50,182 nt of DNA. Source: a virus. How positions within the stretch are numbered: the stretch's first letter is position 1; the number at the start of each line of letters is the position of its first letter. Below, piece by piece: positions 1-50,182 of this stretch. The stretch covers positions 1 to 50,182 of the IMG/VR virus record IMGVR_UViG_3300044615_001189; one strand, written 5' to 3'. Below the pieces are notes generated by a model. The model ran no database searches and was not told where the DNA came from. It worked only from the letters and a program-made list of their open reading frames with translations. Position numbers and translations under genes: made by a program.

Positions 1-141
1 ATAACTCGAAATAAAGCTTCCAGCGCCTCGCGCAAGCAACATGCTTCCGCTTCCATCAATTGGGCCAACAGCCATAACGCCTCTATAGCTGCTTTGGCTA
101 CTGTTGACTTTATAGACCGCGATTAACGTGAAAGCCGCGCC
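1..141. repeat. Left terminal repeat (matches 50042-50182)
   Basis: The first 141 bases match the last 141 bases of the window. The match is exact for 126 bases, then there are mismatches at 127, 132, 137 and 140. The repeat lies inside a tail-protein gene, and reading across the join restores one open frame. It is therefore most likely the overlap of a circular or circularly permuted genome. The mismatches cluster at the extreme right end, as expected if the last bases came from a related strain. Confidence 0.9.
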
Positions 142-465
142 TGAAGTCAGCCCGTGCAAAAGATGATCGTCAACGCCGTCAAATGTAATGCCAGGTAAGC
201 CGTTGAACCCAGTAGCGGCATAGGCCGGCCTGCGGCTTGCCGTGCTCTGGGTCGCGTGCCGCGCATTGCCGCTCTTGTCATTCCATTGGCTCACCAGGCC
301 CGATGACAATGTAATCGTGCTGCTGTCGCTCGCATCCAACCACAGCGCCGTGCTGATCTGTGCGGGGGTCCAACCAGCTGCCGCCACCACCCTCCGCCTA
401 GGAACAATCAGCATCCGATTGCCTCCCGCATAAGGCCCGCGTCTCCACTCATTGCGCGATCTCAT
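1..465 (-). CDS. LamG-like tail/receptor protein, N-terminal 155 codons (continues at right end)
   Basis: This is the first part of a 268-aa protein whose last part is encoded at 49700-50182. I chose the ATG at 465 (MRSRNEWRRG), which overlaps the end of the upstream gene by 17 bases; downstream are GGNRMLIVPRR and TPAQISTALWLDAS. Motifs such as LWLDASD, QWNDKSGN and GITFDGVDD are typical of concanavalin/LamG-like domains in phage tail and adhesion proteins. Position and domain suggest a surface-binding fibre component. The function is inferred. GC content falls toward position 1 compared with neighbouring genes. Confidence 0.75.
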   Translation of the reverse strand, partial: MRSRNEWRRGPYAGGNRMLIVPRRRVVAAAGWTPAQISTALWLDASDSSTITLSSGLVSQWNDKSGNARHATQSTASRRPAYAATGFNGLPGITFDGVDDHLLHGLTSGAAFTLIAVYKVNSSQSSYRGVMAVGPIDGSGSMLLARGAGSFISSY

Positions 466-1066
466 TGACCCAACCCGCGCTGAGATCAAACGCAGCACCA
501 GCCTGGATCTGCTGGCGCAGCTCGGCGGCGCGCTCCATGTTCTGGAATCCCGCAGCCACCAGGGCCTGATGGCGGGTCAGCAGCTCGGCCATAAAGGTCG
601 TCGCGGTGCCCTCGGCATCGCGGCGGATCGCTTCAGCCAGCAGCACGCCCAGCATGGGATCCTCGTTGCTCGGATACAGCCTGGCGTTGACTTGCAGGCG
701 AGCGGCCTCCACCTGGTTCAGCAGCTCCTCCACGGGGCGGCGCTCCACCTCCAGCGTCTCCTCCCAGGTGCCGGCCGGACCGCCGGGCTTGGGGTTGGCG
801 TAATCAACCGCGCCCCAACTTGCTCGCTCGAAGAACACCTGCGGGTCGTACTCACGCACCTTCGGCTCACCCTTCAGGTAGAAGCGCAAATCGGTGCCGT
901 CGTAGGGCAGGCCGAACAGGTTGGGCCAGCGGGTGCCGCCCGGGTTGGTGGCCGTCTCGCCGCGCAGGGGCACGAACAGGTCGACGCTCTGCCCCTCCAG
1001 CGGGCCGGGGTCGGCGTAGTAGCGCACGCCGGTCTCGGCGTTGGTGGTGATGTTGGGAGCGGTCAT
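449..1066 (-). CDS. Hypothetical protein in the fibre gene cluster (205 aa)
   Basis: I do not recognise the family. The protein begins MTAPNITTNAETG and has a mixed globular N-terminal half. Its C-terminal half is charged and helical and may form a coiled coil (repeated A/E/R/Q around residues 110-190). It lies two bases after a tail-fibre gene and overlaps the LamG-like gene, so it is probably a structural or chaperone protein of the fibre. It could be a fibre-assembly chaperone or a minor structural subunit; nothing in the sequence decides between these. Confidence 0.75.
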   Translation of the reverse strand: MTAPNITTNAETGVRYYADPGPLEGQSVDLFVPLRGETATNPGGTRWPNLFGLPYDGTDLRFYLKGEPKVREYDPQVFFERASWGAVDYANPKPGGPAGTWEETLEVERRPVEELLNQVEAARLQVNARLYPSNEDPMLGVLLAEAIRRDAEGTATTFMAELLTRHQALVAAGFQNMERAAELRQQIQAGAAFDLSAGWVNEIAQ

Positions 1067-1068
1067 GG

Positions 1069-2268
1069 TCAGGTCGCAGAGCGGGTGAAGAGGAACTGGG
1101 CGAACAGGCCTTGAGCGCCGGTGCCGACGCCCACAAGGTCAACGCCGACCCGATCGCCAGCGCTGAACGTGCCGCCGGTGATCGTGCCGCTGACATCCAC
1201 CAGGCTGGCCGCAGATGCCAGCGTGGCGTTGCCGGTCAGCACGCTGGTCTTCACGCCGGCCGCCGTGCGGCGGTAGGCGTTGAAGGTGCTGCTGCTGCTG
1301 CCGGTGGTGTCGATGTGGCAGCCGAAGCGAACGCCGACGAGGGTGAAGCTCCCCGATGGCACCGGCACCGGCACCTCGGCGTAGTTCGTGCTGGCCGTCG
1401 CCGTCTCGCCCCGGTTGCTGACCACCAGGATCAGCCCGTCGCCAATCGCGCCCAGCTCCGCGTAGGTGCTGCGCGCGTGGATGTGATCAGCCCTGGCCGC
1501 ATCGGCGCTGCTGCCGGCCGCTGCGGTGGTTCCCAGCGCCGCGGGGGCGCTGCTGCTGACAGCCACGCTGCTGGTGCCAGCGGCGATGGCTGAACGGGCT
1601 GCGGCTGCGTCGGCAGCGGTCAGGACGGCGCGGCCGGTTGCCGTCGAGTCGCTGATGGTGCTGGCGGCCTGGGTGTGGGCCGTAGGCGTGCGCGCATCGC
1701 TCAGCCTGGTGTCGCTGCCCTTCACCACCTGGCCGCTGGCTGCGTCGCCCGTGGCGGCAACGTCGTGCGTCGACGCGGTGCCCAGGCCCAGCGTGGTTCG
1801 CGCGGCAGCAGCAGAGGCGGCGGTGGCCAGGGCCTGGCCTGTGGCCGTTGCCGTTGCCGCCCACCAGGCCGCAGCAGCCTGGAACACCCGCAGCGGGGTG
1901 AAGGCGCGGCGGCTGGTGCTGGTGCCGGCCTCCGCCTCCGCTTGGGTGACGGTGCTGGCGCTCCACTCCCTCGAGTCGCTCAGCCTGCTGTCGCTGGTCT
2001 GGACGTAGTTGGTCAGCCCCGCTGGCTGCACAGCCGTCGCGGCCAGGGCCCCCTGCGCTGCGGTGGCATAGGCCGCGTTCCCCTCGGCGGTCGTCAGGTA
2101 GCTCGGGTGCGGATCTGCAGCCGCCACATGCGCTGCCACCGCCGCCGTCGCCGCCCCCGCAGCCTCCTTCCCCCCGATCGCTGTCTCCAGCACATCGAGG
2201 TTGCCGTCGTGCTCCGCCGCCGTCAGCGGCGTCCCCTTGATCAGCCTGCGGATCAGTGCCAGTGGCAT
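1069..2268 (-). CDS. Tail fibre-like structural protein (399 aa)
   Basis: The protein is rich in Ala, Thr and Ser and carries low-complexity modules typical of phage fibres. These include ADPHPSYLTTAEGNAAY near residue 50, the SDSRLSDSREW and SDTRLSDARTP repeats, LGLGTASTHDVAATGDA, and AARADHIHARS around residue 265. The C-terminal ~130 residues look like a globular beta-rich head. These proteins trimerise and display receptor-binding tips. The stop codon overlaps the start of the head-tail joining gene region (2268), so translation is probably coupled. Receptor specificity cannot be read from the sequence. Confidence 0.8.
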   Translation of the reverse strand: MPLALIRRLIKGTPLTAAEHDGNLDVLETAIGGKEAAGAATAAVAAHVAAADPHPSYLTTAEGNAAYATAAQGALAATAVQPAGLTNYVQTSDSRLSDSREWSASTVTQAEAEAGTSTSRRAFTPLRVFQAAAAWWAATATATGQALATAASAAAARTTLGLGTASTHDVAATGDAASGQVVKGSDTRLSDARTPTAHTQAASTISDSTATGRAVLTAADAAAARSAIAAGTSSVAVSSSAPAALGTTAAAGSSADAARADHIHARSTYAELGAIGDGLILVVSNRGETATASTNYAEVPVPVPSGSFTLVGVRFGCHIDTTGSSSSTFNAYRRTAAGVKTSVLTGNATLASAASLVDVSGTITGGTFSAGDRVGVDLVGVGTGAQGLFAQFLFTRSAT

Positions 2269-2630
2269 CAGGCGAACACTCCTGCCTCGAAGACTCCAGG
2301 CTCAAAGACTTCCATCGTGACCGGCAACTGATGCAGCATCAGCAGCCAGCCGGTGTGGCCATCAGGCTGCGCATCGCGCACCCGGAACAGCCCATTGCGC
2401 ACCTCCACCTGATCGCCCTGGCGCGGCTCCACCGCCAGCCCCAGCCGGTTGACGAGGAGCACAGGTTGCGTGGATCGCACCTGCACTCCCGTCTCCGGAT
2501 CCAGGCTCACATGCGAGGCCTGGTAGACCCCCTTGCCTGGATACGATGCCTGGCCCCGGCGATAGGTGATGGGTTCCCCCATCACCCGGATCACCGCCGC
2601 GAGAGCACGGTTGGCCAGGTCGGGCAGCAT
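2268..2630 (-). CDS. Head-tail joining protein-like (120 aa)
   Basis: The chosen ATG at 2630 gives MLPDLANRALAAVIRVMG. It shares one base with the stop of the DUF2190 gene (TGATG), which supports this start over a longer upstream extension with no protein-like character. The N-terminal helix, the GxxxTYRRG segment and a compact beta-rich body (QGDQVEVRNGLFRVRD) resemble the small FII/Gifsy-type head-tail joining proteins. These sit between decoration and tail genes in lambda-like head modules. The assignment rests mainly on position, size and fold pattern. Confidence 0.6.
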   Translation of the reverse strand: MLPDLANRALAAVIRVMGEPITYRRGQASYPGKGVYQASHVSLDPETGVQVRSTQPVLLVNRLGLAVEPRQGDQVEVRNGLFRVRDAQPDGHTGWLLMLHQLPVTMEVFEPGVFEAGVFA

Positions 2631-2971
2631 CAGACCACGAACTCGTTGAGGCGCACGCGCGCCACAGCGTCTGCAGTGGCCTTCGCCGCCATGAACACAC
2701 CAACGTAGGTGTTGCTGGTGCTCACCGGGGTGATGCGCTTGTTGGTGTTGTCCCAGTAGGCTTTCGCGCCCACCACCGCGTCGGTGCTGGCACCGGTCGC
2801 GGCGGTCAGGTCGTACACGCCCTCGGTGTGGATGTTGATGGAAGCGCCGGAAGCGCCATCCACCACGCACACACCGAACAGAGCAGTGCCGACCAGCACG
2901 CCCTCGCCAGACAGGCGTGCATACGGGAGGGTCACCTCCACGTAGCAGCCCTCTTGCACGTAGTTCTTCAT
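2630..2971 (-). CDS. DUF2190 family capsid-associated protein (113 aa)
   Basis: It begins MKNYVQEGCYVEVTLPYA and has the alternating short beta-strands and GVYDLTAATGAS / GAKAYWDN motifs of DUF2190 proteins. These are small structural proteins encoded next to the major capsid gene in many phages and probably decorate or cement the capsid. It directly follows the protease-capsid fusion gene (36-base gap). The family assignment is from pattern recognition; the cement role is inferred. Confidence 0.75.
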   Translation of the reverse strand: MKNYVQEGCYVEVTLPYARLSGEGVLVGTALFGVCVVDGASGASINIHTEGVYDLTAATGASTDAVVGAKAYWDNTNKRITPVSTSNTYVGVFMAAKATADAVARVRLNEFVV

Positions 2972-3007
2972 GGATCAGTCCTCAGAAGGGATGGAAGGGG
3001 ATCCGGC

Positions 3008-4885
3008 TCAAGCGCCGGTCGAGCGGTAGAAGCCCTGGTGCTGACCCACGGCGCAACCGAAGTCGTGGCGCAGGTAGGTCACGATGCCATCAGGATCGCG
3101 CTTGATCTCCGACTCGATGGTCGGGCCGGCCTCGCCCTCGAGGTAGCCGTAGATCAGCTTCGACACACCGGGGTAGTTGCCGGTGATGTAGTACTGCGCG
3201 GTGCTGGAGGCATCCAGGCGGGGCTCAACGATCTTCTGCAGGTAGCCCGAGAAGATGTTGACGTTGGTGGTCTGCGATGGGGTGATGGTGGCGTTGAACT
3301 TGTCGAACGTCGTCTCCAGAGCGGTGGGCAGCAGAATGTACTGCGGCGTCACGTAGAGCGGGTTCTTGCCGGTGAAGTCCTTCTGGTTCCGCATCGCCTG
3401 CCGGGCGGCAGAGATCGCGGTCTCACCGATCACACCGGTGCCGGTGTTGCTGTGGTTGGCGTGGAACAGCGCCACACCGTCGCTCATGCACTTGGCGTTG
3501 CCAGTGATGAGACCCCACATCTGGTTCGCCTCGAAGGTGGCGACGCCACGGGCGAGCACCTGCACGGCACGGGTGATGTAACCCAGGTTGTCGTTGATGA
3601 TCAGGCGGCGGCCGATCACCAGCTTCTTGCCGTACTCGCTTAGGTTCCAGGAACCCTGTTGCTCCTGGATGGTGCCGGCCTTGTACTCGCCGCCTTCCTT
3701 GATCTCTTCAGGCAGGATCTGACCGCCGACCTCGATCTCCTTCATGTCGCGGAAGTCAGGCAGGTTGCGCTGCTCCGCCAGGAGACGCCAGGTCTGCACC
3801 TCCTCGCCGTAGGCCGCCTTCAGGCTCACGCGCTGAATGGAGGCCATCAGCAGCGGGAAGTCGCTGGTGCTATGGAAGGCACGAACGGCGATCTCGCTCT
3901 TGTCCATCCCGCGGTGGCTGACGCCGGCCAGCTCCAGGGACTCGCGGGCCATGTCGAGCAGGGTGCTGCCCCGGTACTCGCGGGAACCGTCGGTCATGTC
4001 GCCGAGGTTGGCGCGGAACTTCAGGTGCTCCAGCTTCGCCTCGAACCGCTTCTGCCCGTGGTCCTGGGTGACCTCGATGCGGGACTGAGCGGGGGTGCGC
4101 TGCTCGTCGGTGGCCTTGGCGTCGATCAGCTGCATGCGGGCCTCGTCGAGGGCCACGCCATCAGCAATCAGGCGTTGGGCCAGCTCGTCGCCGACCTTCA
4201 GCTTGCGGGCGGCATCGAGGATGCTCGCGACGCGGCGGCGCTCCTCAGCACGCACCTCGTCGGCGTTGACGGCCGGCGCAGCGGGAGCCACGGGGGCAGC
4301 AGCACGGGTTTCGGGCGCAGCCTCAGCGGCCGACGCCCCCTGGTTCAGTTCGTCCACGGATCTCTCCTGGGGTTGGGTGGGGGTGGGCTCCTCTGAGCGC
4401 ACCTGGGCTCCGGCATCAGCCGGGATCGGGACCAGCGAGAGCTCATAGGGCTCCCAGTCCACTGCGCGCTCAACCGGCACTGCGCCGGTCTCGTCGCGCT
4501 CCGTCTTGTGGACCTTGTAGCCCACAGACACGTTGCGGTAGATGCCGTCGATCACATCCTGGAAGATGGGCTCCACGTCATCCCGCCGGCTGAACTTCAC
4601 CAGGGCGCGGCCCTCGTTTTTGTCCAGCCATGCTCGCTGCACCACGCCGATCTGGCTGCGCAGCGAGAAGGAGTCGTGCGCATCGAGGAGCGGCCCGCCC
4701 TTGTTCAGGCGGTCCAGTCGCACAGCGCCAGGCACCATGCTCAACTCCTCGATGTAGTCGCCACGCGACCAACTCGCACGGCGCACCTGAGCGCCAGTGC
4801 TCCACACCAGCTCAACCGTCCGCTCCTCGACGTTGACCGTCTCGGGGGCGAACATCGCCCTGGTCTGCAGCAGCCCGTCGCTCAT
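3008..4885 (-). CDS. Prohead protease / major capsid fusion protein (625 aa)
   Basis: The N-terminal ~165 residues resemble HK97-type (S78) prohead proteases. H70 (LLDAHDS), S120 (NVSVGYK) and E148 (WEPYELSLVPIP) are candidate catalytic residues. A low-complexity Pro/Ala linker and a charged helical delta-like segment (about 165-270) follow. The C-terminal ~350 residues resemble the Mu gpT-type major head subunit (QRVSLKAAYGEEV, YGKKLVIGRRLIINDNLG, ALFHANHSN, LLPTALETTFDKF). Protease, scaffold and capsid are thus one polypeptide, and the mature capsid protein must be released by internal cleavage. No separate protease gene is seen nearby. Confidence 0.85.
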   Translation of the reverse strand: MSDGLLQTRAMFAPETVNVEERTVELVWSTGAQVRRASWSRGDYIEELSMVPGAVRLDRLNKGGPLLDAHDSFSLRSQIGVVQRAWLDKNEGRALVKFSRRDDVEPIFQDVIDGIYRNVSVGYKVHKTERDETGAVPVERAVDWEPYELSLVPIPADAGAQVRSEEPTPTQPQERSVDELNQGASAAEAAPETRAAAPVAPAAPAVNADEVRAEERRRVASILDAARKLKVGDELAQRLIADGVALDEARMQLIDAKATDEQRTPAQSRIEVTQDHGQKRFEAKLEHLKFRANLGDMTDGSREYRGSTLLDMARESLELAGVSHRGMDKSEIAVRAFHSTSDFPLLMASIQRVSLKAAYGEEVQTWRLLAEQRNLPDFRDMKEIEVGGQILPEEIKEGGEYKAGTIQEQQGSWNLSEYGKKLVIGRRLIINDNLGYITRAVQVLARGVATFEANQMWGLITGNAKCMSDGVALFHANHSNTGTGVIGETAISAARQAMRNQKDFTGKNPLYVTPQYILLPTALETTFDKFNATITPSQTTNVNIFSGYLQKIVEPRLDASSTAQYYITGNYPGVSKLIYGYLEGEAGPTIESEIKRDPDGIVTYLRHDFGCAVGQHQGFYRSTGA

Positions 4886-4915
4886 GCCTACTCCGTTGCC
4901 TCCTCGATTCTAGGG

Positions 4916-6472
4916 TCAGCCTGCAGGCCGAGCCGGCGGCGCTGCAGGGGCTGGCGGTTGCTCGGCCTCCACCGGCGGCTCACCCGTCGGCGGCATCGTC
5001 GATCCCAGCGGCCGCACCTGAGTCAGGCCCGCCGCGCTCACCTTCCTCGGGTCGCTGTCGAGCACGATGCCAGCCGCATCCAGCATCGCCATCCACTCCA
5101 CCCACAGTCGGATCACCTCGTCCGGCTCATACCCATCGGCGCGGATTGCTTCCTGCGGCGGCAGCAGGCCCGCGCGCATCCGCGACACCGTGCTGCTCGT
5201 CTCGCTCTGCGGGTCGTAGAGCTCCCGCCGCGGCGGCGTCCAGTCAGCGGTGATGCCATCGGTCGCGATGCCCACCGCGCTCATGGCGTTGAATGCCCAC
5301 TCCGCCACGCGGTCGAACACCATCGGCTCCAGCACCTGCCAGGTGTCGCTCATCAGCCGGCGCTGAAATCCAATCCAGCCGAGGCGGCCCTGGGTGTAGG
5401 AGCCGCCGCTGTAGTCGCCCGTCAGCTCCTCGTAGGTGATGCCGATGCCTGCTGCGATCTCCAACAGGTAGGTCTTGATCACCCGGTCGATCTCCCCCGC
5501 CGCCGGCGGGTTGATCGTGCGGATGTCCTGCCCGGGACCCAGCCGCACGATACCGCCCGGTTCGATCCGATCGCCGATCGTGCTCTTCTGGTCGCTCGTG
5601 CCATCCAGGTCCACCACTGCTGCCGCCAGGCACGCCGCGACCTTCTCCTTCATCAGCCGGGCATCAAGCAGATCGCCCAGGTCCTTCAGCCGCACCATCA
5701 CCGGGGCCAGGCAGCTCACGCCCCGCGTCATTCCAGGGCGCTCCGGCGAGAACAGGTGGATGATCTCCTCCGCCGGCACCGTGTTGCTGGTGATCGCCGT
5801 CGCCTGCACCGCGCTCTCGCCCGGGTGGTAGTTGTAGATCCAGAAGCTCTCGCGCCGGCCCTCGGCGTCGTAGACGATCCCGCGCTTCGTCCAGCCCGCC
5901 TCGGCCGTCGTGCCAGGCGTGTCGTGGTTCTCGTCGATCCAGTCGCCCTCCATCACCTGCAGCTGCAGGGGAATTGTCAGACCCAGGCGTTGCACTGCCT
6001 GCCGGCTTGGCGTCCGCATCCGGATCACCACCTCACCCGATTCCTTCCAGCAGCGCACCACCTGCGCCATCAGGCCATCGAAGTTCAGCAGGCCGTGGTA
6101 GTCGCACTGCCGAGGGTCTGCCATCCACGCACGCATCACCTCCGTCACCCGCTCGCCCTGGCGGCCGTTGCGCCGGCTCTGCTTCGCCTTGAACGACCAT
6201 CCCGCGCCGATCAGGTTCGTCACCCAGCTCTCAACCGCCTTGCGCGCATAGGGGTTGTTGCGCACCAGGTCCCGCGCACGGTCGCGCATCACACCGAACC
6301 CGCGCGCGCTCGCCGCATCGGCGCTGCTGCCCTGCGTCACCCAGTTGTCGGTGCGCCGGCCTCGGGCCGCGGCGTCGTACCGCCGCATCTGATCCAGCTG
6401 GAGGCGCGCCGCCTGCCGCCGCAGCGCCATGCGCGGGGCAATCGTCGCCAGCAACTGCTCGAAGGGGTTCAT
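4916..6472 (-). CDS. Phage portal protein, lambda gpB family (518 aa)
   Basis: This forms the dodecameric portal through which DNA enters and leaves the capsid. Lambda-family features include the N-terminal YDAAARGRRTDNW, the DRARDLVRNNPYARKAVESWVTNLIGAGW block near residues 65-95, and the central MEGDWIDENHD and YHPGE motifs followed by EEIIHLFSPERPGMTRGVSCLAP. Length is normal for the family. It overlaps the end of the gpW-like gene by four bases. The C-terminus is Pro/Ala-rich and probably flexible. Confidence 0.92.
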   Translation of the reverse strand: MNPFEQLLATIAPRMALRRQAARLQLDQMRRYDAAARGRRTDNWVTQGSSADAASARGFGVMRDRARDLVRNNPYARKAVESWVTNLIGAGWSFKAKQSRRNGRQGERVTEVMRAWMADPRQCDYHGLLNFDGLMAQVVRCWKESGEVVIRMRTPSRQAVQRLGLTIPLQLQVMEGDWIDENHDTPGTTAEAGWTKRGIVYDAEGRRESFWIYNYHPGESAVQATAITSNTVPAEEIIHLFSPERPGMTRGVSCLAPVMVRLKDLGDLLDARLMKEKVAACLAAAVVDLDGTSDQKSTIGDRIEPGGIVRLGPGQDIRTINPPAAGEIDRVIKTYLLEIAAGIGITYEELTGDYSGGSYTQGRLGWIGFQRRLMSDTWQVLEPMVFDRVAEWAFNAMSAVGIATDGITADWTPPRRELYDPQSETSSTVSRMRAGLLPPQEAIRADGYEPDEVIRLWVEWMAMLDAAGIVLDSDPRKVSAAGLTQVRPLGSTMPPTGEPPVEAEQPPAPAAPPARPAG

Positions 6473-6678
6473 TCGTAATCCCGCACCACAGACGGATAGT
6501 CGATCCGCACCACCGGGGCGGCAGCGGCCGACAGGCTCGCCATGATCATCGCCCGCGCCTTCAGCATCTGATCCACCGACTGGTACTTCACCTGCTTGTC
6601 GTCGTACCGGACCTCCAGGTAGCCGCCGGCGATCGCTTCCTCGATGGCCGCCAGGTGCGCCTGCGTGAACGTGCTCAT
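6469..6678 (-). CDS. W: gpW-like head-tail connector (69 aa)
   Basis: This small helical protein begins MSTFTQAHLAAIEEAIAGG and contains VRYDDKQVKYQSVDQMLKAR, the signature pattern of lambda gpW. That protein plugs the portal before tail attachment. I chose the ATG at 6678 because a GGAGG stands eight bases upstream; a GTG nine bases earlier (6687) would overlap that ribosome site. It lies between large terminase and portal, as in lambda. Confidence 0.85.
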   Translation of the reverse strand: MSTFTQAHLAAIEEAIAGGYLEVRYDDKQVKYQSVDQMLKARAMIMASLSAAAAPVVRIDYPSVVRDYE

Positions 6679-6706
6679 CCGGGCCACCTCCGTCCCTGCA
6701 TGCTAC

Positions 6707-8620
6707 TCAGTCCCAGTAGCTGCTCACCGTCTGCGCCGCCGCTTCCTCCGTCACCGGGGCCGGCCGCCGCTCCTCGCGCTCCATCCCACCGTTGCGCTCC
6801 TTCTCCCACCGCTCATCGCTCCACCGATCCGCACCCACCAGCGCCGCCCCGGCCCTGGCGTAGATCCGGCAGTCGAGCGCCTCGTTGCGCGGCCGCGTCT
6901 TCACCCACTCGAACCGGTTGTACCCTCGCCGGTCGATCGTGTTCGTCAGCCGCTCCGCGCACATCTGCCGGAAGTACTCCTCGCCGTGCTGCGGGAAGTG
7001 ACACCAGCCATGCGGCAGCAGCTCGCCCTCATCCGGCAGGCCACGCCGCAGCCAGCCATAGAGTTCGCTCTTCCCGGTGCTGCTGCCAACCGGCCACACC
7101 TTCACGCCGCCTCGCAGCGCTTTCCCGTTCCGCAGCACTTCCACCCGGCCCGGTGTGCCGATGATCGAGGTCTGAGACTCAGGCCCGCCCTTGATGGCGA
7201 TCACACGGTTGCCCGCCTGGCTTCGCACCCACCGGTAGACCTCCTGGCTTCTGAAGCCACTGTCCACCGCCGTCATCCGGATCGGCAGCCGCTGCCCATC
7301 GCCGCGGCCGAACTCAGACCGCACGAACTTCGACAGCTCGCGCCACACCGCCGGCTGCGCCGTGTCGCCCGCCAGCACCTGGTAGTCGAGGCTCCAGCTC
7401 TCCATCCCCGGGCCCCAGCCCACCACCTCCAGCTCCAGACGGTCGCCCTGCACGTCCACGCCGCACGTGATGAACACCACCCCATCGGGCACGCTGCCCA
7501 GTTCGTAGAGCTCCCGGCGGCTGTAGAGCGCCTCCCAGTCCGGAGCCTCGCCGTCGTCGTTCCAGCACTCCGCCAGCACCGTGTTCCACCACGGCTTCAG
7601 ATCCGCCGGGTTGTCCTTCGCTTTCTCGTACCCAACCGCCGCGTCGATCCAGCTAAACCAGCCCAGGGGGGAGTACAGCGCCGAGCAGTGGTAGCCCTGC
7701 ACCTCGCGCTCCGGGAACACCGGCTCCCACCAGCCGTCGTCGAACACCTCCGGGTCGTACCACCAGGCCTTCGCGTCCTCGCTGATGCCCTCGCCGCACT
7801 CCTCGCAAATCAGCACCGGCGGCTGGCGCAGCGTGTTCGGCAGCCCCGGGTCCTTCTGGTCGTACCGGATCCGGTCCCACTCGATCATCTGCCGGTGCCC
7901 GCAGTGCGGACAGGGCAGCAGCAGCCGCTGCTGGTTGCTCTGTTCCCACTTCCCCCAGATCGCACTCCGCCCCGCCAGCGTCGGCGTAGACGTCCACGCC
8001 TGCTTCTTCCGCACGCCGAACGTCCGCGTCCGCGCGCTCACGATCGCCAGCGGGCTCCCTTCCTCGTCCACATCCGCCGGCCAGCGGTCGATCTCGTCGC
8101 CGCCCAGGAACCGGATCGGCATCGACGCCAGGCCGCTCGCCGCATTGGCCCCACCCAGGATCAGGAAGCCGCCGGTGAACTCCTTCATCAGCTGCGTGTT
8201 GCCCGAGTCCCGCTCACGCGGGGCCTTCACCTTCTCCTGCAGGCTCGGCGTCGCCTCGATCATCGGCGCGATCCTCATCTTCGAGTACCGCTTCGCCATG
8301 TCGATCGTCGGCTGCACGAACAGCGCCGGCCCCGGCTGGATGTCCATCACGTAGCCCATCCAGTTGTTCAGCATCTCGCTCTTGCCCATCTGCGCACCGA
8401 ACACCAGCACCACCTCCTGCACCGTGCTCGTCGCCGACAGGTCGTCCATCGCCTTGCGGAGGTAAGGGGTCCTCCCCGTCCTCCACGGACCGTGTTCACT
8501 CGACGCCTTGCTGCTCAGCACCCTCCGCTGATCTGCCCACTCGCTCACCGTCAGCAGCGGGTCCGGGCGCATCCCACGCCAGAACGCCTGCAGCGCTTCC
8601 TCAGGCAACGCCAGCGGCAC
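6707..8620 (-). CDS. Terminase large subunit, lambda gpA family (637 aa)
   Basis: This is the packaging ATPase and nuclease. The ATP-binding loop GAQMGKSE is at residues 75-82, with an acidic FLGGDEIDRWP (Walker B-like) segment near 180. Two CxxC pairs (CPHCGHRQ and CEECGEG) form a likely zinc site. The nuclease half begins ITCGVDVQGDRLELEVVGWG. Length and order match the PF05876 family. The start is a GTG at 8620 that overlaps the small terminase gene by 20 bases. This family usually cuts at cos sites, but no cos sequence could be identified here. Confidence 0.93.
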   Translation of the reverse strand: MPLALPEEALQAFWRGMRPDPLLTVSEWADQRRVLSSKASSEHGPWRTGRTPYLRKAMDDLSATSTVQEVVLVFGAQMGKSEMLNNWMGYVMDIQPGPALFVQPTIDMAKRYSKMRIAPMIEATPSLQEKVKAPRERDSGNTQLMKEFTGGFLILGGANAASGLASMPIRFLGGDEIDRWPADVDEEGSPLAIVSARTRTFGVRKKQAWTSTPTLAGRSAIWGKWEQSNQQRLLLPCPHCGHRQMIEWDRIRYDQKDPGLPNTLRQPPVLICEECGEGISEDAKAWWYDPEVFDDGWWEPVFPEREVQGYHCSALYSPLGWFSWIDAAVGYEKAKDNPADLKPWWNTVLAECWNDDGEAPDWEALYSRRELYELGSVPDGVVFITCGVDVQGDRLELEVVGWGPGMESWSLDYQVLAGDTAQPAVWRELSKFVRSEFGRGDGQRLPIRMTAVDSGFRSQEVYRWVRSQAGNRVIAIKGGPESQTSIIGTPGRVEVLRNGKALRGGVKVWPVGSSTGKSELYGWLRRGLPDEGELLPHGWCHFPQHGEEYFRQMCAERLTNTIDRRGYNRFEWVKTRPRNEALDCRIYARAGAALVGADRWSDERWEKERNGGMEREERRPAPVTEEAAAQTVSSYWD

Positions 8621-9209
8621 GCACCAACTCCTCCAGGGCTCTCACATGATGCCGGTCGATCACCTGCATCACCGCCGCGCGCTGCTCCTGGCTCAGCCCG
8701 CCGACCGCCGTTGCGATCTCGCCCACCATCTGCTGGCTGGTGCGCAGCACCGCATCACGCACCTGCATCCCGGCCGCGGCGAACGCTCGCTCCGCTGCCG
8801 CCTTCTCCAGCAGCTTGCCGCTCCGCTCCTCGTAATCGAGCTTGAGCAGCATCGCCTTGTAGCCCTCGGATGCTGCCTTCGCGCTCGCAAAGGTGCCAGC
8901 GCCGGCACGGCTCCCTGGCGGCCCGATCGGTGCCACCGGTGCTGGCGGCTCCACGTCCTCCCCTCTCGCCCGCGCCTTCCCCGCGTTGATCTGCGCTGCA
9001 GTCCTCACCAGGCCCGGCTCGGTGTTGCGCTCCCACTCCAGCTCTGCAATCTCCGGGTCGATCACCCACCCGGGCCGCCCCGTGCTCCCTTTCGGCTTCG
9101 TCTTTTCCAGCTGCGCGCTGCGCTCCAGCCGGCCAGTCTTGATCGCCTTCCGCACTGCCTGCGGGCTCACGCCCTTCCTGGCGGCGAACTCAGCGACGGA
9201 GATCAGCAC
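8601..9209 (-). CDS. Terminase small subunit-like (202 aa)
   Basis: The N-terminus (LISVAEFAARKGVSPQAVRKAIKTGRL) is a helix-turn-helix like that of lambda Nu1, which recognises the packaging site. The middle is a Pro-rich linker. The C-terminal half (SEGYKAMLLKLDYEERSGKLLEKAAAERAF) is the helical, coiled-coil-like segment common in DUF1441/Nu1-type small terminases. The start is a GTG at 9209. It precedes and overlaps the large subunit gene. Confidence 0.83.
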   Translation of the reverse strand: MLISVAEFAARKGVSPQAVRKAIKTGRLERSAQLEKTKPKGSTGRPGWVIDPEIAELEWERNTEPGLVRTAAQINAGKARARGEDVEPPAPVAPIGPPGSRAGAGTFASAKAASEGYKAMLLKLDYEERSGKLLEKAAAERAFAAAGMQVRDAVLRTSQQMVGEIATAVGGLSQEQRAAVMQVIDRHHVRALEELVRAAGVA

Positions 9210-9478
9210 AACTTGACGGAGTACCCAGCCTCAACCAGTCGCGGGGACAGTTCAGCCGGCGCAGCACCAATCAGCTCGATCAGCATGTCCAGCCCCGCCA
9301 GGCCGCGCACCAACGCCACCAGCTGGTCCACCAGCAGCACCGTATGGCCGCGGCCCTTCAGCATGTCGTCCACCGTCACCTCAGGCCCCACGGCACCAAA
9401 CGTGATCCGCATCGGCCAGGCCTTCACGTGTCCGTCATCGCCCCACTGGCAGCCGTAGTTGATGCTCACCTCAATCAT
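9203..9478 (-). CDS. Hypothetical protein (91 aa)
   Basis: The family is not recognised. I chose the ATG at 9478 (MIEVSINYGCQWGDDG), which overlaps the upstream gene by eight bases. The protein looks globular, with a hydrophobic helix around LLVDQLVALVRGLAGLDMLIELIG. It ends seven bases inside the small terminase gene, so it is translated with the packaging genes. Its role is unknown. Confidence 0.65.
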   Translation of the reverse strand: MIEVSINYGCQWGDDGHVKAWPMRITFGAVGPEVTVDDMLKGRGHTVLLVDQLVALVRGLAGLDMLIELIGAAPAELSPRLVEAGYSVKLC

Positions 9479-9839
9479 CGAAGCCCGGCACGAACGGCCG
9501 TGGAGACACCACCGCATCCTGCCAGGGCATGAGCACTATGGTCCCCGGCGTCGCCTTCACCACCGACACGATGTTCTGCCCCGGTGAGGCGTCGATCCAC
9601 GTCCACACCTGCGCATCGCCCCACAGCAGCCGCGGCTGCGACACCACCACGCCATGCAGCTGCAGCATGCAGCTCCCCGGCTCGCGCATCACCTCCAGGC
9701 CCAGCCGCTCGCTCAGCGCCCAAGCCAGCACCTGGCCGCCGCGATCCACGCCATGCACACCGATCCGGTCGCGCGGGCACTGCGCCGCGATCACATCGAC
9801 CGCCGCCTCAAACCCGGCCCACGTCAGCTGGAGCAGCAT
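9471..9839 (-). CDS. Phosphoribosyltransferase-like small protein (122 aa)
   Basis: The ATG at 9839 shares a base with the stop of the ParB-like gene (TGATG). Residues from about 20 read RIGVHGVDRGGQVLAWALSERLG, resembling the first strand, loop and helix of type I phosphoribosyltransferase folds. The PRPP-binding D-D-x-x-x-T/S-G loop is not evident; ATPGTIVL stands near where it would be. It may be a degenerate or minimal PRTase-fold protein. This is a weak similarity seen by eye, and 'hypothetical protein' is the safe label. Confidence 0.5.
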   Translation of the reverse strand: MLLQLTWAGFEAAVDVIAAQCPRDRIGVHGVDRGGQVLAWALSERLGLEVMREPGSCMLQLHGVVVSQPRLLWGDAQVWTWIDASPGQNIVSVVKATPGTIVLMPWQDAVVSPRPFVPGFDD

Positions 9840-10354
9840 CAGTCCTTCCCAGGGATCCACGCCCTATTGAAGCTCCCGCCGCCCGCTTGCGCAGGCATCC
9901 CTGCACGATTGATCAGCCGCGCCACTTCCTCGCGCTCCATCCCCAGCCGCTTCTGGATCTCGCGCTCCGGCACGCCATCGGCCACCATCCGCCGCACGAT
10001 CTCCGCCATCCGCAGCACCGCATGCGTGCCCCGGGCCCGGTTGTGCCGGATCGTGCTCATCATCCGGTGCAGCGGATCCAGCCGTACCGTCACCACCGGC
10101 ACCATGCCGCCGGTGAGCGCCGCGACTCGAGGATCAGCGCTCACGGTCCATCGGTGGAACCCGTCCACGATCACGTGCTGCCCATCAGCCTCCGGCAGCA
10201 CCACGATCGGTTGCGTCCATCCGTCTTCCACCAGGCTGGTGATCAGCAGTTCCAGCTCCGGCGACGCCACCACGTTGGGGTTCCAGGCGTTGCCGACCAG
10301 CTTCTCCCGCGGCAGCCACCGCACCTTCGACACCGGTTGGTCCTTCACGCTCAC
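9839..10354 (-). CDS. ParB/Srx-domain protein, IbrB-like (171 aa)
   Basis: The protein has a ParB-N/sulfiredoxin fold: PREKLVGNAWNPN, then an IVDGFHRW motif (residues 62-69) that stands where ParB and sulfiredoxin have their nucleotide-binding GxxR/H motif. A C-terminal helical region (EREIQKRLGMEREEVARLINR) resembles a helix-turn-helix. It ends SFNRAWIP. Its GTG start overlaps the stop of the PAPS-reductase gene by four bases. A ParB-like protein paired with a DUF3440 PAPS reductase is the arrangement of IbrB and IbrA in E. coli prophages. The biochemical role of that pair is not settled. Confidence 0.78.
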   Translation of the reverse strand: MSVKDQPVSKVRWLPREKLVGNAWNPNVVASPELELLITSLVEDGWTQPIVVLPEADGQHVIVDGFHRWTVSADPRVAALTGGMVPVVTVRLDPLHRMMSTIRHNRARGTHAVLRMAEIVRRMVADGVPEREIQKRLGMEREEVARLINRAGMPAQAGGGSFNRAWIPGKD

Positions 10355-11523
10355 CGCTTCACCTCCAGCGCCTTCACCTGCTCGAACGTCAGGCCCCGCC
10401 GTTGCGCCGCCGTGATCGCCCGCTGCGTCAGCTGGCCCTTCTTCCGGCCCTTCAGATCACCACGGCTCACGATGATGCAGATGTACTTCCAGCTCAGGCC
10501 CGACATCACATCGTCCTCCGCATCCGGGATCGGCCGCGCCGTCTTCTTCCGGTGCATCTTCATCACCGACGCCAGGCCCCGCGCGATCTCGCTCCGCTGC
10601 GGCTCCGGGTACAACTGCAGCATGCTCATCGCCCACTGCTGCCAGCTCATCCCCGGCGGTGGTTCCTTCAGCCTTGCCCCGTAGAGGTCCGTCAGCGCGT
10701 ACCGGCCCGCCGTGTTCACCCCATCGACGCGCCGCAGCATCCGCTCCCACAGCTCCGGCCAGCCATCGGCATACTTCCACAGCCCGCCCAGGGGCTCCTC
10801 GCCGAACGGCGGCGTCACCCGCTGCAGGCTCACGCTTGTGCCCAGCATCGCCTGCACGTCATACGACCGGTTGTAGTCCCACCCCTGCTGGCGCGCTGCG
10901 CGCCACACGTCCTCCGCCTTCCAGTCGTAGATCGGCTTGCAGTTCACGTAGTACCCCATCCGCGCATCCGCGATGTAGTTGTCCCGCGTCCGCCGCAGCA
11001 CCGTCTGCATCCTGCGCGGGCTCTCCTGCGCACGGATCCCCGTCAGGTCCGCCACTCGCCCGCACTCCGGGCCGAACAGGCACGGGCCCACATCATCCAC
11101 CTGCATCCCCGCGCGGAACCGCGGCACATCTCGCACCGTCACCGCCCCGGCCGGCAGCGGCCGGATCCATCGATCACGCGCCGCCTCATCCCAGCACACC
11201 CACCACGGCTCGCTCCTCGAGCACGCATTGCGGTGCGTCACCGGCAGGCAGCACCACCACAGCCGCACATCCTCCCGGCCCCGCACACGCTCCACGTACT
11301 CCACCGTCTCCGGGTAGCAGGCCTCCTCATCCACGAAGTACACATCCAGCGGCAGCCGGCCGCGCTCCCGCGCCACCTGCGCCGCCAGGTTCAGCACCAC
11401 CGTCGAATCCTTCCCGCCGCTGAAGCTCACCACCACGCGGTCCACCAGGTCGTAGATCCGGTGCAGCCGCTCCAGCGCCACCGCCAGCACGTCGCGCTCG
11501 ATCGCCCTCGGCTTCAGCGTCAT
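10351..11523 (-). CDS. PAPS reductase-domain / DUF3440 protein, IbrA-like (390 aa)
   Basis: An adenine-nucleotide alpha-hydrolase (PAPS reductase fold) domain has its PP-loop SGGKDS at residues 35-40. DVYFVDEEACYPETV, CLFGPECGRVADLTGIRAQES and KPIYDWKAEDVWRAARQQGWDYN follow. The C-terminal part (MKMHRKKTARPIPD... SWKYICIIVSRGDLKGR) matches the DUF3440 tail of IbrA proteins. I chose the ATG at 11523, which gives ATGA overlap with the cupin gene. The enzyme probably activates or transfers a group using ATP or an adenylated substrate. It is unlikely to be ordinary sulfate assimilation, given the phage context and ParB partner. Confidence 0.82.
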   Translation of the reverse strand: MTLKPRAIERDVLAVALERLHRIYDLVDRVVVSFSGGKDSTVVLNLAAQVARERGRLPLDVYFVDEEACYPETVEYVERVRGREDVRLWWCCLPVTHRNACSRSEPWWVCWDEAARDRWIRPLPAGAVTVRDVPRFRAGMQVDDVGPCLFGPECGRVADLTGIRAQESPRRMQTVLRRTRDNYIADARMGYYVNCKPIYDWKAEDVWRAARQQGWDYNRSYDVQAMLGTSVSLQRVTPPFGEEPLGGLWKYADGWPELWERMLRRVDGVNTAGRYALTDLYGARLKEPPPGMSWQQWAMSMLQLYPEPQRSEIARGLASVMKMHRKKTARPIPDAEDDVMSGLSWKYICIIVSRGDLKGRKKGQLTQRAITAAQRRGLTFEQVKALEVKR

Positions 11524-12224
11524 CGCGTCTGGATCCCCGCCAGCTCCGCCGCCGACACACCGCTCACCATCGTCCTTCGCACCATCGGGTGATCCACATC
11601 CGTCGGGCCCGTGTCCGAATCCGGGTGCCACGCCACCACCGTCAGCCCGCTGTCCGCGTCCGTCAGGAATCGGTGCTCACCGTGCGGGTGGATCACGAAC
11701 ACCATCCCCGCCTGGAGCTTCTCCCGCCCCGCCGGCGTCTCGCACCATCCACGCCCACGCACCACCATCCCCACACGCACGCTCGGGTGGCTGTGCATCG
11801 TCTGCAGCGTCCCCATCGGGAACCACAGCCCATTCAGGCACGGATCCCCCAGCCGCACCGGCGGCACCAGCAGGCTGTCCGTGCAGCCGTCGATGTACCG
11901 CAGCCGCCCACGCTCCTCGAGAGGCCCGCCGATCGTCATCATCCCCAGCCAGCCCGCGCGGCTGATCACCAGCCCCCGGCTCAGGTCCGTCCCCACCGGC
12001 CGGATCTCGCACTTCCCCGGCACCGCCGCCCACATCCCCGCGGTCAGCACATGCGGCCACATGCCCGACTGCCGCACCGTCAGCGCGCCGTGCCAGCAGA
12101 ACACGAACTGCGTCGCGTCCTCACCCAGCACCAACGCCCCATCATCCACGCCCCACAGCCGACAGTCCGGCAGATCCCTCAGCAACCCATGCGCAATCTC
12201 AATCAGCTCCAGGCTTCTGCTCAT
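11520..12224 (-). CDS. Cupin-fold protein in the IbrAB-like cluster (234 aa)
   Basis: A C-terminal cupin is visible: GTLQTMHSHPSVRVGMVVRGRGW (H144, H146) and then AGMVFVIHPHGEHRF (H179, H181, H184). These are plausible metal ligands. The N-terminal half (CWHGALTVRQSG, MWAAVPGKCEIRP) may be a second degenerate cupin. The ATG at 12224 overlaps the upstream ParB-like gene by 26 bases, and the stop overlaps the IbrA-like gene, so the three genes are translationally linked. It could be a metal-dependent oxygenase, isomerase or sensor; the sequence does not say which. Confidence 0.72.
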   Translation of the reverse strand: MSRSLELIEIAHGLLRDLPDCRLWGVDDGALVLGEDATQFVFCWHGALTVRQSGMWPHVLTAGMWAAVPGKCEIRPVGTDLSRGLVISRAGWLGMMTIGGPLEERGRLRYIDGCTDSLLVPPVRLGDPCLNGLWFPMGTLQTMHSHPSVRVGMVVRGRGWCETPAGREKLQAGMVFVIHPHGEHRFLTDADSGLTVVAWHPDSDTGPTDVDHPMVRRTMVSGVSAAELAGIQTR

Positions 12225-12927
12225 CCATCCACTCCCTGCAGAGCGTCGCCAGGGCCTCGGGCATCCCCTCCAGTCCCCATCGCTCCTTCGCCATCCGCAC
12301 CGCACCCAGCACCGCCTCGCGGTCATCCCACCGCAGGTTCACGCTGAACACGTGCCGCTCCTCCACTCCGCTGCTCTCCGCCGTCGCGTCGGTGCCATCG
12401 TCCTCGGGCTCCGGCGGTGCCGCCCCGGGCCGCCCGGCCTCCGGCTCCACTCGCTCGTTCGCGTTGCTGCTGCCCCCGCCGCTCATCTCCTCGAGCACCA
12501 GGAGCTCCAGCCCATCATGCAGCCGCTGCAGCTCGTCCTCGTCGAAGCCCAGCAACCTGGGATCCAGGTCGATCGCCGCCAGCTCCTTCGCCAGCAGCTC
12601 CTGGTCCCACGTCGCGCCCTCCGCCAGCTTGTTGTCCGCCAGCAGGTACGCACGCCGCTGCTTTTCATCCAGGTGGTCGAGCACCACCACCGGCACCTCC
12701 GCCAGCCCCAGCAGCTCCGCCGCCAGCAGCCGGCCGTGGCCCGCCAGGATCCCGTCGTCGCTGTCGACCAGGATCGGCGCGGTGAAGCCGAACTCGCGGA
12801 TGCTCGCCGCGATGCTCTCCACTTGCCGTTCGGAATGGACCCGCGCATTACGCGCATAGGGCCGCAGGCGCTCCAGCGGCCACATCTCCAGCCGCTTCGC
12901 CATCGCAGGAATGCTCACGTCGCTCAT
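12199..12927 (-). CDS. ParB N-terminal domain protein (242 aa)
   Basis: This is the first gene of the leftward late block. WPLERLRPYARNARVHSERQ and ILAGHGRLLAAELLG (GHGR at 63-66) form the ParB/Srx nucleotide-binding core seen in phage ParB proteins, which are often fused to DNA methyltransferases. Here the C-terminal half is only an acidic, Pro/Gly-rich linker and a short helical tail, with no methyltransferase motifs. An alternative start lies at M9. It may act in DNA recognition or as an NTP-dependent partner for the cupin and PAPS-reductase proteins. Confidence 0.78.
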   Translation of the reverse strand: MSDVSIPAMAKRLEMWPLERLRPYARNARVHSERQVESIAASIREFGFTAPILVDSDDGILAGHGRLLAAELLGLAEVPVVVLDHLDEKQRRAYLLADNKLAEGATWDQELLAKELAAIDLDPRLLGFDEDELQRLHDGLELLVLEEMSGGGSSNANERVEPEAGRPGAAPPEPEDDGTDATAESSGVEERHVFSVNLRWDDREAVLGAVRMAKERWGLEGMPEALATLCREWMDEQKPGAD

Positions 12928-13215
12928 GCCGTCATCAGGCCATCAGCACCCATGCTTGCGCAACCATGCGCCCCCCTACCGCTGGCTCCTTCCTGATCAA
13001 TTTCTGGCGCACCAGGCCCGAAACAGCCCGCTCAGGTTCTCGCAATAACGGCGGCTTATTGAGAAACCCAGTCAGGGACTGGCTTTTGCAACCCCGAAAA
13101 TCGGCTGGCTCTAGCGAAATTCTGGGGCACGGATGCGCGCGGGTGGGTCGACCCAGAAGGACCCAAAACCGTGGGGGTGGGGGGGTGGGTGCGGAGGTTG
13201 CGGAAGGGTTGCGAA
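12928..13215. promoter_or_regulatory. Intergenic region upstream of the late block
   Basis: The longest gene-free stretch. It holds a dyad CCAGTC-AGG-GACTGG at 13068-13082 with T-runs nearby, which could be a weak terminator or an operator. It also holds a perfect 12-bp palindrome TGGGTCGACCCA at 13144-13155 and a G-rich tract with runs of five and seven G at 13172-13190. It probably holds the promoter for the leftward late genes and could hold a packaging-related site. Small ORFs across it have no protein-like character. No consensus sigma-70 promoter stands out. Confidence 0.45.
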
Positions 13216-14085
13216 TCAGGCGGGCTCGCAGGAGACCTCTACCCCGCTCTCCTTGGAGGGCTTGAGGCGCAGCCAGATGCCGCCCAGGCTCTTGGGCATG
13301 ACGATGCGCTCCACTGCCCATCCCCCTCCACCCTGGAACTCCTCCTTGTAGGTCCCTGTCTGCAGGTGCCAGCGTGTGGCGATGCGCTGCTTGCCTGCGT
13401 TGGTCAGGCGATAGCAGGGATGGGAGACGATGGTGCGCTCGTGGTTGTGGCCGTTGACCAGGATGTCGGCATCAGGGGCGATGGAGGCATAGCGGCCTCC
13501 CCCCATGGTGCCCTTGGTCACGATGCCCCCCCATGCGCCGTGATGGAAGAACAGGGTCGTGCGCCGTGTGCGCTCATCACCTCTGCTGCTGCTGCGGTAG
13601 AAGCTGAACTGCACGAAGCCCTGGTAGCGCATGTGCTCGACCGGCGAGCCATGGCGATCACGCATCAGGCGGGTGAGGTTGCCGAGCGGATCGATCTCGT
13701 TGTGGCTGATGATCGCGGTCTCGTGGTTGCCGTTGCTCATCATCAGGATGGTCTGCGCGAATGGCTTGAGCCAGTCGGCGGCCTCGTTGAGCACCAGGTC
13801 GAAGTAGTTGGAGCCGAGGTGCTCCGGGCGGATGCTGCCCTTGCTGGCGCGGCGATCGCGCTTGCCCTGCATGAGGCAGAGCACGTCGCCAAACATGAGG
13901 GCATGGCCGCCGCGGCCCTGGGCCTCCTTGAGGTGCTTGCGTAGCAGCTCACGATCGCACTTCGGATTGTCGAGGTGGATGTCGGAGCAGAGCAGGAACT
14001 CGTGGGTGCGAGGCCTGTCGTAGGGGATGCGGATCTCCAGCAGCTCCGGTGAGTGGCGCAGCAGTTTCAGCCGGTCTTGCGCCAT
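13216..14085 (-). CDS. Calcineurin-like metallophosphoesterase (289 aa)
   Basis: All metallophosphoesterase signature blocks are visible in order: D35-x-H37 (CSDIHLD), GD at 66-67 (MFGDVL), GNHE at 119-122, FFHHGAWGG, and VNGHNHERT. These bind two metal ions. The enzyme hydrolyses a phosphoester, in phages often a nucleotide or DNA end, but the substrate is unknown. The gene is oriented with the leftward replication genes and ends before the late block's upstream region. Confidence 0.88.
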   Translation of the reverse strand: MAQDRLKLLRHSPELLEIRIPYDRPRTHEFLLCSDIHLDNPKCDRELLRKHLKEAQGRGGHALMFGDVLCLMQGKRDRRASKGSIRPEHLGSNYFDLVLNEAADWLKPFAQTILMMSNGNHETAIISHNEIDPLGNLTRLMRDRHGSPVEHMRYQGFVQFSFYRSSSRGDERTRRTTLFFHHGAWGGIVTKGTMGGGRYASIAPDADILVNGHNHERTIVSHPCYRLTNAGKQRIATRWHLQTGTYKEEFQGGGGWAVERIVMPKSLGGIWLRLKPSKESGVEVSCEPA

Positions 14086-14125
14086 CTGCAGGGAAGCGGC
14101 GGTATCAGGTTAGACCAATCGCCAA

Positions 14126-14749
14126 TCAGCCTGCCTTGAGGCCATAGCCGCGCGAGGACGCCCCCAGGGCGCGAAGGATGCCGGTCTCGAGTCGCTCCTC
14201 GATGCGCTTCTGCACCGCAGCCTGGATGCGGTCTTTGTGCTTGCCGCCGAGATACATGGAGGCAACGGAGAGGCCGAAGACGAACTGCATGCCCTTGCGT
14301 GGGCTGTTGCGGGTGCGGTCGTAGCTGTAGGGGCGGTTGGTCTCGGGCTTGAAGGCGAGCTTGCCGCGGGAGCGCTGGGCGCGGTTGTACTGCAGGAAGC
14401 CCGACTTGATGAGGGTGCGCTTGCCACCGCGATAGAAGCGCAGGGTGAGCCCCTTGCGATTCTGGATGGGCTTGAACTGCTGCGCAGAGACAGGCTGGGA
14501 GCTGGCGTGGATGGCGGCCGTGGTGCCTCGGGTCTCCACGAAGAGATCGTCCTTGATGCGGGCGGAGGGGACGACGACGCCACCGCGACGCATCTCGGTG
14601 GCCATGACGACCTTGCCGGATCGGGCGGCATAGCGGACGCCGGCTTCGACGGCCTTGGGGATGTCGCGAGTGGCCAGGTTCCTGAAGGCGGCCTCCAGCT
14701 TGGCGTCGCCGGTGATGCGAGCGGAAAGGTCGACGCTGATCTGTGTCAT
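14126..14749 (-). CDS. Minor tail protein Z-like (207 aa)
   Basis: The N-terminus (ISVDLSARITGDAKLEAAFRNLATRDIPKAVEAGVRYAARSG) resembles phage GpZ/HK97 gp10-type minor tail proteins. The body is basic and ends in an amphipathic helix (IQAAVQKRIEERLETG). Such proteins normally sit beside tail-terminator or connector genes. Here it is isolated between a metallophosphoesterase and the primase, which is unusual. The alternative is an unrelated basic protein with a similar start. Confidence 0.6.
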   Translation of the reverse strand: MTQISVDLSARITGDAKLEAAFRNLATRDIPKAVEAGVRYAARSGKVVMATEMRRGGVVVPSARIKDDLFVETRGTTAAIHASSQPVSAQQFKPIQNRKGLTLRFYRGGKRTLIKSGFLQYNRAQRSRGKLAFKPETNRPYSYDRTRNSPRKGMQFVFGLSVASMYLGGKHKDRIQAAVQKRIEERLETGILRALGASSRGYGLKAG

Positions 14750-14759
14750 GGCTGCCTCC

Positions 14760-14951
14760 TGTGGGTCCAGTCTGCCAACCTGCTGAGCTTGCCAACCTCG
14801 CCAACCTGCCGACCTTTTCCCTTACGCGGGTCCACGGGCCCCTAATAGCCCCCTATTCCCCCCTTTATTTCTACTATCCCTTTTAGGTTGGAAGGTTAGA
14901 AGGGATAGCAGCCGCCTTGCAGCGCAAGGGGTTTGGCCTTGCTAACCTCAG
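14760..14951. other. Candidate replication origin with GCCAACCT repeats
   Basis: A gene-free gap beside the primase-helicase gene. It has direct copies of GCCAACCT at 14774, 14791 and 14800, and a GCCGACCT variant at 14808. Inverted copies AGGTTGG and AGGTTAG are at 14885 and 14893. GCTAACCT is at 14941, with a further AGGTTGG just inside the primase gene (14958). Between the two arrays is the most A+T-rich stretch of the neighbourhood (about 14850-14886). Iterons, an AT-rich segment and an adjacent initiator-type primase together suggest an origin. This is inference from layout. Confidence 0.5.
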
Positions 14952-17192
14952 TCAGCGAGGTTGGAAGAAGACCCACTTCTGCTGGCCGTCGATGGTCAGC
15001 CGGCGCTTGGACCATCCAACCTCCCGCATGATGCTGCCAACCATCATCTGGTCGGCACGGGTCTGCTGACCGATGGGTTTCTGGACGGCTTCGGTCAGCA
15101 GGAGCTCTGAGGTGATGACCCGGGTGGCGTTGGCTGGGGCCCGCAGCCAGGTGGTGATGGGTTCGCGCCAGGGGTTGGAGACCTGGTAGGCCTCGTTCTC
15201 GCGGTTCACCTGCAGGGAGAGATCGAGGGGGAGGTAGTTGGGCTCCCCGGCGCGGTGTGCATGGACGGCAGCGGACCAGATGGCGTCGCGCTCGGCGGCG
15301 AGGGTGCCGGTGTCGATCGGCTCGGCCTCGTGGCGGGTGGTGGGGATGACCCAGAAGCGGCGGTTGCCGGTGTCGTCGACGAGGAAACCTTCGGAGCGGT
15401 TGGTCGAGCCGACGATGATGCCGCGGCGTGGGGTGTGCTCCACCGCCTTGCCGTAGGGGGCGCGGAACAGATCGGTCTGGGTGGTGAGGAAGGACTTGAT
15501 CTGGCCCGCATGCTTGCGGGAGGTGACGTGATCGAGCTCGGCCCACTCCATGATCCAGGAGCGGTGGAGCTTGAGCAGGTCGTCCTTGGAGGAGAGGTCA
15601 CCAAGGGAGTCGGAGAAGAAGGGCCCGCCGAGGACTGACCAGAAGGAGGACTTCCTGGCCCCCTGATCGCCGGAGAGAATGCAGGTGGTGTCGTGCTTCG
15701 AGCCGGGGTTAAAGGCGCGGCGGACTGCACCGATGAGGGTGCAGCGGAGCATGTGGTCGTAGAGGGTGGGCTGGCCGTGGGCGTTGTCCTCGGGGCGTAG
15801 GTAGGCGGTGGCGAGGCCGTCGATGTAGGCGGGGGCCACGGTGGCGGCGACGTGCTCCAGGTAGAGGGTTACCGGGTCGTAGGGGTGCTCACGTGCCACC
15901 TGCACGAGGGCGTCGATGGCGAGGTCCTTGGAGACCTTGAAGCCCTGATCGGCGAGGGTGAGGTAAAAGCGCTCGGCACCTTCGAGGGGAGCGCCGTCGA
16001 CCTCGACCTGCTGGTGGAAGGTGTTCCAGCGGATGCGCTGCCCGTCGCCGGCCTGGTGGCGAAGCATGAAGAGGAGCTCCGCCGCCTCGAGCTTCTGCGG
16101 CTTGGCGAGCGAGGCCGCGTAGGGCTGCTGCGGGGCCTGCTGCTGCTGCTGCGGTGAGGAGTTGTCAAGCGATCCTTGACGACTGGCCTGCTGCTGGCCC
16201 CGTGGAGACGGCAGGACGGCTCGCTGGGTCCGGGTGTGGAAGCGCAGCCGATCGTGCAGCTTCTCCTCGGGCGTGGATGGCCTGGGGCTGCGGGATTCGG
16301 CACCGTCGAAGCGATGCCAGGCCTTCTTCTCGTCGAAGTCGCGGGCCTTGGTCCGTGCGGCGGCGATGTGGAGCGCGAAGGCCTGGGCGGCGGTGATGTC
16401 GGGGCTGTGGCCCTGGGCGCGGATCCAGGCCTCAGTGCCGCGCAGATCGAGGGCGAGGGCCAGCTGGTCGTCGTTCCAGGATCCTGGGGTGCCGCCGGAG
16501 TCGATCAGATCGCGAGAGGTGCGGCTGATGAAGTCGAGCAGCGGCAGCGTCTCAGCGTGAGATCCTTGGGGCGTTACTGGGATTCCAGTAACGGGTGGCC
16601 GGTTATCAGTCGTGAGCAGCGGTGTGGGCTCGGGCTCGGGCTGATCGAGGAGCAGCTCGATGAGAGCTGCGGGCGCTTCGGCGAGGGATTGCTCAGTGGG
16701 GCCGCGGCCCTTGAGCCAGCGGTAGCCGGTGGTTTCGGGGTGAGCGCCGATGACGACCGAGTAGTGGCCGACCCACCTGAGATCAAGGTTCTCGACCTTG
16801 CCCTGTGCGTCGAGCTGGCCGGTCTTGAAGACGCGGCGGCCCTTGAGGGCATCCCAGAAGTCTTGAGGTACTTGGTAAAGGATTTGGAAGCGGCCGTCCT
16901 TGCCACTGGTCATGGCGAGGGACTTGGGCAGGTCACGGAGGGGCAGGCCCAGGCGCTCCAGCTCGGCGGTGGCGCTGATGCCGTCGTGATCGACGAACAG
17001 CAGGCCAGTGGGTGGGCCGGCGATGACGCCGACGGCGCGAGCGCGGCCGGCGCGGATCTCGGCCGCCACCTGCGCCTTGGTGAGCGGGTTGGCCTGCCAG
17101 GCCTTCTGGTAGGCGCGCTTGTTGCCATCGACGGCCACCAGGGGCCAGCCGTCAGGCAGAGCCTGGAGCTGCTGAAGGAGCTGTTGGGTCAC
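14952..17192 (-). CDS. PrimPol-type primase fused to VirE/SF3-like helicase (746 aa)
   Basis: The N-terminal ~190 residues look like a bifunctional primase-polymerase domain, with a VDHD acidic motif at 67-70 and KDGRFQILYQVP then WVGHYSVVIGAHP. The middle has a Gln-rich linker. The C-terminal ~240 residues are a virulence-associated-E ATPase: Walker A SGDQGARKSS at 507-516, acidic IMEWAELD near 550, and GSTNRSEGFLVDDTGNRRFWVIP. Together these would prime and unwind phage DNA. The GTG start overlaps the preceding gene's stop (GTGA). A perfect palindrome lies within the gene at 16573-16592. Confidence 0.88.
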   Translation of the reverse strand: MTQQLLQQLQALPDGWPLVAVDGNKRAYQKAWQANPLTKAQVAAEIRAGRARAVGVIAGPPTGLLFVDHDGISATAELERLGLPLRDLPKSLAMTSGKDGRFQILYQVPQDFWDALKGRRVFKTGQLDAQGKVENLDLRWVGHYSVVIGAHPETTGYRWLKGRGPTEQSLAEAPAALIELLLDQPEPEPTPLLTTDNRPPVTGIPVTPQGSHAETLPLLDFISRTSRDLIDSGGTPGSWNDDQLALALDLRGTEAWIRAQGHSPDITAAQAFALHIAAARTKARDFDEKKAWHRFDGAESRSPRPSTPEEKLHDRLRFHTRTQRAVLPSPRGQQQASRQGSLDNSSPQQQQQAPQQPYAASLAKPQKLEAAELLFMLRHQAGDGQRIRWNTFHQQVEVDGAPLEGAERFYLTLADQGFKVSKDLAIDALVQVAREHPYDPVTLYLEHVAATVAPAYIDGLATAYLRPEDNAHGQPTLYDHMLRCTLIGAVRRAFNPGSKHDTTCILSGDQGARKSSFWSVLGGPFFSDSLGDLSSKDDLLKLHRSWIMEWAELDHVTSRKHAGQIKSFLTTQTDLFRAPYGKAVEHTPRRGIIVGSTNRSEGFLVDDTGNRRFWVIPTTRHEAEPIDTGTLAAERDAIWSAAVHAHRAGEPNYLPLDLSLQVNRENEAYQVSNPWREPITTWLRAPANATRVITSELLLTEAVQKPIGQQTRADQMMVGSIMREVGWSKRRLTIDGQQKWVFFQPR

Positions 17193-17383
17193 GGAGCTTC
17201 CCGGATGGCGTCGGCGGCCCGCTGAAGGGCGTGAAGGATCTCAGGCTTGCTGCCGGGCGAGAAGCGGCAGTCGATGATCGCCTGCTCCCGGAGCTGGTGA
17301 AGGACGCGGATGGCCCGTTCGCGTTCGTGCAGCACCCCGGCGCGCCATGCGAGGGAGTCGGGGATCTCGAGGACGTCGCTCAT
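17189..17383 (-). CDS. Small hypothetical protein (64 aa)
   Basis: The ATG at 17383 (MSDVLEIPDSLAWRAGVLHERE) overlaps the upstream stop by four bases, and the stop overlaps the primase start. It is therefore tightly coupled between two genes. The predicted helices (HERERAIRVLHQLREQA, EILHALQRAADAIREAP) suggest a small helical protein. No family is recognised. It may be a replication accessory, judged only from position. Confidence 0.65.
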   Translation of the reverse strand: MSDVLEIPDSLAWRAGVLHERERAIRVLHQLREQAIIDCRFSPGSKPEILHALQRAADAIREAP

Positions 17384-17679
17384 GCCTCGGGCTCCAGCTC
17401 GGGGGAGGCTGGGAAGGGGAAGGAGGAGACGAGCTCCTGAGCAGTGAGGCCTCGATCCTGGGCAGCGCGGACGATGCGGTTGGTGAGGACGCGGGCGTTC
17501 TTCACCGTGGCCTCGCAGACGAACCAAGACCAGTTGCGGAAGCGGATCTGCTGCTCCGCCCAGACCTCGGGCTTGAGGGCCCAGTTGAGGGCCTGCTCGT
17601 TCGATTGGCAGTGGCAGTGGTTGGCGTCGCGGAAGAGGCGACGCAGACGGACCATGGCGGTCTCGGGAGCGATGGTCAT
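17380..17679 (-). CDS. Hypothetical protein (99 aa)
   Basis: The ATG at 17679 gives MTIAPETAMVRLRRLFRDANHCHC. It lies downstream of a TGTWACA/TAGCGT promoter-like pair. The protein is helical with a Trp-rich centre (NWALKPEVWAEQQIRFRNWSWFV) followed by NARVLTNRIVRAAQDRGLT. The family is not recognised. It is the first gene of a unit leading into the primase gene. Confidence 0.65.
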   Translation of the reverse strand: MTIAPETAMVRLRRLFRDANHCHCQSNEQALNWALKPEVWAEQQIRFRNWSWFVCEATVKNARVLTNRIVRAAQDRGLTAQELVSSFPFPASPELEPEA

Positions 17680-17702
17680 GACGGGATGCAGAGTGCCCAC
17701 CG

Positions 17703-17744
17703 ACGCTACGGGCTGGAGGCGGTCTAGGCCCGTGGGTTGTAACA
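17703..17744 (-). promoter_or_regulatory. Putative early promoter: TGTTACA - 29 bp - TAGCGT
   Basis: On the minus strand TGTTACA (17744-17738) is followed after exactly 29 bases by TAGCGT (17708-17703), 24 bases before the 99-aa gene start. The same pair with the same spacing occurs at 26824 and, with a different second box, at 22202 and 24362. It is probably an activator or operator site plus a -10-like box. Confidence 0.45.
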
Positions 17745-17749
17745 GTGCT

Positions 17750-18100
17750 TCACAGTCGCAGGATGGAGAGGGCATCGGGGATTGAGCGCGCGATGCCGGC
17801 CAGGCCGCCTGCCTGCTGCACCAGGTTGATGAAGGCCTGCTGCTGTTCGGTGGGGCGGCCGCGGTCCTTGACCTCCACGGCGGTGAAGACGGCCACGCGC
17901 TGGCCCACCATGTCGGGGGTGATGGTGATGGTGCGGAAGCCGATGAGATCGCTGCTGCCGGGGCAGAGGCCGTAGCGCACCAGCTGGCCCTGGGCATCGC
18001 GAAGGGCACCGACGTTGTTGCGCCAGAGGCGAGCGGGGCCCCTGCCGGCTTCGAGCTGGATCTTCGATTGGATGAGCCGCTCATCCGAACGCTCGGGCAT
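17750..18100 (-). CDS. VRR-NUC family nuclease (116 aa)
   Basis: This is a small stand-alone VRR-NUC (PD-(D/E)XK) nuclease. E8 is in the first helix (DERLIQSKIQLE), with GALRDAQGQLVRYGLCPGSSDLIGF and then FTAVEVKDRGRPTEQQQAFINLVQQAGG. The D of the GSSDLIG motif and the E-x-K of VEVKD are the expected metal-binding residues. I chose the ATG at 18100, which overlaps the helicase gene by 20 bases. Such nucleases are commonly paired with SF2 helicases in phages and probably act on branched DNA. Confidence 0.85.
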   Translation of the reverse strand: MPERSDERLIQSKIQLEAGRGPARLWRNNVGALRDAQGQLVRYGLCPGSSDLIGFRTITITPDMVGQRVAVFTAVEVKDRGRPTEQQQAFINLVQQAGGLAGIARSIPDALSILRL

Positions 18101-19478
18101 GGGGCTGACCTCTGGCTGCGAGCATGTGCGCGACCCATCCTGGCTTGTAGCCGCGCTCGCGGGCGATCGTTTCAAGCTCCTCGCGGGTGCGGGCCTTGGC
18201 GACCTCGCGGCGCTCGATGCGGCGGATCTCGGTGCCGGTGAGCTCCCGCAGGTCGCCATCGACCATCGTCAGCTCCCGCTTCGCGGTTTCGACCTCATGG
18301 CCGCACTCAGGGCATGGGTTGGCCGTGGAGGGGATGGCGGAGAAGCAGGTGGGGCAGATGCGGATCGGGAGCGCGGCGGACTTGCGGCCCTTGCCCTTGG
18401 GCCGGCCTTCGAGGGACCACTCGCGTGGATCAGTGGGGAGGCCGTGGCGGAGGGTGTTGCCCACGTGGTCGTTGACGATCGCGTGGGGCTTCCCGGGGCA
18501 TGGGCGGAGCACGCGGCCGACCTGCTGGAGGTGCAGGCCCAGGGAGTCGGTGGGCCGCAGCAAGATCGCGCCGGTGACCGATGGAATGTCGGTGCCCTCG
18601 CTGATGATGTCGCAGGAGGTGAGCACCTTCAGTTGCCCGGTGCCCAGGTCGTTGATGGTGCGGCGGCGGATGCCCCGGTCCATGGTGCCGTCGAGGCGAG
18701 CGGCGCTGATGCCCTGCTCGCGGAACGCCTCGGCCACGGCATCGGCGTGAGCGACGGAGCAGCAGAAGGCGATGGCGGTGCCGTTGTGGGTGTCCTCGAT
18801 GGTGCGGCGGTAGTGGGAGACGGCATCGCCCATGGCCTGGCCCTGGCGGAGGATGGTGTCGGAGTCGTGGCGGCCCTTCTTGGTGTCGAACCGCTTCACC
18901 GCCGACAGGTCGATGCCAGGCGGGGCGAACACCCTGGCGCGCACGAGGAAGCCCTCCTGGGTGCCCCATGCCGCGTCGGGGCCTTCGATGAGCACCTCGA
19001 ACTGATCGCCCAGGCCCCGCCCGTCGAGTCGCTCAGGAGTCGCGGTGACCCCCAGGACGTGGGCCCGGGGCATGGCGGCCAGCACCTTCGCCCAGGTGCC
19101 GGCGACGGCATGGTGGGCCTCGTCGACGATCAGCAGCTGGAAGAACTCGGGCGGGATGGTGTGGAGCCGCCGGGCGAGGGTCTGCACGGAGGCCACCTGC
19201 ACGCCCTGGCGGAGATCCTGGCGGTAGCCGGAGGCGATGACGCCGTGGTTGCAGCCGATCGCGTGGAGCGAGCGCGAGGACTGATCCACCAGCTCCTGGC
19301 GGTGGACCAGGATGCAGACCCGGTTGCCGCGGATCGCCGCCTGCTCGGCGATGTGGACGAACGTAAAGGTCTTGCCCATGCCGGTGGGCAGGACGAACAG
19401 GACGCGACGGTGGCCGGCCATGTAGGCACCGCGGATCTCGGCGACGGCTGAGGCCTGGAAGGGACGGAGAGAGACCAT
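18081..19478 (-). CDS. SF2 DEAD/DEAH-box helicase (465 aa)
   Basis: Motif I PTGMGKT is at 31-37, Ia LVHRQELVDQ near 58, and motif II DEAH at 119-122. Motif III follows as VTATPERLDG, and the C-terminal domain has TSCDIISEGTDIPSV and LQQVGRVLRPCPGK (motif VI). A C-terminal zinc ribbon (CPTC...CPECGH) and a helical tail follow. This is the phage RadD/UvsW-like arrangement for remodelling DNA in replication or recombination. It is the first leftward gene from the divergent control region and overlaps the VRR-NUC gene. Confidence 0.9.
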   Translation of the reverse strand: MVSLRPFQASAVAEIRGAYMAGHRRVLFVLPTGMGKTFTFVHIAEQAAIRGNRVCILVHRQELVDQSSRSLHAIGCNHGVIASGYRQDLRQGVQVASVQTLARRLHTIPPEFFQLLIVDEAHHAVAGTWAKVLAAMPRAHVLGVTATPERLDGRGLGDQFEVLIEGPDAAWGTQEGFLVRARVFAPPGIDLSAVKRFDTKKGRHDSDTILRQGQAMGDAVSHYRRTIEDTHNGTAIAFCCSVAHADAVAEAFREQGISAARLDGTMDRGIRRRTINDLGTGQLKVLTSCDIISEGTDIPSVTGAILLRPTDSLGLHLQQVGRVLRPCPGKPHAIVNDHVGNTLRHGLPTDPREWSLEGRPKGKGRKSAALPIRICPTCFSAIPSTANPCPECGHEVETAKRELTMVDGDLRELTGTEIRRIERREVAKARTREELETIARERGYKPGWVAHMLAARGQPHARAFG

Positions 19479-19635
19479 GGGTGAGAGCGTGTGCTGGGGG
19501 GTTGACTGTGACGGGAGAGTGCCCGATCCTCCCGCGAAATCAAGTGGTTACGCAAGTATGTAACGGTATGCGACGGGATGGAGCGGGATGCGCCGGGAAG
19601 TCTGTAGGGTCGGAAGCGACCCCCGCAATTCACAG
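19479..19635. promoter_or_regulatory. Divergent early control region
   Basis: This separates the leftward helicase unit from the rightward recombination unit. It holds a dyad GTTAC-N8-GTAAC at 19547-19564. From the right half (TGTAACG at 19559) there are 39 bases to TAGGGT (19605-19610), followed at once by a GGTCG-GAAG-CGACC hairpin (19608-19621), as at other early promoters. It also has repeated CGGGATG. TTGACT at 19502 could serve as a -35 element. It is a probable operator for both directions. Confidence 0.5.
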
Positions 19636-19857
19636 ATGAGGGATTGGATCGACTCCATCAGGGCGACCTGTTGGGCCTTCCGGGACATCCGGGAGGCAAG
19701 CCTGGCGGAGCTCCGCCAGCAACGGCAGCAGAAGCGGATCCGCGCGATGAGCGACGAGGAGCTGATGCTGTGCGCTCGCCAGTGGGGCGGGCATGTGGTG
19801 CGGCCTGAGCTGCGCCGCCGCGGCCTGCCGTTCCCTGGGGAGCGGACCGGTGCCTGA
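19636..19857 (+). CDS. Small hypothetical protein, first rightward gene (73 aa)
   Basis: I chose the ATG at 19636 (MRDWIDSIRATCWAFRDIRE), just after the hairpin; an in-frame ATG at 19588 lies before the TAGGGT box and would fall outside the predicted transcript. The protein is basic and helical (LAELRQQRQQKRIRAMSDEELMLCARQWGG). The family is not recognised. It overlaps the RecE-like gene by eight bases. A regulatory or recombination-accessory role is possible, from position only. Confidence 0.6.
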   Translation: MRDWIDSIRATCWAFRDIREASLAELRQQRQQKRIRAMSDEELMLCARQWGGHVVRPELRRRGLPFPGERTGA

Positions 19858-20659
19858 GCTGATCCACCACGAGGGCCTGAGCAACGAGGCCTACCACAGC
19901 CTGAAGGCTGTCAGCCCCAGCCAGATCAAGGTGCTGGGCCGCAGCCCGCTGCACTACTTCGACCAGTTTCTGGCGGAGGACCGGGAGAAGCGTGAGCCGA
20001 CCCCGGCGATGTTGATGGGCACCGCCCTGCACACCGCCGTCCTTGAGCCGGAGCTGTGGGGCAGCACCATCGCGGTGCCGCCGCATAGCTTCGACCGCCG
20101 CACCAAGGTGGGCAAGGAGCTGGCGGCCGAGTTCGAGCGCGAGAGCGCCGGGAAGATCGTGCTCTCCCCGGAGGACGCGGACCAGGTGCGCAGGATGGCG
20201 GACGCAGTGCGGAAGCATCCTGCTGCTGGCTTCCTGCTGGAGCTCCCCGGCCGGCGGGAAGCCAGCTACACCTGGAAGGATCCGGCCACGGGGCTGGAGT
20301 GCAAGACGCGGCCGGACTGGCACAGCGATGACCGGCGCATCGTGGTGGACGTGAAGACGTGCCGCGACGCCAGCCGGGTGGAGTTCGCGAAGTCGATCGC
20401 CAACCTCGACTACCACGTGCAGGCGGCCTGGAACCAGGGCGCGCTGCAGGCCGAGCAGTTCCTGACGATCGCGGTGGAGAACGTGCGGCCCTATGCCGTG
20501 GCGGTCTACCCCGCGAGCGGTGCGCTGATCGCTGCCGGCCAACGCCGGATCGAGGCGGCGATGGAGCTGCTGGCCGAGTGCTGGAAGTCGGGCCGCTGGC
20601 CTGGCTACGGCGACCTGGTGCAGGAGCCGATCGAGCTGCCCGGCTGGTGCCGGGACTGA
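19850..20659 (+). CDS. RecE-like exonuclease VIII, PD-(D/E)XK (269 aa)
   Basis: The GTG start at 19850 follows a GGGGAG ribosome site and gives VPELIHHEGLSNEAYHSLKAVSPSQIKVL, the typical N-terminus of DUF3799/RecE nuclease domains. MLMGTALHTAVLEPE is the conserved loop. CKTRPDW...IVVDVKTCRDA carries the catalytic D and D-x-K, and DYHVQAAWNQGAL follows. It resects double-stranded DNA to give single strands for the RecT annealer encoded 38 bases downstream. Confidence 0.9.
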   Translation: MPELIHHEGLSNEAYHSLKAVSPSQIKVLGRSPLHYFDQFLAEDREKREPTPAMLMGTALHTAVLEPELWGSTIAVPPHSFDRRTKVGKELAAEFERESAGKIVLSPEDADQVRRMADAVRKHPAAGFLLELPGRREASYTWKDPATGLECKTRPDWHSDDRRIVVDVKTCRDASRVEFAKSIANLDYHVQAAWNQGALQAEQFLTIAVENVRPYAVAVYPASGALIAAGQRRIEAAMELLAECWKSGRWPGYGDLVQEPIELPGWCRD

Positions 20660-20697
20660 CCATCAACCCTATTGAGAACCATTCGCATTAAGCCCCG

Positions 20698-21450
20698 ATG
20701 AGTGAATCAACCGCACTGACTCTCCAGCCGGTCCAGCCGCAGGGCCCCGGCGCTCTCGCCTTCCTCCACGACGGTGCTGCCTTCGAGCACCTGTGGCGTG
20801 TGGCCAAGGCGTTCAGCATGTCCGGCATGGTGCCGGGCCATTTCCAGGGCAAGCCTGAGAGCTGCATGGTCGCCCTGATGTATGCCCAGCAGCTGGGCGA
20901 GCATCCGATGGTGATGTTCCAGGAGGTGACCGTCATCAACGGCCGCCCGGGGACGAGCGCCCGCTTTGCCATCGCCCGCGCGAACAAGTCGGGCCTGCTC
21001 CAGGGCCCGATCACCTGGAAGTCAAAGGGCCAGGACGCCGCGCTGGAGGTGACAGCCTCGGCGGTGCTGCGCGAGACCGGCGAGGTGATCACCGCCACGG
21101 TGACCATGAAGGAGGCCGCGGCCGATGGCTGGACCAGGAACAGCAAGTACAAGTCGATCCCGGAGCAGATGCTGCGGTGGCGCGCCGCCACCAGGCTGAT
21201 CAACCTCTACATGCCGGAGGTGCTGTTCGGCCTGGGAGTGCGCGAAGAGGCTGAGGTGCGGCCGGTGACGGTGCGCGACCAGCCGGCCGAGGGCGGCAAC
21301 GTGGTGGCGGACCTGAACCGCCAGATCGCGGCCGCTGCTGCGGGCCAGACCGATGCAGTGTCGCAATCGGATTCTGGCGAAGAAGTGACGGTGGAGCCTG
21401 TGGCGGTGCTTCAGGATGAGAACCAATCTGCAGTCGAAGATCCCTTCTAA
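20698..21450 (+). CDS. recT: RecT-family single-strand annealing protein (250 aa)
   Basis: This has clear RecT motifs: CMVALMYAQQLGEHPMVMFQ near 60, GRPGTSARFAIARANKSG near 85, and SKYKSIPEQMLRWRAATRLINLYMPEVLFGLG near 145-180. The C-terminus is acidic and disordered. It anneals complementary single strands and pairs with the RecE-like exonuclease. The C-terminal tail may contact the SSB encoded nearby. Confidence 0.93.
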   Translation: MSESTALTLQPVQPQGPGALAFLHDGAAFEHLWRVAKAFSMSGMVPGHFQGKPESCMVALMYAQQLGEHPMVMFQEVTVINGRPGTSARFAIARANKSGLLQGPITWKSKGQDAALEVTASAVLRETGEVITATVTMKEAAADGWTRNSKYKSIPEQMLRWRAATRLINLYMPEVLFGLGVREEAEVRPVTVRDQPAEGGNVVADLNRQIAAAAAGQTDAVSQSDSGEEVTVEPVAVLQDENQSAVEDPF

Positions 21451-21461
21451 GAGGTGTGCCT

Positions 21462-21677
21462 ATGGGAGAGAAAGCGTTTCTAACGAGTAAGGAGCTGTCC
21501 GATCGATGGCGGCTCAGCGACCAGACGTTGGCCAACTGGCGCTATGCGGGCAAGGGCCCGCGGTTCATCCGGGTTGGCAGCCGGGTTCTTTACCCCGCCG
21601 AGGGGATCCACGCTTTCGAGAAGTCGAGCAATTTCGGCAACGCGGAAGATCAACAACAACCACAAGCAACCACGTGA
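21462..21677 (+). CDS. MerR/Xis-like helix-turn-helix protein (71 aa)
   Basis: FLTSKELSDRWRLSDQTLANWRYAGKGPRFIRVGSRVLY is the winged-helix pattern of HTH_17/AlpA/excisionase proteins. I chose the ATG at 21462, five bases after GAGGTG; a GTG two codons earlier would overlap that site. It could be the excisionase directing integrase or a transcription regulator. Its place between recT and ssb is common for small phage HTH proteins. The stop overlaps the ssb start (GTGA). Confidence 0.78.
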   Translation: MGEKAFLTSKELSDRWRLSDQTLANWRYAGKGPRFIRVGSRVLYPAEGIHAFEKSSNFGNAEDQQQPQATT

Positions 21678-22138
21678 ACGACCCAATCGCAATTCTGCTC
21701 CGCGCGAGCCTGCATCAGTTCATCGGCCGACTGGGGAAGGATCCTGAGATCCGTTACCTGGAAAGCGGCAAATGCGTCGTCAACGTCAACATCGGCGTGA
21801 ACTGGTTGTCCGACAAGGACCAGACGGACTGGATCAAGCTGGAGGTGTGGGGCGAGGCCGGGCAAGCCTTCGCCGACGCTGCCCGGAAGGGCTACCTGGT
21901 GCAGGTGGCGGGGAGGGTGAAGACCGACCGCTGGACGGATCGGAGCACCGGCGAGGAGAAAATGCAGCTGTGCTGCAGGGTGGAGAGCTGGAAGGTGCTG
22001 GCGACGCCCCAGGGCGGCCAGGCGGCACCGGCAGCGGCCCCAGCGGCGGCCCCCGCGCCTGCGGCGGTGGCCCCGGCTCCCGCTCCGGCAGCGCCGCCGG
22101 TGTGGCAGACACCGGACCACGACGGGATCCCGTTCTGA
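21674..22138 (+). CDS. ssb: Single-stranded DNA-binding protein (154 aa)
   Basis: The OB-fold core runs from FIGRLGKDPEIRYLESGKCVVNVNIGVN to YLVQVAGRVKTDRW. A Pro/Ala-rich linker follows, and the C-terminal tip DHDGIPF matches the acidic D/E-I-P-F tail that recruits repair proteins. The GTG start overlaps the HTH gene. A strong terminator follows. It covers single-stranded DNA during phage replication and RecT annealing. Confidence 0.92.
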   Translation: MNDPIAILLRASLHQFIGRLGKDPEIRYLESGKCVVNVNIGVNWLSDKDQTDWIKLEVWGEAGQAFADAARKGYLVQVAGRVKTDRWTDRSTGEEKMQLCCRVESWKVLATPQGGQAAPAAAPAAAPAPAAVAPAPAPAAPPVWQTPDHDGIPF

Positions 22139-22161
22139 TCGAGGCCGGGTGATGGGACAAG

Positions 22162-22190
22162 GGCCCGCTCCACTGGGGCGGGCCTTTCCT
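22162..22190 (+). terminator. Rho-independent terminator after ssb
   Basis: A 7-bp stem GGCCCGC / GCGGGCC (22162-22168 with 22178-22184) is followed by a T-rich run. It lies 24 bases after the ssb stop and ends the recE-recT-xis-ssb unit. Confidence 0.8.
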
Positions 22191-22201
22191 TTGTGAAGAT
22201 G

Positions 22202-22266
22202 TGTAACAGCCGCTAGGCGCGGCCGGTGGCAGCGCGGATGATGGCCTCACGGGGGACGACCCCCAC
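22202..22266 (+). promoter_or_regulatory. Putative early promoter with 5' hairpin
   Basis: TGTAACA (22202-22208) is followed after 29 bases by ATGATG (22238-22243). A hairpin GGGGG-ACGA-CCCCC (22253-22266) lies where the RNA 5' end would be. The same arrangement recurs at 24362. It lies directly downstream of the ssb terminator, so a new promoter is expected here. Confidence 0.45.
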
Positions 22267-22279
22267 CGCTCTCGCTCTC

Positions 22280-22510
22280 ATGGACATCCTCGACAGCACC
22301 TACTACCGCTCGCACGGCCGGAAGCCGCGCGGTCGCGGCTCCTGGGCCTTCTGCCCCTGGAGCAAGCAGAACGCTCTCGACTACCTGCAGCACACGATCT
22401 TCAGCCCCGGCGGCATGACGTTCACCGAGGCAAAGCGCTGGGCACGGCGGCACGCCAGCGACCCCAGCTCGCCGCTGGCTGGCGTCCGCACTGTCGCCGT
22501 GATGCCCTGA
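22280..22510 (+). CDS. Small hypothetical protein (76 aa)
   Basis: The ATG at 22280 gives MDILDSTYYRSHGRKPRGRGSWAFCPW. An in-frame GTG at 22226 lies before the predicted transcript start and is less likely. The protein is basic at the N-terminus, with LDYLQHTIFSPGGMTFTEAKRWARRHA in the middle. No family is recognised. It is the first gene of its unit. Confidence 0.65.
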   Translation: MDILDSTYYRSHGRKPRGRGSWAFCPWSKQNALDYLQHTIFSPGGMTFTEAKRWARRHASDPSSPLAGVRTVAVMP

Positions 22511-22545
22511 GCGGCACCCCCTCCCCATCGCATCGCTTTCACCCC

Positions 22546-22938
22546 ATGACCCGTTTCATTGAGCTGCGCTTCCAGGTCCGCGACCACGGCGAAAAGCGCA
22601 TCAAGATCACCCCGGCCTGGGCCGGGAAGGGCATCGCCATCCACAAGCCGATCGCCTTCGACCCGGACACCCGCGAGCCGTACTTCCAGGAGGTCCAAGG
22701 CCTGTGGCGGCTCAGCCACATCAACTCCGGCCTGGCGCTGGGTGCCTGCATGGGCAGCCTGGATCGGGCCAAGAGCTTCGCCCGCGAGTGGGACCTGGAG
22801 TTCGCCGTGCCAGATCCCAAGGCCGTGATGGCTCCCAGCCGACTGAAGGAATGGGCCGCCGTGATGGAGGAGATGAAGACCGAGCCGCCGCGCAAGCCGC
22901 GCCAGCCGGCCATCCGCCGCGGCCGGGAGGTGGCCTGA
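22546..22938 (+). CDS. Hypothetical protein upstream of methyltransferase (130 aa)
   Basis: The protein begins MTRFIELRFQVRDHGEKRIK and has a mixed alpha/beta N-terminal part (KGIAIHKPIAFDPDTREPYFQE), then a basic tail (PPRKPRQPAIRRGRE). The family is not recognised. Its stop shares a base with the start of the methyltransferase gene (TGATG), so the two are translated together and may act together. Confidence 0.68.
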   Translation: MTRFIELRFQVRDHGEKRIKITPAWAGKGIAIHKPIAFDPDTREPYFQEVQGLWRLSHINSGLALGACMGSLDRAKSFAREWDLEFAVPDPKAVMAPSRLKEWAAVMEEMKTEPPRKPRQPAIRRGREVA

Positions 22939-24356
22939 TGTTCAACCCCGACTTCTACCCCACCCCTGAGCTGGTGGCGGCCACGATGCTCGATCCCCTC
23001 GACCTTCGCGGCCGCACCGTGGTCGAGCCCTCGGCAGGCTCCGGGAACCTGGTCCGCGCGGCCCTGGAGCGCGGTGCCGAGGAAGTGCTGATGGTCGAGC
23101 CGGAGCCGAAGCTGCGGGCAATCCTGGCGGCAATCACCGGCGGCCGGCTGATCGGCAGCGACTGGCTGCAGGTCCAGGCGGAGCAGATCAGCCACGTGGA
23201 TCTGATCGTGATGAACCCGCCCTTCAGCGCGGACGAGCACCACATCCTGCACGCTTGGGCCATCGCCCCGGCCGGCTGCGAGATCGTGAGCCTCTGCAAC
23301 TGGTGCACGATCGAGGACAGCCGCTGGGGCTCCAGAGCCAGCCGGGAGCTCCGCACACTGATCGAGCAATACGGCAGCCGCCAGAACCTGGGCTCGGTGT
23401 TCGAGGACGCGGAGCGCACCACCCGGGTGGAGATCGGCCTGGTGCGGCTGACGAAGCCCGGCCAACGTGTAAGCGGCGCTGATGAGTTCGACGGGTTCTT
23501 CCTCGGGCCCGACGACATCGAGGCCCAGGGCGAGGGGATCATCCCTTACCGCCGGAGCCGCGACCTGGTGAACCGGTACGTCGAGGCCTGCCGCATCTAC
23601 GACCAGCAGCTGGAGGCCGGCGTGCGGCTGCAGGCCCAGGTGGGCGGCATCTACAAGGGCGAGCTCGGCCTGCAGATCACCATGGAGGGCTGCACCGCCA
23701 GCCGGAACCGCTTCCGGAAGGAGCTGCAGAAGAGCTTCTGGGAGTCGGTGATCGCCGAGATGCTGCCGCGCGAGATGGCCACCAGCCAGCTCCAGGGCGA
23801 CATCAACACGTTCGTGGAGCAGCAGACCAAGGTGCCGTTCACCGAGCGGAACCTGTTCCGCATGCTGCAGATCATCGCGGGCACGACGGATCAGCGGATC
23901 GACCGAGCGGTGGAGGCGGCGTTCGACGAGCTGACCCGCCACACCGCCGAGAACCGGTGGCAGGTTGAAGGCTGGAAGACGAACGACGCCTACCTGTTCA
24001 ACCAGAAGTTCATCGTGCCCTACCTGGCGGAGCCGGACTGGAGCGGCGGCACTGTGAGCCTGAAGCGGTGGAGCGGCAACTTCCCGCGGATCCGCGACCT
24101 GATCAAGGCGCTGGTCTACATCACCGGCCGGCCCTATGCCGAGGTGGAGGATCCCGCCTGCGGGTATGACCGGATCGAAGCCGGGGTCTGGTACGACTGG
24201 GGCTTCTTCGAGTTCAAGGTGTTCAAGAAGGGCACCGGCCACTTCCGGTTCAAGGATCCGGAGGACTGGGCTGCGCTGAACGCCCGGGTGGCGCGGATCA
24301 AGGGCCTGGTGCTGCCGGAGAAGCTCCGCCGCAAGGGCCGCCGTGCGCGAGTGTGA
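22938..24356 (+). CDS. N6-adenine DNA methyltransferase with DUF4942 domain (472 aa)
   Basis: The N-terminal ~190 residues are a Rossmann methyltransferase: motif I EPSAGSGNL at 30-38 and catalytic motif IV NPPF at 93-96, which places it with amino (N6-adenine type) methyltransferases. The remaining ~270 residues resemble the DUF4942 region found after such methyltransferases in phages (YDWGFFEFKVFKKGTGHFRFKD near the end). No restriction endonuclease is adjacent, so it is an orphan methyltransferase. It probably protects phage DNA from host restriction or marks it. Confidence 0.85.
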   Translation: MFNPDFYPTPELVAATMLDPLDLRGRTVVEPSAGSGNLVRAALERGAEEVLMVEPEPKLRAILAAITGGRLIGSDWLQVQAEQISHVDLIVMNPPFSADEHHILHAWAIAPAGCEIVSLCNWCTIEDSRWGSRASRELRTLIEQYGSRQNLGSVFEDAERTTRVEIGLVRLTKPGQRVSGADEFDGFFLGPDDIEAQGEGIIPYRRSRDLVNRYVEACRIYDQQLEAGVRLQAQVGGIYKGELGLQITMEGCTASRNRFRKELQKSFWESVIAEMLPREMATSQLQGDINTFVEQQTKVPFTERNLFRMLQIIAGTTDQRIDRAVEAAFDELTRHTAENRWQVEGWKTNDAYLFNQKFIVPYLAEPDWSGGTVSLKRWSGNFPRIRDLIKALVYITGRPYAEVEDPACGYDRIEAGVWYDWGFFEFKVFKKGTGHFRFKDPEDWAALNARVARIKGLVLPEKLRRKGRRARV

Positions 24357-24361
24357 ACAGT

Positions 24362-24425
24362 TGTTACAGAGCCGTGGCGAGCGGCTGTGGCGTCGTGATG
24401 ATGGGTCCATCGCCCCCGACGGGGC
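24362..24425 (+). promoter_or_regulatory. Putative early promoter with 5' hairpin
   Basis: TGTTACA (24362-24368), 29 bases, ATGATG (24398-24403), then a hairpin GCCCC-CGAC-GGGGC (24412-24425). Spacing, second box and hairpin position match the site at 22202-22266. It lies six bases after the methyltransferase stop and ahead of a run of small genes. Confidence 0.45.
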
Positions 24426-24447
24426 GGCACCTCTCGCCTCTCAACTC

Positions 24448-24645
24448 ATGACCACCACCTACATCACCAAGGCCCGCCGCCAAGACCTGATTGAGCAGTA
24501 CATGGACTGTTGGTTTGGCACCGAGAGCTACTCCACCGAAGATGCGGCCGAAAGCGAAGGCCAATGGATGCGCAGCCAGCTCGAAGCGATGAACAACAGC
24601 CAGCTCGTCGCTGAGTGCAAGGCATCCGGGTGGGGGATCGCCTGA
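24448..24645 (+). CDS. Small acidic hypothetical protein (65 aa)
   Basis: The ATG at 24448 gives MTTTYITKARRQDLIEQYMDCWFG; the same frame opens earlier at 24343, inside the methyltransferase gene and before the predicted promoter. The protein is acidic and helical and ends LVAECKASGWGIA. No family is recognised. It is the first in a series of tiny genes separated by similar hairpin spacers. Confidence 0.65.
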   Translation: MTTTYITKARRQDLIEQYMDCWFGTESYSTEDAAESEGQWMRSQLEAMNNSQLVAECKASGWGIA

Positions 24646-24651
24646 CCCCCA

Positions 24652-24676
24652 CGGCCCGCCGGGAGCCAATCCCGGC
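24652..24676 (+). repeat. Intergenic hairpin repeat, copy 1
   Basis: This is the consensus CGGCCCGCCGGGAGCC followed by AATCCCGG, placed between a stop codon and the next ribosome site. GCCGGG (24658-24663) pairs with CCCGGC (24671-24676). Related copies occupy the next two gene gaps. Confidence 0.7.
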
Positions 24677-24705
24677 ACCTCTCACCCTCTCACCTCTCAC
24701 CAGCC

Positions 24706-25002
24706 ATGTCCCGCTCCAGCATCACCCTCGTCGGCCGCGCCAGCCAGCTTGCGTTTCGCGAGTTCGAGTCCGGCACCACCCGCGCATCTTTCACCCTCAC
24801 AGTCAAAGGCCGCGGCGATCGGCCGCCCCTGGTGGTCGAGTGCGAGGGCTGGGGCACGAAGATCCGCGAGCAGTTCGAGCTGATGGACGAGGGCTGCCTC
24901 GTCGGCATCATCGGCTCCCTGACCAAGGGTGCGGTCGGTGCCATGCCGCTGGTGCGACTCGACCGCCTCGAGCACCTGGGCCAGCCCCTGGCGGCGGCCT
25001 GA
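24706..25002 (+). CDS. Small OB-fold SSB-like protein (98 aa)
   Basis: SSITLVGRASQLAFREFESGTTRASFTLTVKGRG followed by VVECEGWGTKIREQFELMDEGCLVGIIGSLTKG follows the strand order of an SSB OB-fold. It lacks the long linker and the acidic IPF tip of the full SSB encoded at 21674. It may be a second single-strand binding protein or a nucleic-acid-binding regulator. Paralogy to the SSB is possible, but identity is low. Confidence 0.65.
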   Translation: MSRSSITLVGRASQLAFREFESGTTRASFTLTVKGRGDRPPLVVECEGWGTKIREQFELMDEGCLVGIIGSLTKGAVGAMPLVRLDRLEHLGQPLAAA

Positions 25003-25008
25003 CCGCCG

Positions 25009-25039
25009 CGGCCCGCCGGGAGCCGTTCCCAATCCCGGC
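25009..25039 (+). repeat. Intergenic hairpin repeat, copy 2
   Basis: The same element as at 24652. The stem GCCGGG (25015-25020) pairs with CCCGGC (25034-25039), with a longer loop that can form an inner GGGA/TCCC pairing. Confidence 0.7.
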
Positions 25040-25065
25040 AGTCGTCAACTCTGCATCCATCATCA

Positions 25066-25332
25066 ATGGCACTCGAAAACCGCACCGTGATCCTGAACGG
25101 GGCTCAGTTCACGCTCGGGAAGAAATACCGAGACAGCGTTCTCGGCGTCGAAGGAACCGCAGTCGCATCGGCCACCTACCTCACCGGCTGCGATCAGATC
25201 CAGCTGGCTGCACGTGACGCCAACGGCATGCCCTACAGCCAGTGGTTCGACGTGACCCGGATCGAAGGGGTCGAGGTCGAAGAGCGGCCCGGCGGCCCTG
25301 GGCCCAACATCACCGCGCGCCACCCTGGCTGA
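25066..25332 (+). CDS. Small hypothetical protein (88 aa)
   Basis: KKYRDSVLGVEGTAVASATYLTGCDQIQLAARDANG followed by YSQWFDVTRIEGVEVEERPGG looks like a compact beta-barrel resembling small SH3-like proteins common in phage early regions. I recognise no named family. The flanking spacers on both sides carry the hairpin repeat. Confidence 0.65.
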   Translation: MALENRTVILNGAQFTLGKKYRDSVLGVEGTAVASATYLTGCDQIQLAARDANGMPYSQWFDVTRIEGVEVEERPGGPGPNITARHPG

Positions 25333-25338
25333 TCTCTG

Positions 25339-25367
25339 CGGCCCGCCGGAGCCGCCCCCAATCCGGC
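25339..25367 (+). repeat. Intergenic hairpin repeat, copy 3
   Basis: The third copy of the spacer element. The stem is GCCGGA (25345-25350) pairing with TCCGGC (25362-25367). Relative to copies 1 and 2, one G:C pair has become A:T on both arms. This is a compensatory change that supports a real RNA hairpin. Confidence 0.7.
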
Positions 25368-25390
25368 CGCCCCATCACCAACATCCCCTC

Positions 25391-25555
25391 ATGCGTTTCG
25401 CCCTCGTTTTCTTCTACCTGGCCTTCACCGTTGGAATCAGTGCCGGCTTCTTCCATGCCCTGTCGAGCACGCTGACCGACATGACCCGGCGCGACTGCCG
25501 CCTGGGTATGCCGGCTGCCTGCGAACAGCTCCAGCGCGACGGGGTGCAGCCGTGA
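25391..25555 (+). CDS. Small membrane or secreted protein (54 aa)
   Basis: The ATG at 25391 gives MRFALVFFYLAFTVGISAGFF, a hydrophobic N-terminal segment that fits a single membrane helix or an uncleaved signal. A short polar tail with two Cys residues (RRDCRLGMPAACEQLQ) follows. The tail Cys pair could form a disulfide if it is outside the membrane. The stop overlaps the next start (GTGA). The function is unknown; the coding call is supported by the tight coupling. Confidence 0.62.
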   Translation: MRFALVFFYLAFTVGISAGFFHALSSTLTDMTRRDCRLGMPAACEQLQRDGVQP

Positions 25556-25749
25556 GCTTTGCCCTTCGCCGCGGCCGGCAGTGGATCACCGCGCCTGATG
25601 GCGATGGTGATCCGATCCCGCCCACACTGGTGCCAGGAGACGACCAGGCCCTCGCCTGGGTTGCTTCCAACATCGACATCGCGCATGAGCGCCAGGCCTT
25701 GATCAAAATGCTCTGGGGCTGGACCACCGAAATCCGTGCACTCCCATGA
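25552..25749 (+). CDS. Small hypothetical protein (65 aa)
   Basis: The GTG start overlaps the preceding gene. FALRRGRQWITAPDGDGDPIPPTLVPGDDQALAWVASN is rich in Pro and Asp, then helical to the end (DIAHERQALIKMLWGW). No family is recognised. It belongs to a chain of tiny genes joined by four-base overlaps. Confidence 0.6.
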   Translation: MSFALRRGRQWITAPDGDGDPIPPTLVPGDDQALAWVASNIDIAHERQALIKMLWGWTTEIRALP

Positions 25750-25955
25750 GCATTGCCATCCCACCTTCCGCCTGGCGGTTGCAGCCCGGCCAGCAAGCGT
25801 TCGTGCGCGGCTGGCCCCAGGGCGAGACCGTGCTGATTCTCGCCCAGCTGGAGTTCATCGACTGGCCCCACTACATCGTGGCCGACAGCAACGGAGCCGA
25901 GTGGCGCATCAGCCAGCTGCAGCTCTCCAGCCGTCCGATCCCTGCGGACCGATGA
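25746..25955 (+). CDS. Small hypothetical protein (69 aa)
   Basis: The ATG overlaps the previous stop (ATGA). The sequence WRLQPGQQAFVRGWPQGETVLILAQLEFIDWPHYIVADSNGAEWRISQLQLSSR has the strand pattern of a small SH3-like barrel. No named family is recognised. It is coupled to the zinc-ribbon gene that follows. Confidence 0.6.
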   Translation: MSIAIPPSAWRLQPGQQAFVRGWPQGETVLILAQLEFIDWPHYIVADSNGAEWRISQLQLSSRPIPADR

Positions 25956-26164
25956 ACTGCCCTCAATGCGACGGGCTCAGCCGCGTCATCACCAGCCGGC
26001 CAGTGTTGGACATCCACGGCGGCCGGCTGCGGCGGCGTGCTTGCACTCGATGCCCCGCTCGCTGGTACAGCCTGCAACCTGAGCAGCCTGCTGAGGTGGC
26101 GATCCCGGCGGATGCCGTGAGCTGGATGGCCAGCGACGTGATAATCCATCGCGACAAGCTGTAA
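25952..26164 (+). CDS. Zinc-ribbon protein (70 aa)
   Basis: The ATG overlaps the previous stop by four bases. C3-P-Q-C6 and a later C-T-R-C pair (RRACTRCPARWYSL) form a typical zinc ribbon. The rest is short, with a C-terminal VSWMASDVIIHRDKL. Such small proteins often bind nucleic acid or modify host RNA polymerase; the target here is unknown. Confidence 0.68.
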   Translation: MNCPQCDGLSRVITSRPVLDIHGGRLRRRACTRCPARWYSLQPEQPAEVAIPADAVSWMASDVIIHRDKL

Positions 26165-26169
26165 GGACC

Positions 26170-26373
26170 ATGAGCCGGGATTGGAACACGCCGCAGCGGG
26201 AGCCGTGGAACGTCCTGATCCGCGAAGCCCTGTGCGGCGTGGACCGTCACAACCGCGAGCTGCTGCGCACTGGTGATCCGCGACACGCGATCATGGCGCA
26301 GCAGCTGCGCCAGTATGTGGGAGAGCTCAAGACCTGGATCCACCAGCAGGAGAACGATGAGCAGCGAGCCTGA
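26170..26373 (+). CDS. Small helical hypothetical protein (67 aa)
   Basis: It begins MSRDWNTPQREPWNVLIREALCGVDRHNRELL and is largely helical and charged (MAQQLRQYVGELKTWIHQQEND). The family is not recognised. It overlaps the next gene by 17 bases in a different frame. Confidence 0.6.
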   Translation: MSRDWNTPQREPWNVLIREALCGVDRHNRELLRTGDPRHAIMAQQLRQYVGELKTWIHQQENDEQRA

Positions 26374-26530
26374 GGTGATCAACCGCTGGGAGATCGGCGA
26401 TGGCGTGATCGAGCAGCTACAGCGGGCAGATGGCCAGCTCTACTACCGCGCCTGCGCGAAGGGCTACTGCCGCTATGCCGAGGATCTGTGGATGGTGGAC
26501 CTGTACCTGAAGCACCTTCAGGCGCGCTGA
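26357..26530 (+). CDS. Small hypothetical protein (57 aa)
   Basis: The ATG at 26357 gives MSSEPEVINRWEIGDGVIEQLQRADGQLYYRACAKGYCRYAEDLWMVDLYLKHL. A small alpha/beta protein with two Cys near the centre. The family is not recognised. It is the last rightward gene of the chain, and its 3' end overlaps a convergent minus-strand gene by 13 bases. Confidence 0.58.
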   Translation: MSSEPEVINRWEIGDGVIEQLQRADGQLYYRACAKGYCRYAEDLWMVDLYLKHLQAR

Positions 26531-26772
26531 GCCAGGAGCTCCGCCGCCCAGGCCCTGTGCTCATCGGTGACGGGGCAGCCCTGGGCTTTCTCCTGCTCGG
26601 CGACCTGGCAGACGAGCTGATGGGAGACCTGGGCCTGGATGGCGGAGAAGCGGAGCAGGTTGACGGCGATGGTGCGGAGCTCGTCGAGGTTGGTGGACGC
26701 CTGGATGTAGCGCACCTGCTTCTCGACTTCGAACTGCTCGGAGAGGGGGAGGTTGAGATCCAGCCAGAACAT
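26518..26772 (-). CDS. Small NblA-like helical protein on the opposite strand (84 aa)
   Basis: This gene points against its neighbours. The ATG at 26772 gives MFWLDLNLPLSEQFEVEKQVRYIQ. The pattern (L-P-L-S-E-Q-F, then LDELRTIAVNLLRFSAIQAQVSHQLV) resembles small two-helix cyanobacterial proteins, including the phycobilisome-degradation protein NblA and its cyanophage relatives. It is longer than usual NblA, and the similarity is by eye only. If correct, it would act on host light-harvesting antennae. A general small helical protein is the alternative. Confidence 0.5.
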   Translation of the reverse strand: MFWLDLNLPLSEQFEVEKQVRYIQASTNLDELRTIAVNLLRFSAIQAQVSHQLVCQVAEQEKAQGCPVTDEHRAWAAELLAQRA

Positions 26773-26823
26773 GGAGGGAGAGGCGTGGGTGCCTGAAGCG
26801 TAGAGCGGCGGTGCGTGAAGGAT

Positions 26824-26865
26824 TGTTACAGGTGCTGCAGGATGGCGGGTGACGGTCCGTAGGGT
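26824..26865 (+). promoter_or_regulatory. Putative early promoter: TGTTACA - 29 bp - TAGGGT
   Basis: TGTTACA (26824-26830) is followed after exactly 29 bases by TAGGGT (26860-26865), 23 bases before the diphosphohydrolase-like gene. The pair matches the minus-strand site at 17703-17744 in both boxes and spacing. No 5' hairpin is evident here. Confidence 0.48.
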
Positions 26866-26888
26866 GTGCAGGTCAACGGCACTCAACC

Positions 26889-27278
26889 ATGCCTGACCAC
26901 TTCGACGAACCCGCCGGCGAGGCCCGCAAGTCCGCCGAAAGCGCCAGCAAGCCTCGCCTCGATCTGCTGCCGCCGGCGGCGATGGAGGCCATCGCGGAGG
27001 TGCTGACGTTTGGGGCCAACAAGTACGGGGCGAACAACTGGTGCCGTGGTGCCCGCTGGGGCCGCTACTACGCGGCGCTGCTGCGGCACCTGTTCGCCTG
27101 GTGGCGCGGCGAGGACCGCGACCCGGAGACAGGCCTGAGCCACCTGGCCCACGCCGGCTGCTGCCTGGTGTTCCTGATGGAGTACCAGCGCAACAGCTGG
27201 GGATCGGACGATCGGTTCCGGGGCCCCGATGGCGAGCAGTCCCAGAAGGGCGACGGCGCGCCGACCGCTACACTCTGA
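26889..27278 (+). CDS. dATP/dGTP diphosphohydrolase-like protein, DUF5664 (129 aa)
   Basis: KPRLDLLPPAAMEAIAEVLTFGANKYGANNWCRGARWGRYYAALLRHLFAWWRGEDRDPETGLSHLAHAGCCLVFLMEY matches the phage PF18909-type pattern. The acidic and His residues of E-D-R-D-P-E-T-G and H-L-A-H-A are the likely metal site. Related cyanophage proteins (MazZ of S-2L) hydrolyse dATP/dGTP for 2-aminoadenine DNA. No PurZ-type synthetase is present here, so general control of the dNTP pool is more likely. Confidence 0.78.
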   Translation: MPDHFDEPAGEARKSAESASKPRLDLLPPAAMEAIAEVLTFGANKYGANNWCRGARWGRYYAALLRHLFAWWRGEDRDPETGLSHLAHAGCCLVFLMEYQRNSWGSDDRFRGPDGEQSQKGDGAPTATL

Positions 27279-27296
27279 CCGAGAGCCGTGCACACT

Positions 27297-27327
27297 GCCC
27301 GGGGAGGTGAGAGCCCCCGGGCTTTTT
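27297..27327 (+). terminator. Rho-independent terminator
   Basis: An 8-bp GC stem GCCCGGGG / CCCCGGGC (27297-27304 with 27315-27322) is followed by five T. It closes the diphosphohydrolase unit, 19 bases after its stop. Confidence 0.85.
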
Positions 27328-27387
27328 GCTGGGCGTGGTTGCGGCAACGGCAACGCACCTTAGAATCATGGCAGCCGTTAAAAGCGA

Positions 27388-27741
27388 GTGCCATCCAACA
27401 GTGCCGACTACCAGCGCGCTTATTACGAGCGCAACCGCGAGAAGGTAAAGCGGCAGGCGGCAGCAGCAAACAAGCGCAAGAGAGAGTCTCACCGCCAACG
27501 CATCCGGGAGTACCTGCTGGCGCATCCATGCGTCGACTGCGGCGAGGCAGATCCAGTCGTCCTGGAGTTCGACCACAGGGTGCCAGCCGACAAGAGTTTC
27601 TGCATCAGCTCAAAGGTGAGCGTCACATGGCGCTGGGAGTTGATCGAAGCTGAAATTGCCAAATGCGACGTGCGATGCGCCAACTGCCATCGGCGACGCA
27701 CGTTCGCAGAAAAACACTGGCTTCTGGGGAAGCGGGTCTGA
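27388..27741 (+). CDS. HNH-type endonuclease (117 aa)
   Basis: The N-terminus is basic and helical (ADYQRAYYERNREKVKRQAAAANKRKRESHRQ). A zinc-binding HNH core follows: CVDCGEADPVVLEFDHRVP and CDVRCANCHRRRTFAEK. The two CxxC pairs and D-H...N-C-H are the expected zinc and catalytic residues. The start is GTG at 27388. It is not next to the terminase, so it may be a free-standing (homing-type) nuclease. It lies between two terminators as a single-gene unit. Confidence 0.82.
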   Translation: MPSNSADYQRAYYERNREKVKRQAAAANKRKRESHRQRIREYLLAHPCVDCGEADPVVLEFDHRVPADKSFCISSKVSVTWRWELIEAEIAKCDVRCANCHRRRTFAEKHWLLGKRV

Positions 27742-27809
27742 ACCGTTGACCGCCTGTGGTCACCGCGTGGGAACGGCCGCCGTGCAGTAGGCTGCTCACG
27801 GAATGTTCG

Positions 27810-27841
27810 AGCCCCGTAAGCCATTGGCCTGCGGGGCTTTT
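27810..27841 (+). terminator. Rho-independent terminator after HNH gene
   Basis: A 7-bp stem AGCCCCG / CGGGGCT (27810-27816 with 27832-27838), with an inner GCC/GGC pairing in the loop, is followed by TTTT. It lies just before the attachment-site region. Confidence 0.8.
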
Positions 27842-27845
27842 CCTT

Positions 27846-27927
27846 GGATGCGGGGGCAGGATTTGAACCTGCGACCTTCAGGTTATGAGCATGACGCTCG
27901 GGCCTACCGTGGGATCACTGCGCATCC
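27846..27927 (-). other. tRNA-Met(CAU)-like attachment site (attP)
   Basis: On the minus strand, 27889-27849 reads as the 3' half of a bacterial initiator tRNA-Met: CUCAUAA anticodon loop, AGGUC, T-arm GCAGG-TTCAAAT-CCTGC and a CCCCGCA acceptor end. Upstream the match fails. The anticodon stem has a mismatch and the D-arm is poor. Only an outer GGATGCG/CGCATCC pairing (27921-27927 with 27846-27852) closes the element, with three extra bases. This is what an attP carrying the 3' end of a target tRNA gene looks like, and the integrase starts 88 bases away. A decayed or unusual phage tRNA is the alternative. Confidence 0.65.
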
Positions 27928-28014
27928 CTGAGCCTTGATTCTCCTGGGACTGGACTACCTGCCGCTCCTCGGGTATCCCTGCCGATCCCGGCAATCTGTG
28001 GGAACGGTGTGGGA

Positions 28015-29172
28015 ATGAAGCTGACCAAGACCGCTGTCGAGCGCGCCCTGCCCCAGGCCCAGCGCTACCGCCTGAACGACACCCTGGTGCCTGGCCTCTG
28101 CCTCCTGGTGCTCCCCTCCGGCCAGCGCACCTACTACCTGCGGCACCGCGTCGACGGGCAGCAGCGGGAGCTGAAGCTGGGCACCCCGGCGGAGCTCTCC
28201 CCCGACCAGGCCCGCGAGCTGGCCCGTGCCGCCCTCGCGCGCGTGCGCGCCGGCGGGGATCCGGGGGCGGAGCGGCGGGCCGCCAGGGAAGCCCCGACGA
28301 TCGAGGCCCTCGCCGCCCGCCACCTCCAGGTGCATGCCAGCCGGAAGCGATCGGGCCGGAACGACGAGATCCTCTGGCGGCGGCACCTGCTGCCGGCCTT
28401 TGCCCGCGTGCGCGTCTCCGCCCTCACCCGCGAACTGGTGCGGGAGTGGCACGCCTGCCACCCGCAGCCGGCGACGGCGAACCGGGCCCTGGAGGTGCTC
28501 GGGGTGGCGATGGGCCTGGCCGAGGACTGGGGGTGGCGGCCGGCCGGAAGCAACCCGGCCCGGGGGGTGAAGGCGCATCCGGAACGCCAGCGCCGCCGGT
28601 ATGCCAGCCAGGAGGAGCTGGCCCGGCTGCGCGCGGCGATGCAGCGATGGGAGGAGGCGGGCCCGCTGGCGGTGCGGTGGAGGTTCATCCAGCTGGTGCG
28701 CCTGCTGCTGCTCACCGGGGCGCGGCTGCGGGAGGTGATGAACGCGCAGTGGTCGGAGATCGACTGGCAGCGTGGGGTGCTGCGGGTGCCGGTGGAGCGG
28801 GGGAAGACGGGGGCGGCGGAGGTGCGGCTGAGCGAGCGCGCGGTGGCGGTGCTGCGCGACCTCCTGGAGGCCCAGGGGGTCGCGGGCGGTGGAGCACCCT
28901 GGGTGATCCCCGGGGAGAGCGGGGAGAAGCCGCTGGTGGGCTACCGAAAGCTGTGGCTGGCGCTGCTCGAGGAGGCGGGTGTGGCCGATCTGCGGGTGCA
29001 TGACCTGCGCCACACCTTCGCGTCCTACAGCCTGAGCGGCGGGCAGACTCTCGGGACGGTGGGCCAGCTCCTGGGGCACCGGAGCACGCAGACCACCAGC
29101 CGGTATGCGCACCTGGTGGACGACGCGGCGCGGGCGGCGGTCGAGCGGGTGAGCGACGATCTGGGGATGTGA
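28015..29172 (+). CDS. int: Tyrosine integrase (385 aa)
   Basis: The N-terminal DUF4102-like arm-binding domain (TAVERALPQAQRYRLNDTLVPGLCLLVLPSGQRTYYLRHR) is followed by a core-binding domain and a catalytic domain. The R is in LLLTGARLREVMNAQW, H-x-x-R in VHDLRHTFAS, and GH in QLLGHRSTQTTSRYAHL, where the Y is the nucleophile. This domain order is typical of P4-type and prophage integrases that use tRNA genes. I chose the ATG at 28015; a GTG two codons upstream is possible. It directs integration and, with a Xis, excision. Confidence 0.93.
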   Translation: MKLTKTAVERALPQAQRYRLNDTLVPGLCLLVLPSGQRTYYLRHRVDGQQRELKLGTPAELSPDQARELARAALARVRAGGDPGAERRAAREAPTIEALAARHLQVHASRKRSGRNDEILWRRHLLPAFARVRVSALTRELVREWHACHPQPATANRALEVLGVAMGLAEDWGWRPAGSNPARGVKAHPERQRRRYASQEELARLRAAMQRWEEAGPLAVRWRFIQLVRLLLLTGARLREVMNAQWSEIDWQRGVLRVPVERGKTGAAEVRLSERAVAVLRDLLEAQGVAGGGAPWVIPGESGEKPLVGYRKLWLALLEEAGVADLRVHDLRHTFASYSLSGGQTLGTVGQLLGHRSTQTTSRYAHLVDDAARAAVERVSDDLGM

Positions 29173-29239
29173 AGAGTTGCTGCTGCCGCGCCGGCGGGGC
29201 CAGGTAAAGCCTTACCGTCACGGTGTTTGCTCTCAACCC

Positions 29240-29521
29240 ATGACCGATCGCGCCGCTGAGTTCCGACGCCAGAAGAACCGCGCCTCGATGCAGCGCACCC
29301 GCGCGCGTGCGGCCGGCCTGCTGCCGCCGCTGCCTGTCTGCCCCAGTTGCAAGGCCAGGTGTTTCACTGATCGCTGGTTGCCGCTCTGCTCCCTCTGCGC
29401 CAAGGTCAAGGGCAACGACGCCAGCCGCCAGGCGCGCGGCTCCGCCAGGCCGCTGCGCCTCGCCGCCGAGGAGATCCTGCTGCAGCTGCGCGCCGAGGCC
29501 CGCGAGGAGGCCGGCCGATGA
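29240..29521 (+). CDS. Small basic zinc-ribbon protein (93 aa)
   Basis: The ATG at 29240 gives MTDRAAEFRRQKNRASMQRTRARAAG, a very basic helix. A zinc ribbon follows (CPSCKARCF...LCSLCAKVKG), then a helical tail. It is probably a DNA- or RNA-binding protein. Its stop overlaps the next gene's start by four bases. Confidence 0.65.
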   Translation: MTDRAAEFRRQKNRASMQRTRARAAGLLPPLPVCPSCKARCFTDRWLPLCSLCAKVKGNDASRQARGSARPLRLAAEEILLQLRAEAREEAGR

Positions 29522-29790
29522 TCCCCTCCACCGCCGACCTGCTGGCACAGCGACACCGCGCCACCGATGGCGCGCTGATGGACTGGGCCGACCTCGCCGC
29601 CCTGGTCGAAGCCCCGGGGAAGATCCCCACCCGGCAGCTTCAGGCGCACTGGCACTGCGGCCGGGGCGGCGTGTGCCGCCGCCTCGCTCGCCTCGCGGCA
29701 TCAGGCCTGCTCGAGTACAGCGCCGGCCGGGGGTACTACGAGATCCACCGCCTGGGGCCTGTTACGAAATGCGACAGCCAGGCGGCCTGA
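29518..29790 (+). CDS. Small winged-helix-like DNA-binding protein (90 aa)
   Basis: The segment IPTRQLQAHWHCGRGGVCRRLARLAASGLLEYSAGRGYYEIHRL has the helix-turn-helix plus wing order of small phage regulators. A helical N-terminus (TADLLAQRHRATDGALMDWADLAALVE) precedes it. It is the best candidate in the window for a repressor or activator, but it is not a recognisable CI or Cro. It is translationally coupled to the zinc-ribbon gene. Confidence 0.62.
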   Translation: MIPSTADLLAQRHRATDGALMDWADLAALVEAPGKIPTRQLQAHWHCGRGGVCRRLARLAASGLLEYSAGRGYYEIHRLGPVTKCDSQAA

Positions 29791-29843
29791 CGCTGGCCGG
29801 TGGATAGGTTGTTGGGGACGGCAGGCCGAGCGCGCCACCGTCC
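29760..29843 (+). promoter_or_regulatory. Putative promoter with variant spacing and 5' hairpin
   Basis: TGTTACG (29760-29766), 38 bases, TAGGTT (29805-29810), then a stem GGGACGG / CCGTCCC ending near 29843. Compared with the 29-bp sites, the spacing is longer by almost one helical turn, as at the divergent region (39). The first box is inside the 3' end of the winged-helix gene. Confidence 0.38.
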
Positions 29844-29864
29844 CACCTCTCATCATTCACCGCC

Positions 29865-30053
29865 ATGTCTCTCACCTGCATCACCGCTTGGGCCCTCGCC
29901 CTGCTGCTTCTGCCCATCCTGTTGCTGGCCTGGGCCACCGAGAGCCGCGAGCAACGCGCACGCCGCTGGCGTCGCGCCGGCATGACCCAGCAGGCCATCG
30001 CCGATCGCCTCGGCTGCTCACGCACCACGGTCCGCCGCATGCTGGCCGCCTAG
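29865..30053 (+). CDS. Membrane-anchored helix-turn-helix protein (62 aa)
   Basis: The N-terminus is a single hydrophobic segment (ITAWALALLLLPILLLAWA, about residues 6-24). A basic stretch and a compact HTH (AGMTQQAIADRLGCSRTTVRRML) end the protein. A membrane helix joined directly to a DNA-binding motif is unusual for such a small protein. Its stop overlaps the endolysin stop on the other strand (shared CTAG). It could be a membrane-tethered regulator; the HTH may alternatively be a remnant. Confidence 0.62.
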   Translation: MSLTCITAWALALLLLPILLLAWATESREQRARRWRRAGMTQQAIADRLGCSRTTVRRMLAA

Positions 30054-30493
30054 GGGGCCGGCCACAGCTCCCGAGGATCCTTGCCGGTCACCATCATCCG
30101 GGCCAATCGTTCCGCACGCTGGCCCACCTGCTTGGCCCACCTCGAGTCGAGCATCATGGTCGCCGCCTGCTGGTAGTCGCCCGCCTCGATCGTCGCGAGG
30201 GTGCGCTTGAAGTTCAGCAGGCCCACGACGCCCATGTTGAACGCCATGTCGACCAGCACGCGCTGGCGCACCTCGTTCAGCTTCGCCACCCACGGCAGCG
30301 CGCGGAGCACCTCCGTCTCCATCGCGCCGATGTCGTTCGACAGCAGCATGGCGGACTCGTCGCGGGTGATGCCACGGTCCTCCAGGTTGCGGCCGACGCC
30401 GATCGTCAGCTTGCCGGCGGTGCAGCGGTAGGGCTTGAGGCGCTCCCCCTCGTGGAGGCGGAGCTGCCTCACCATCGCCTGGCGGTCGACCAT
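30050..30493 (-). CDS. Endolysin, T4-type lysozyme (GH24) (147 aa)
   Basis: It cleaves peptidoglycan glycan strands. E15 (LRLHEGERLKPYR), C24 and T30 (CTAGKLTIGVG) keep the E-(8)-D/C-(5)-T spacing of GH24, with Cys replacing the T4 Asp as in many phage relatives. NEVRQRVLVDMAFNMGVVGLLNF is the conserved core helix. There is no signal peptide or N-terminal membrane anchor, so a holin is needed for release. It is the last gene of the late block and shares a base with the stop of the small membrane protein. Confidence 0.93.
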   Translation of the reverse strand: MVDRQAMVRQLRLHEGERLKPYRCTAGKLTIGVGRNLEDRGITRDESAMLLSNDIGAMETEVLRALPWVAKLNEVRQRVLVDMAFNMGVVGLLNFKRTLATIEAGDYQQAATMMLDSRWAKQVGQRAERLARMMVTGKDPRELWPAP

Positions 30494-30654
30494 CAGCGAC
30501 GGCCGGACCGGAAGGGGAAGGCCTGCTGGGCGGCCCTGAGGATCAGCTGCAGCACGCTGTTGCTCTTCAGGCTGCTCATGCCGATGATCTCGCTGGCGAC
30601 GAACAGCGCCAGGCCGATGTACTGGGTGTAGTGGGGATCCACGATCGTTTCCAT
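30493..30654 (-). CDS. Small membrane protein before endolysin, holin candidate (53 aa)
   Basis: The reading frame (ATG at 30654) gives METIVDPHYTQYIGLALFVASEIIGMS, then LKSNSVLQLILRAAQQAF and a basic end. One hydrophobic helix is followed by an amphipathic helix and a charged C-terminus, which suits a small holin or pinholin. Similar short proteins (I/V-A-S-E-I-I-G-M-S-x-L-K-x-N-S-V-L-Q) are familiar from cyanophages, so this also hints at the host. The function is inferred from topology and from coupling to the endolysin start. Confidence 0.7.
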   Translation of the reverse strand: METIVDPHYTQYIGLALFVASEIIGMSSLKSNSVLQLILRAAQQAFPFRSGRR

Positions 30655-30670
30655 GATGATCGCCTCCAGG

Positions 30671-31216
30671 TTAGACGTAGTGCAGGTAGGTGCTCAGGAT
30701 CCACTTCGAGCCTGAGACAGGCGGGCGGCCGGCGTGAAGCCAGGGCCAGAGGGGCGGGAAGAGGACGGCGGTGCCGGCCCGCGGCTGGATGGTCTGCCCC
30801 CAGCCGGGGAACTCCGTCGCGCCGCCTTCCTCCACGTCGTTGAGGTAGATCAGGGCCGCGAGGAACCGCCGGGCGCTGGCGTGGTCGCCCACGTCCACGT
30901 GCTCCGGGAACTGGTCGTCGCCGCCGGGGCGGTAGCGCTTGATCCGCAGCTCCTCGAACGCCAGATCGGCGGGCCACTGTGCGGGGCTGATCTGTAGGTC
31001 GCGGCTGTAGAGCTCGAACAGCGGCAAGATCGCCTCGAACGCCTGCTCGTGGCCCTGCTGCCAAGACTGGGTGAGGTTGAGCTCGGTGAAGCGCGGCGCG
31101 GCCGGGTCAGCCTCGGCGCGGCCCACGTGCTCCGCCTCCAGGGCCTCGAAGCCGGTGATCAGCTGGCGGCACAGCACGGCCGGCAGCGCCCTGGGGTAGA
31201 CGCGGATCAGGTCCAT
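30671..31216 (-). CDS. 2-oxoglutarate/Fe(II) oxygenase, prolyl hydroxylase type (181 aa)
   Basis: The metal triad is visible: H106-x-D108 (PEHVDVGDH) and H161 (WPWLHAGRPP), with the GGATEFP turn near 131-137 and a basic residue after H161 to hold 2-oxoglutarate. The pattern is the P4H-type family common in cyanophages. The ATG at 31216 shares a base with the stop of the C39-like gene. The substrate is unknown. Its place in the lysis end of the late block suggests a protein or wall-related target, but this is inference. Confidence 0.85.
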   Translation of the reverse strand: MDLIRVYPRALPAVLCRQLITGFEALEAEHVGRAEADPAAPRFTELNLTQSWQQGHEQAFEAILPLFELYSRDLQISPAQWPADLAFEELRIKRYRPGGDDQFPEHVDVGDHASARRFLAALIYLNDVEEGGATEFPGWGQTIQPRAGTAVLFPPLWPWLHAGRPPVSGSKWILSTYLHYV

Positions 31217-31923
31217 CAGGCTGCCGCCTTCGCGATGATCGCCCAGCCGGTGCCGGGCCCCTCCACCATCCACCGTGGCCCGAGGTTCCGCTTCGAGTAC
31301 CGCAGCCGTGGGCCCCAGTTGTTGATGTAGCCGCCGTTCACCAGGTCGAGATCGCCGAAGGGATCGTGGACGATCAGCGCGGTGTCGGTGTAGCCGATGA
31401 CGCAGATCCAGTGGCCGCCGCCGACCGGCCGGCCGACAGGCCCACGGTGAAGGATGCCGATCGGGACCGGGAAGCCGGCGTCGATCTGCCGCTGGATCGT
31501 CAGCCAGTCCGCGCCATGGCTGAGGCTGGCGTTGACGCCGAACGACTGGAGCGCCTTGAGCTGGCTCACGCTGTCGGTGGTGTCGCCGTAGCGCAGCACC
31601 CGGCCGAGGTAGGCATCATCGCCGTTGGGGCCCTGGAGCGTGCCCGGGCGGATCGCCTCGAGGAGCATCGCGCAAGAGCTGGAGAAGCACATGCGCAGCG
31701 CGTGCGCCGTCTGGCTGTCGCGCTGGCTGTAGTAGGGGACGCGGAGGGGGTTGGTGATCTCGCGGGTGGTCTGCTGCAGGCCCGCTGCCTTCCAGGTCTC
31801 GTACCAGGCCGCGTCGTCCTTCTTCAGGCTGGCGGGCACAGTCTCCCAGAGTTGCTGCACCGCCGCCCGCTGGTGAAGGAGGTCCTTCCAGTGCTCGAAG
31901 AAGGGGATGATGTCGTCGATCAT
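31216..31923 (-). CDS. C39-like papain-fold peptidase (235 aa)
   Basis: Q67 (YYSQRDS) supplies the oxyanion position and C79 (MCFSSSCAMLLEAI) the nucleophile. H is in GGGHWICVIGY and D in IVHDPFGD. These fit the peptidase C39_2 family. The N-terminal ~60 residues are a helical region. It may process a phage protein or cut peptidoglycan cross-links together with the lysozyme. The ATG overlaps the coiled-coil/TM gene by four bases. Confidence 0.82.
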   Translation of the reverse strand: MIDDIIPFFEHWKDLLHQRAAVQQLWETVPASLKKDDAAWYETWKAAGLQQTTREITNPLRVPYYSQRDSQTAHALRMCFSSSCAMLLEAIRPGTLQGPNGDDAYLGRVLRYGDTTDSVSQLKALQSFGVNASLSHGADWLTIQRQIDAGFPVPIGILHRGPVGRPVGGGHWICVIGYTDTALIVHDPFGDLDLVNGGYINNWGPRLRYSKRNLGPRWMVEGPGTGWAIIAKAAA

Positions 31924-32201
31924 CTGGGGTGCTCGACGCGGGCTGGCCCGAACTCTAGGCGGGGGGCGGCCATCGTCACCAGGATGGGCATGATGATGCT
32001 GATCACCACGGCAAGGATCACGCCCTGGGCTATGCGCTGCTCGGCCTTGTTCAAGCGGCGGAACGCCTCGGCGATGTCGGATTGGCTTGTCTGCACGGTC
32101 AGGAGCATCCCCTCGATCTTGCCCTCCAGCTTGCCGATGGCGCGAAGGATGTCGCCATGGCTGACGTCGTGCTGCTCGGGCATGGGAAGGCCGTCCATCA
32201 T
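31920..32201 (-). CDS. Coiled-coil plus membrane-helix protein, XhlA-like (93 aa)
   Basis: The N-terminal half is a charged coiled coil (HGDILRAIGKLEGKIEGMLLTVQTSQSDIAEAFRRLNKAEQ). It is followed by one membrane helix (about residues 58-78, VILAVVISIIMPILVTMAA) and a short tail. This is the topology of XhlA-type lysis accessory proteins. Together with the 53-aa membrane protein it could form the holin system. The alternative is a tail-associated membrane protein. Confidence 0.65.
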   Translation of the reverse strand: MMDGLPMPEQHDVSHGDILRAIGKLEGKIEGMLLTVQTSQSDIAEAFRRLNKAEQRIAQGVILAVVISIIMPILVTMAAPRLEFGPARVEHPR

Positions 32202-32209
32202 GGGGGAGT

Positions 32210-33637
32210 CTATTTCAGCCGCCAGTACTCCGGACTGCGGCCGTAGTAGCTGGCGTAGCTGCCGGGCGACGCGACCCAGGAGAAGGTGCCACGGCTGGAG
32301 CTGTTGCTGATGATCGAACCATCGTTCTGCACGATGCCGATGTGGGGATAGGGAGGGCTGCCGTTGTCGCGCATGATCGCGATGGCACCAGGCTCAGGGC
32401 CTGAGAGGAGAGTGCCGCCGCCGGCGGCGAGCGCCGCCCGGGCGTTGGGCACGTAGTTGCTGCTGCCCCAGGGCGGCGTGATGCCGGCGTTCCTGAGTAC
32501 CTTGTTCACGGCGTAGACGCAAGCGTTGTTGCCGCCGTCGGGGCCGCCACGGGTGTTGATTCCGCGCGCGCGGGAGGCGGCACTGGACAGCGCTGCAGCC
32601 TTGCGGGTTGGCGGGAGGCCGTCGTTCGCGCCGCGGCCCGTCGCCCACCCGTCGTTCTCGTCGCCCTGCGTGCCGCACTCGATCGAGCTGGTGTAGCCGC
32701 CGCTGCCCGACAGGTCGTGAGTGACGGACTTCACGTTCCAGGTGCCGTCCACCTCCGGGCGGAAGCCCTGCAGGGTGATGAGCCCCTCGGCGTTCAGCTC
32801 CGGCCGGCCCGGCATCGTGATCGACACCCGCACCTCGCCGGCGCGGAGGGACTGGAGGCGGCTGTCGGCGGCCTTCTGCGCCTCCGCCTGGGAGGGGTAG
32901 AGCTGGCGCTCCTCGAACGCCGGCAGGCCTCCGGCATCCGCCCCGGCCGAGAGGGTCTTCTCCTTCTGGGTGGTGCGATCGAGGTAGCGGGCGTTGACCT
33001 TGCCGTAGGCACCCCGGTTCTTCAGGTTCGCCCGCCAGGTGGTCACGTCGGTGGGCTTGAGGGTGATCGTCGCGCCGGCCTGCCCCTCGCCCCGTGGCAC
33101 CAGCACCAGCTTGCCGTCGGCGGGCTTGATGGTCGCCTTGTACTTCTCCGCCAGGCGGGTGAGGAAGGCCTGGTCGCTCTCGTTGGTCTGGTCCTCGTGC
33201 TTGATCTGCGTGCTGGCCAGGCTGCCCTTGATCACCACCTGGAGGCCGTTGCGCTTCCCGATCTCCTGCGCCACCGCGCCGAGTGTCTTGCCGTGCCAGC
33301 TCTGGGACCGCTGCTCCTTCACCAGCTCCGGCGCGGTCTGGGCGGCGGTGGCCTTGATCACCATGCTCCGGGGCCCGCCGGAGAGGTCGATGTCATCGAC
33401 CGCGAAGGAGCCCATGTAGACCGGCAGCTTGCCGCCGGTGCTGTAGCCCAGCCAGACCTTCAGCCATGCGCCGCTGCGGGGCACCGGAACCTGGCTGGCG
33501 CGATCGTCGAGGGTGATCTCCAGGCTGTCGCTCGTCTGCCCCGCCTCGTCGGTGATCCGCAGCGACACCAGCCGATCCGCCACCGCGCGGGTGACGTCAT
33601 CGCCATCGGCCACGATGCGGAAGGCTGGGGTGGTCAT
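32210..33637 (-). CDS. D: Late control D / tail hub protein with fused C-terminal peptidase domain (475 aa)
   Basis: Residues 1 to about 330 follow the P2 gpD (gp27-like hub) pattern: TTPAFRIVADGDDVTRAVADRL, then SQSWHGKTLGAVAQEIGKRNGL, and LITLQGFRPEVDGTWNVKSVTHDLSGSGGYT. After a linker, residues 364-475 form an extra domain with C373 (NNACVYAVNKVL), PGAIAIMRDN and H432 (YPHIGIVQNDG). This resembles NlpC/P60- or CHAP-like peptidoglycan hydrolases. Ordinary gpD lacks it. It probably opens the cell wall during DNA injection. Confidence 0.82.
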   Translation of the reverse strand: MTTPAFRIVADGDDVTRAVADRLVSLRITDEAGQTSDSLEITLDDRASQVPVPRSGAWLKVWLGYSTGGKLPVYMGSFAVDDIDLSGGPRSMVIKATAAQTAPELVKEQRSQSWHGKTLGAVAQEIGKRNGLQVVIKGSLASTQIKHEDQTNESDQAFLTRLAEKYKATIKPADGKLVLVPRGEGQAGATITLKPTDVTTWRANLKNRGAYGKVNARYLDRTTQKEKTLSAGADAGGLPAFEERQLYPSQAEAQKAADSRLQSLRAGEVRVSITMPGRPELNAEGLITLQGFRPEVDGTWNVKSVTHDLSGSGGYTSSIECGTQGDENDGWATGRGANDGLPPTRKAAALSSAASRARGINTRGGPDGGNNACVYAVNKVLRNAGITPPWGSSNYVPNARAALAAGGGTLLSGPEPGAIAIMRDNGSPPYPHIGIVQNDGSIISNSSSRGTFSWVASPGSYASYYGRSPEYWRLK

Positions 33638-33843
33638 GTGCTCCAGATGCGCAGCGTCTCGGTCGCCTGCGGCTGCGGCAGATCCGGGAGCTCGAGGACG
33701 AGGCCCTGCGGCAGGATCGGCAGCAGGTCCGCCAGGTCGCGGTTCACCGCCATCACCGCCTCGACGGTGCCCTGCGTGCGGCCGTAGAAGCGGTGGCAGA
33801 TGGCGTCCAGCTCATCGAACTGGCGGGTGATGTACTGGGTCAT
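33634..33843 (-). CDS. X: Tail protein X, LysM-like (69 aa)
   Basis: It begins MTQYITRQFDELDAICHRFYGRTQGTVEAVMAVN and has the short LysM-like fold of P2 gpX, ending LPQGLVLELPDL. Four-base overlaps on both sides (with D and U) keep the P2 gene order U-X-D. It probably works in assembly of the baseplate hub. Confidence 0.85.
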   Translation of the reverse strand: MTQYITRQFDELDAICHRFYGRTQGTVEAVMAVNRDLADLLPILPQGLVLELPDLPQPQATETLRIWST

Positions 33844-34754
33844 GGCTGCACCAGCTGGCGGACGGACTGGGTGACGAAGGGATCGACATCCAGGATGGTC
33901 GAGATGGTGGCGGCGTTGCTGATCAGGCTGCCGAGCGCCTGGCCGTTCACGGTGCTGCCGCCGAGGGTGTTGAGCATGGCGGTGGTGGCGGGCCGCAGCG
34001 CCTGCAGCGCGACGCTCATCGCCGGCGCGCCGCGGCCGAGGGCCATCTGCTGGACCATCTGCGCCGCGCTGATCCCAACCTGCCCCCAGATCCCTTGCTG
34101 CGGGATGGAGAGGCCAGCGAGGCCGAAGGCGTTGAGCGCCGCGCCGACGTAGTTGCCGCTGGCGAGCGAGCCGGCGATCGCCGCGAGCTGGCCGATGTTG
34201 AAGCCCGCGCCCCGGGCGGCCTCCACCACGGGTGCTGCAATGCCGGAGACGACCGCCGCGGCGGAGCCGGCCCCGGTGAACTGCGCCAGGCTGGCGACGG
34301 CCGGCAGCGCAGCACCGGCGGCGGTGATGCCCGCGACACTGCCGGGTGCTGCCGCTGCCCCGGGGTTGTCGTCGCCGTAACGGGTCAGCTCCAGGGAGAA
34401 GGTGATCGCGCGGGCGGCACCGTTGCTGAGGAAGGTGGACTGCCCCTCGCGCACGCGCCGGAGCGCCCACTTCCCGTGGACGCGGCCGAGGCCATCGGTG
34501 AGCATCAGCGGCTCGCCCTTCACCGCCAGGTCGCGGAGCTGCTGCATCGTGCCCTGCTTACCGCTGAAGCCGGGGTAGAGGGTGCCATCGAGGGTGATGG
34601 CCTGCTCGCCGGGGCCGAGGAACTGCGCGGCGGGCTCGCGCAGCAGCCGCTCCTGCACCTCCCACCGGTAGTCGGCGGTGCGCTCCAGGGTCTGCGGTGC
34701 GCCGTTCGCCAGGGTGAACTGGAAGTCGCCGAGCTGGAAGAGTGCGCTGGCCAT
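33840..34754 (-). CDS. U: Tail protein U, P2-like (304 aa)
   Basis: The first ~135 residues match gpU (LGDFQFTLANGAPQTLERTADYRWEVQERLLREP, then LDGTLYPGFSGKQGTMQQLRDLAVKGEPLML and GKWALRRVREGQS). A long Ala/Gly-rich C-terminal extension of ~160 residues, absent from short gpU proteins, follows and may contact the tube or tape measure. It lies between tape measure and X as in P2. Confidence 0.82.
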   Translation of the reverse strand: MASALFQLGDFQFTLANGAPQTLERTADYRWEVQERLLREPAAQFLGPGEQAITLDGTLYPGFSGKQGTMQQLRDLAVKGEPLMLTDGLGRVHGKWALRRVREGQSTFLSNGAARAITFSLELTRYGDDNPGAAAAPGSVAGITAAGAALPAVASLAQFTGAGSAAAVVSGIAAPVVEAARGAGFNIGQLAAIAGSLASGNYVGAALNAFGLAGLSIPQQGIWGQVGISAAQMVQQMALGRGAPAMSVALQALRPATTAMLNTLGGSTVNGQALGSLISNAATISTILDVDPFVTQSVRQLVQP

Positions 34755-34759
34755 GGTCG

Positions 34760-36799
34760 TCAGTCGTTGAGGGCGAGGCGGTAGGTGGAGGCCATGCTGC
34801 GCTGGAACTCATCGAGCGCATCGAGCACCGCCGCGCGGATGTCGGGGCCGTTGCCGCTGGGGGCGTTGATGGTGATGCCCCCCGCGTTGAAGGTGATGGC
34901 CCTGGAGCCTGAGGCTGCGGCGCGGGGGACGCGGGGGATGATGCGGCCGGAGCGATCGGGGCGGAAGATCTCGGGCCGCCGCTCGCCCACCAGGTAGTCC
35001 ATGCCGGCGAGGACGCGACCGCCGAGGGCGCGGGGCTGCGGGGTGGGTCCGACCGCGACTGGAGCAGCAGGCGCGGCCCCGCCGCCGCCGCCGCCGGAGA
35101 CCATCGAGCCGATGCGCTGCACGGCACCGCCGACCCAGGAGAAGAGGGCCCCGGCGCGGGCCTTCAGGCCGTCGATGATGCTGCCGATGATCCGCTGGCC
35201 GATGCCGCTGCCGGTGAACAGGTTGATGATCAGCGCCGGGATGGGGGCGAACACGGCAAGCATCTGCTGGCCGGTGCGGATCGTGGCTTGGATCACCGCC
35301 TGCCAGAGGCGGGAGAAGAGACCGGGGATCGAGGACCAGTTGCGGATCACCACGTAGGCCAGGGCGGCGACACCACCGATCGCGGCGGCTACTGCACCGA
35401 TGGGCGGGATCACCAGCGCGAACACGGTGCCGAGGCCGGCGATCACCGGGAACGCGGTCGCCGCGGCCCCGATGGCAGTGGCAATGGTGCCGATCGCGCC
35501 AACCACACCAGCGATCACCGGCAGCACCAGCACCAGGCCCGCCAGTGCGCCGCCGATCGCCACAACCCCGGTCATCAGGCCAGGGTTTGCCGCTGCCCAG
35601 CTGGCGATCCCCTCCACCACCGGCGTGATGAACTCCGCGATGCGGGTGAGCGGCGGCAGCAGCGCAGTGCCGACCGTGATGCCCAGCCGCTGCGCGCTGT
35701 TCTGGAAGCTCGCCAGCGTGCCCTGGAACGTCCCCAGGCTGCGCTGGTAGTCCTTCTCCACCGTGCCGGCTGCAGCACTGCCACCGGCATCAGCCTTCAG
35801 CTTCGCGTACTCCTGCCGGTACTTCATCAGGGACATCAGGCCCAGCTTCGCTTCCTTGTCGCCGAAGATCTGGGAGAGCTTGAACACGTCGCCGCCGGTG
35901 ACGCGCTGCAACTCCGCCAGCGCCGCCTCCATCGGGTTGATGCCCTTCGCCTTGGCGTTCTTCAGCACCTGCTCGATGTTGACGCCGAACTTGCTGAAGT
36001 TCTTCACCGCATCCGGTGCGGTCATCTTCAGCATCGCGTCCGTGAGGCGCGTCGCTGCAGCGCCTGCATCCGGCGCGTCCTTCCGCACCATCTGCATCAT
36101 CGCCGCGAGCGACACCGCACCCTGCCGGCCCTGGATGCCGAGCGTCCCCGCCGCGGCGGCGATGGTGGGCATGAACTGCGCCATGTCCTTCAGCTCGAAC
36201 GCGCCCGCCTTGCCGGCGAACGCGAGCGCATCGAACGTTGCCTTCAGCTCCGTCGGCCGGATCTTCAGCGCGTTCTGCAGCTGGAAGCCAGTCTTGGTGA
36301 CGTCCAGCAGATCGGAGTTGGTGGCGGTCGCCACCTTGCCCAGCGCCTCCATCGAGGCGACGGCATCCTTCAGCTCCAGGCCCTGGGCCACCAGATCCTG
36401 GATGCCCTGCGCCAGCTTCTCCGGCGCGAGGTTGGTCATGTTCCGGCTGCTGAGCCGCAGCACCTCCGTGCTCAGCCCCTTCAGCTCCACCGCGCCCACG
36501 TTGGCGGTCTTGCCGATGTCGCTCAGCACCGCCTCGAAGCTGGCGGCGGCTTTGATGCTGGCCCCGAGCGCCACCGTGATGCCCGTCGCGCCGATGGCAG
36601 CCTGCTGCCACATTGCGCTGTCGAACATCCCCTTGAAGCCCTTGCGGCCGGCGATCGCCGCATCGTTCATCGTGCGGCTGACGTTCCGCCCGAAGGACGA
36701 CACCTGGAATTGTGCAGCCTTGATCGACTTGCCCAGGCTGGCCGCAACCTTGCCGCCGATCTCAACGGTGATCTTCTGTGGCCCGCTGCCGCCGATCAT
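34760..36799 (-). CDS. T: Tape measure protein (679 aa)
   Basis: The TP901-type N-terminal region (ASFEAVLSDIGKTANVGAVELKGLSTEVLRLS, then PTELKATFDALAFAGKAGAFELKDMAQFMPTIAAAAG) is followed by several hydrophobic helices (about residues 405-500). A Gly-rich end carries RALGGRVLAGMDYLVGERRPEIFRP. Its length sets tail length; about 679 residues suggests a tail near 100 nm by the usual 1.5 Å per residue rule. It overlaps the E' gene by four bases. Confidence 0.9.
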   Translation of the reverse strand: MIGGSGPQKITVEIGGKVAASLGKSIKAAQFQVSSFGRNVSRTMNDAAIAGRKGFKGMFDSAMWQQAAIGATGITVALGASIKAAASFEAVLSDIGKTANVGAVELKGLSTEVLRLSSRNMTNLAPEKLAQGIQDLVAQGLELKDAVASMEALGKVATATNSDLLDVTKTGFQLQNALKIRPTELKATFDALAFAGKAGAFELKDMAQFMPTIAAAAGTLGIQGRQGAVSLAAMMQMVRKDAPDAGAAATRLTDAMLKMTAPDAVKNFSKFGVNIEQVLKNAKAKGINPMEAALAELQRVTGGDVFKLSQIFGDKEAKLGLMSLMKYRQEYAKLKADAGGSAAAGTVEKDYQRSLGTFQGTLASFQNSAQRLGITVGTALLPPLTRIAEFITPVVEGIASWAAANPGLMTGVVAIGGALAGLVLVLPVIAGVVGAIGTIATAIGAAATAFPVIAGLGTVFALVIPPIGAVAAAIGGVAALAYVVIRNWSSIPGLFSRLWQAVIQATIRTGQQMLAVFAPIPALIINLFTGSGIGQRIIGSIIDGLKARAGALFSWVGGAVQRIGSMVSGGGGGGAAPAAPVAVGPTPQPRALGGRVLAGMDYLVGERRPEIFRPDRSGRIIPRVPRAAASGSRAITFNAGGITINAPSGNGPDIRAAVLDALDEFQRSMASTYRLALND

Positions 36800-36948
36800 G
36801 TCTTCAACGCCTCCGCGATCCCATTCTCAACCACCTCGGCCTGATCGAACCAGGCCCAGAAGTCATCGAGCTCCAGGTCCAGCAGTTCGGCCAGGCCCCA
36901 GCCGGTTGCCTTCGCCAGGATGATGACCGCCCGGCGAAGGTCGTCCAC
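36796..36948 (-). CDS. Tail assembly protein E' / GpE-like (50 aa)
   Basis: This short frame gives VDDLRRAVIILAKATGWGLAELLDLELDDFWAWFDQAE, the typical GpE/E' helix pair with Trp-rich end. It lies in the -1 frame relative to E. In P2 it is made as an E-E' fusion by ribosomal frameshifting. Here a GTG (36948) just after the E stop could also start it separately. No classic heptamer slippery site was found upstream. Confidence 0.75.
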   Translation of the reverse strand: MDDLRRAVIILAKATGWGLAELLDLELDDFWAWFDQAEVVENGIAEALKT

Positions 36949-36950
36949 TG

Positions 36951-37229
36951 CTACGACCTGGCCACCCTGAAAGCCAGGAGCTGCGCCTCCAGCTTGCCCC
37001 AGTTGATGTCGTCGAACTCGAGGACGTCCTCGTAGAGGATCTCGCAGAGGTTGGCGACGAGGTGAACGGTCTGTTCGCCCTCGTTGCTGGAGGCCTTGGA
37101 GGCGGAGACGCGATCGCCGACCTTGGGCCGGCGCATGATCACGTGATCCACCTCCACGCCGCTGATGGTCTCCGGGAAGTCGAAGACCACCTTCACGCTC
37201 TGCTCAGGCCGCTGCTGCTTGGCTGCCAT
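36951..37229 (-). CDS. E: Tail assembly protein E (92 aa)
   Basis: EQSVKVVFDFPETISGVEVDHVIMRRPKVGDRVSA, then HLVANLCEILYEDVLEFDDINWGKLEAQLLAF matches the gpE/FluMu gp41 tail chaperone pattern. It sits between tube and tape measure, as expected for the chaperone that loads the tape measure before tube growth. Its stop lies two bases before the E' GTG. Confidence 0.82.
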   Translation of the reverse strand: MAAKQQRPEQSVKVVFDFPETISGVEVDHVIMRRPKVGDRVSASKASSNEGEQTVHLVANLCEILYEDVLEFDDINWGKLEAQLLAFRVARS

Positions 37230-37231
37230 CG

Positions 37232-37738
37232 TCAGACCCCGATCGCCTGGCGGATGGTGGCGAGCTGATCGACACCATCGACCTTGCGGATCATGTTCAC
37301 CTTGTCGATCTCGATGAGCTCGCGACCGCCGATGGTGAGCTTGTAGTAGCGGAGGGCATAGGAGAAGGTCGGGCTCGACATGTCGCCGGCCTTCCAGTCG
37401 CCCTTCTCCACCTGCTTGATCATGCCGGTCATGTTGACCACCACTGGCACGGCATCCTCACCATCGCGGCGCATCGCGCCACGGGCGGTGAGCTGCTTGT
37501 CGGCAGCGGAGAGGCCGTAGAGGGCGATGATGTCGGGGTTGTACTCCAGCAGCTGGAAGGTGCCCTCCAGCTTCTCCATGCCCATGTCGTGCTCGATGGG
37601 GGCATCCATCCCGCCGGCGCGCACCTCCTCGACCTTGGTGGTGAGGGTGGGCAAGGTGAGGGTGTCGATGGTGCCAGCGAGGCCGCGGCCATCGACGAAC
37701 AGAGAGAAGTTCTTGAGGATCCTGGGGATCTGGGCCAT
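37232..37738 (-). CDS. FII: Tail tube protein FII (168 aa)
   Basis: QIPRILKNFSLFVDGRGLAGTIDTLTLPTLTTKVEEVRAGGMDAPIEHDMGMEKLEGTFQLLEYNP is the clear N-terminal signature of P2 FII. GDMSSPTFSYALRYYKLTIGGRELIEIDKVNMIRKVDGVDQ follows. It forms the inner tube. Length and position after the sheath are as in P2. Confidence 0.93.
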   Translation of the reverse strand: MAQIPRILKNFSLFVDGRGLAGTIDTLTLPTLTTKVEEVRAGGMDAPIEHDMGMEKLEGTFQLLEYNPDIIALYGLSAADKQLTARGAMRRDGEDAVPVVVNMTGMIKQVEKGDWKAGDMSSPTFSYALRYYKLTIGGRELIEIDKVNMIRKVDGVDQLATIRQAIGV

Positions 37739-37768
37739 GGGTCAGTCCTCGATGGGGCGGGTGGTGGA

Positions 37769-39202
37769 TCAGGCAGCGGGGAGTGCAGCGAACAGGTCGA
37801 CCACGTAGGTGTTGACCAGGTGGCTGCGGAAGGTCACGCGCTCGGCCGGATACGGGGGCGTGAACTCGAAGTCGAACACCACCTGGCCATTGGCGATGGA
37901 GGTGGGTGTGTTCTGCTCGGGATCCACCCAGACGTCGCCGCCGAGGATGGCACCACGGGCCTTGAGGGTGCGCAGGTACTGCCGCACCGACTCCATCACC
38001 TCCTCGAGGTAGGTGGCGGTGATGCAGCGATCCACGGCCCAGAGGTGGCCACGGAGGATCGACTCGTTGATCATGTCCGCCGTGCGCTGGACGGACAGGA
38101 AGGCGTAGAGCGGATCGGTGGAGAGGGTGCGGTTGCCCCAGAGGCGGAAGCCACCTTCGCGGATGATGGTGGCGACGTTCTGCTCGTTGAGCAGGTTGGC
38201 GCGGGAGTTGGTGTCGCCCAGGGCGAAGTCGATGGCGCGAGCGGTGGCCTCGATGCCGTAGACCTCCTTGTTGGAGGGGGACCACCAGAAGCCCAGCTCG
38301 TTGTCGGTGCGGTTGATGATGCCGGCGACGACGGGCGAGGCGGGCTGTGTGACGCCACCGACCACCACCCAGGGATCGACCATGTAGACCCGGCGGGAGC
38401 CAAAGTCATCGGCGGCCTGGATCGCAGCAGCGTCGGTGGTGTTGGGGCCGTCGGCGATGACCACGGCCCGGAGGCGATCAGCGATCGACAGCAGCTCGGA
38501 GACAACCCGGTTGCGGACGGTGCCCTTCGTCGCGGTGCCGGCCACTGCCTGAACACCACCGGAGGGCGGAGCGCCGATCGTGACGGTGACCGCGCCGGTG
38601 TAGTTGGTGCCGGGGTTGGTGATGGTGAAGGAGACCACCTTGCCGGCGTTGGCCCCGGTGCCGAGCACCGCGACGGCGGTGGCCTGCACACCGTCGGTGG
38701 CGGGAGCGCTGATCGTCACAGCCGGGGCGGTGAGGTAGCCGCTGCCCTGGGTGGTGACGGGGATGCTCAGGATGCCGTTGGCGTGGCGCTGATGGGTAAA
38801 GCCGGGGGCGATCAACACCTTGGGCTGGAAGCCCACGGCGTTCTCAGCGGCCAGGAAGTCGTAGACCCCTTCGTAGGCACCGGTGCCAGCGTTGGTGCCG
38901 CCGACCACGTTGGTGATAGTGGCCTCGTCGTTCGCGCCAGCGGTGACGCGGATCACCACGACGACTGCGCCGGCCTGGGCGTAGATCAGGTCGAGGCTCT
39001 GCTTCAGGGTGCCGGTGGTGCCGAGGGTGGCGTAGTCGCTCTTGCTGGTGACCAGCACCGGAGTGTTGATGGGGAACTTGACGGCATCCGCATCGGGGGC
39101 GGTGCCGATCAGGCCGATCACGCTGGAGCGGACGGTCTGGATGGGCCGTGCACCAGTGTCGATCTGGAGCACCTCCACGCCGTGGAGGAAGTTGGTGGGC
39201 AT
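37769..39202 (-). CDS. FI: Tail sheath protein FI (477 aa)
   Basis: The ATG at 39202 gives MPTNFLHGVEVLQIDTGARPIQTVRSSVIGLIGTAP, the standard sheath N-terminus; the frame extends further upstream without protein-like sequence. A central domain is inserted with KVLIAPGFTH near 140, and the C-terminal WGNRTLSTDPLYAFLSVQRTADMINESI, then PAERVTFRSHLVNTYV are sheath motifs. The insert around residues 145-220 has repeated GSGYLTAPAVTISAP / GTNYTGAVTVTIGAP units like surface-exposed beta repeats. It forms the contractile sheath. Confidence 0.93.
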   Translation of the reverse strand: MPTNFLHGVEVLQIDTGARPIQTVRSSVIGLIGTAPDADAVKFPINTPVLVTSKSDYATLGTTGTLKQSLDLIYAQAGAVVVVIRVTAGANDEATITNVVGGTNAGTGAYEGVYDFLAAENAVGFQPKVLIAPGFTHQRHANGILSIPVTTQGSGYLTAPAVTISAPATDGVQATAVAVLGTGANAGKVVSFTITNPGTNYTGAVTVTIGAPPSGGVQAVAGTATKGTVRNRVVSELLSIADRLRAVVIADGPNTTDAAAIQAADDFGSRRVYMVDPWVVVGGVTQPASPVVAGIINRTDNELGFWWSPSNKEVYGIEATARAIDFALGDTNSRANLLNEQNVATIIREGGFRLWGNRTLSTDPLYAFLSVQRTADMINESILRGHLWAVDRCITATYLEEVMESVRQYLRTLKARGAILGGDVWVDPEQNTPTSIANGQVVFDFEFTPPYPAERVTFRSHLVNTYVVDLFAALPAA

Positions 39203-39242
39203 AGTGGAGGAGCCTCCTGTCGGGTTGATTCTAGGCCGAGCG

Positions 39243-40358
39243 TCAGACCAACTCGGCGTCAGCAGCGAAGTGGAACAGCATGCTGGCGACGTAGGCGTTG
39301 GGGTAGACCAGGAACCCGTTGGTGCTGTTGGAGAGCACAACAGGCGCGGTGGCCTGGTTCGCCCACACCCCGTTGTAGTACTGGCTGTACTGGTTGGCGG
39401 TGCCCGAGCGGTTCCAGAAGGTGAGCTGCGGGGTGCCGCGCTTCGTGACGCGATAGGTCACCGCCGGCGCAGGGGGCGCGTAACCGGTGGTCGAGAAGTA
39501 GTAGATGCACTGCCCGCCCACCAGACCGGTGTCGGTGGTGGTGCCGGGGGTGGTGTCGAGGTCGTAGGACTTCTCGTAGTAGCGCTGGCACAGCGCCAGT
39601 TCGGTGCCCAGGGGGCGGAGCTCGAACGGTGTGCGGAAGCCGCCCGGTTCCACCTGCACCCGGGCGATGTCGAACGTGCCCGACTGCTGGCCGAGGGTGC
39701 CATTGCGGGCGTTGAAGCTGCTGCCGCCGTCGAACCAGATGTTGAGCGCCAGGTAGTCATCGCCGGCGGTGCCGAGCGTCTTGCCGCTGATGGAAGGCAC
39801 AGTGACCGTGAGGCTGATCTGCTGCCAGGCGGTGCCGATCGTGAACTTCGTCGCACCGATGCCCGTCACCATGGCGCTGGGTGAGCCGCCGGTGCCGAAC
39901 CACTGGGCCAGTTCCACCGAGATCGAGCGGCTGGCGTCTGCCTTGGCCCAGAAGCTGATGGTGACCGTCTGGCCGGCGAAGGTGCGCACGCCCTCGATCC
40001 GCTGCAGCATGATCGAGTAGTTGCTGGCCCCAGCCACGGAGGTGACGACGGCGCGGCTGAAGAACCGCGGCTCGCCTGGCACATCGGTCTGGCCGAGAGT
40101 GAAGGCCTGGCGGCTCATCACCGCGCTGCTGCCGACGTAGCCATTGAGCCAGCGATCGGCGGCGAAGGCCGATGCACTGAAGCTGGTGCCGCGCTGCCAG
40201 ACGTCGAAGTTGCCGTTGATGATGGCGTTGCGGAAGCCGGCGAGCGGACCGCCGTTGATGGCGCTGAGCTGCGCAGCGGCCGCCCCGTCGTTGGTCAAGG
40301 CCAGGGCGGGGGTGGTTGCGCTGGGATGCTGCAGCTGCTGGACGCGGAGGTTGCTCAT
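39243..40358 (-). CDS. Tail fibre/adhesin with carbohydrate-binding-like domain (371 aa)
   Basis: NAIINGNFDVWQRGTSFSASAFAADRWLNGY followed by TVTISFWAKADASRSISVELAQWFGTGG and RVQVEPGGFRTPFELRPLGTELALCQRYYEKSY is a pattern common in phage fibre and appendage proteins. It looks like a jelly-roll domain followed by a short tip. The N-terminus (LRVQQLQHPSATTPALALTNDG) is the usual attachment segment. The C-terminal ~100 residues are probably the variable receptor-binding tip. Confidence 0.8.
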   Translation of the reverse strand: MSNLRVQQLQHPSATTPALALTNDGAAAAQLSAINGGPLAGFRNAIINGNFDVWQRGTSFSASAFAADRWLNGYVGSSAVMSRQAFTLGQTDVPGEPRFFSRAVVTSVAGASNYSIMLQRIEGVRTFAGQTVTISFWAKADASRSISVELAQWFGTGGSPSAMVTGIGATKFTIGTAWQQISLTVTVPSISGKTLGTAGDDYLALNIWFDGGSSFNARNGTLGQQSGTFDIARVQVEPGGFRTPFELRPLGTELALCQRYYEKSYDLDTTPGTTTDTGLVGGQCIYYFSTTGYAPPAPAVTYRVTKRGTPQLTFWNRSGTANQYSQYYNGVWANQATAPVVLSNSTNGFLVYPNAYVASMLFHFAADAELV

Positions 40359-40999
40359 CAGCCTTCGTAGAGAGCGTTGATGGTGCCGGCATCAAAGGTT
40401 TCGGTGCCGTTGGTAGCCAGTTGCAGGCGATCAAGAGCGCCCAATAGCGCGATGCTTCCGAAATAGCTCCACGGGTAATCAGTAGATCCTATTTGTCCGG
40501 TAATCATCCATGTATTGCCGGTCAGCAAGACAAGTTGTAGCACGCCAGTATTCACGCTTGCAGAATAGCCTGCGTAGATGTTAAAGCCAGTTGAGAAGAA
40601 GGTTCGGGAACTGGAGGTCGGGCTATTAAAGTTGTGAAAGGAAGTGTAGCCAGTGTAACCAGTAATCGCAATGCTACCGGCTCCAACTCTTAAGAAATAG
40701 TCATTTACTCCGTTTGTGCTCACACCATTCAGCATCACGGTAATCCGCTTCACCCAGCTCGGGATGCTGGTGAAGTCGATGCTGGTGTTGTTTGTCTGCC
40801 CGTTCCAGTTAAAGGCTTTTGCGGTGTTGAGCACCAGCCGACCGCGATCCACCCACGCCCCGTTGCCCGCGCCGTCGGTGCCGAACACTTGGCCGTCGCT
40901 GCCGTTGTTGCCGGGCAGCCGCAGCGTGTTGTTGCCCGCCGTCGCCGGGGCATCGAGGTCCGTGTACCCGCTGGTCGAGCCGTTGAGCCGCAACGTCAT
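40358..40999 (-). CDS. Fibre tip-like protein of lower GC (213 aa)
   Basis: The N-terminal ~50 residues (MTLRLNGSTSGYTDLDAPATAGNNTLRLPGNNGSDGQVFGTDGAGNGAW) are a common fibre adaptor repeat. The remaining ~160 residues form a Ser/Thr/Gly-rich beta domain with many Tyr and Phe. The DNA for this domain (about 40380-40720) is clearly less GC-rich than its surroundings, a sign of recent exchange. It probably determines receptor choice. Confidence 0.78.
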   Translation of the reverse strand: MTLRLNGSTSGYTDLDAPATAGNNTLRLPGNNGSDGQVFGTDGAGNGAWVDRGRLVLNTAKAFNWNGQTNNTSIDFTSIPSWVKRITVMLNGVSTNGVNDYFLRVGAGSIAITGYTGYTSFHNFNSPTSSSRTFFSTGFNIYAGYSASVNTGVLQLVLLTGNTWMITGQIGSTDYPWSYFGSIALLGALDRLQLATNGTETFDAGTINALYEG

Positions 41000-41196
41000 G
41001 GTGTCACCTCCAGAGCATCGCGCAGTTCGGCCAGGGTAAGGCCGATCCTGGCCAGCTTCTCTTCCACCGTCAGCTCCGTCACCACCTCGCGCTCGAGGAT
41101 CCCCTCGCGCAGCCGTGATTGTTCCACGCCATCAGGCGTCTGGAACCTCAGGTCGAGGCCGCCGATCTCGCCGTTGCCTTGCAGTCGAAGCGCCAT
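40996..41196 (-). CDS. Small protein in the fibre cluster (66 aa)
   Basis: The ATG at 41196 shares a base with the stop of the upstream fibre gene. The sequence (MALRLQGNGEIGGLDLRFQTPDGVEQ, then EREVVTELTVEEKLARIGLTLAELRDAL) joins a short beta segment to a helix. It overlaps the following fibre gene. It may be a fibre linker or assembly factor; no family is recognised. Confidence 0.6.
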   Translation of the reverse strand: MALRLQGNGEIGGLDLRFQTPDGVEQSRLREGILEREVVTELTVEEKLARIGLTLAELRDALEVTP

Positions 41197-42062
41197 CAGA
41201 CAATCACCCACGTGCTGCCGGCCGAAATGGTCACGGTCACTCCTGCGTTCACTGTAATGGGCCCTGCGCTCACGGCGTTCTTGCCGCTGGCGATTGTGTA
41301 GTTGGTCGTCACCACCTGGCCGTTCTCCTGGAAGATCTGATCTGCGCCGCCGCCCGTCGCACCCTGCCCCAGGGCGTTCCAGTTGGTGCCGTCGAAGCCC
41401 TCGAACTGGTTGAGGGTGGTGTTGAAGCGCAGCGCCCGGCCGCCCGGCGCACCGCGTTGTGCGGTGGTGCCGCTGGGCAGGCCGAACGATCCGGTCGCGG
41501 TGCTGCTGATGCTGCCGCTGTAGGCCGCCGCCGCCAGGTTGACCGTGCCGGTGAACGTCGGCGATGCCAGGGGCGCGTAGGTGCTCGCCGCAGTGGTGGT
41601 CTTGAGGTAGCCCTGGCCGATCACGAACGCAGTCGTCGCCAGCTGCGTGGTGTTGGTGTCCACCGCGGCGGTGGGACCCGCCGGAGTGCCGGTGAAGGTG
41701 GGCGATGCCAGCGCCGCCCGGGTGCTGTCGGTCGGGTGGACGTGATCCTGCCGCGCGAACCGCAGCGAGGTGCCCACTGCCGCCGTCCCTGCACCCAGCG
41801 GCACCACGTTGCCGGCCTGGTTCACCACGAACGCCGTGGTGGCGATCTGGGTGGTGTTGGTGTCGGCCGCCGCCGTCGGCGCTGCAGGCGTGCCAGTGAA
41901 CGTCGGGCTCGCGAGGGTGGCCCGCGTTGTCTCCAGCGCGTTGATCTCCGTGTCGAGCGCATCGAGCGCGGCGCGCAGCCGCACCACGTCCTCACTCAGC
42001 AGATTGGCGGCGTTGGGCTTCTGGAAGCCCTGCGTTGCCGTGACGTCGTTGATGGGAGGCAT
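41196..42062 (-). CDS. Tail fibre protein with tandem repeats (288 aa)
   Basis: The N-terminal helix (LLSEDVVRLRAALDALDTEINALET) is followed by two ~30-residue repeats at residues 50-79 and 118-147 (LASPTFTGTPA-P-TAA-DTNTTQ-ATTAFV) and a third partial copy near 166. These are classic trimeric fibre shaft repeats. The segment RQDHVHPTDSTRA between them is a fibre motif whose His residues may bind metal. The C-terminal part resembles a fibre cap (GGRALRFNTTLNQFEGFDGTNWNAL). Confidence 0.85.
   Translation of the reverse strand: MPPINDVTATQGFQKPNAANLLSEDVVRLRAALDALDTEINALETTRATLASPTFTGTPAAPTAAADTNTTQIATTAFVVNQAGNVVPLGAGTAAVGTSLRFARQDHVHPTDSTRAALASPTFTGTPAGPTAAVDTNTTQLATTAFVIGQGYLKTTTAASTYAPLASPTFTGTVNLAAAAYSGSISSTATGSFGLPSGTTAQRGAPGGRALRFNTTLNQFEGFDGTNWNALGQGATGGGADQIFQENGQVVTTNYTIASGKNAVSAGPITVNAGVTVTISAGSTWVIV
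41622..41711 (-). repeat. Fibre shaft repeat, second copy
   Basis: This encodes residues 118-147 of the fibre protein, a near-copy of residues 50-79. The protein repeat is clearer than the DNA repeat. Confidence 0.75.
41826..41915 (-). repeat. Fibre shaft repeat, first copy
   Basis: This encodes residues 50-79 of the fibre protein. It pairs with the copy at 41622-41711; tandem shaft repeats of this kind can change in number by recombination. Confidence 0.75.
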
Positions 42063-42066
42063 GGGA

Positions 42067-43494
42067 TCAGATCACCACGAGACGAAGCTGCCGCAGTTGC
42101 GGCCGGGCGGCAGAGGTGCCGGTGAGCGTCAGCCGCACCCTGGTGGTGGTGCCGCCGGCGGTGAAGCTCGACACGGTAAAGACCTGCTCGGTCCAACCGT
42201 CGCCCACCGACGTGCTGCTGGTCTGGCTGACGGACTGCCAGGTGCCGTCGCTCTTCTGGAACTCGACGGTCACGCCCGATGCCGCGGGCAGCAGCGACTC
42301 GAAGGTGCAGGAAACCTTCGCGTTGGCCGCGCATGGGATCGCCCTGGAGACGTAGGTGCCGGTCTCGCCCAGGTTGCCGAACACCGCCTGGGTGCCGGCG
42401 AACAGGTAGGGGCTCTCGGTGGTGGTGCCGCGCAGCACCGCCGACAGGGTGAGCGGCACGTTGATGTCCTCCGCCAGCTGGATGCGGGCGTTGTCTGCGC
42501 CGCGGATCTGGCTGCCGTCGGGCTTGGTGAACACGAACTCCACGTCGGTGGCGCTGCTCACACGCTCCACCCCGGCGAGCGCCACCAGGTCGGTGGTGTC
42601 GCCATCGACCGCGAGGATGGTGCCGGTGGCGGGCGTCGCGGGGCTGTTGGCGACCGTGTAGGTGAAGGCCGTCGTGCTCGTCACGGTGACCGTGAAGGCC
42701 CCGTTGTAGTCGGTCTGCGTCGCGCCGCTGATCACCACCTTCTGGCCGGTGGTGAAGCCATGCGCCGTCGCGGTCGTCGCCGTCGCGGTGGTGCCGCTGC
42801 GGGTGATGCTGGACACCGCCGCCCTGCGGATCTGGCCCAGGCTCACGGTGCGGGTGGTACTGGTGAAGGTGGCCCCGTACATCCGGAAGGTCAGGTCGCT
42901 CTCCTGCACCGGCGTCCAGGTCGAGGCGTTGCTCGACTTCAGCATCGTGCCGATCGTGTACGGCTGGCTGGTGACGAAGGCGTTGGCCGCGGCGTCGAAC
43001 TTGCCCAGCTCCGCCAGACCCACCGCATGAACGGCGTCGTCGGTGAGCAGCACCATGGCGTACTCCACCCCCGCCTGCAGGTAGACCGGCCGGGTGAGGC
43101 TGATCTTGTTCCACGCCCCCACCGTGATCGCTGTCCCCTGGATCACACCCTCCGCCAGCGTGGTGGCGTTGGGCAGGCCCAGCTCCGTCTCCCGGATCTC
43201 CAGGTAGACCTTGTTGCTGGTGCTGCCCCGGGCGGTGAACTTGAAGTCCACCCCGGTGACGTGCCGCGACTGGTCGAGCCTGAACGTCTGCGCCAGCGGA
43301 TCCCAGAACCGCGTCTCGATCGTGGTGAGCTGCCGCTGCGTGCGGGTGATGATCGTGCCCGAACCGATGAACCGCGCAGCGCCGAAGCTGCCCTGCCCTC
43401 CGAGGAACGTGACGCGCTTCGTGCCGACGGGCACGTTGGCCGGGATCGTGAATGACCCCGTGATCTGTCCAGATCCGTTGGCTGTGAGGGGCAT
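42067..43494 (-). CDS. Baseplate/tail structural protein with Ig-like segments (475 aa)
   Basis: The N-terminal part (SGSFTIPANVPVGTKRVTFLGGQGSFGAARFIGSGTI, then TRFWDPLAQTFRLDQSRHVTGVDFKFTARG) resembles appendage proteins found beside DUF4815 proteins in myoviruses. A central segment (TATATTATAHGFTTGQKVVISGATQTDYNGAFTVT) is a known beta-sandwich-like repeat in tail proteins. It lies directly after the DUF4815 gene, so the two probably form one appendage. Confidence 0.7.
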   Translation of the reverse strand: MPLTANGSGQITGSFTIPANVPVGTKRVTFLGGQGSFGAARFIGSGTIITRTQRQLTTIETRFWDPLAQTFRLDQSRHVTGVDFKFTARGSTSNKVYLEIRETELGLPNATTLAEGVIQGTAITVGAWNKISLTRPVYLQAGVEYAMVLLTDDAVHAVGLAELGKFDAAANAFVTSQPYTIGTMLKSSNASTWTPVQESDLTFRMYGATFTSTTRTVSLGQIRRAAVSSITRSGTTATATTATAHGFTTGQKVVISGATQTDYNGAFTVTVTSTTAFTYTVANSPATPATGTILAVDGDTTDLVALAGVERVSSATDVEFVFTKPDGSQIRGADNARIQLAEDINVPLTLSAVLRGTTTESPYLFAGTQAVFGNLGETGTYVSRAIPCAANAKVSCTFESLLPAASGVTVEFQKSDGTWQSVSQTSSTSVGDGWTEQVFTVSSFTAGGTTTRVRLTLTGTSAARPQLRQLRLVVI

Positions 43495-43496
43495 GA

Positions 43497-45455
43497 TCAG
43501 GCAGGGGTGACGTTGATCCCGTCGAATAGGACCTGGGTGAGAGTCTCACCGGGGTCGAAGCCATCGACGGAAAAGTTGATGGTGATGGGCCGGAGGAACT
43601 GCGCCGGCTGCTCGCTCTCGCTCAGCAGTTGCGTCCGCGTGTTGCTGGTGACGCTCTGGATCGTGAACGTACCGGTCGCGCCCAGCCAGATGCCGATCTG
43701 CTGCGTCACCGGCGACGTCCAGATGGTGTCGATCACCGTGAAGCGGTCGACGGATGGCGTGAGGGTGATGGCGGCCGGGATTGGGTCGAACGCCTGGTAC
43801 GGGTTGATCGGGCTGCTGCCGGTCTGCTGCGTCTGCTGGAGGATGATCTCCTCGGTGTAGACGAGCATCCAGTCCTGCGTGTTGTTGGTCGGGGCCTGGT
43901 AGGCGGTGAGGGCGATCGGCAGCTGCAGCGTTCCGCTCACCACCGCTGCGGTCTGGGTGATGCCCTGATCCCGCAGGTCGTCATCGAGGAACGGATCGAC
44001 GAACACACCGCGCTTGCTGCTGGGCTCGCGGGAGCTGATGTCGTTCCGCAGACGCTCCAGCGCCACCAGGTCGAACAGATCGACGATCAACGTCCGCATC
44101 CGCTCCAGCTGGTCGAAGGGGATGGCGCGGATGCCGTCGTTGCTGATGTTCGGCGTCGCGCCCCACTTCCACTCGATGGTCGCCAGGCTCAGCAGGTTGC
44201 TCGGCACCGCCGGCGGCAGCGCGTTGAACCTGCTGCTGATGCCCTTCACCAGGCTGAACGCTCCCTCGCGGTCGATGCAAAGGCGGTCGTAGCGCGGCAG
44301 CTTCCACCGGTAGTCGGTCAGCACCAGGCTGCCGTTCACCGCGCCGGTGATCGTCAGCACGCCGGTCTGCAGGTCGATCGCATCGGGCGTCACCGCACCC
44401 AGGTACTGGTAGGTGACGGAATAGCTGGAGCCAGGGGCGGGTTCTTTTGCGCCAGAACCGCTAGGGCTCCAGTCCACCTTGTCGCCATTCAGGAAGAAGT
44501 CGTGCGGCGAGATGTAGGTGGTGCCGCCCTGCGTCACGCTCAGGATGCTCAGCACCGACACATCGGGCAGCGTGTCCTGGCCACCGGAAAAGCCGCCCCG
44601 CGTGAGGCTGACCGTCTTCTGCCGGGTGATCACCACGCCCAGCACAGCATCGAGCGGGAAGCGGTTCATCTGCACCGTCGCGGTGCCGCCGGTGGTGCCG
44701 GTGAACACGTCCGGCTCGGAGGTCACAACCTCCAGGTCCGGGTTGTCGGTGAAGTTGGTGCGACTCGCGGTGGGCTTGTCGACCTTGTAGCCGAAGATGT
44801 TGCCCACACCCTCGCGGATGCTGAAGGTGTTGACGCCGAGAGAGTAGCCCGCACTGCGGACGGTAAGGCCGGTGACGATGTAGTTCCCGTTGCTTTCCCG
44901 GTCGTACCGGGCCAGGGCCTCCATGAACGAGTTGTCGCTGCTCACCCCCTGCTGGTTCAGCAGGGAGCCGTCGATCACCAGGTAGATCGGGTAGAAGACG
45001 CCGGGAAGCGCCTCGCCACTGTGGCCCCAGGTCGGGGTGACGCGAAGGCGGCCAGCGCCAGGCTCGGTGTAGTTGCGGGTGCCGACCGCCGGATCACGCA
45101 GGTCAGAATCCTGCAGCTCGGTCAGCTCCTCATCCAGCAGGAACACACCGATCCGCACCAGGCCGGTGAGGGGGATGGTGAAACTGCGGAGGACCACACT
45201 GCGAACGGCCGCCCGCAGGTAGATCTTGCTGTCGGGGCACGTCGTCGCGCCGGTGGTGAGATTGATGACAGGCGGCGTGCCCTCGATCACCGTGCCATCG
45301 GTGAAGACCGCATCAGCGATGCGCTTCAGCCGGTCGATGATGGTGCTCTGCGCCTCGTTCAGCTCGGCGGACTGAAGACCCTTGCCAGCGCGAAACAGCA
45401 GCTCGTCGTAACGGTCTGCTGCATCGAAGCGGTTGTAGTAGCCGGGAAGAGTCAT
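43497..45455 (-). CDS. DUF4815-type tail appendage protein (652 aa)
   Basis: PGYYNRFDAADRYDELLFRAGKGLQSAELNEAQSTIIDRLKRIADAVFTDGTVIEG is the clear N-terminal signature of DUF4815 proteins. FTIPLTGLVRIGVFLLDEELTELQD and YPIYLVIDGSLL continue the pattern. These large proteins attach fibres to the baseplate in cyanophages and other myoviruses. Overlaps and short gaps with neighbours indicate one assembly unit. Confidence 0.82.
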   Translation of the reverse strand: MTLPGYYNRFDAADRYDELLFRAGKGLQSAELNEAQSTIIDRLKRIADAVFTDGTVIEGTPPVINLTTGATTCPDSKIYLRAAVRSVVLRSFTIPLTGLVRIGVFLLDEELTELQDSDLRDPAVGTRNYTEPGAGRLRVTPTWGHSGEALPGVFYPIYLVIDGSLLNQQGVSSDNSFMEALARYDRESNGNYIVTGLTVRSAGYSLGVNTFSIREGVGNIFGYKVDKPTASRTNFTDNPDLEVVTSEPDVFTGTTGGTATVQMNRFPLDAVLGVVITRQKTVSLTRGGFSGGQDTLPDVSVLSILSVTQGGTTYISPHDFFLNGDKVDWSPSGSGAKEPAPGSSYSVTYQYLGAVTPDAIDLQTGVLTITGAVNGSLVLTDYRWKLPRYDRLCIDREGAFSLVKGISSRFNALPPAVPSNLLSLATIEWKWGATPNISNDGIRAIPFDQLERMRTLIVDLFDLVALERLRNDISSREPSSKRGVFVDPFLDDDLRDQGITQTAAVVSGTLQLPIALTAYQAPTNNTQDWMLVYTEEIILQQTQQTGSSPINPYQAFDPIPAAITLTPSVDRFTVIDTIWTSPVTQQIGIWLGATGTFTIQSVTSNTRTQLLSESEQPAQFLRPITINFSVDGFDPGETLTQVLFDGINVTPA

Positions 45456-45458
45456 GGT

Positions 45459-45944
45459 TTAGAACGTCACCACAAACTCGAAGAGCTGACGGGTGGTGAC
45501 CTCGCGGACGATCGGCGCGTTGCGCTCGATCACCAGCAGCGTGCCCGGGCTTTGCACCTGATTGGGCAGGAGGTACATCTGCCCTGCAGGTACACCAGTA
45601 GCCGCCACCGTGTCTAGGAAAATGGCGCGCTCGCGGATTGTGCTGCCGACACCATCGGCGAAGTCGAAAAAGAACTTGAAGTAGAGGCTGACTGTGGGAG
45701 TAGAGGTGATGCTGTACTTGCCCTGCGGCACTTCGATGGCACCGTTCGCATCGGCCACCACATACTCGACCTGGCTGGCCTTGCGGCGGCCCACCTCTGC
45801 CACCAGAGCGGTGTCACTCACGGACGGATCCGGCGGAGTCGAGCCCCAGCCGGTGTTGCCGCTGCCCCAGGCCATGTGAGCAGTCCGGGCCTTGATCGCC
45901 GTAGCGATGACCGTCCGCCCGCTCAGTGTCAGAAAAGCTGCCAT
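45459..45944 (-). CDS. Tail collar/fibre N-terminal-like protein (161 aa)
   Basis: This is a compact protein beginning FLTLSGRTVIATAIKARTAHMAWGSGNTGWG, with GRRKASQVEYVVADANGAIEVPQGKYSITSTPTVSLYFKFFFDFADGVGSTIRERAIF. This is the baseplate-binding N-terminal domain seen in P2 gpH-type fibres, here as a separate gene. It follows gpI, as H does in P2, and probably links the appendage to the baseplate wedge. Confidence 0.7.
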   Translation of the reverse strand: MAAFLTLSGRTVIATAIKARTAHMAWGSGNTGWGSTPPDPSVSDTALVAEVGRRKASQVEYVVADANGAIEVPQGKYSITSTPTVSLYFKFFFDFADGVGSTIRERAIFLDTVAATGVPAGQMYLLPNQVQSPGTLLVIERNAPIVREVTTRQLFEFVVTF

Positions 45945-45972
45945 CGCCTCATGCCCCTCCCACGGATTCTAC

Positions 45973-46782
45973 TCAGGTCGACGTGGTGACCTTGCTGCTC
46001 ACCAGGTAGCCCGCGCCCTCCCAGGAGAAGTCCCCCCAGGCCAACGCCGAGGTCCAGTTGGTGCCGCTGTCGAACCGGCTGGCGGTCGTCGGGATGTATT
46101 CCGTCCGCCCCCAACTCAGCGTGGTGCCAACCTCGCCGGCAACGCTGATGCCGGAAAACCAGAGGATGCCGTCGACAGCGGTTGGATCCAGGTTGACGCT
46201 GCTGCTGCGGTAGTCGCCGTAGCTGATCTGTGGCCAGTCCGGCCGCGGCCGCACGCCGCTGTGGTCGCTCAGGATCGCGCCATCGGACAGCAGGCTGTCG
46301 TCCAGCATGAAGCGGCGGAAGTCGTAGACCGCGTAGATCCGCTGCAGCCGTGACCGCACCGGCGCGCTGAGCTGCGCCACCGCCGTGATCTGGCTGATGA
46401 TCGCCTCGCCCGTCGTCGGTGCATCGAGGCCGATCTGAAACTCCGCCCAGCGATAGGAGCCGCCTTCGGATTCGTCCACCTCGCCATCGAGGCCCAGCCA
46501 GCCGAGCGCCTGGAGGATCGCCGCCGGCGTGCCCCTGATCCGCTGCCACTCGACGCCATCGGCGATCGCCGCACGTTGATCGCTCAGGTACGGCAGGATC
46601 TCCGCCAGGCCGTACTCGAACACCAGCCACGGCACCACGCTGTCGGGGATGTCGGTCCGCTTCGCGGTGCGGATGGTGGGCACCGGGGCCGCGGCGCGCA
46701 CCAGGCTGGAGGTGACGCGCGACAGGTCGCGCTCCAGCGTGGTCGCGTTGGGAGGCAGCAGGTCGTAGCGGCTCGCGGTCAT
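45973..46782 (-). CDS. I: Baseplate wedge protein I (269 aa)
   Basis: LLPPNATTLERDLSRVTSSLVRAAAPVPTIRTAKRTDIPDSVVPWLVFEYGLAEILPYLSDQRAAI is the gpI N-terminal signature. RGTPAAILQALGWLGLDGEVDESEGGSYRWAEFQIGL continues it. The C-terminal ~100 residues extend beyond the P2 protein and carry a repeated Trp-rich segment. It overlaps J by four bases. Confidence 0.88.
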   Translation of the reverse strand: MTASRYDLLPPNATTLERDLSRVTSSLVRAAAPVPTIRTAKRTDIPDSVVPWLVFEYGLAEILPYLSDQRAAIADGVEWQRIRGTPAAILQALGWLGLDGEVDESEGGSYRWAEFQIGLDAPTTGEAIISQITAVAQLSAPVRSRLQRIYAVYDFRRFMLDDSLLSDGAILSDHSGVRPRPDWPQISYGDYRSSSVNLDPTAVDGILWFSGISVAGEVGTTLSWGRTEYIPTTASRFDSGTNWTSALAWGDFSWEGAGYLVSSKVTTST

Positions 46783-47618
46783 CGGTCAACGCCCGCGAAG
46801 GTGAGCGACACCGCGCCAAGGGCCGGGGCGGTGGTGGGGCTGCAGATCACATCCGCCGCTGGGGCGGTGAGCTCCACGCGCTGCACACCGGCGGCGTGGA
46901 GGGTGGCGATGAGCCAGGAGCGTGTGACGTTCCAGCCGAGGCCCGACTGCGCGGTGAAGGCCGCGGCGAGCGTCGATGCCAGGCTGTCGAACACCGTGGT
47001 GGGCGTGCTAGGCAGCAGGTAGATCGAGGCGGTGACCGGAACGGTGGTGATCGTCGCGCCGGTGACCATCACAGTGTCGGTCACCACTCGCACGCTGTCG
47101 CTCTGCAGCACGGAGTCCACCGCCTCGAGCAGCTCGGCGCTCGCCAGGCCGGTGCCGATCTTGCTCAGCACCGCCACCAGCACTTCGCCCGGGGCGGGGG
47201 AGCTCACCGACACGTCGCGCACGTCCGGGTCGGCGGTGAGCGCGTGGTAGCGATACCAGGAAGCGCCGCCGGCGGAGCTGCTGCCCTGGATCCGGTCGAT
47301 GGTCCTGCTCTGCAGCGCCGCATCGGTCTCGCCCGCCAGGCGGGTGACGCCATAGAAGGCGGCGAGGTTGTCCAGATCGGGGCCGGCCGCGTAGCGCAGC
47401 AGGGTGGCGCGCAGCGCGTCGTTCACCCGCTGCCGGAGGATTAGCTCGCGGGCCGCCGCAACCTCCAGGATCTTCACCCCCGGATCGCTCTCCAGGATCT
47501 CGGTGTAGGACGGGTCGCGGGCCTGCAGGTCCGCCAGCATCTCCTGCAGGATCGTCTCGAAGTCGAGGGCCTCGATGATCTCCGGATCCGGGATGGTCGA
47601 GAAGTCGATCGTGGCCAT
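46779..47618 (-). CDS. J: Baseplate assembly protein J (279 aa)
   Basis: IDFSTIPDPEIIEALDFETILQEMLADLQARDPSYTEILESDPGVKILEVAAARELILRQRVNDALRATLLRYAAGPDLDNLAAFYGV is the full N-terminal pattern of P2 gpJ. VVAVLSKIGTGLAS and TVPVTASIYLLP follow. Length is close to the family norm. It forms the baseplate wedge with W and I. Confidence 0.93.
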   Translation of the reverse strand: MATIDFSTIPDPEIIEALDFETILQEMLADLQARDPSYTEILESDPGVKILEVAAARELILRQRVNDALRATLLRYAAGPDLDNLAAFYGVTRLAGETDAALQSRTIDRIQGSSSAGGASWYRYHALTADPDVRDVSVSSPAPGEVLVAVLSKIGTGLASAELLEAVDSVLQSDSVRVVTDTVMVTGATITTVPVTASIYLLPSTPTTVFDSLASTLAAAFTAQSGLGWNVTRSWLIATLHAAGVQRVELTAPAADVICSPTTAPALGAVSLTFAGVDR

Positions 47619-47956
47619 CAGAGCACCAACCCCTCGAACGTGACCTGCTGGCCGTTGATCAGATAGTAGCCAGACAGGCTGAGCTGGATCTGCCCGTCAG
47701 CTGTCACGCTGTCGATCGTGAGGCGCTCCACCTTGAGCCGCGGCTCCCACCGGTCGAGCGCCTCCGCCGCGGCCGCCACCATGTCGGCGACGAGCGACTG
47801 GTTGATGGGGCGATCGACCAGGCCCATGAGGCGTGAGCCGTAGTCGCGTCGATGCACCCGCGTCCCCAGGGGCGTCGTGAGGATGTCCGTGATCGACTGC
47901 TTCAGGTGGTCGAAGCCACCCAGCGCAGCGCCAGTGTCGCGGCTCATGCCGGCCAT
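47618..47956 (-). CDS. W: Baseplate protein W, gp25-like (112 aa)
   Basis: The ATG at 47956 gives MAGMSRDTGAALGGFDHLKQSITDILTTPLGTRVHRRDYGSRLMGLVD, the gp25/W lysozyme-like fold signature (TPLGTRVHRRDYGS). The start shares a base with the stop of the PAAR gene. It is a core wedge component. Confidence 0.9.
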   Translation of the reverse strand: MAGMSRDTGAALGGFDHLKQSITDILTTPLGTRVHRRDYGSRLMGLVDRPINQSLVADMVAAAAEALDRWEPRLKVERLTIDSVTADGQIQLSLSGYYLINGQQVTFEGLVL

Positions 47957-48213
47957 CAGTTCACCTCCACATCGGGACTGCCGCCCTGGAGGGTGGCACC
48001 ACATGCAGTCTGATCCCCTACGCGGGCGACGGCCTGGCCGTTGGCGGTGGTGTCGGGGCTGCCGGTGACGATGGCGTTGGGCCCGTGGATCGGGCAGTTG
48101 TAGGTGTCCCCCACGCGCGCCACCGCGATGCCGTTGGCGGTCGTGTCGGGGCTGCCGGTGGCGACTGCGCCGCCATGGCTGCCTGGATCACCGATGCGGA
48201 TCACGGCTGGCAT
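47956..48213 (-). CDS. PAAR-like spike tip protein (85 aa)
   Basis: The sequence (MPAVIRIGDPGSHGGAVATGSPDTTANGIAVARVGDTYNCPIHGPNAIVTGSPDTTANGQAVARVGD) has two near-identical SPDTTANG-AVARVGD repeats. The spaced His/Cys residues (H13, C-P-I-H) suit the metal at the cone tip. It caps the spike and pierces the host envelope. It sits next to V in the expected place. Confidence 0.88.
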   Translation of the reverse strand: MPAVIRIGDPGSHGGAVATGSPDTTANGIAVARVGDTYNCPIHGPNAIVTGSPDTTANGQAVARVGDQTACGATLQGGSPDVEVN

Positions 48214-48827
48214 CAGGCTTCCGGATTGAGCTGCAGCTGCGGGGCGCTGAGCTTGATCACTTCCTCGGCCTCCACCAGCAGCCGCTTCACCTTGATGGTC
48301 GCCTCCGGCATGTCGTCGCCCGTGGCCTCCGCATCGACGCTGATCTCGGCGGTGCACAGCCTGATCCGCTTCGCCTTGAACACCACCTGGGAGTTGCTGG
48401 CGCTGGCGTCGACCGTAAAGGTGTGGCTGTCGCGGTCGTACTCGACCACCGTGCCGTCGTCATAGGTGCGGCGGTGGAGGCCTGCGCGGTCACCGTTGGC
48501 GTTGCCGTCGCTGAACAGGCCGGGGATGGCGACGCCGTTGGTGAGCTCGCCCGATGGGGCCAGGAGCATCACCACCTCGCCCACCTCCGGCGGATCCCAC
48601 ACTCGGTCCCTGCCCGCGCGGGGGGAGAACCACGGCAGCCAGTCGGTGAGGATCGCGCCGTCCTGGAGGCTGACGCGGATGGCGGGGAAGCCCGCCGTCT
48701 CGCCGCTGTAGTCCGCTTCCGCCACGGTGCCGTAGCGGGCGACGTTGCTCAGCCGGCGCGCGTGATCAGTGGCCTCACGGCCCCCGACGCCGCTGGTGAT
48801 CTGGTCATCCCGCTGGAGTTGAAACAT
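48213..48827 (-). CDS. V: Baseplate spike protein V (204 aa)
   Basis: The ATG at 48827 gives MFQLQRDDQITSGVGGREATDHARRLSNVARYGTVAEADY. An OB-fold region follows (FPAIRVSLQDGAILTDWLPWFSPRAGRDRVWDPPEVGEVVMLLAPSG), and a C-terminal beta-helix-like stretch (TFTVDASASNSQVVFKAKRIRL). This is the P2 gpV order. It overlaps the upstream connector gene by 23 bases; a longer start at 48854 is possible. Confidence 0.87.
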   Translation of the reverse strand: MFQLQRDDQITSGVGGREATDHARRLSNVARYGTVAEADYSGETAGFPAIRVSLQDGAILTDWLPWFSPRAGRDRVWDPPEVGEVVMLLAPSGELTNGVAIPGLFSDGNANGDRAGLHRRTYDDGTVVEYDRDSHTFTVDASASNSQVVFKAKRIRLCTAEISVDAEATGDDMPEATIKVKRLLVEAEEVIKLSAPQLQLNPEA

Positions 48828-49113
48828 GGGCCTGCCACATGGCGCGAGTGACAAGGGAGGGCTCAGCGGCGGGGCTGTCGTCAGGCAGCATCAGCAGCTG
48901 GGAGGCGTACAGGAAGATGCCCTGCCTGATGGGGTGGGGGCAAGGGTCGGGGATGGGCCGGCCGATGAAGGCCTCGGCCGCGGCGGTGGCACGGTCCAGG
49001 GCGGGGCGGGCGCGGTCGGCGTCGATGTCGGTGCCGATGAAAGCCTCCAGCGCCTCGAGGGAAAGGTCGAGGGGCGGCGGTGGGGGTGCCTTGCGGCGGC
49101 GGGTGGTGGCCAT
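48805..49113 (-). CDS. Head-tail connector-like protein (102 aa)
   Basis: After a basic, Pro-rich start it reads LEALEAFIGTDIDADRARPALDRATAAAEAFIGRPIP and IRQGIFLYASQLLML. This is the short helical pattern of gp6/HK97 gp6-type connectors that bind below the portal. It lies between the tail-terminator gene and V rather than beside the portal, because the fibre genes are inserted in the head-tail boundary. Confidence 0.68.
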   Translation of the reverse strand: MATTRRRKAPPPPPLDLSLEALEAFIGTDIDADRARPALDRATAAAEAFIGRPIPDPCPHPIRQGIFLYASQLLMLPDDSPAAEPSLVTRAMWQAHVSTPAG

Positions 49114-49703
49114 CAGGAGGGTGTTCCGTTGACGATGATTGTCGCGCCGCCGGTGGGGCAGACGGTGCCACTGCCGCCGCCGGGGCAGCCGGGGGTGACC
49201 TGCCCACCAGGGTAGGCACCGGACTGCTCCAGGGAGCCGTCGCTGATCACGTAGGGGTCGCTGCAGGCGCGATAGGGGGTGTTGTACTCGACCGCGTAGC
49301 GGAGGGTGGTGGCGTTGGTGGTGAGGCTGCCGTCGAAGTCTGGCGGCTCGGAGCTGGTGTCCATCAGCATGGCGTCGGCCGACTCGAAGCCAGGGATGAT
49401 CCAGGCTTGAAGGGCGGTTTCAACCTGCTGGGCCATGGTGTCGAGATCCTCGTCCAGGTCGTCGTAGGACTGCGCGACGACGATGACGGAGACGATGCAG
49501 CGGCGACGCTCGAAGCCATCGAACCCGGAAGTGGAGCGGTCGATGACCTGCTCCGGCTCGCGGGTGTGCACGACGATGGCGGGAAGCTCGGGCTCTTCGA
49601 TCGGCATGAGCCGCCCGGAGTAGACGCGCTGCCCCAGCGAGGGGATGGCCGCGCGGAGCTGCGTGACGAAGGCCTGGCGGAGAAGGGTGCGGCGGTGGGT
49701 CAT
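49113..49703 (-). CDS. Tail terminator / minor tail protein U-like (196 aa)
   Basis: The ATG at 49703 overlaps the LamG-like gene's stop by four bases. TLLRQAFVTQLRAAIPSLGQRVYSGRLMPIEEPELPAIVVHTREPEQV, then RRRCIVSVIVVAQSYDDLDEDLDTMAQQVETAL matches lambda U-type tail terminators. The C-terminal ~40 residues are a Gly/Pro/Cys-rich extension. It probably caps the tube and joins head to tail. Confidence 0.78.
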   Translation of the reverse strand: MTHRRTLLRQAFVTQLRAAIPSLGQRVYSGRLMPIEEPELPAIVVHTREPEQVIDRSTSGFDGFERRRCIVSVIVVAQSYDDLDEDLDTMAQQVETALQAWIIPGFESADAMLMDTSSEPPDFDGSLTTNATTLRYAVEYNTPYRACSDPYVISDGSLEQSGAYPGGQVTPGCPGGGSGTVCPTGGATIIVNGTPS

Positions 49704-50182
49704 GGCGGCGTGGTCTTGTAGGGATGGCCGGCGGGCAGGTTGGCGGTCAGGCCCCACTTCCAAGCCAGATAGCCTTCATTCTGCTGGCGAGTTGATGTTG
49801 CGGCGACCGAAGCCAGCACGATGCACTCTGCAATTGTAATTGCCGCTGCTTGTTGATTTCCGGCATTTGAAAGACCGCCAATGTGCGCGACATCCTGACC
49901 AAACGGGTTATCAGTAAAAGTTCCTCTTTGCGATCCGTTGATCCAAAACGATTTGGCTGCTGATCCGTTGTCATCTTCTAAAATCGCAATAACACTTTGC
50001 CCGGAAGCGTAGGCGGCAGTGCTAACAATGTCGTTAGATCCATAACTCGAAATAAAGCTTCCAGCGCCTCGCGCAAGCAACATGCTTCCGCTTCCATCAA
50101 TTGGGCCAACAGCCATAACGCCTCTATAGCTGCTTTGGCTACTGTTGACTTTATAGACCGCGATTAATGTGAGAGCCCCGGC
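49700..50182 (-). CDS. LamG-like tail/receptor protein, C-terminal part (continues at 1-465)
   Basis: This is the end of the 268-aa protein that starts at 465 on the left. The window cuts it at 50182 in frame. NEGYLAWKWGLTANLPAGHPYKTTPP is a conserved ending of phage LamG/concanavalin proteins. The DNA is distinctly less GC-rich than neighbouring genes, as in other receptor-binding regions. The duplicated overlap (50042-50182) repeats codons already counted at 1-141. Confidence 0.78.
   Translation of the reverse strand, partial: AGALTLIAVYKVNSSQSSYRGVMAVGPIDGSGSMLLARGAGSFISSYGSNDIVSTAAYASGQSVIAILEDDNGSAAKSFWINGSQRGTFTDNPFGQDVAHIGGLSNAGNQQAAAITIAECIVLASVAATSTRQQNEGYLAWKWGLTANLPAGHPYKTTPP
50042..50182. 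repeat. Right terminal repeat (matches 1-141)
   Basis: This is the second copy of the terminal repeat. It differs from the first at 50168, 50173, 50178 and 50181. In the tail-protein frame these give one silent change and three amino-acid changes (F to L, A to G, G to A). That fits natural variation in the sampled phage population better than random sequencing error. Confidence 0.9.

Follow-up and report, generated by a model that had tools for sequence, protein, structure and literature searches.

In the mycobacteriophage Rosebush, dPreQ0 replaces about 28% of the G in DNA (PMC6884629). The phage preQ0, or 7-deazaguanine, system comprises DpdA, QueC to QueE, FolE and a ParB-like protein, and QueC is a PP-loop enzyme. 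PP-loop enzymes resembling PAPS reductase are found in the Dnd system (DndC/DndB), which has a partner of the ParB superfamily, and in type-4 BREX (BrxP), while the IbrA/IbrB pair of E. coli (and ybdN/ybdM) joins a PP-loop protein bearing DUF3440 to an IbrB-type ParB/Srx protein. TET/JBP-TAGT hypermodification clusters of phages rely on oxygenase and glycosyltransferase chemistry, which involves no PP-loop enzyme. IbrA/IbrB and DUF3440 proteins are widespread, being present in more than 200 sequenced phage isolates and in E. coli, yet their chemistry was not found in the literature searched: publications on DUF3440, ybdNM, and combinations of cupin, ParB and PAPS yielded no mechanism, and a paper on a Flavobacterium phage with IbrAB contains no restriction-digest data.

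The window analysed here, a viral stretch of 50,182 nucleotides, carries four genes, encoding a ParB protein (ParB1), a cupin, an IbrA-like protein and an IbrB-like protein, which probably form one of several interchangeable phage DNA-modification cassettes, this one with a chemistry not previously described. The sequence-only reading had described the four genes as overlapping by 4 to 26 bases beside the packaging genes, and both points were confirmed: the overlaps are of 26, 4 and 4 bases, all on the minus strand, and the cassette lies just upstream of TerS and TerL (Table 1). The pair in the window resembles that of E. coli in make-up but is linked to ParB1, a cupin and the terminase. As for the preQ0 system, it shares with this cassette the ParB-to-terminase slot, where it is swapped with IbrAB in two lineages, as well as the use of a PP-loop enzyme; however, the window has neither the TGT/DpdA base-exchange enzyme nor the preQ0 synthesis genes, and has IbrB and the cupin instead.

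Table 1. Genes of the cassette and of its flank in the window
Feature	Position	Strand	Description
ParB1	12927-12199	minus	242 aa; first gene of cassette
Cupin	12224-11520	minus	234 aa; 26-base overlap with ParB1
IbrA-like PP-loop/DUF3440	11523-10351	minus	390 aa; 4-base overlap with cupin
IbrB-like ParB/Srx	10354-9839	minus	171 aa; 4-base overlap with IbrA-like
orfE	9860-9471	minus	Slot flank; phrog_8995 E=0.011 only
orfF	9517-9203	minus	Small protein; slot flank; kept in relatives
TerS, terminase small subunit	9209-8601	minus	phrog_57 3e-18; downstream slot border
TerL, GpA-type terminase large subunit	8620-6707	minus	PF20454 1.8e-86, PF05876 1.3e-77

Two of the proteins had been assigned a ParB/Srx fold, which agrees with the profile matches. 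ParB1, which is NTPase-like, matches ParB_N (PF02195, 8e-7), phrog_620 (1.7e-51) and phrog_498, a ParB-methyltransferase family (1.6e-49). The IbrB-like protein matches phrog_2159 (7.7e-62) and, below cutoff, ParB_N (5.5e-4); among the further matches of its profile are ParB/Noc CTPases and free serine kinases, and its motifs DGFHR and TIRxNRAxGxH are invariant in the alignment. A role in ordinary ParABS partition was rejected, with scores for TIGR00180 (parB_part) of 34.4 for ParB1 and 23.5 for IbrB against a cutoff of 58.45.

The IbrA-like protein belongs to the IbrA/DUF3440 family of PP-loop proteins, as both of its domains exceed their curated cutoffs and its IbrB partner adjoins it. These domains are PAPS_reduct (PF01507, 5e-17, 62.9 bits against 22.5) followed by the DUF3440 tail proposed from the sequence (PF11922, 2.9e-11, 43.9 bits against 25), and the protein also matches phrog_2302 (1e-85). 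The active-site motifs are SGGKDS, within the PP-loop motif SFSGGKDS whose core is invariant among relatives, GxRxxESxxR and PIYDW. Within the PAPS-reductase/ATP-sulfurylase/FMN-adenylyltransferase superfamily, Foldseek places the AF2 model (pLDDT 88.5) nearest to FAD synthase and APS/PAPS reductase, with no specific substrate. CysH enzymes have a catalytic C-terminal cysteine motif, ECGxH. Two alignments of IbrA proteins, one of them of 29 sequences, contain no invariant cysteine, which argues against a sulfur chemistry of the DndC or CysH type; the NCBIfam cysH score is also low (22.5 against a cutoff of 165), and identity with the PAPS/APS reductase CysH was rejected.

The cupin matches AraC_binding over cutoff (1.6e-4) and Cupin_2 just under it (8e-6), and its AF2 model is a bicupin (pLDDT 95.3) for which Foldseek returns generic bicupins with no specific substrate, ureidoglycine aminohydrolase among them (TM 0.67). 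The sequence-only reading had pointed to five clustered histidines. Three of them, H144, H146 and H184, are invariant among 30 phage and bacterial homologues and are predicted to form a 3-His site, but H179 is conserved in only 12 of the 30 and H181 is not conserved, so that a role for all five is unsupported; C114, C129, C161 and R150 are also invariant. The family distribution (273 viral and 77 bacterial relatives) was drawn from IMG/VR and GTDB, since tblastn against sequenced phage isolates gave no match; the query (11520-12209) stopped 15 bases before reaching the start codon, an omission that is unlikely to affect the outcome. Bacteria carry the same cupin family without IbrAB, and therefore the cupin is not DNA-specific. 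Its cellular neighbours are an AsnB-like PP-loop protein and a Zn-ribbon/TOPRIM-like protein, which do not resolve the substrate. Ectoine synthase EctC shares the cupin fold, and other phages have EctC-type cupins fused to IbrB, but the window protein comes from a different cupin family, marked by invariant residues of its own; it has no match to PF06339, which the cupins of Gaia and XCL1123 do match, and its identification as EctC was rejected.

The order of the four genes is kept in all 26 close relatives that reach upstream of IbrA. Against seven relatives, dN/dS values are 0.13-0.58 for the cupin, 0.13-0.49 for IbrA (one comparison being saturated) and 0.12-0.37 for IbrB; judging by these ratios, the cassette genes are under purifying selection. 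On both grounds, the arrangement is not due to chance. More broadly, of 144 distinct viral loci with IbrA, 141 have IbrB next to it, as in the window. The cupin adjoins IbrA/IbrB in over 70 distinct viral loci, and nearly all of the 116 viral loci with the cupin have IbrA/IbrB. In Gaia, XCL1123, L160, L166, L170 and L180, IbrB is either fused to an unrelated cupin of the EctC type or lies next to one. A cupin is thus a standard, recurring partner of IbrA/IbrB, and the co-occurrence of the cassette partners, on which the sequence-only reading had made its joint system depend, is strong across viral loci. The pairs found without a neighbouring cupin, ParB1 or terminase (43 of the 144 loci, mostly from a distant subfamily) may do something else.

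What points to DNA modification is the company kept by the cassette in sibling phages. With TerL as the anchor, the phages carrying the terminase of the window (76-92% identity; lineage 1) show that the interval between ParB1 and the terminase is a swappable slot. An intact cupin-IbrA-IbrB set occupies it in 21 of 49 distinct loci. Elsewhere in this lineage it holds a preQ0 cassette, DpdA-QueC-FolE-QueD-QueE, in L287 and L335 (in L287, QueC 2.4e-64, FolE 5.8e-44, QueD 2e-16, a QueE-like radical SAM protein 9e-7, and DpdA-like phrog_887 1.5e-27), an N6/N4 methyltransferase fused to ParB1 in L296 and L307 (1e-25 to 1e-27), or a C5 methyltransferase, matched at 5.9e-39 in L306 and assigned by similarity in L372. 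Some slots have other or unknown genes (a radical SAM protein with a second ParB; ATPase-GNAT) or are empty, and others contain deletion remnants of the cassette. None of the disrupted sets retains an intact IbrA or cupin, and the loss of cupin, IbrA and IbrB is coordinated. Throughout these variants the N-terminal domain of ParB1 (residues 1-136) is common to all slot types, whereas its C-terminal part varies with the type of cassette.

Similar exchanges are seen in two further lineages. Among mycobacteriophages (lineage 2), Akoma has ParB-IbrA-IbrB-TerL and Laurie has ParB-DpdA-QueC-QueD-QueE-FolE-TerL; Rosebush is a relative of these phages. In lineage 3, defined by another TerL family, the slot holds cupin-IbrA-IbrB or IbrA-IbrB, or alternatively methyltransferases, a TAGT glycosyltransferase (PF20691, 9.2e-14), a TET/JBP oxygenase (2.7e-10) and sugar-nucleotide enzymes. 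Since sibling phages of three lineages keep known DNA-modification cassettes exactly where others keep IbrAB, the swaps favour the first branch of the earlier proposal, which had left DNA modification and host takeover side by side, and make the second less likely. Such replacement denotes a shared context, not a shared chemistry. The ParB-slot-terminase locus also offers a simple handle to find further phage DNA-modification systems, and the swaps make IbrAB chemistry directly testable on existing laboratory phage isolates.

Under the DNA-modification reading, ParB1 would play the part suggested for DpdB in dpd systems, that of an NTP-dependent subunit for DNA binding or loading, and bring the cassette enzymes to phage DNA ahead of packaging. 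IbrA would use ATP to adenylate an oxygen on a base, the backbone or a small-molecule donor; IbrB, given the kinship of its ParB/Srx fold to ParB CTPases and serine kinases, could carry out an NTP-dependent partner step or hand over the substrate; and the metal cupin might tailor either the donor or the group attached. Phage DNA modified in this way would resist host nucleases, and the frequent natural deletion of the cassette fits an arms-race trait that is gained and lost. We give an even chance to this specific version, an undescribed modification made by a PP-loop adenylating enzyme with a ParB/Srx partner and a metal cupin, in which the IbrA/IbrB core would be used by many lineages of phages and the tailoring partner would vary (the bicupin, the EctC-type cupin or a third domain of about 130 aa). 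If true, this would extend the known DNA modifications by one and probably reveal a further mechanism of anti-restriction.

The alternative that survives best, though we regard it as unlikely, is that the substrate of the cassette is a small molecule or free nucleotides, so that a host signal or cofactor might, for instance, be depleted or masked, and that the cassette is an anti-defence or host-takeover module merely sharing an accessory slot also used by modification genes. PP-loop and ParB/Srx folds do have nucleotide substrates, the nearest folds of IbrA are enzymes of free metabolites, the cupin family has bacterial members outside a DNA-modification context, and frequent deletion is how accessory genes behave. 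However, the recognisable slot fillers of the three lineages are DNA methyltransferases, preQ0 and TET/glycosyltransferase systems rather than mixed morons, and ParB1 is common to, and even fused to, the DNA enzymes of the alternative cassettes. Less probable still is that the cassette inserts sulfur, in the manner of phosphorothioation or otherwise, as a relative of the DndC or BrxP systems. IbrA is weakly similar to the BrxP (1.4e-8) and DndC (3e-7) models, and a PAPS-reductase-like protein from a prophage that also encodes a cysteine-dioxygenase-like protein has been likened to DndC (PMC8092301); against this, DndC has a distinct cysteine dyad (PMC10853773), whereas IbrA has no invariant cysteine. 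Sulfur insertion of the DndC type was rejected as the main explanation on this ground, and the identification of IbrA as DndC also fails on the TIGR03183 score (20.2 against a cutoff of 290.4). A further difference from Dnd is that no DndA-, DndD- or DndE-like gene is seen in the cassette. An equally improbable option, that IbrA/IbrB are late-gene transcriptional co-activators whose pre-terminase position reflects late-operon control, is suggested by the E. coli name, by the head position of the cassette before the packaging genes and by prophage eib gene expression, which E. coli IbrAB is said to raise in a report attributed to Sandt in 2002, but against it stand a PP-loop catalytic site that IbrA keeps complete under purifying selection, an operon that persists in sibling phages after cassette loss, and the replacement of the cassette by catalytic DNA-modification genes.

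A scan for promoter and terminator consensus sequences gave no match. At the flank of the slot, orfE, possibly a degenerate phosphoribosyltransferase-like protein, is conserved among relatives and accompanies most cassette types.

The window comprises 50,182 bases of viral DNA recorded in IMG/VR. Four of its genes, which overlap (Table) and are followed 3' on the minus strand by two small genes, orfE and orfF, and then by the terminase genes, probably form an interchangeable phage DNA-modification cassette, a role suggested by gene context. The domain assignments of the sequence-only reading stand for all four. Among 27 IMG/VR relatives retrieved with the PP-loop protein, the order ParB1-cupin-IbrA-IbrB is kept in 26 of the 26 reaching upstream of IbrA, with L008, which begins within that gene, left out. 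Compared with seven relatives (NG86), IbrA had a dN/dS of 0.13-0.49 (one comparison being saturated), and the ranges for the cupin, IbrB and ParB1 were 0.13-0.58, 0.12-0.37 and 0.16-0.77, values which, with the caveat that GC-rich codon bias may depress dS, indicate that these proteins are maintained.

Table. Cassette genes of the window and neighbouring genes
Feature	Coordinates	Strand	Remarks
Prim-Pol and VapE-like helicase fusion	14952-17192	-	
Metallophosphoesterase-like gene	13216-14085	-	Immediately upstream of ParB1; PF00149 0.0022 (below cutoff); phrog_7339 DNA repair exonuclease 4.3e-15
ParB1	12927-12199	-	First of the four overlapping genes
Cupin	12224-11520	-	Overlapping cassette gene
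IbrA-like PP-loop protein	11523-10351	-	Overlapping cassette gene
IbrB-like ParB protein	10354-9839	-	Overlapping cassette gene

In sibling phages with the same terminase (lineage 1), the content between ParB1 and orfE/orfF/TerS was surveyed in 49 distinct loci (L-numbers designate loci on other contigs or genomes), and this interval is a replaceable slot. Cupin, IbrA and IbrB are intact in 21 of the 49, two of them with an extra radical SAM gene. IMG/VR contigs are fragmentary and the loci related to one another, and the counts given here do not represent independent events. A complete preQ0 cassette occupies L287 (1843-6066), comprising a DpdA-like gene (phrog_887, 1.5e-27), QueC, FolE, QueD and QueE; another, its genes assigned by similarity, is found at L335 (1-4011), where ParB1 is truncated at the contig end. 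Both include a gene resembling PRTases (PF00156, 4.3e-6 in L287), to which the window's orfE may be related. Other occupants are a methyltransferase (PF01555) fused to the ParB1 N-domain (L296, L307), a C5 methyltransferase (PF00145; L306), and, by similarity only, a C5 methyltransferase accompanied at L372 (4189-7800) by a short ParB, a second SAM methyltransferase and an AsnB-like amidotransferase that keeps its N-terminal MCG, together a possible amide-forming DNA hypermodification system. A second ParB1-like gene paired with a radical SAM protein (PF04055, 5.6e-5, 417 aa) was observed at L013, L022, L293, L322 and L365, either inserted between IbrB and orfE or replacing the cassette. Every slot type shares the N-domain of ParB1 (residues 1-136), and the C-terminal part varies with the cassette, as in the zinc-ribbon-like tail beside C5 methyltransferases.

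The same slot is found in two further lineages. In mycobacteriophages, Akoma encodes ParB (gp1), IbrA (gp4), IbrB (gp5) and TerL (gp6), and Laurie, whose TerL is about 60% identical, carries at the equivalent place ParB (gp1), DpdA, QueC, QueD, QueE, FolE and TerL; Mithril has there ParB, a gene annotated as queuine tRNA-ribosyltransferase, and an adenylate-kinase-like gene. In Rosebush, from the genus of Laurie, dPreQ0 takes the place of about 28% of the guanines (PMC6884629), and the first gene of such phages has already been suggested to be a homologue of DpdB, of the ParB superfamily (PMC6392294). The third lineage has a different TerL family, and its slot contains cupin-IbrA-IbrB (L118, L120, L124, L383, L461), IbrA-IbrB (L450, L451, L460), ParB-fused methyltransferases or a C5 methyltransferase. 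Very frequently it contains TAGT, the TET-associated glycosyltransferase (PF20691, 9.2e-14), in some cases together with a TET/JBP oxygenase (PF12851, 2.7e-10), and further glycosyltransferases, an epimerase or a UDP-sugar dehydrogenase also occur. We favour DNA modification as the function of the cassette chiefly because, across the three lineages, genes of this function make up the overwhelming majority of the recognisable alternatives. Among the slots surveyed, that of L440 (423-3070) carries a ParB, a glycosyltransferase-like protein and an apparent UDP-galactopyranose mutase, which hint at galactofuranose on DNA.

Natural deletions are numerous. At least 11 loci (L264, L265, L270, L272, L279, L282, L291, L301, L318, L325, L326) retain remnants of deletions running through cupin, IbrA and IbrB with differing breakpoints, the cupin being cut at varied residues and joined to the remaining IbrB or to orfE. 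Three junctions (L272/L273/L337, L265/L267 and L301/L332) recur in different metagenomes, which argues against assembly artefacts. In the lineage 1 survey, no locus with a disrupted set kept an intact IbrA or cupin, and only L268 an intact IbrB. The three genes thus behave as a single unit, and ParB1 is retained. After the L268 deletion, ParB1 and IbrB form one continuous open reading frame (4538-5815).

Profile searches returned 273 viral relatives of the cupin and 77 in bacterial genomes. IbrA and IbrB adjoin it in nearly all of 116 viral cupin loci, some of which repeat one contig, most commonly as ParB1-cupin-IbrA-IbrB, with cupin after IbrB also occurring. Once identical IbrA sequences were collapsed, this cupin was present in 77 of 144 viral IbrA loci, a set enriched for it because several queries were taken from this module, and an EctC-type cupin in six. 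The co-occurrence expected in other genomes is thus found, both here and in the 26 relatives, and the cupin is a true partner of IbrA/IbrB in viruses. Of five histidines highlighted earlier as clustered, H144, H146 and H184 are invariant among 30 phage and bacterial homologues and the other two are not; R150, also invariant, appears to occupy the usual glutamate position. This pattern suggests a metal site of the 3-His type.

IbrA retains the PP-loop signature and the GxRxxESxxR and PIYDW motifs. Its nearest profile is the ATP sulfurylase subunit CysD (2.5e-7) and its nearest predicted folds are FAD synthase and APS/PAPS reductase, all of which produce or consume an adenylated oxyanion. Unlike DndC and CysH, which use cysteine-based sulfur transfer, the aligned IbrA proteins have no invariant cysteine, and such a chemistry is therefore unlikely. 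For IbrB, profile comparison gave a match to ParB/Noc CTPases (4e-7) and a weak one to free serine kinases (about 0.004). In the mechanism we propose, ParB1 would place the machinery on DNA, IbrA would adenylate an oxygen on the base, backbone or donor, IbrB would contribute an NTP-linked partner step, and the cupin would tailor the donor or the adduct. Loci for DNA modification are well known in phages; the open-licence literature searched contained no description of IbrA/IbrB acting in this way together with cupins, and the modification they make may well be new.

Other partners of IbrA/IbrB exist. A cupin of the EctC type has been recruited independently, being fused to IbrB in Mycobacterium phage Gaia (PF06339, 1.3e-32) and in four viral contigs, and lying between IbrA and IbrB in Pseudoalteromonas phage XCL1123 (1.7e-35). 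Cysteine dioxygenases are also cupins. One M. abscessus prophage has been reported to carry both a cysteine-dioxygenase-like gene and a PAPS-reductase-like gene (PMC8092301). The third partner that recurs with IbrA/IbrB is a domain of about 130 aa (HTWDKWECYPAGFYE...CEHYLTNENMNRIAWLGQA), which is standalone or fused to the C-terminus of IbrB in other phages (L146, L158, L163, L182, L149, L156, L168, and Gaia gp106 at L029:5361-5759) and was never seen together with the bicupin. A large, distant IbrA/IbrB group has no links to cupin, ParB1 and terminase, and its function may differ from that of the cassette.

Bacterial relatives of the cupin mostly lack IbrAB, which occur only at L221 and L261, and the cupin alone is therefore not DNA-specific. 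At 43 of 77 bacterial loci an AsnB-like protein (PF00733, 5.9e-71) is encoded nearby, and in Lewinella-type genomes the neighbour has an SGGIDST motif; in bacteria too, the cupin thus travels with PP-loop-type proteins, of other families. At L188, L190, L201, L229, L246, L255 and others, the chromosomal cupin stands beside an AsnB-like PP-loop protein and a TOPRIM-like membrane protein with a Zn-ribbon, in what is an uncharacterised bacterial system.

As to the rest of the window, the N-terminal sequence of the Prim-Pol/VapE-like fusion has a similar counterpart in L160, one of the phage contigs in which EctC is fused to IbrB. One related contig (L187) is contained in a Synechococcaceae MAG, a weak hint at the host of this phage.
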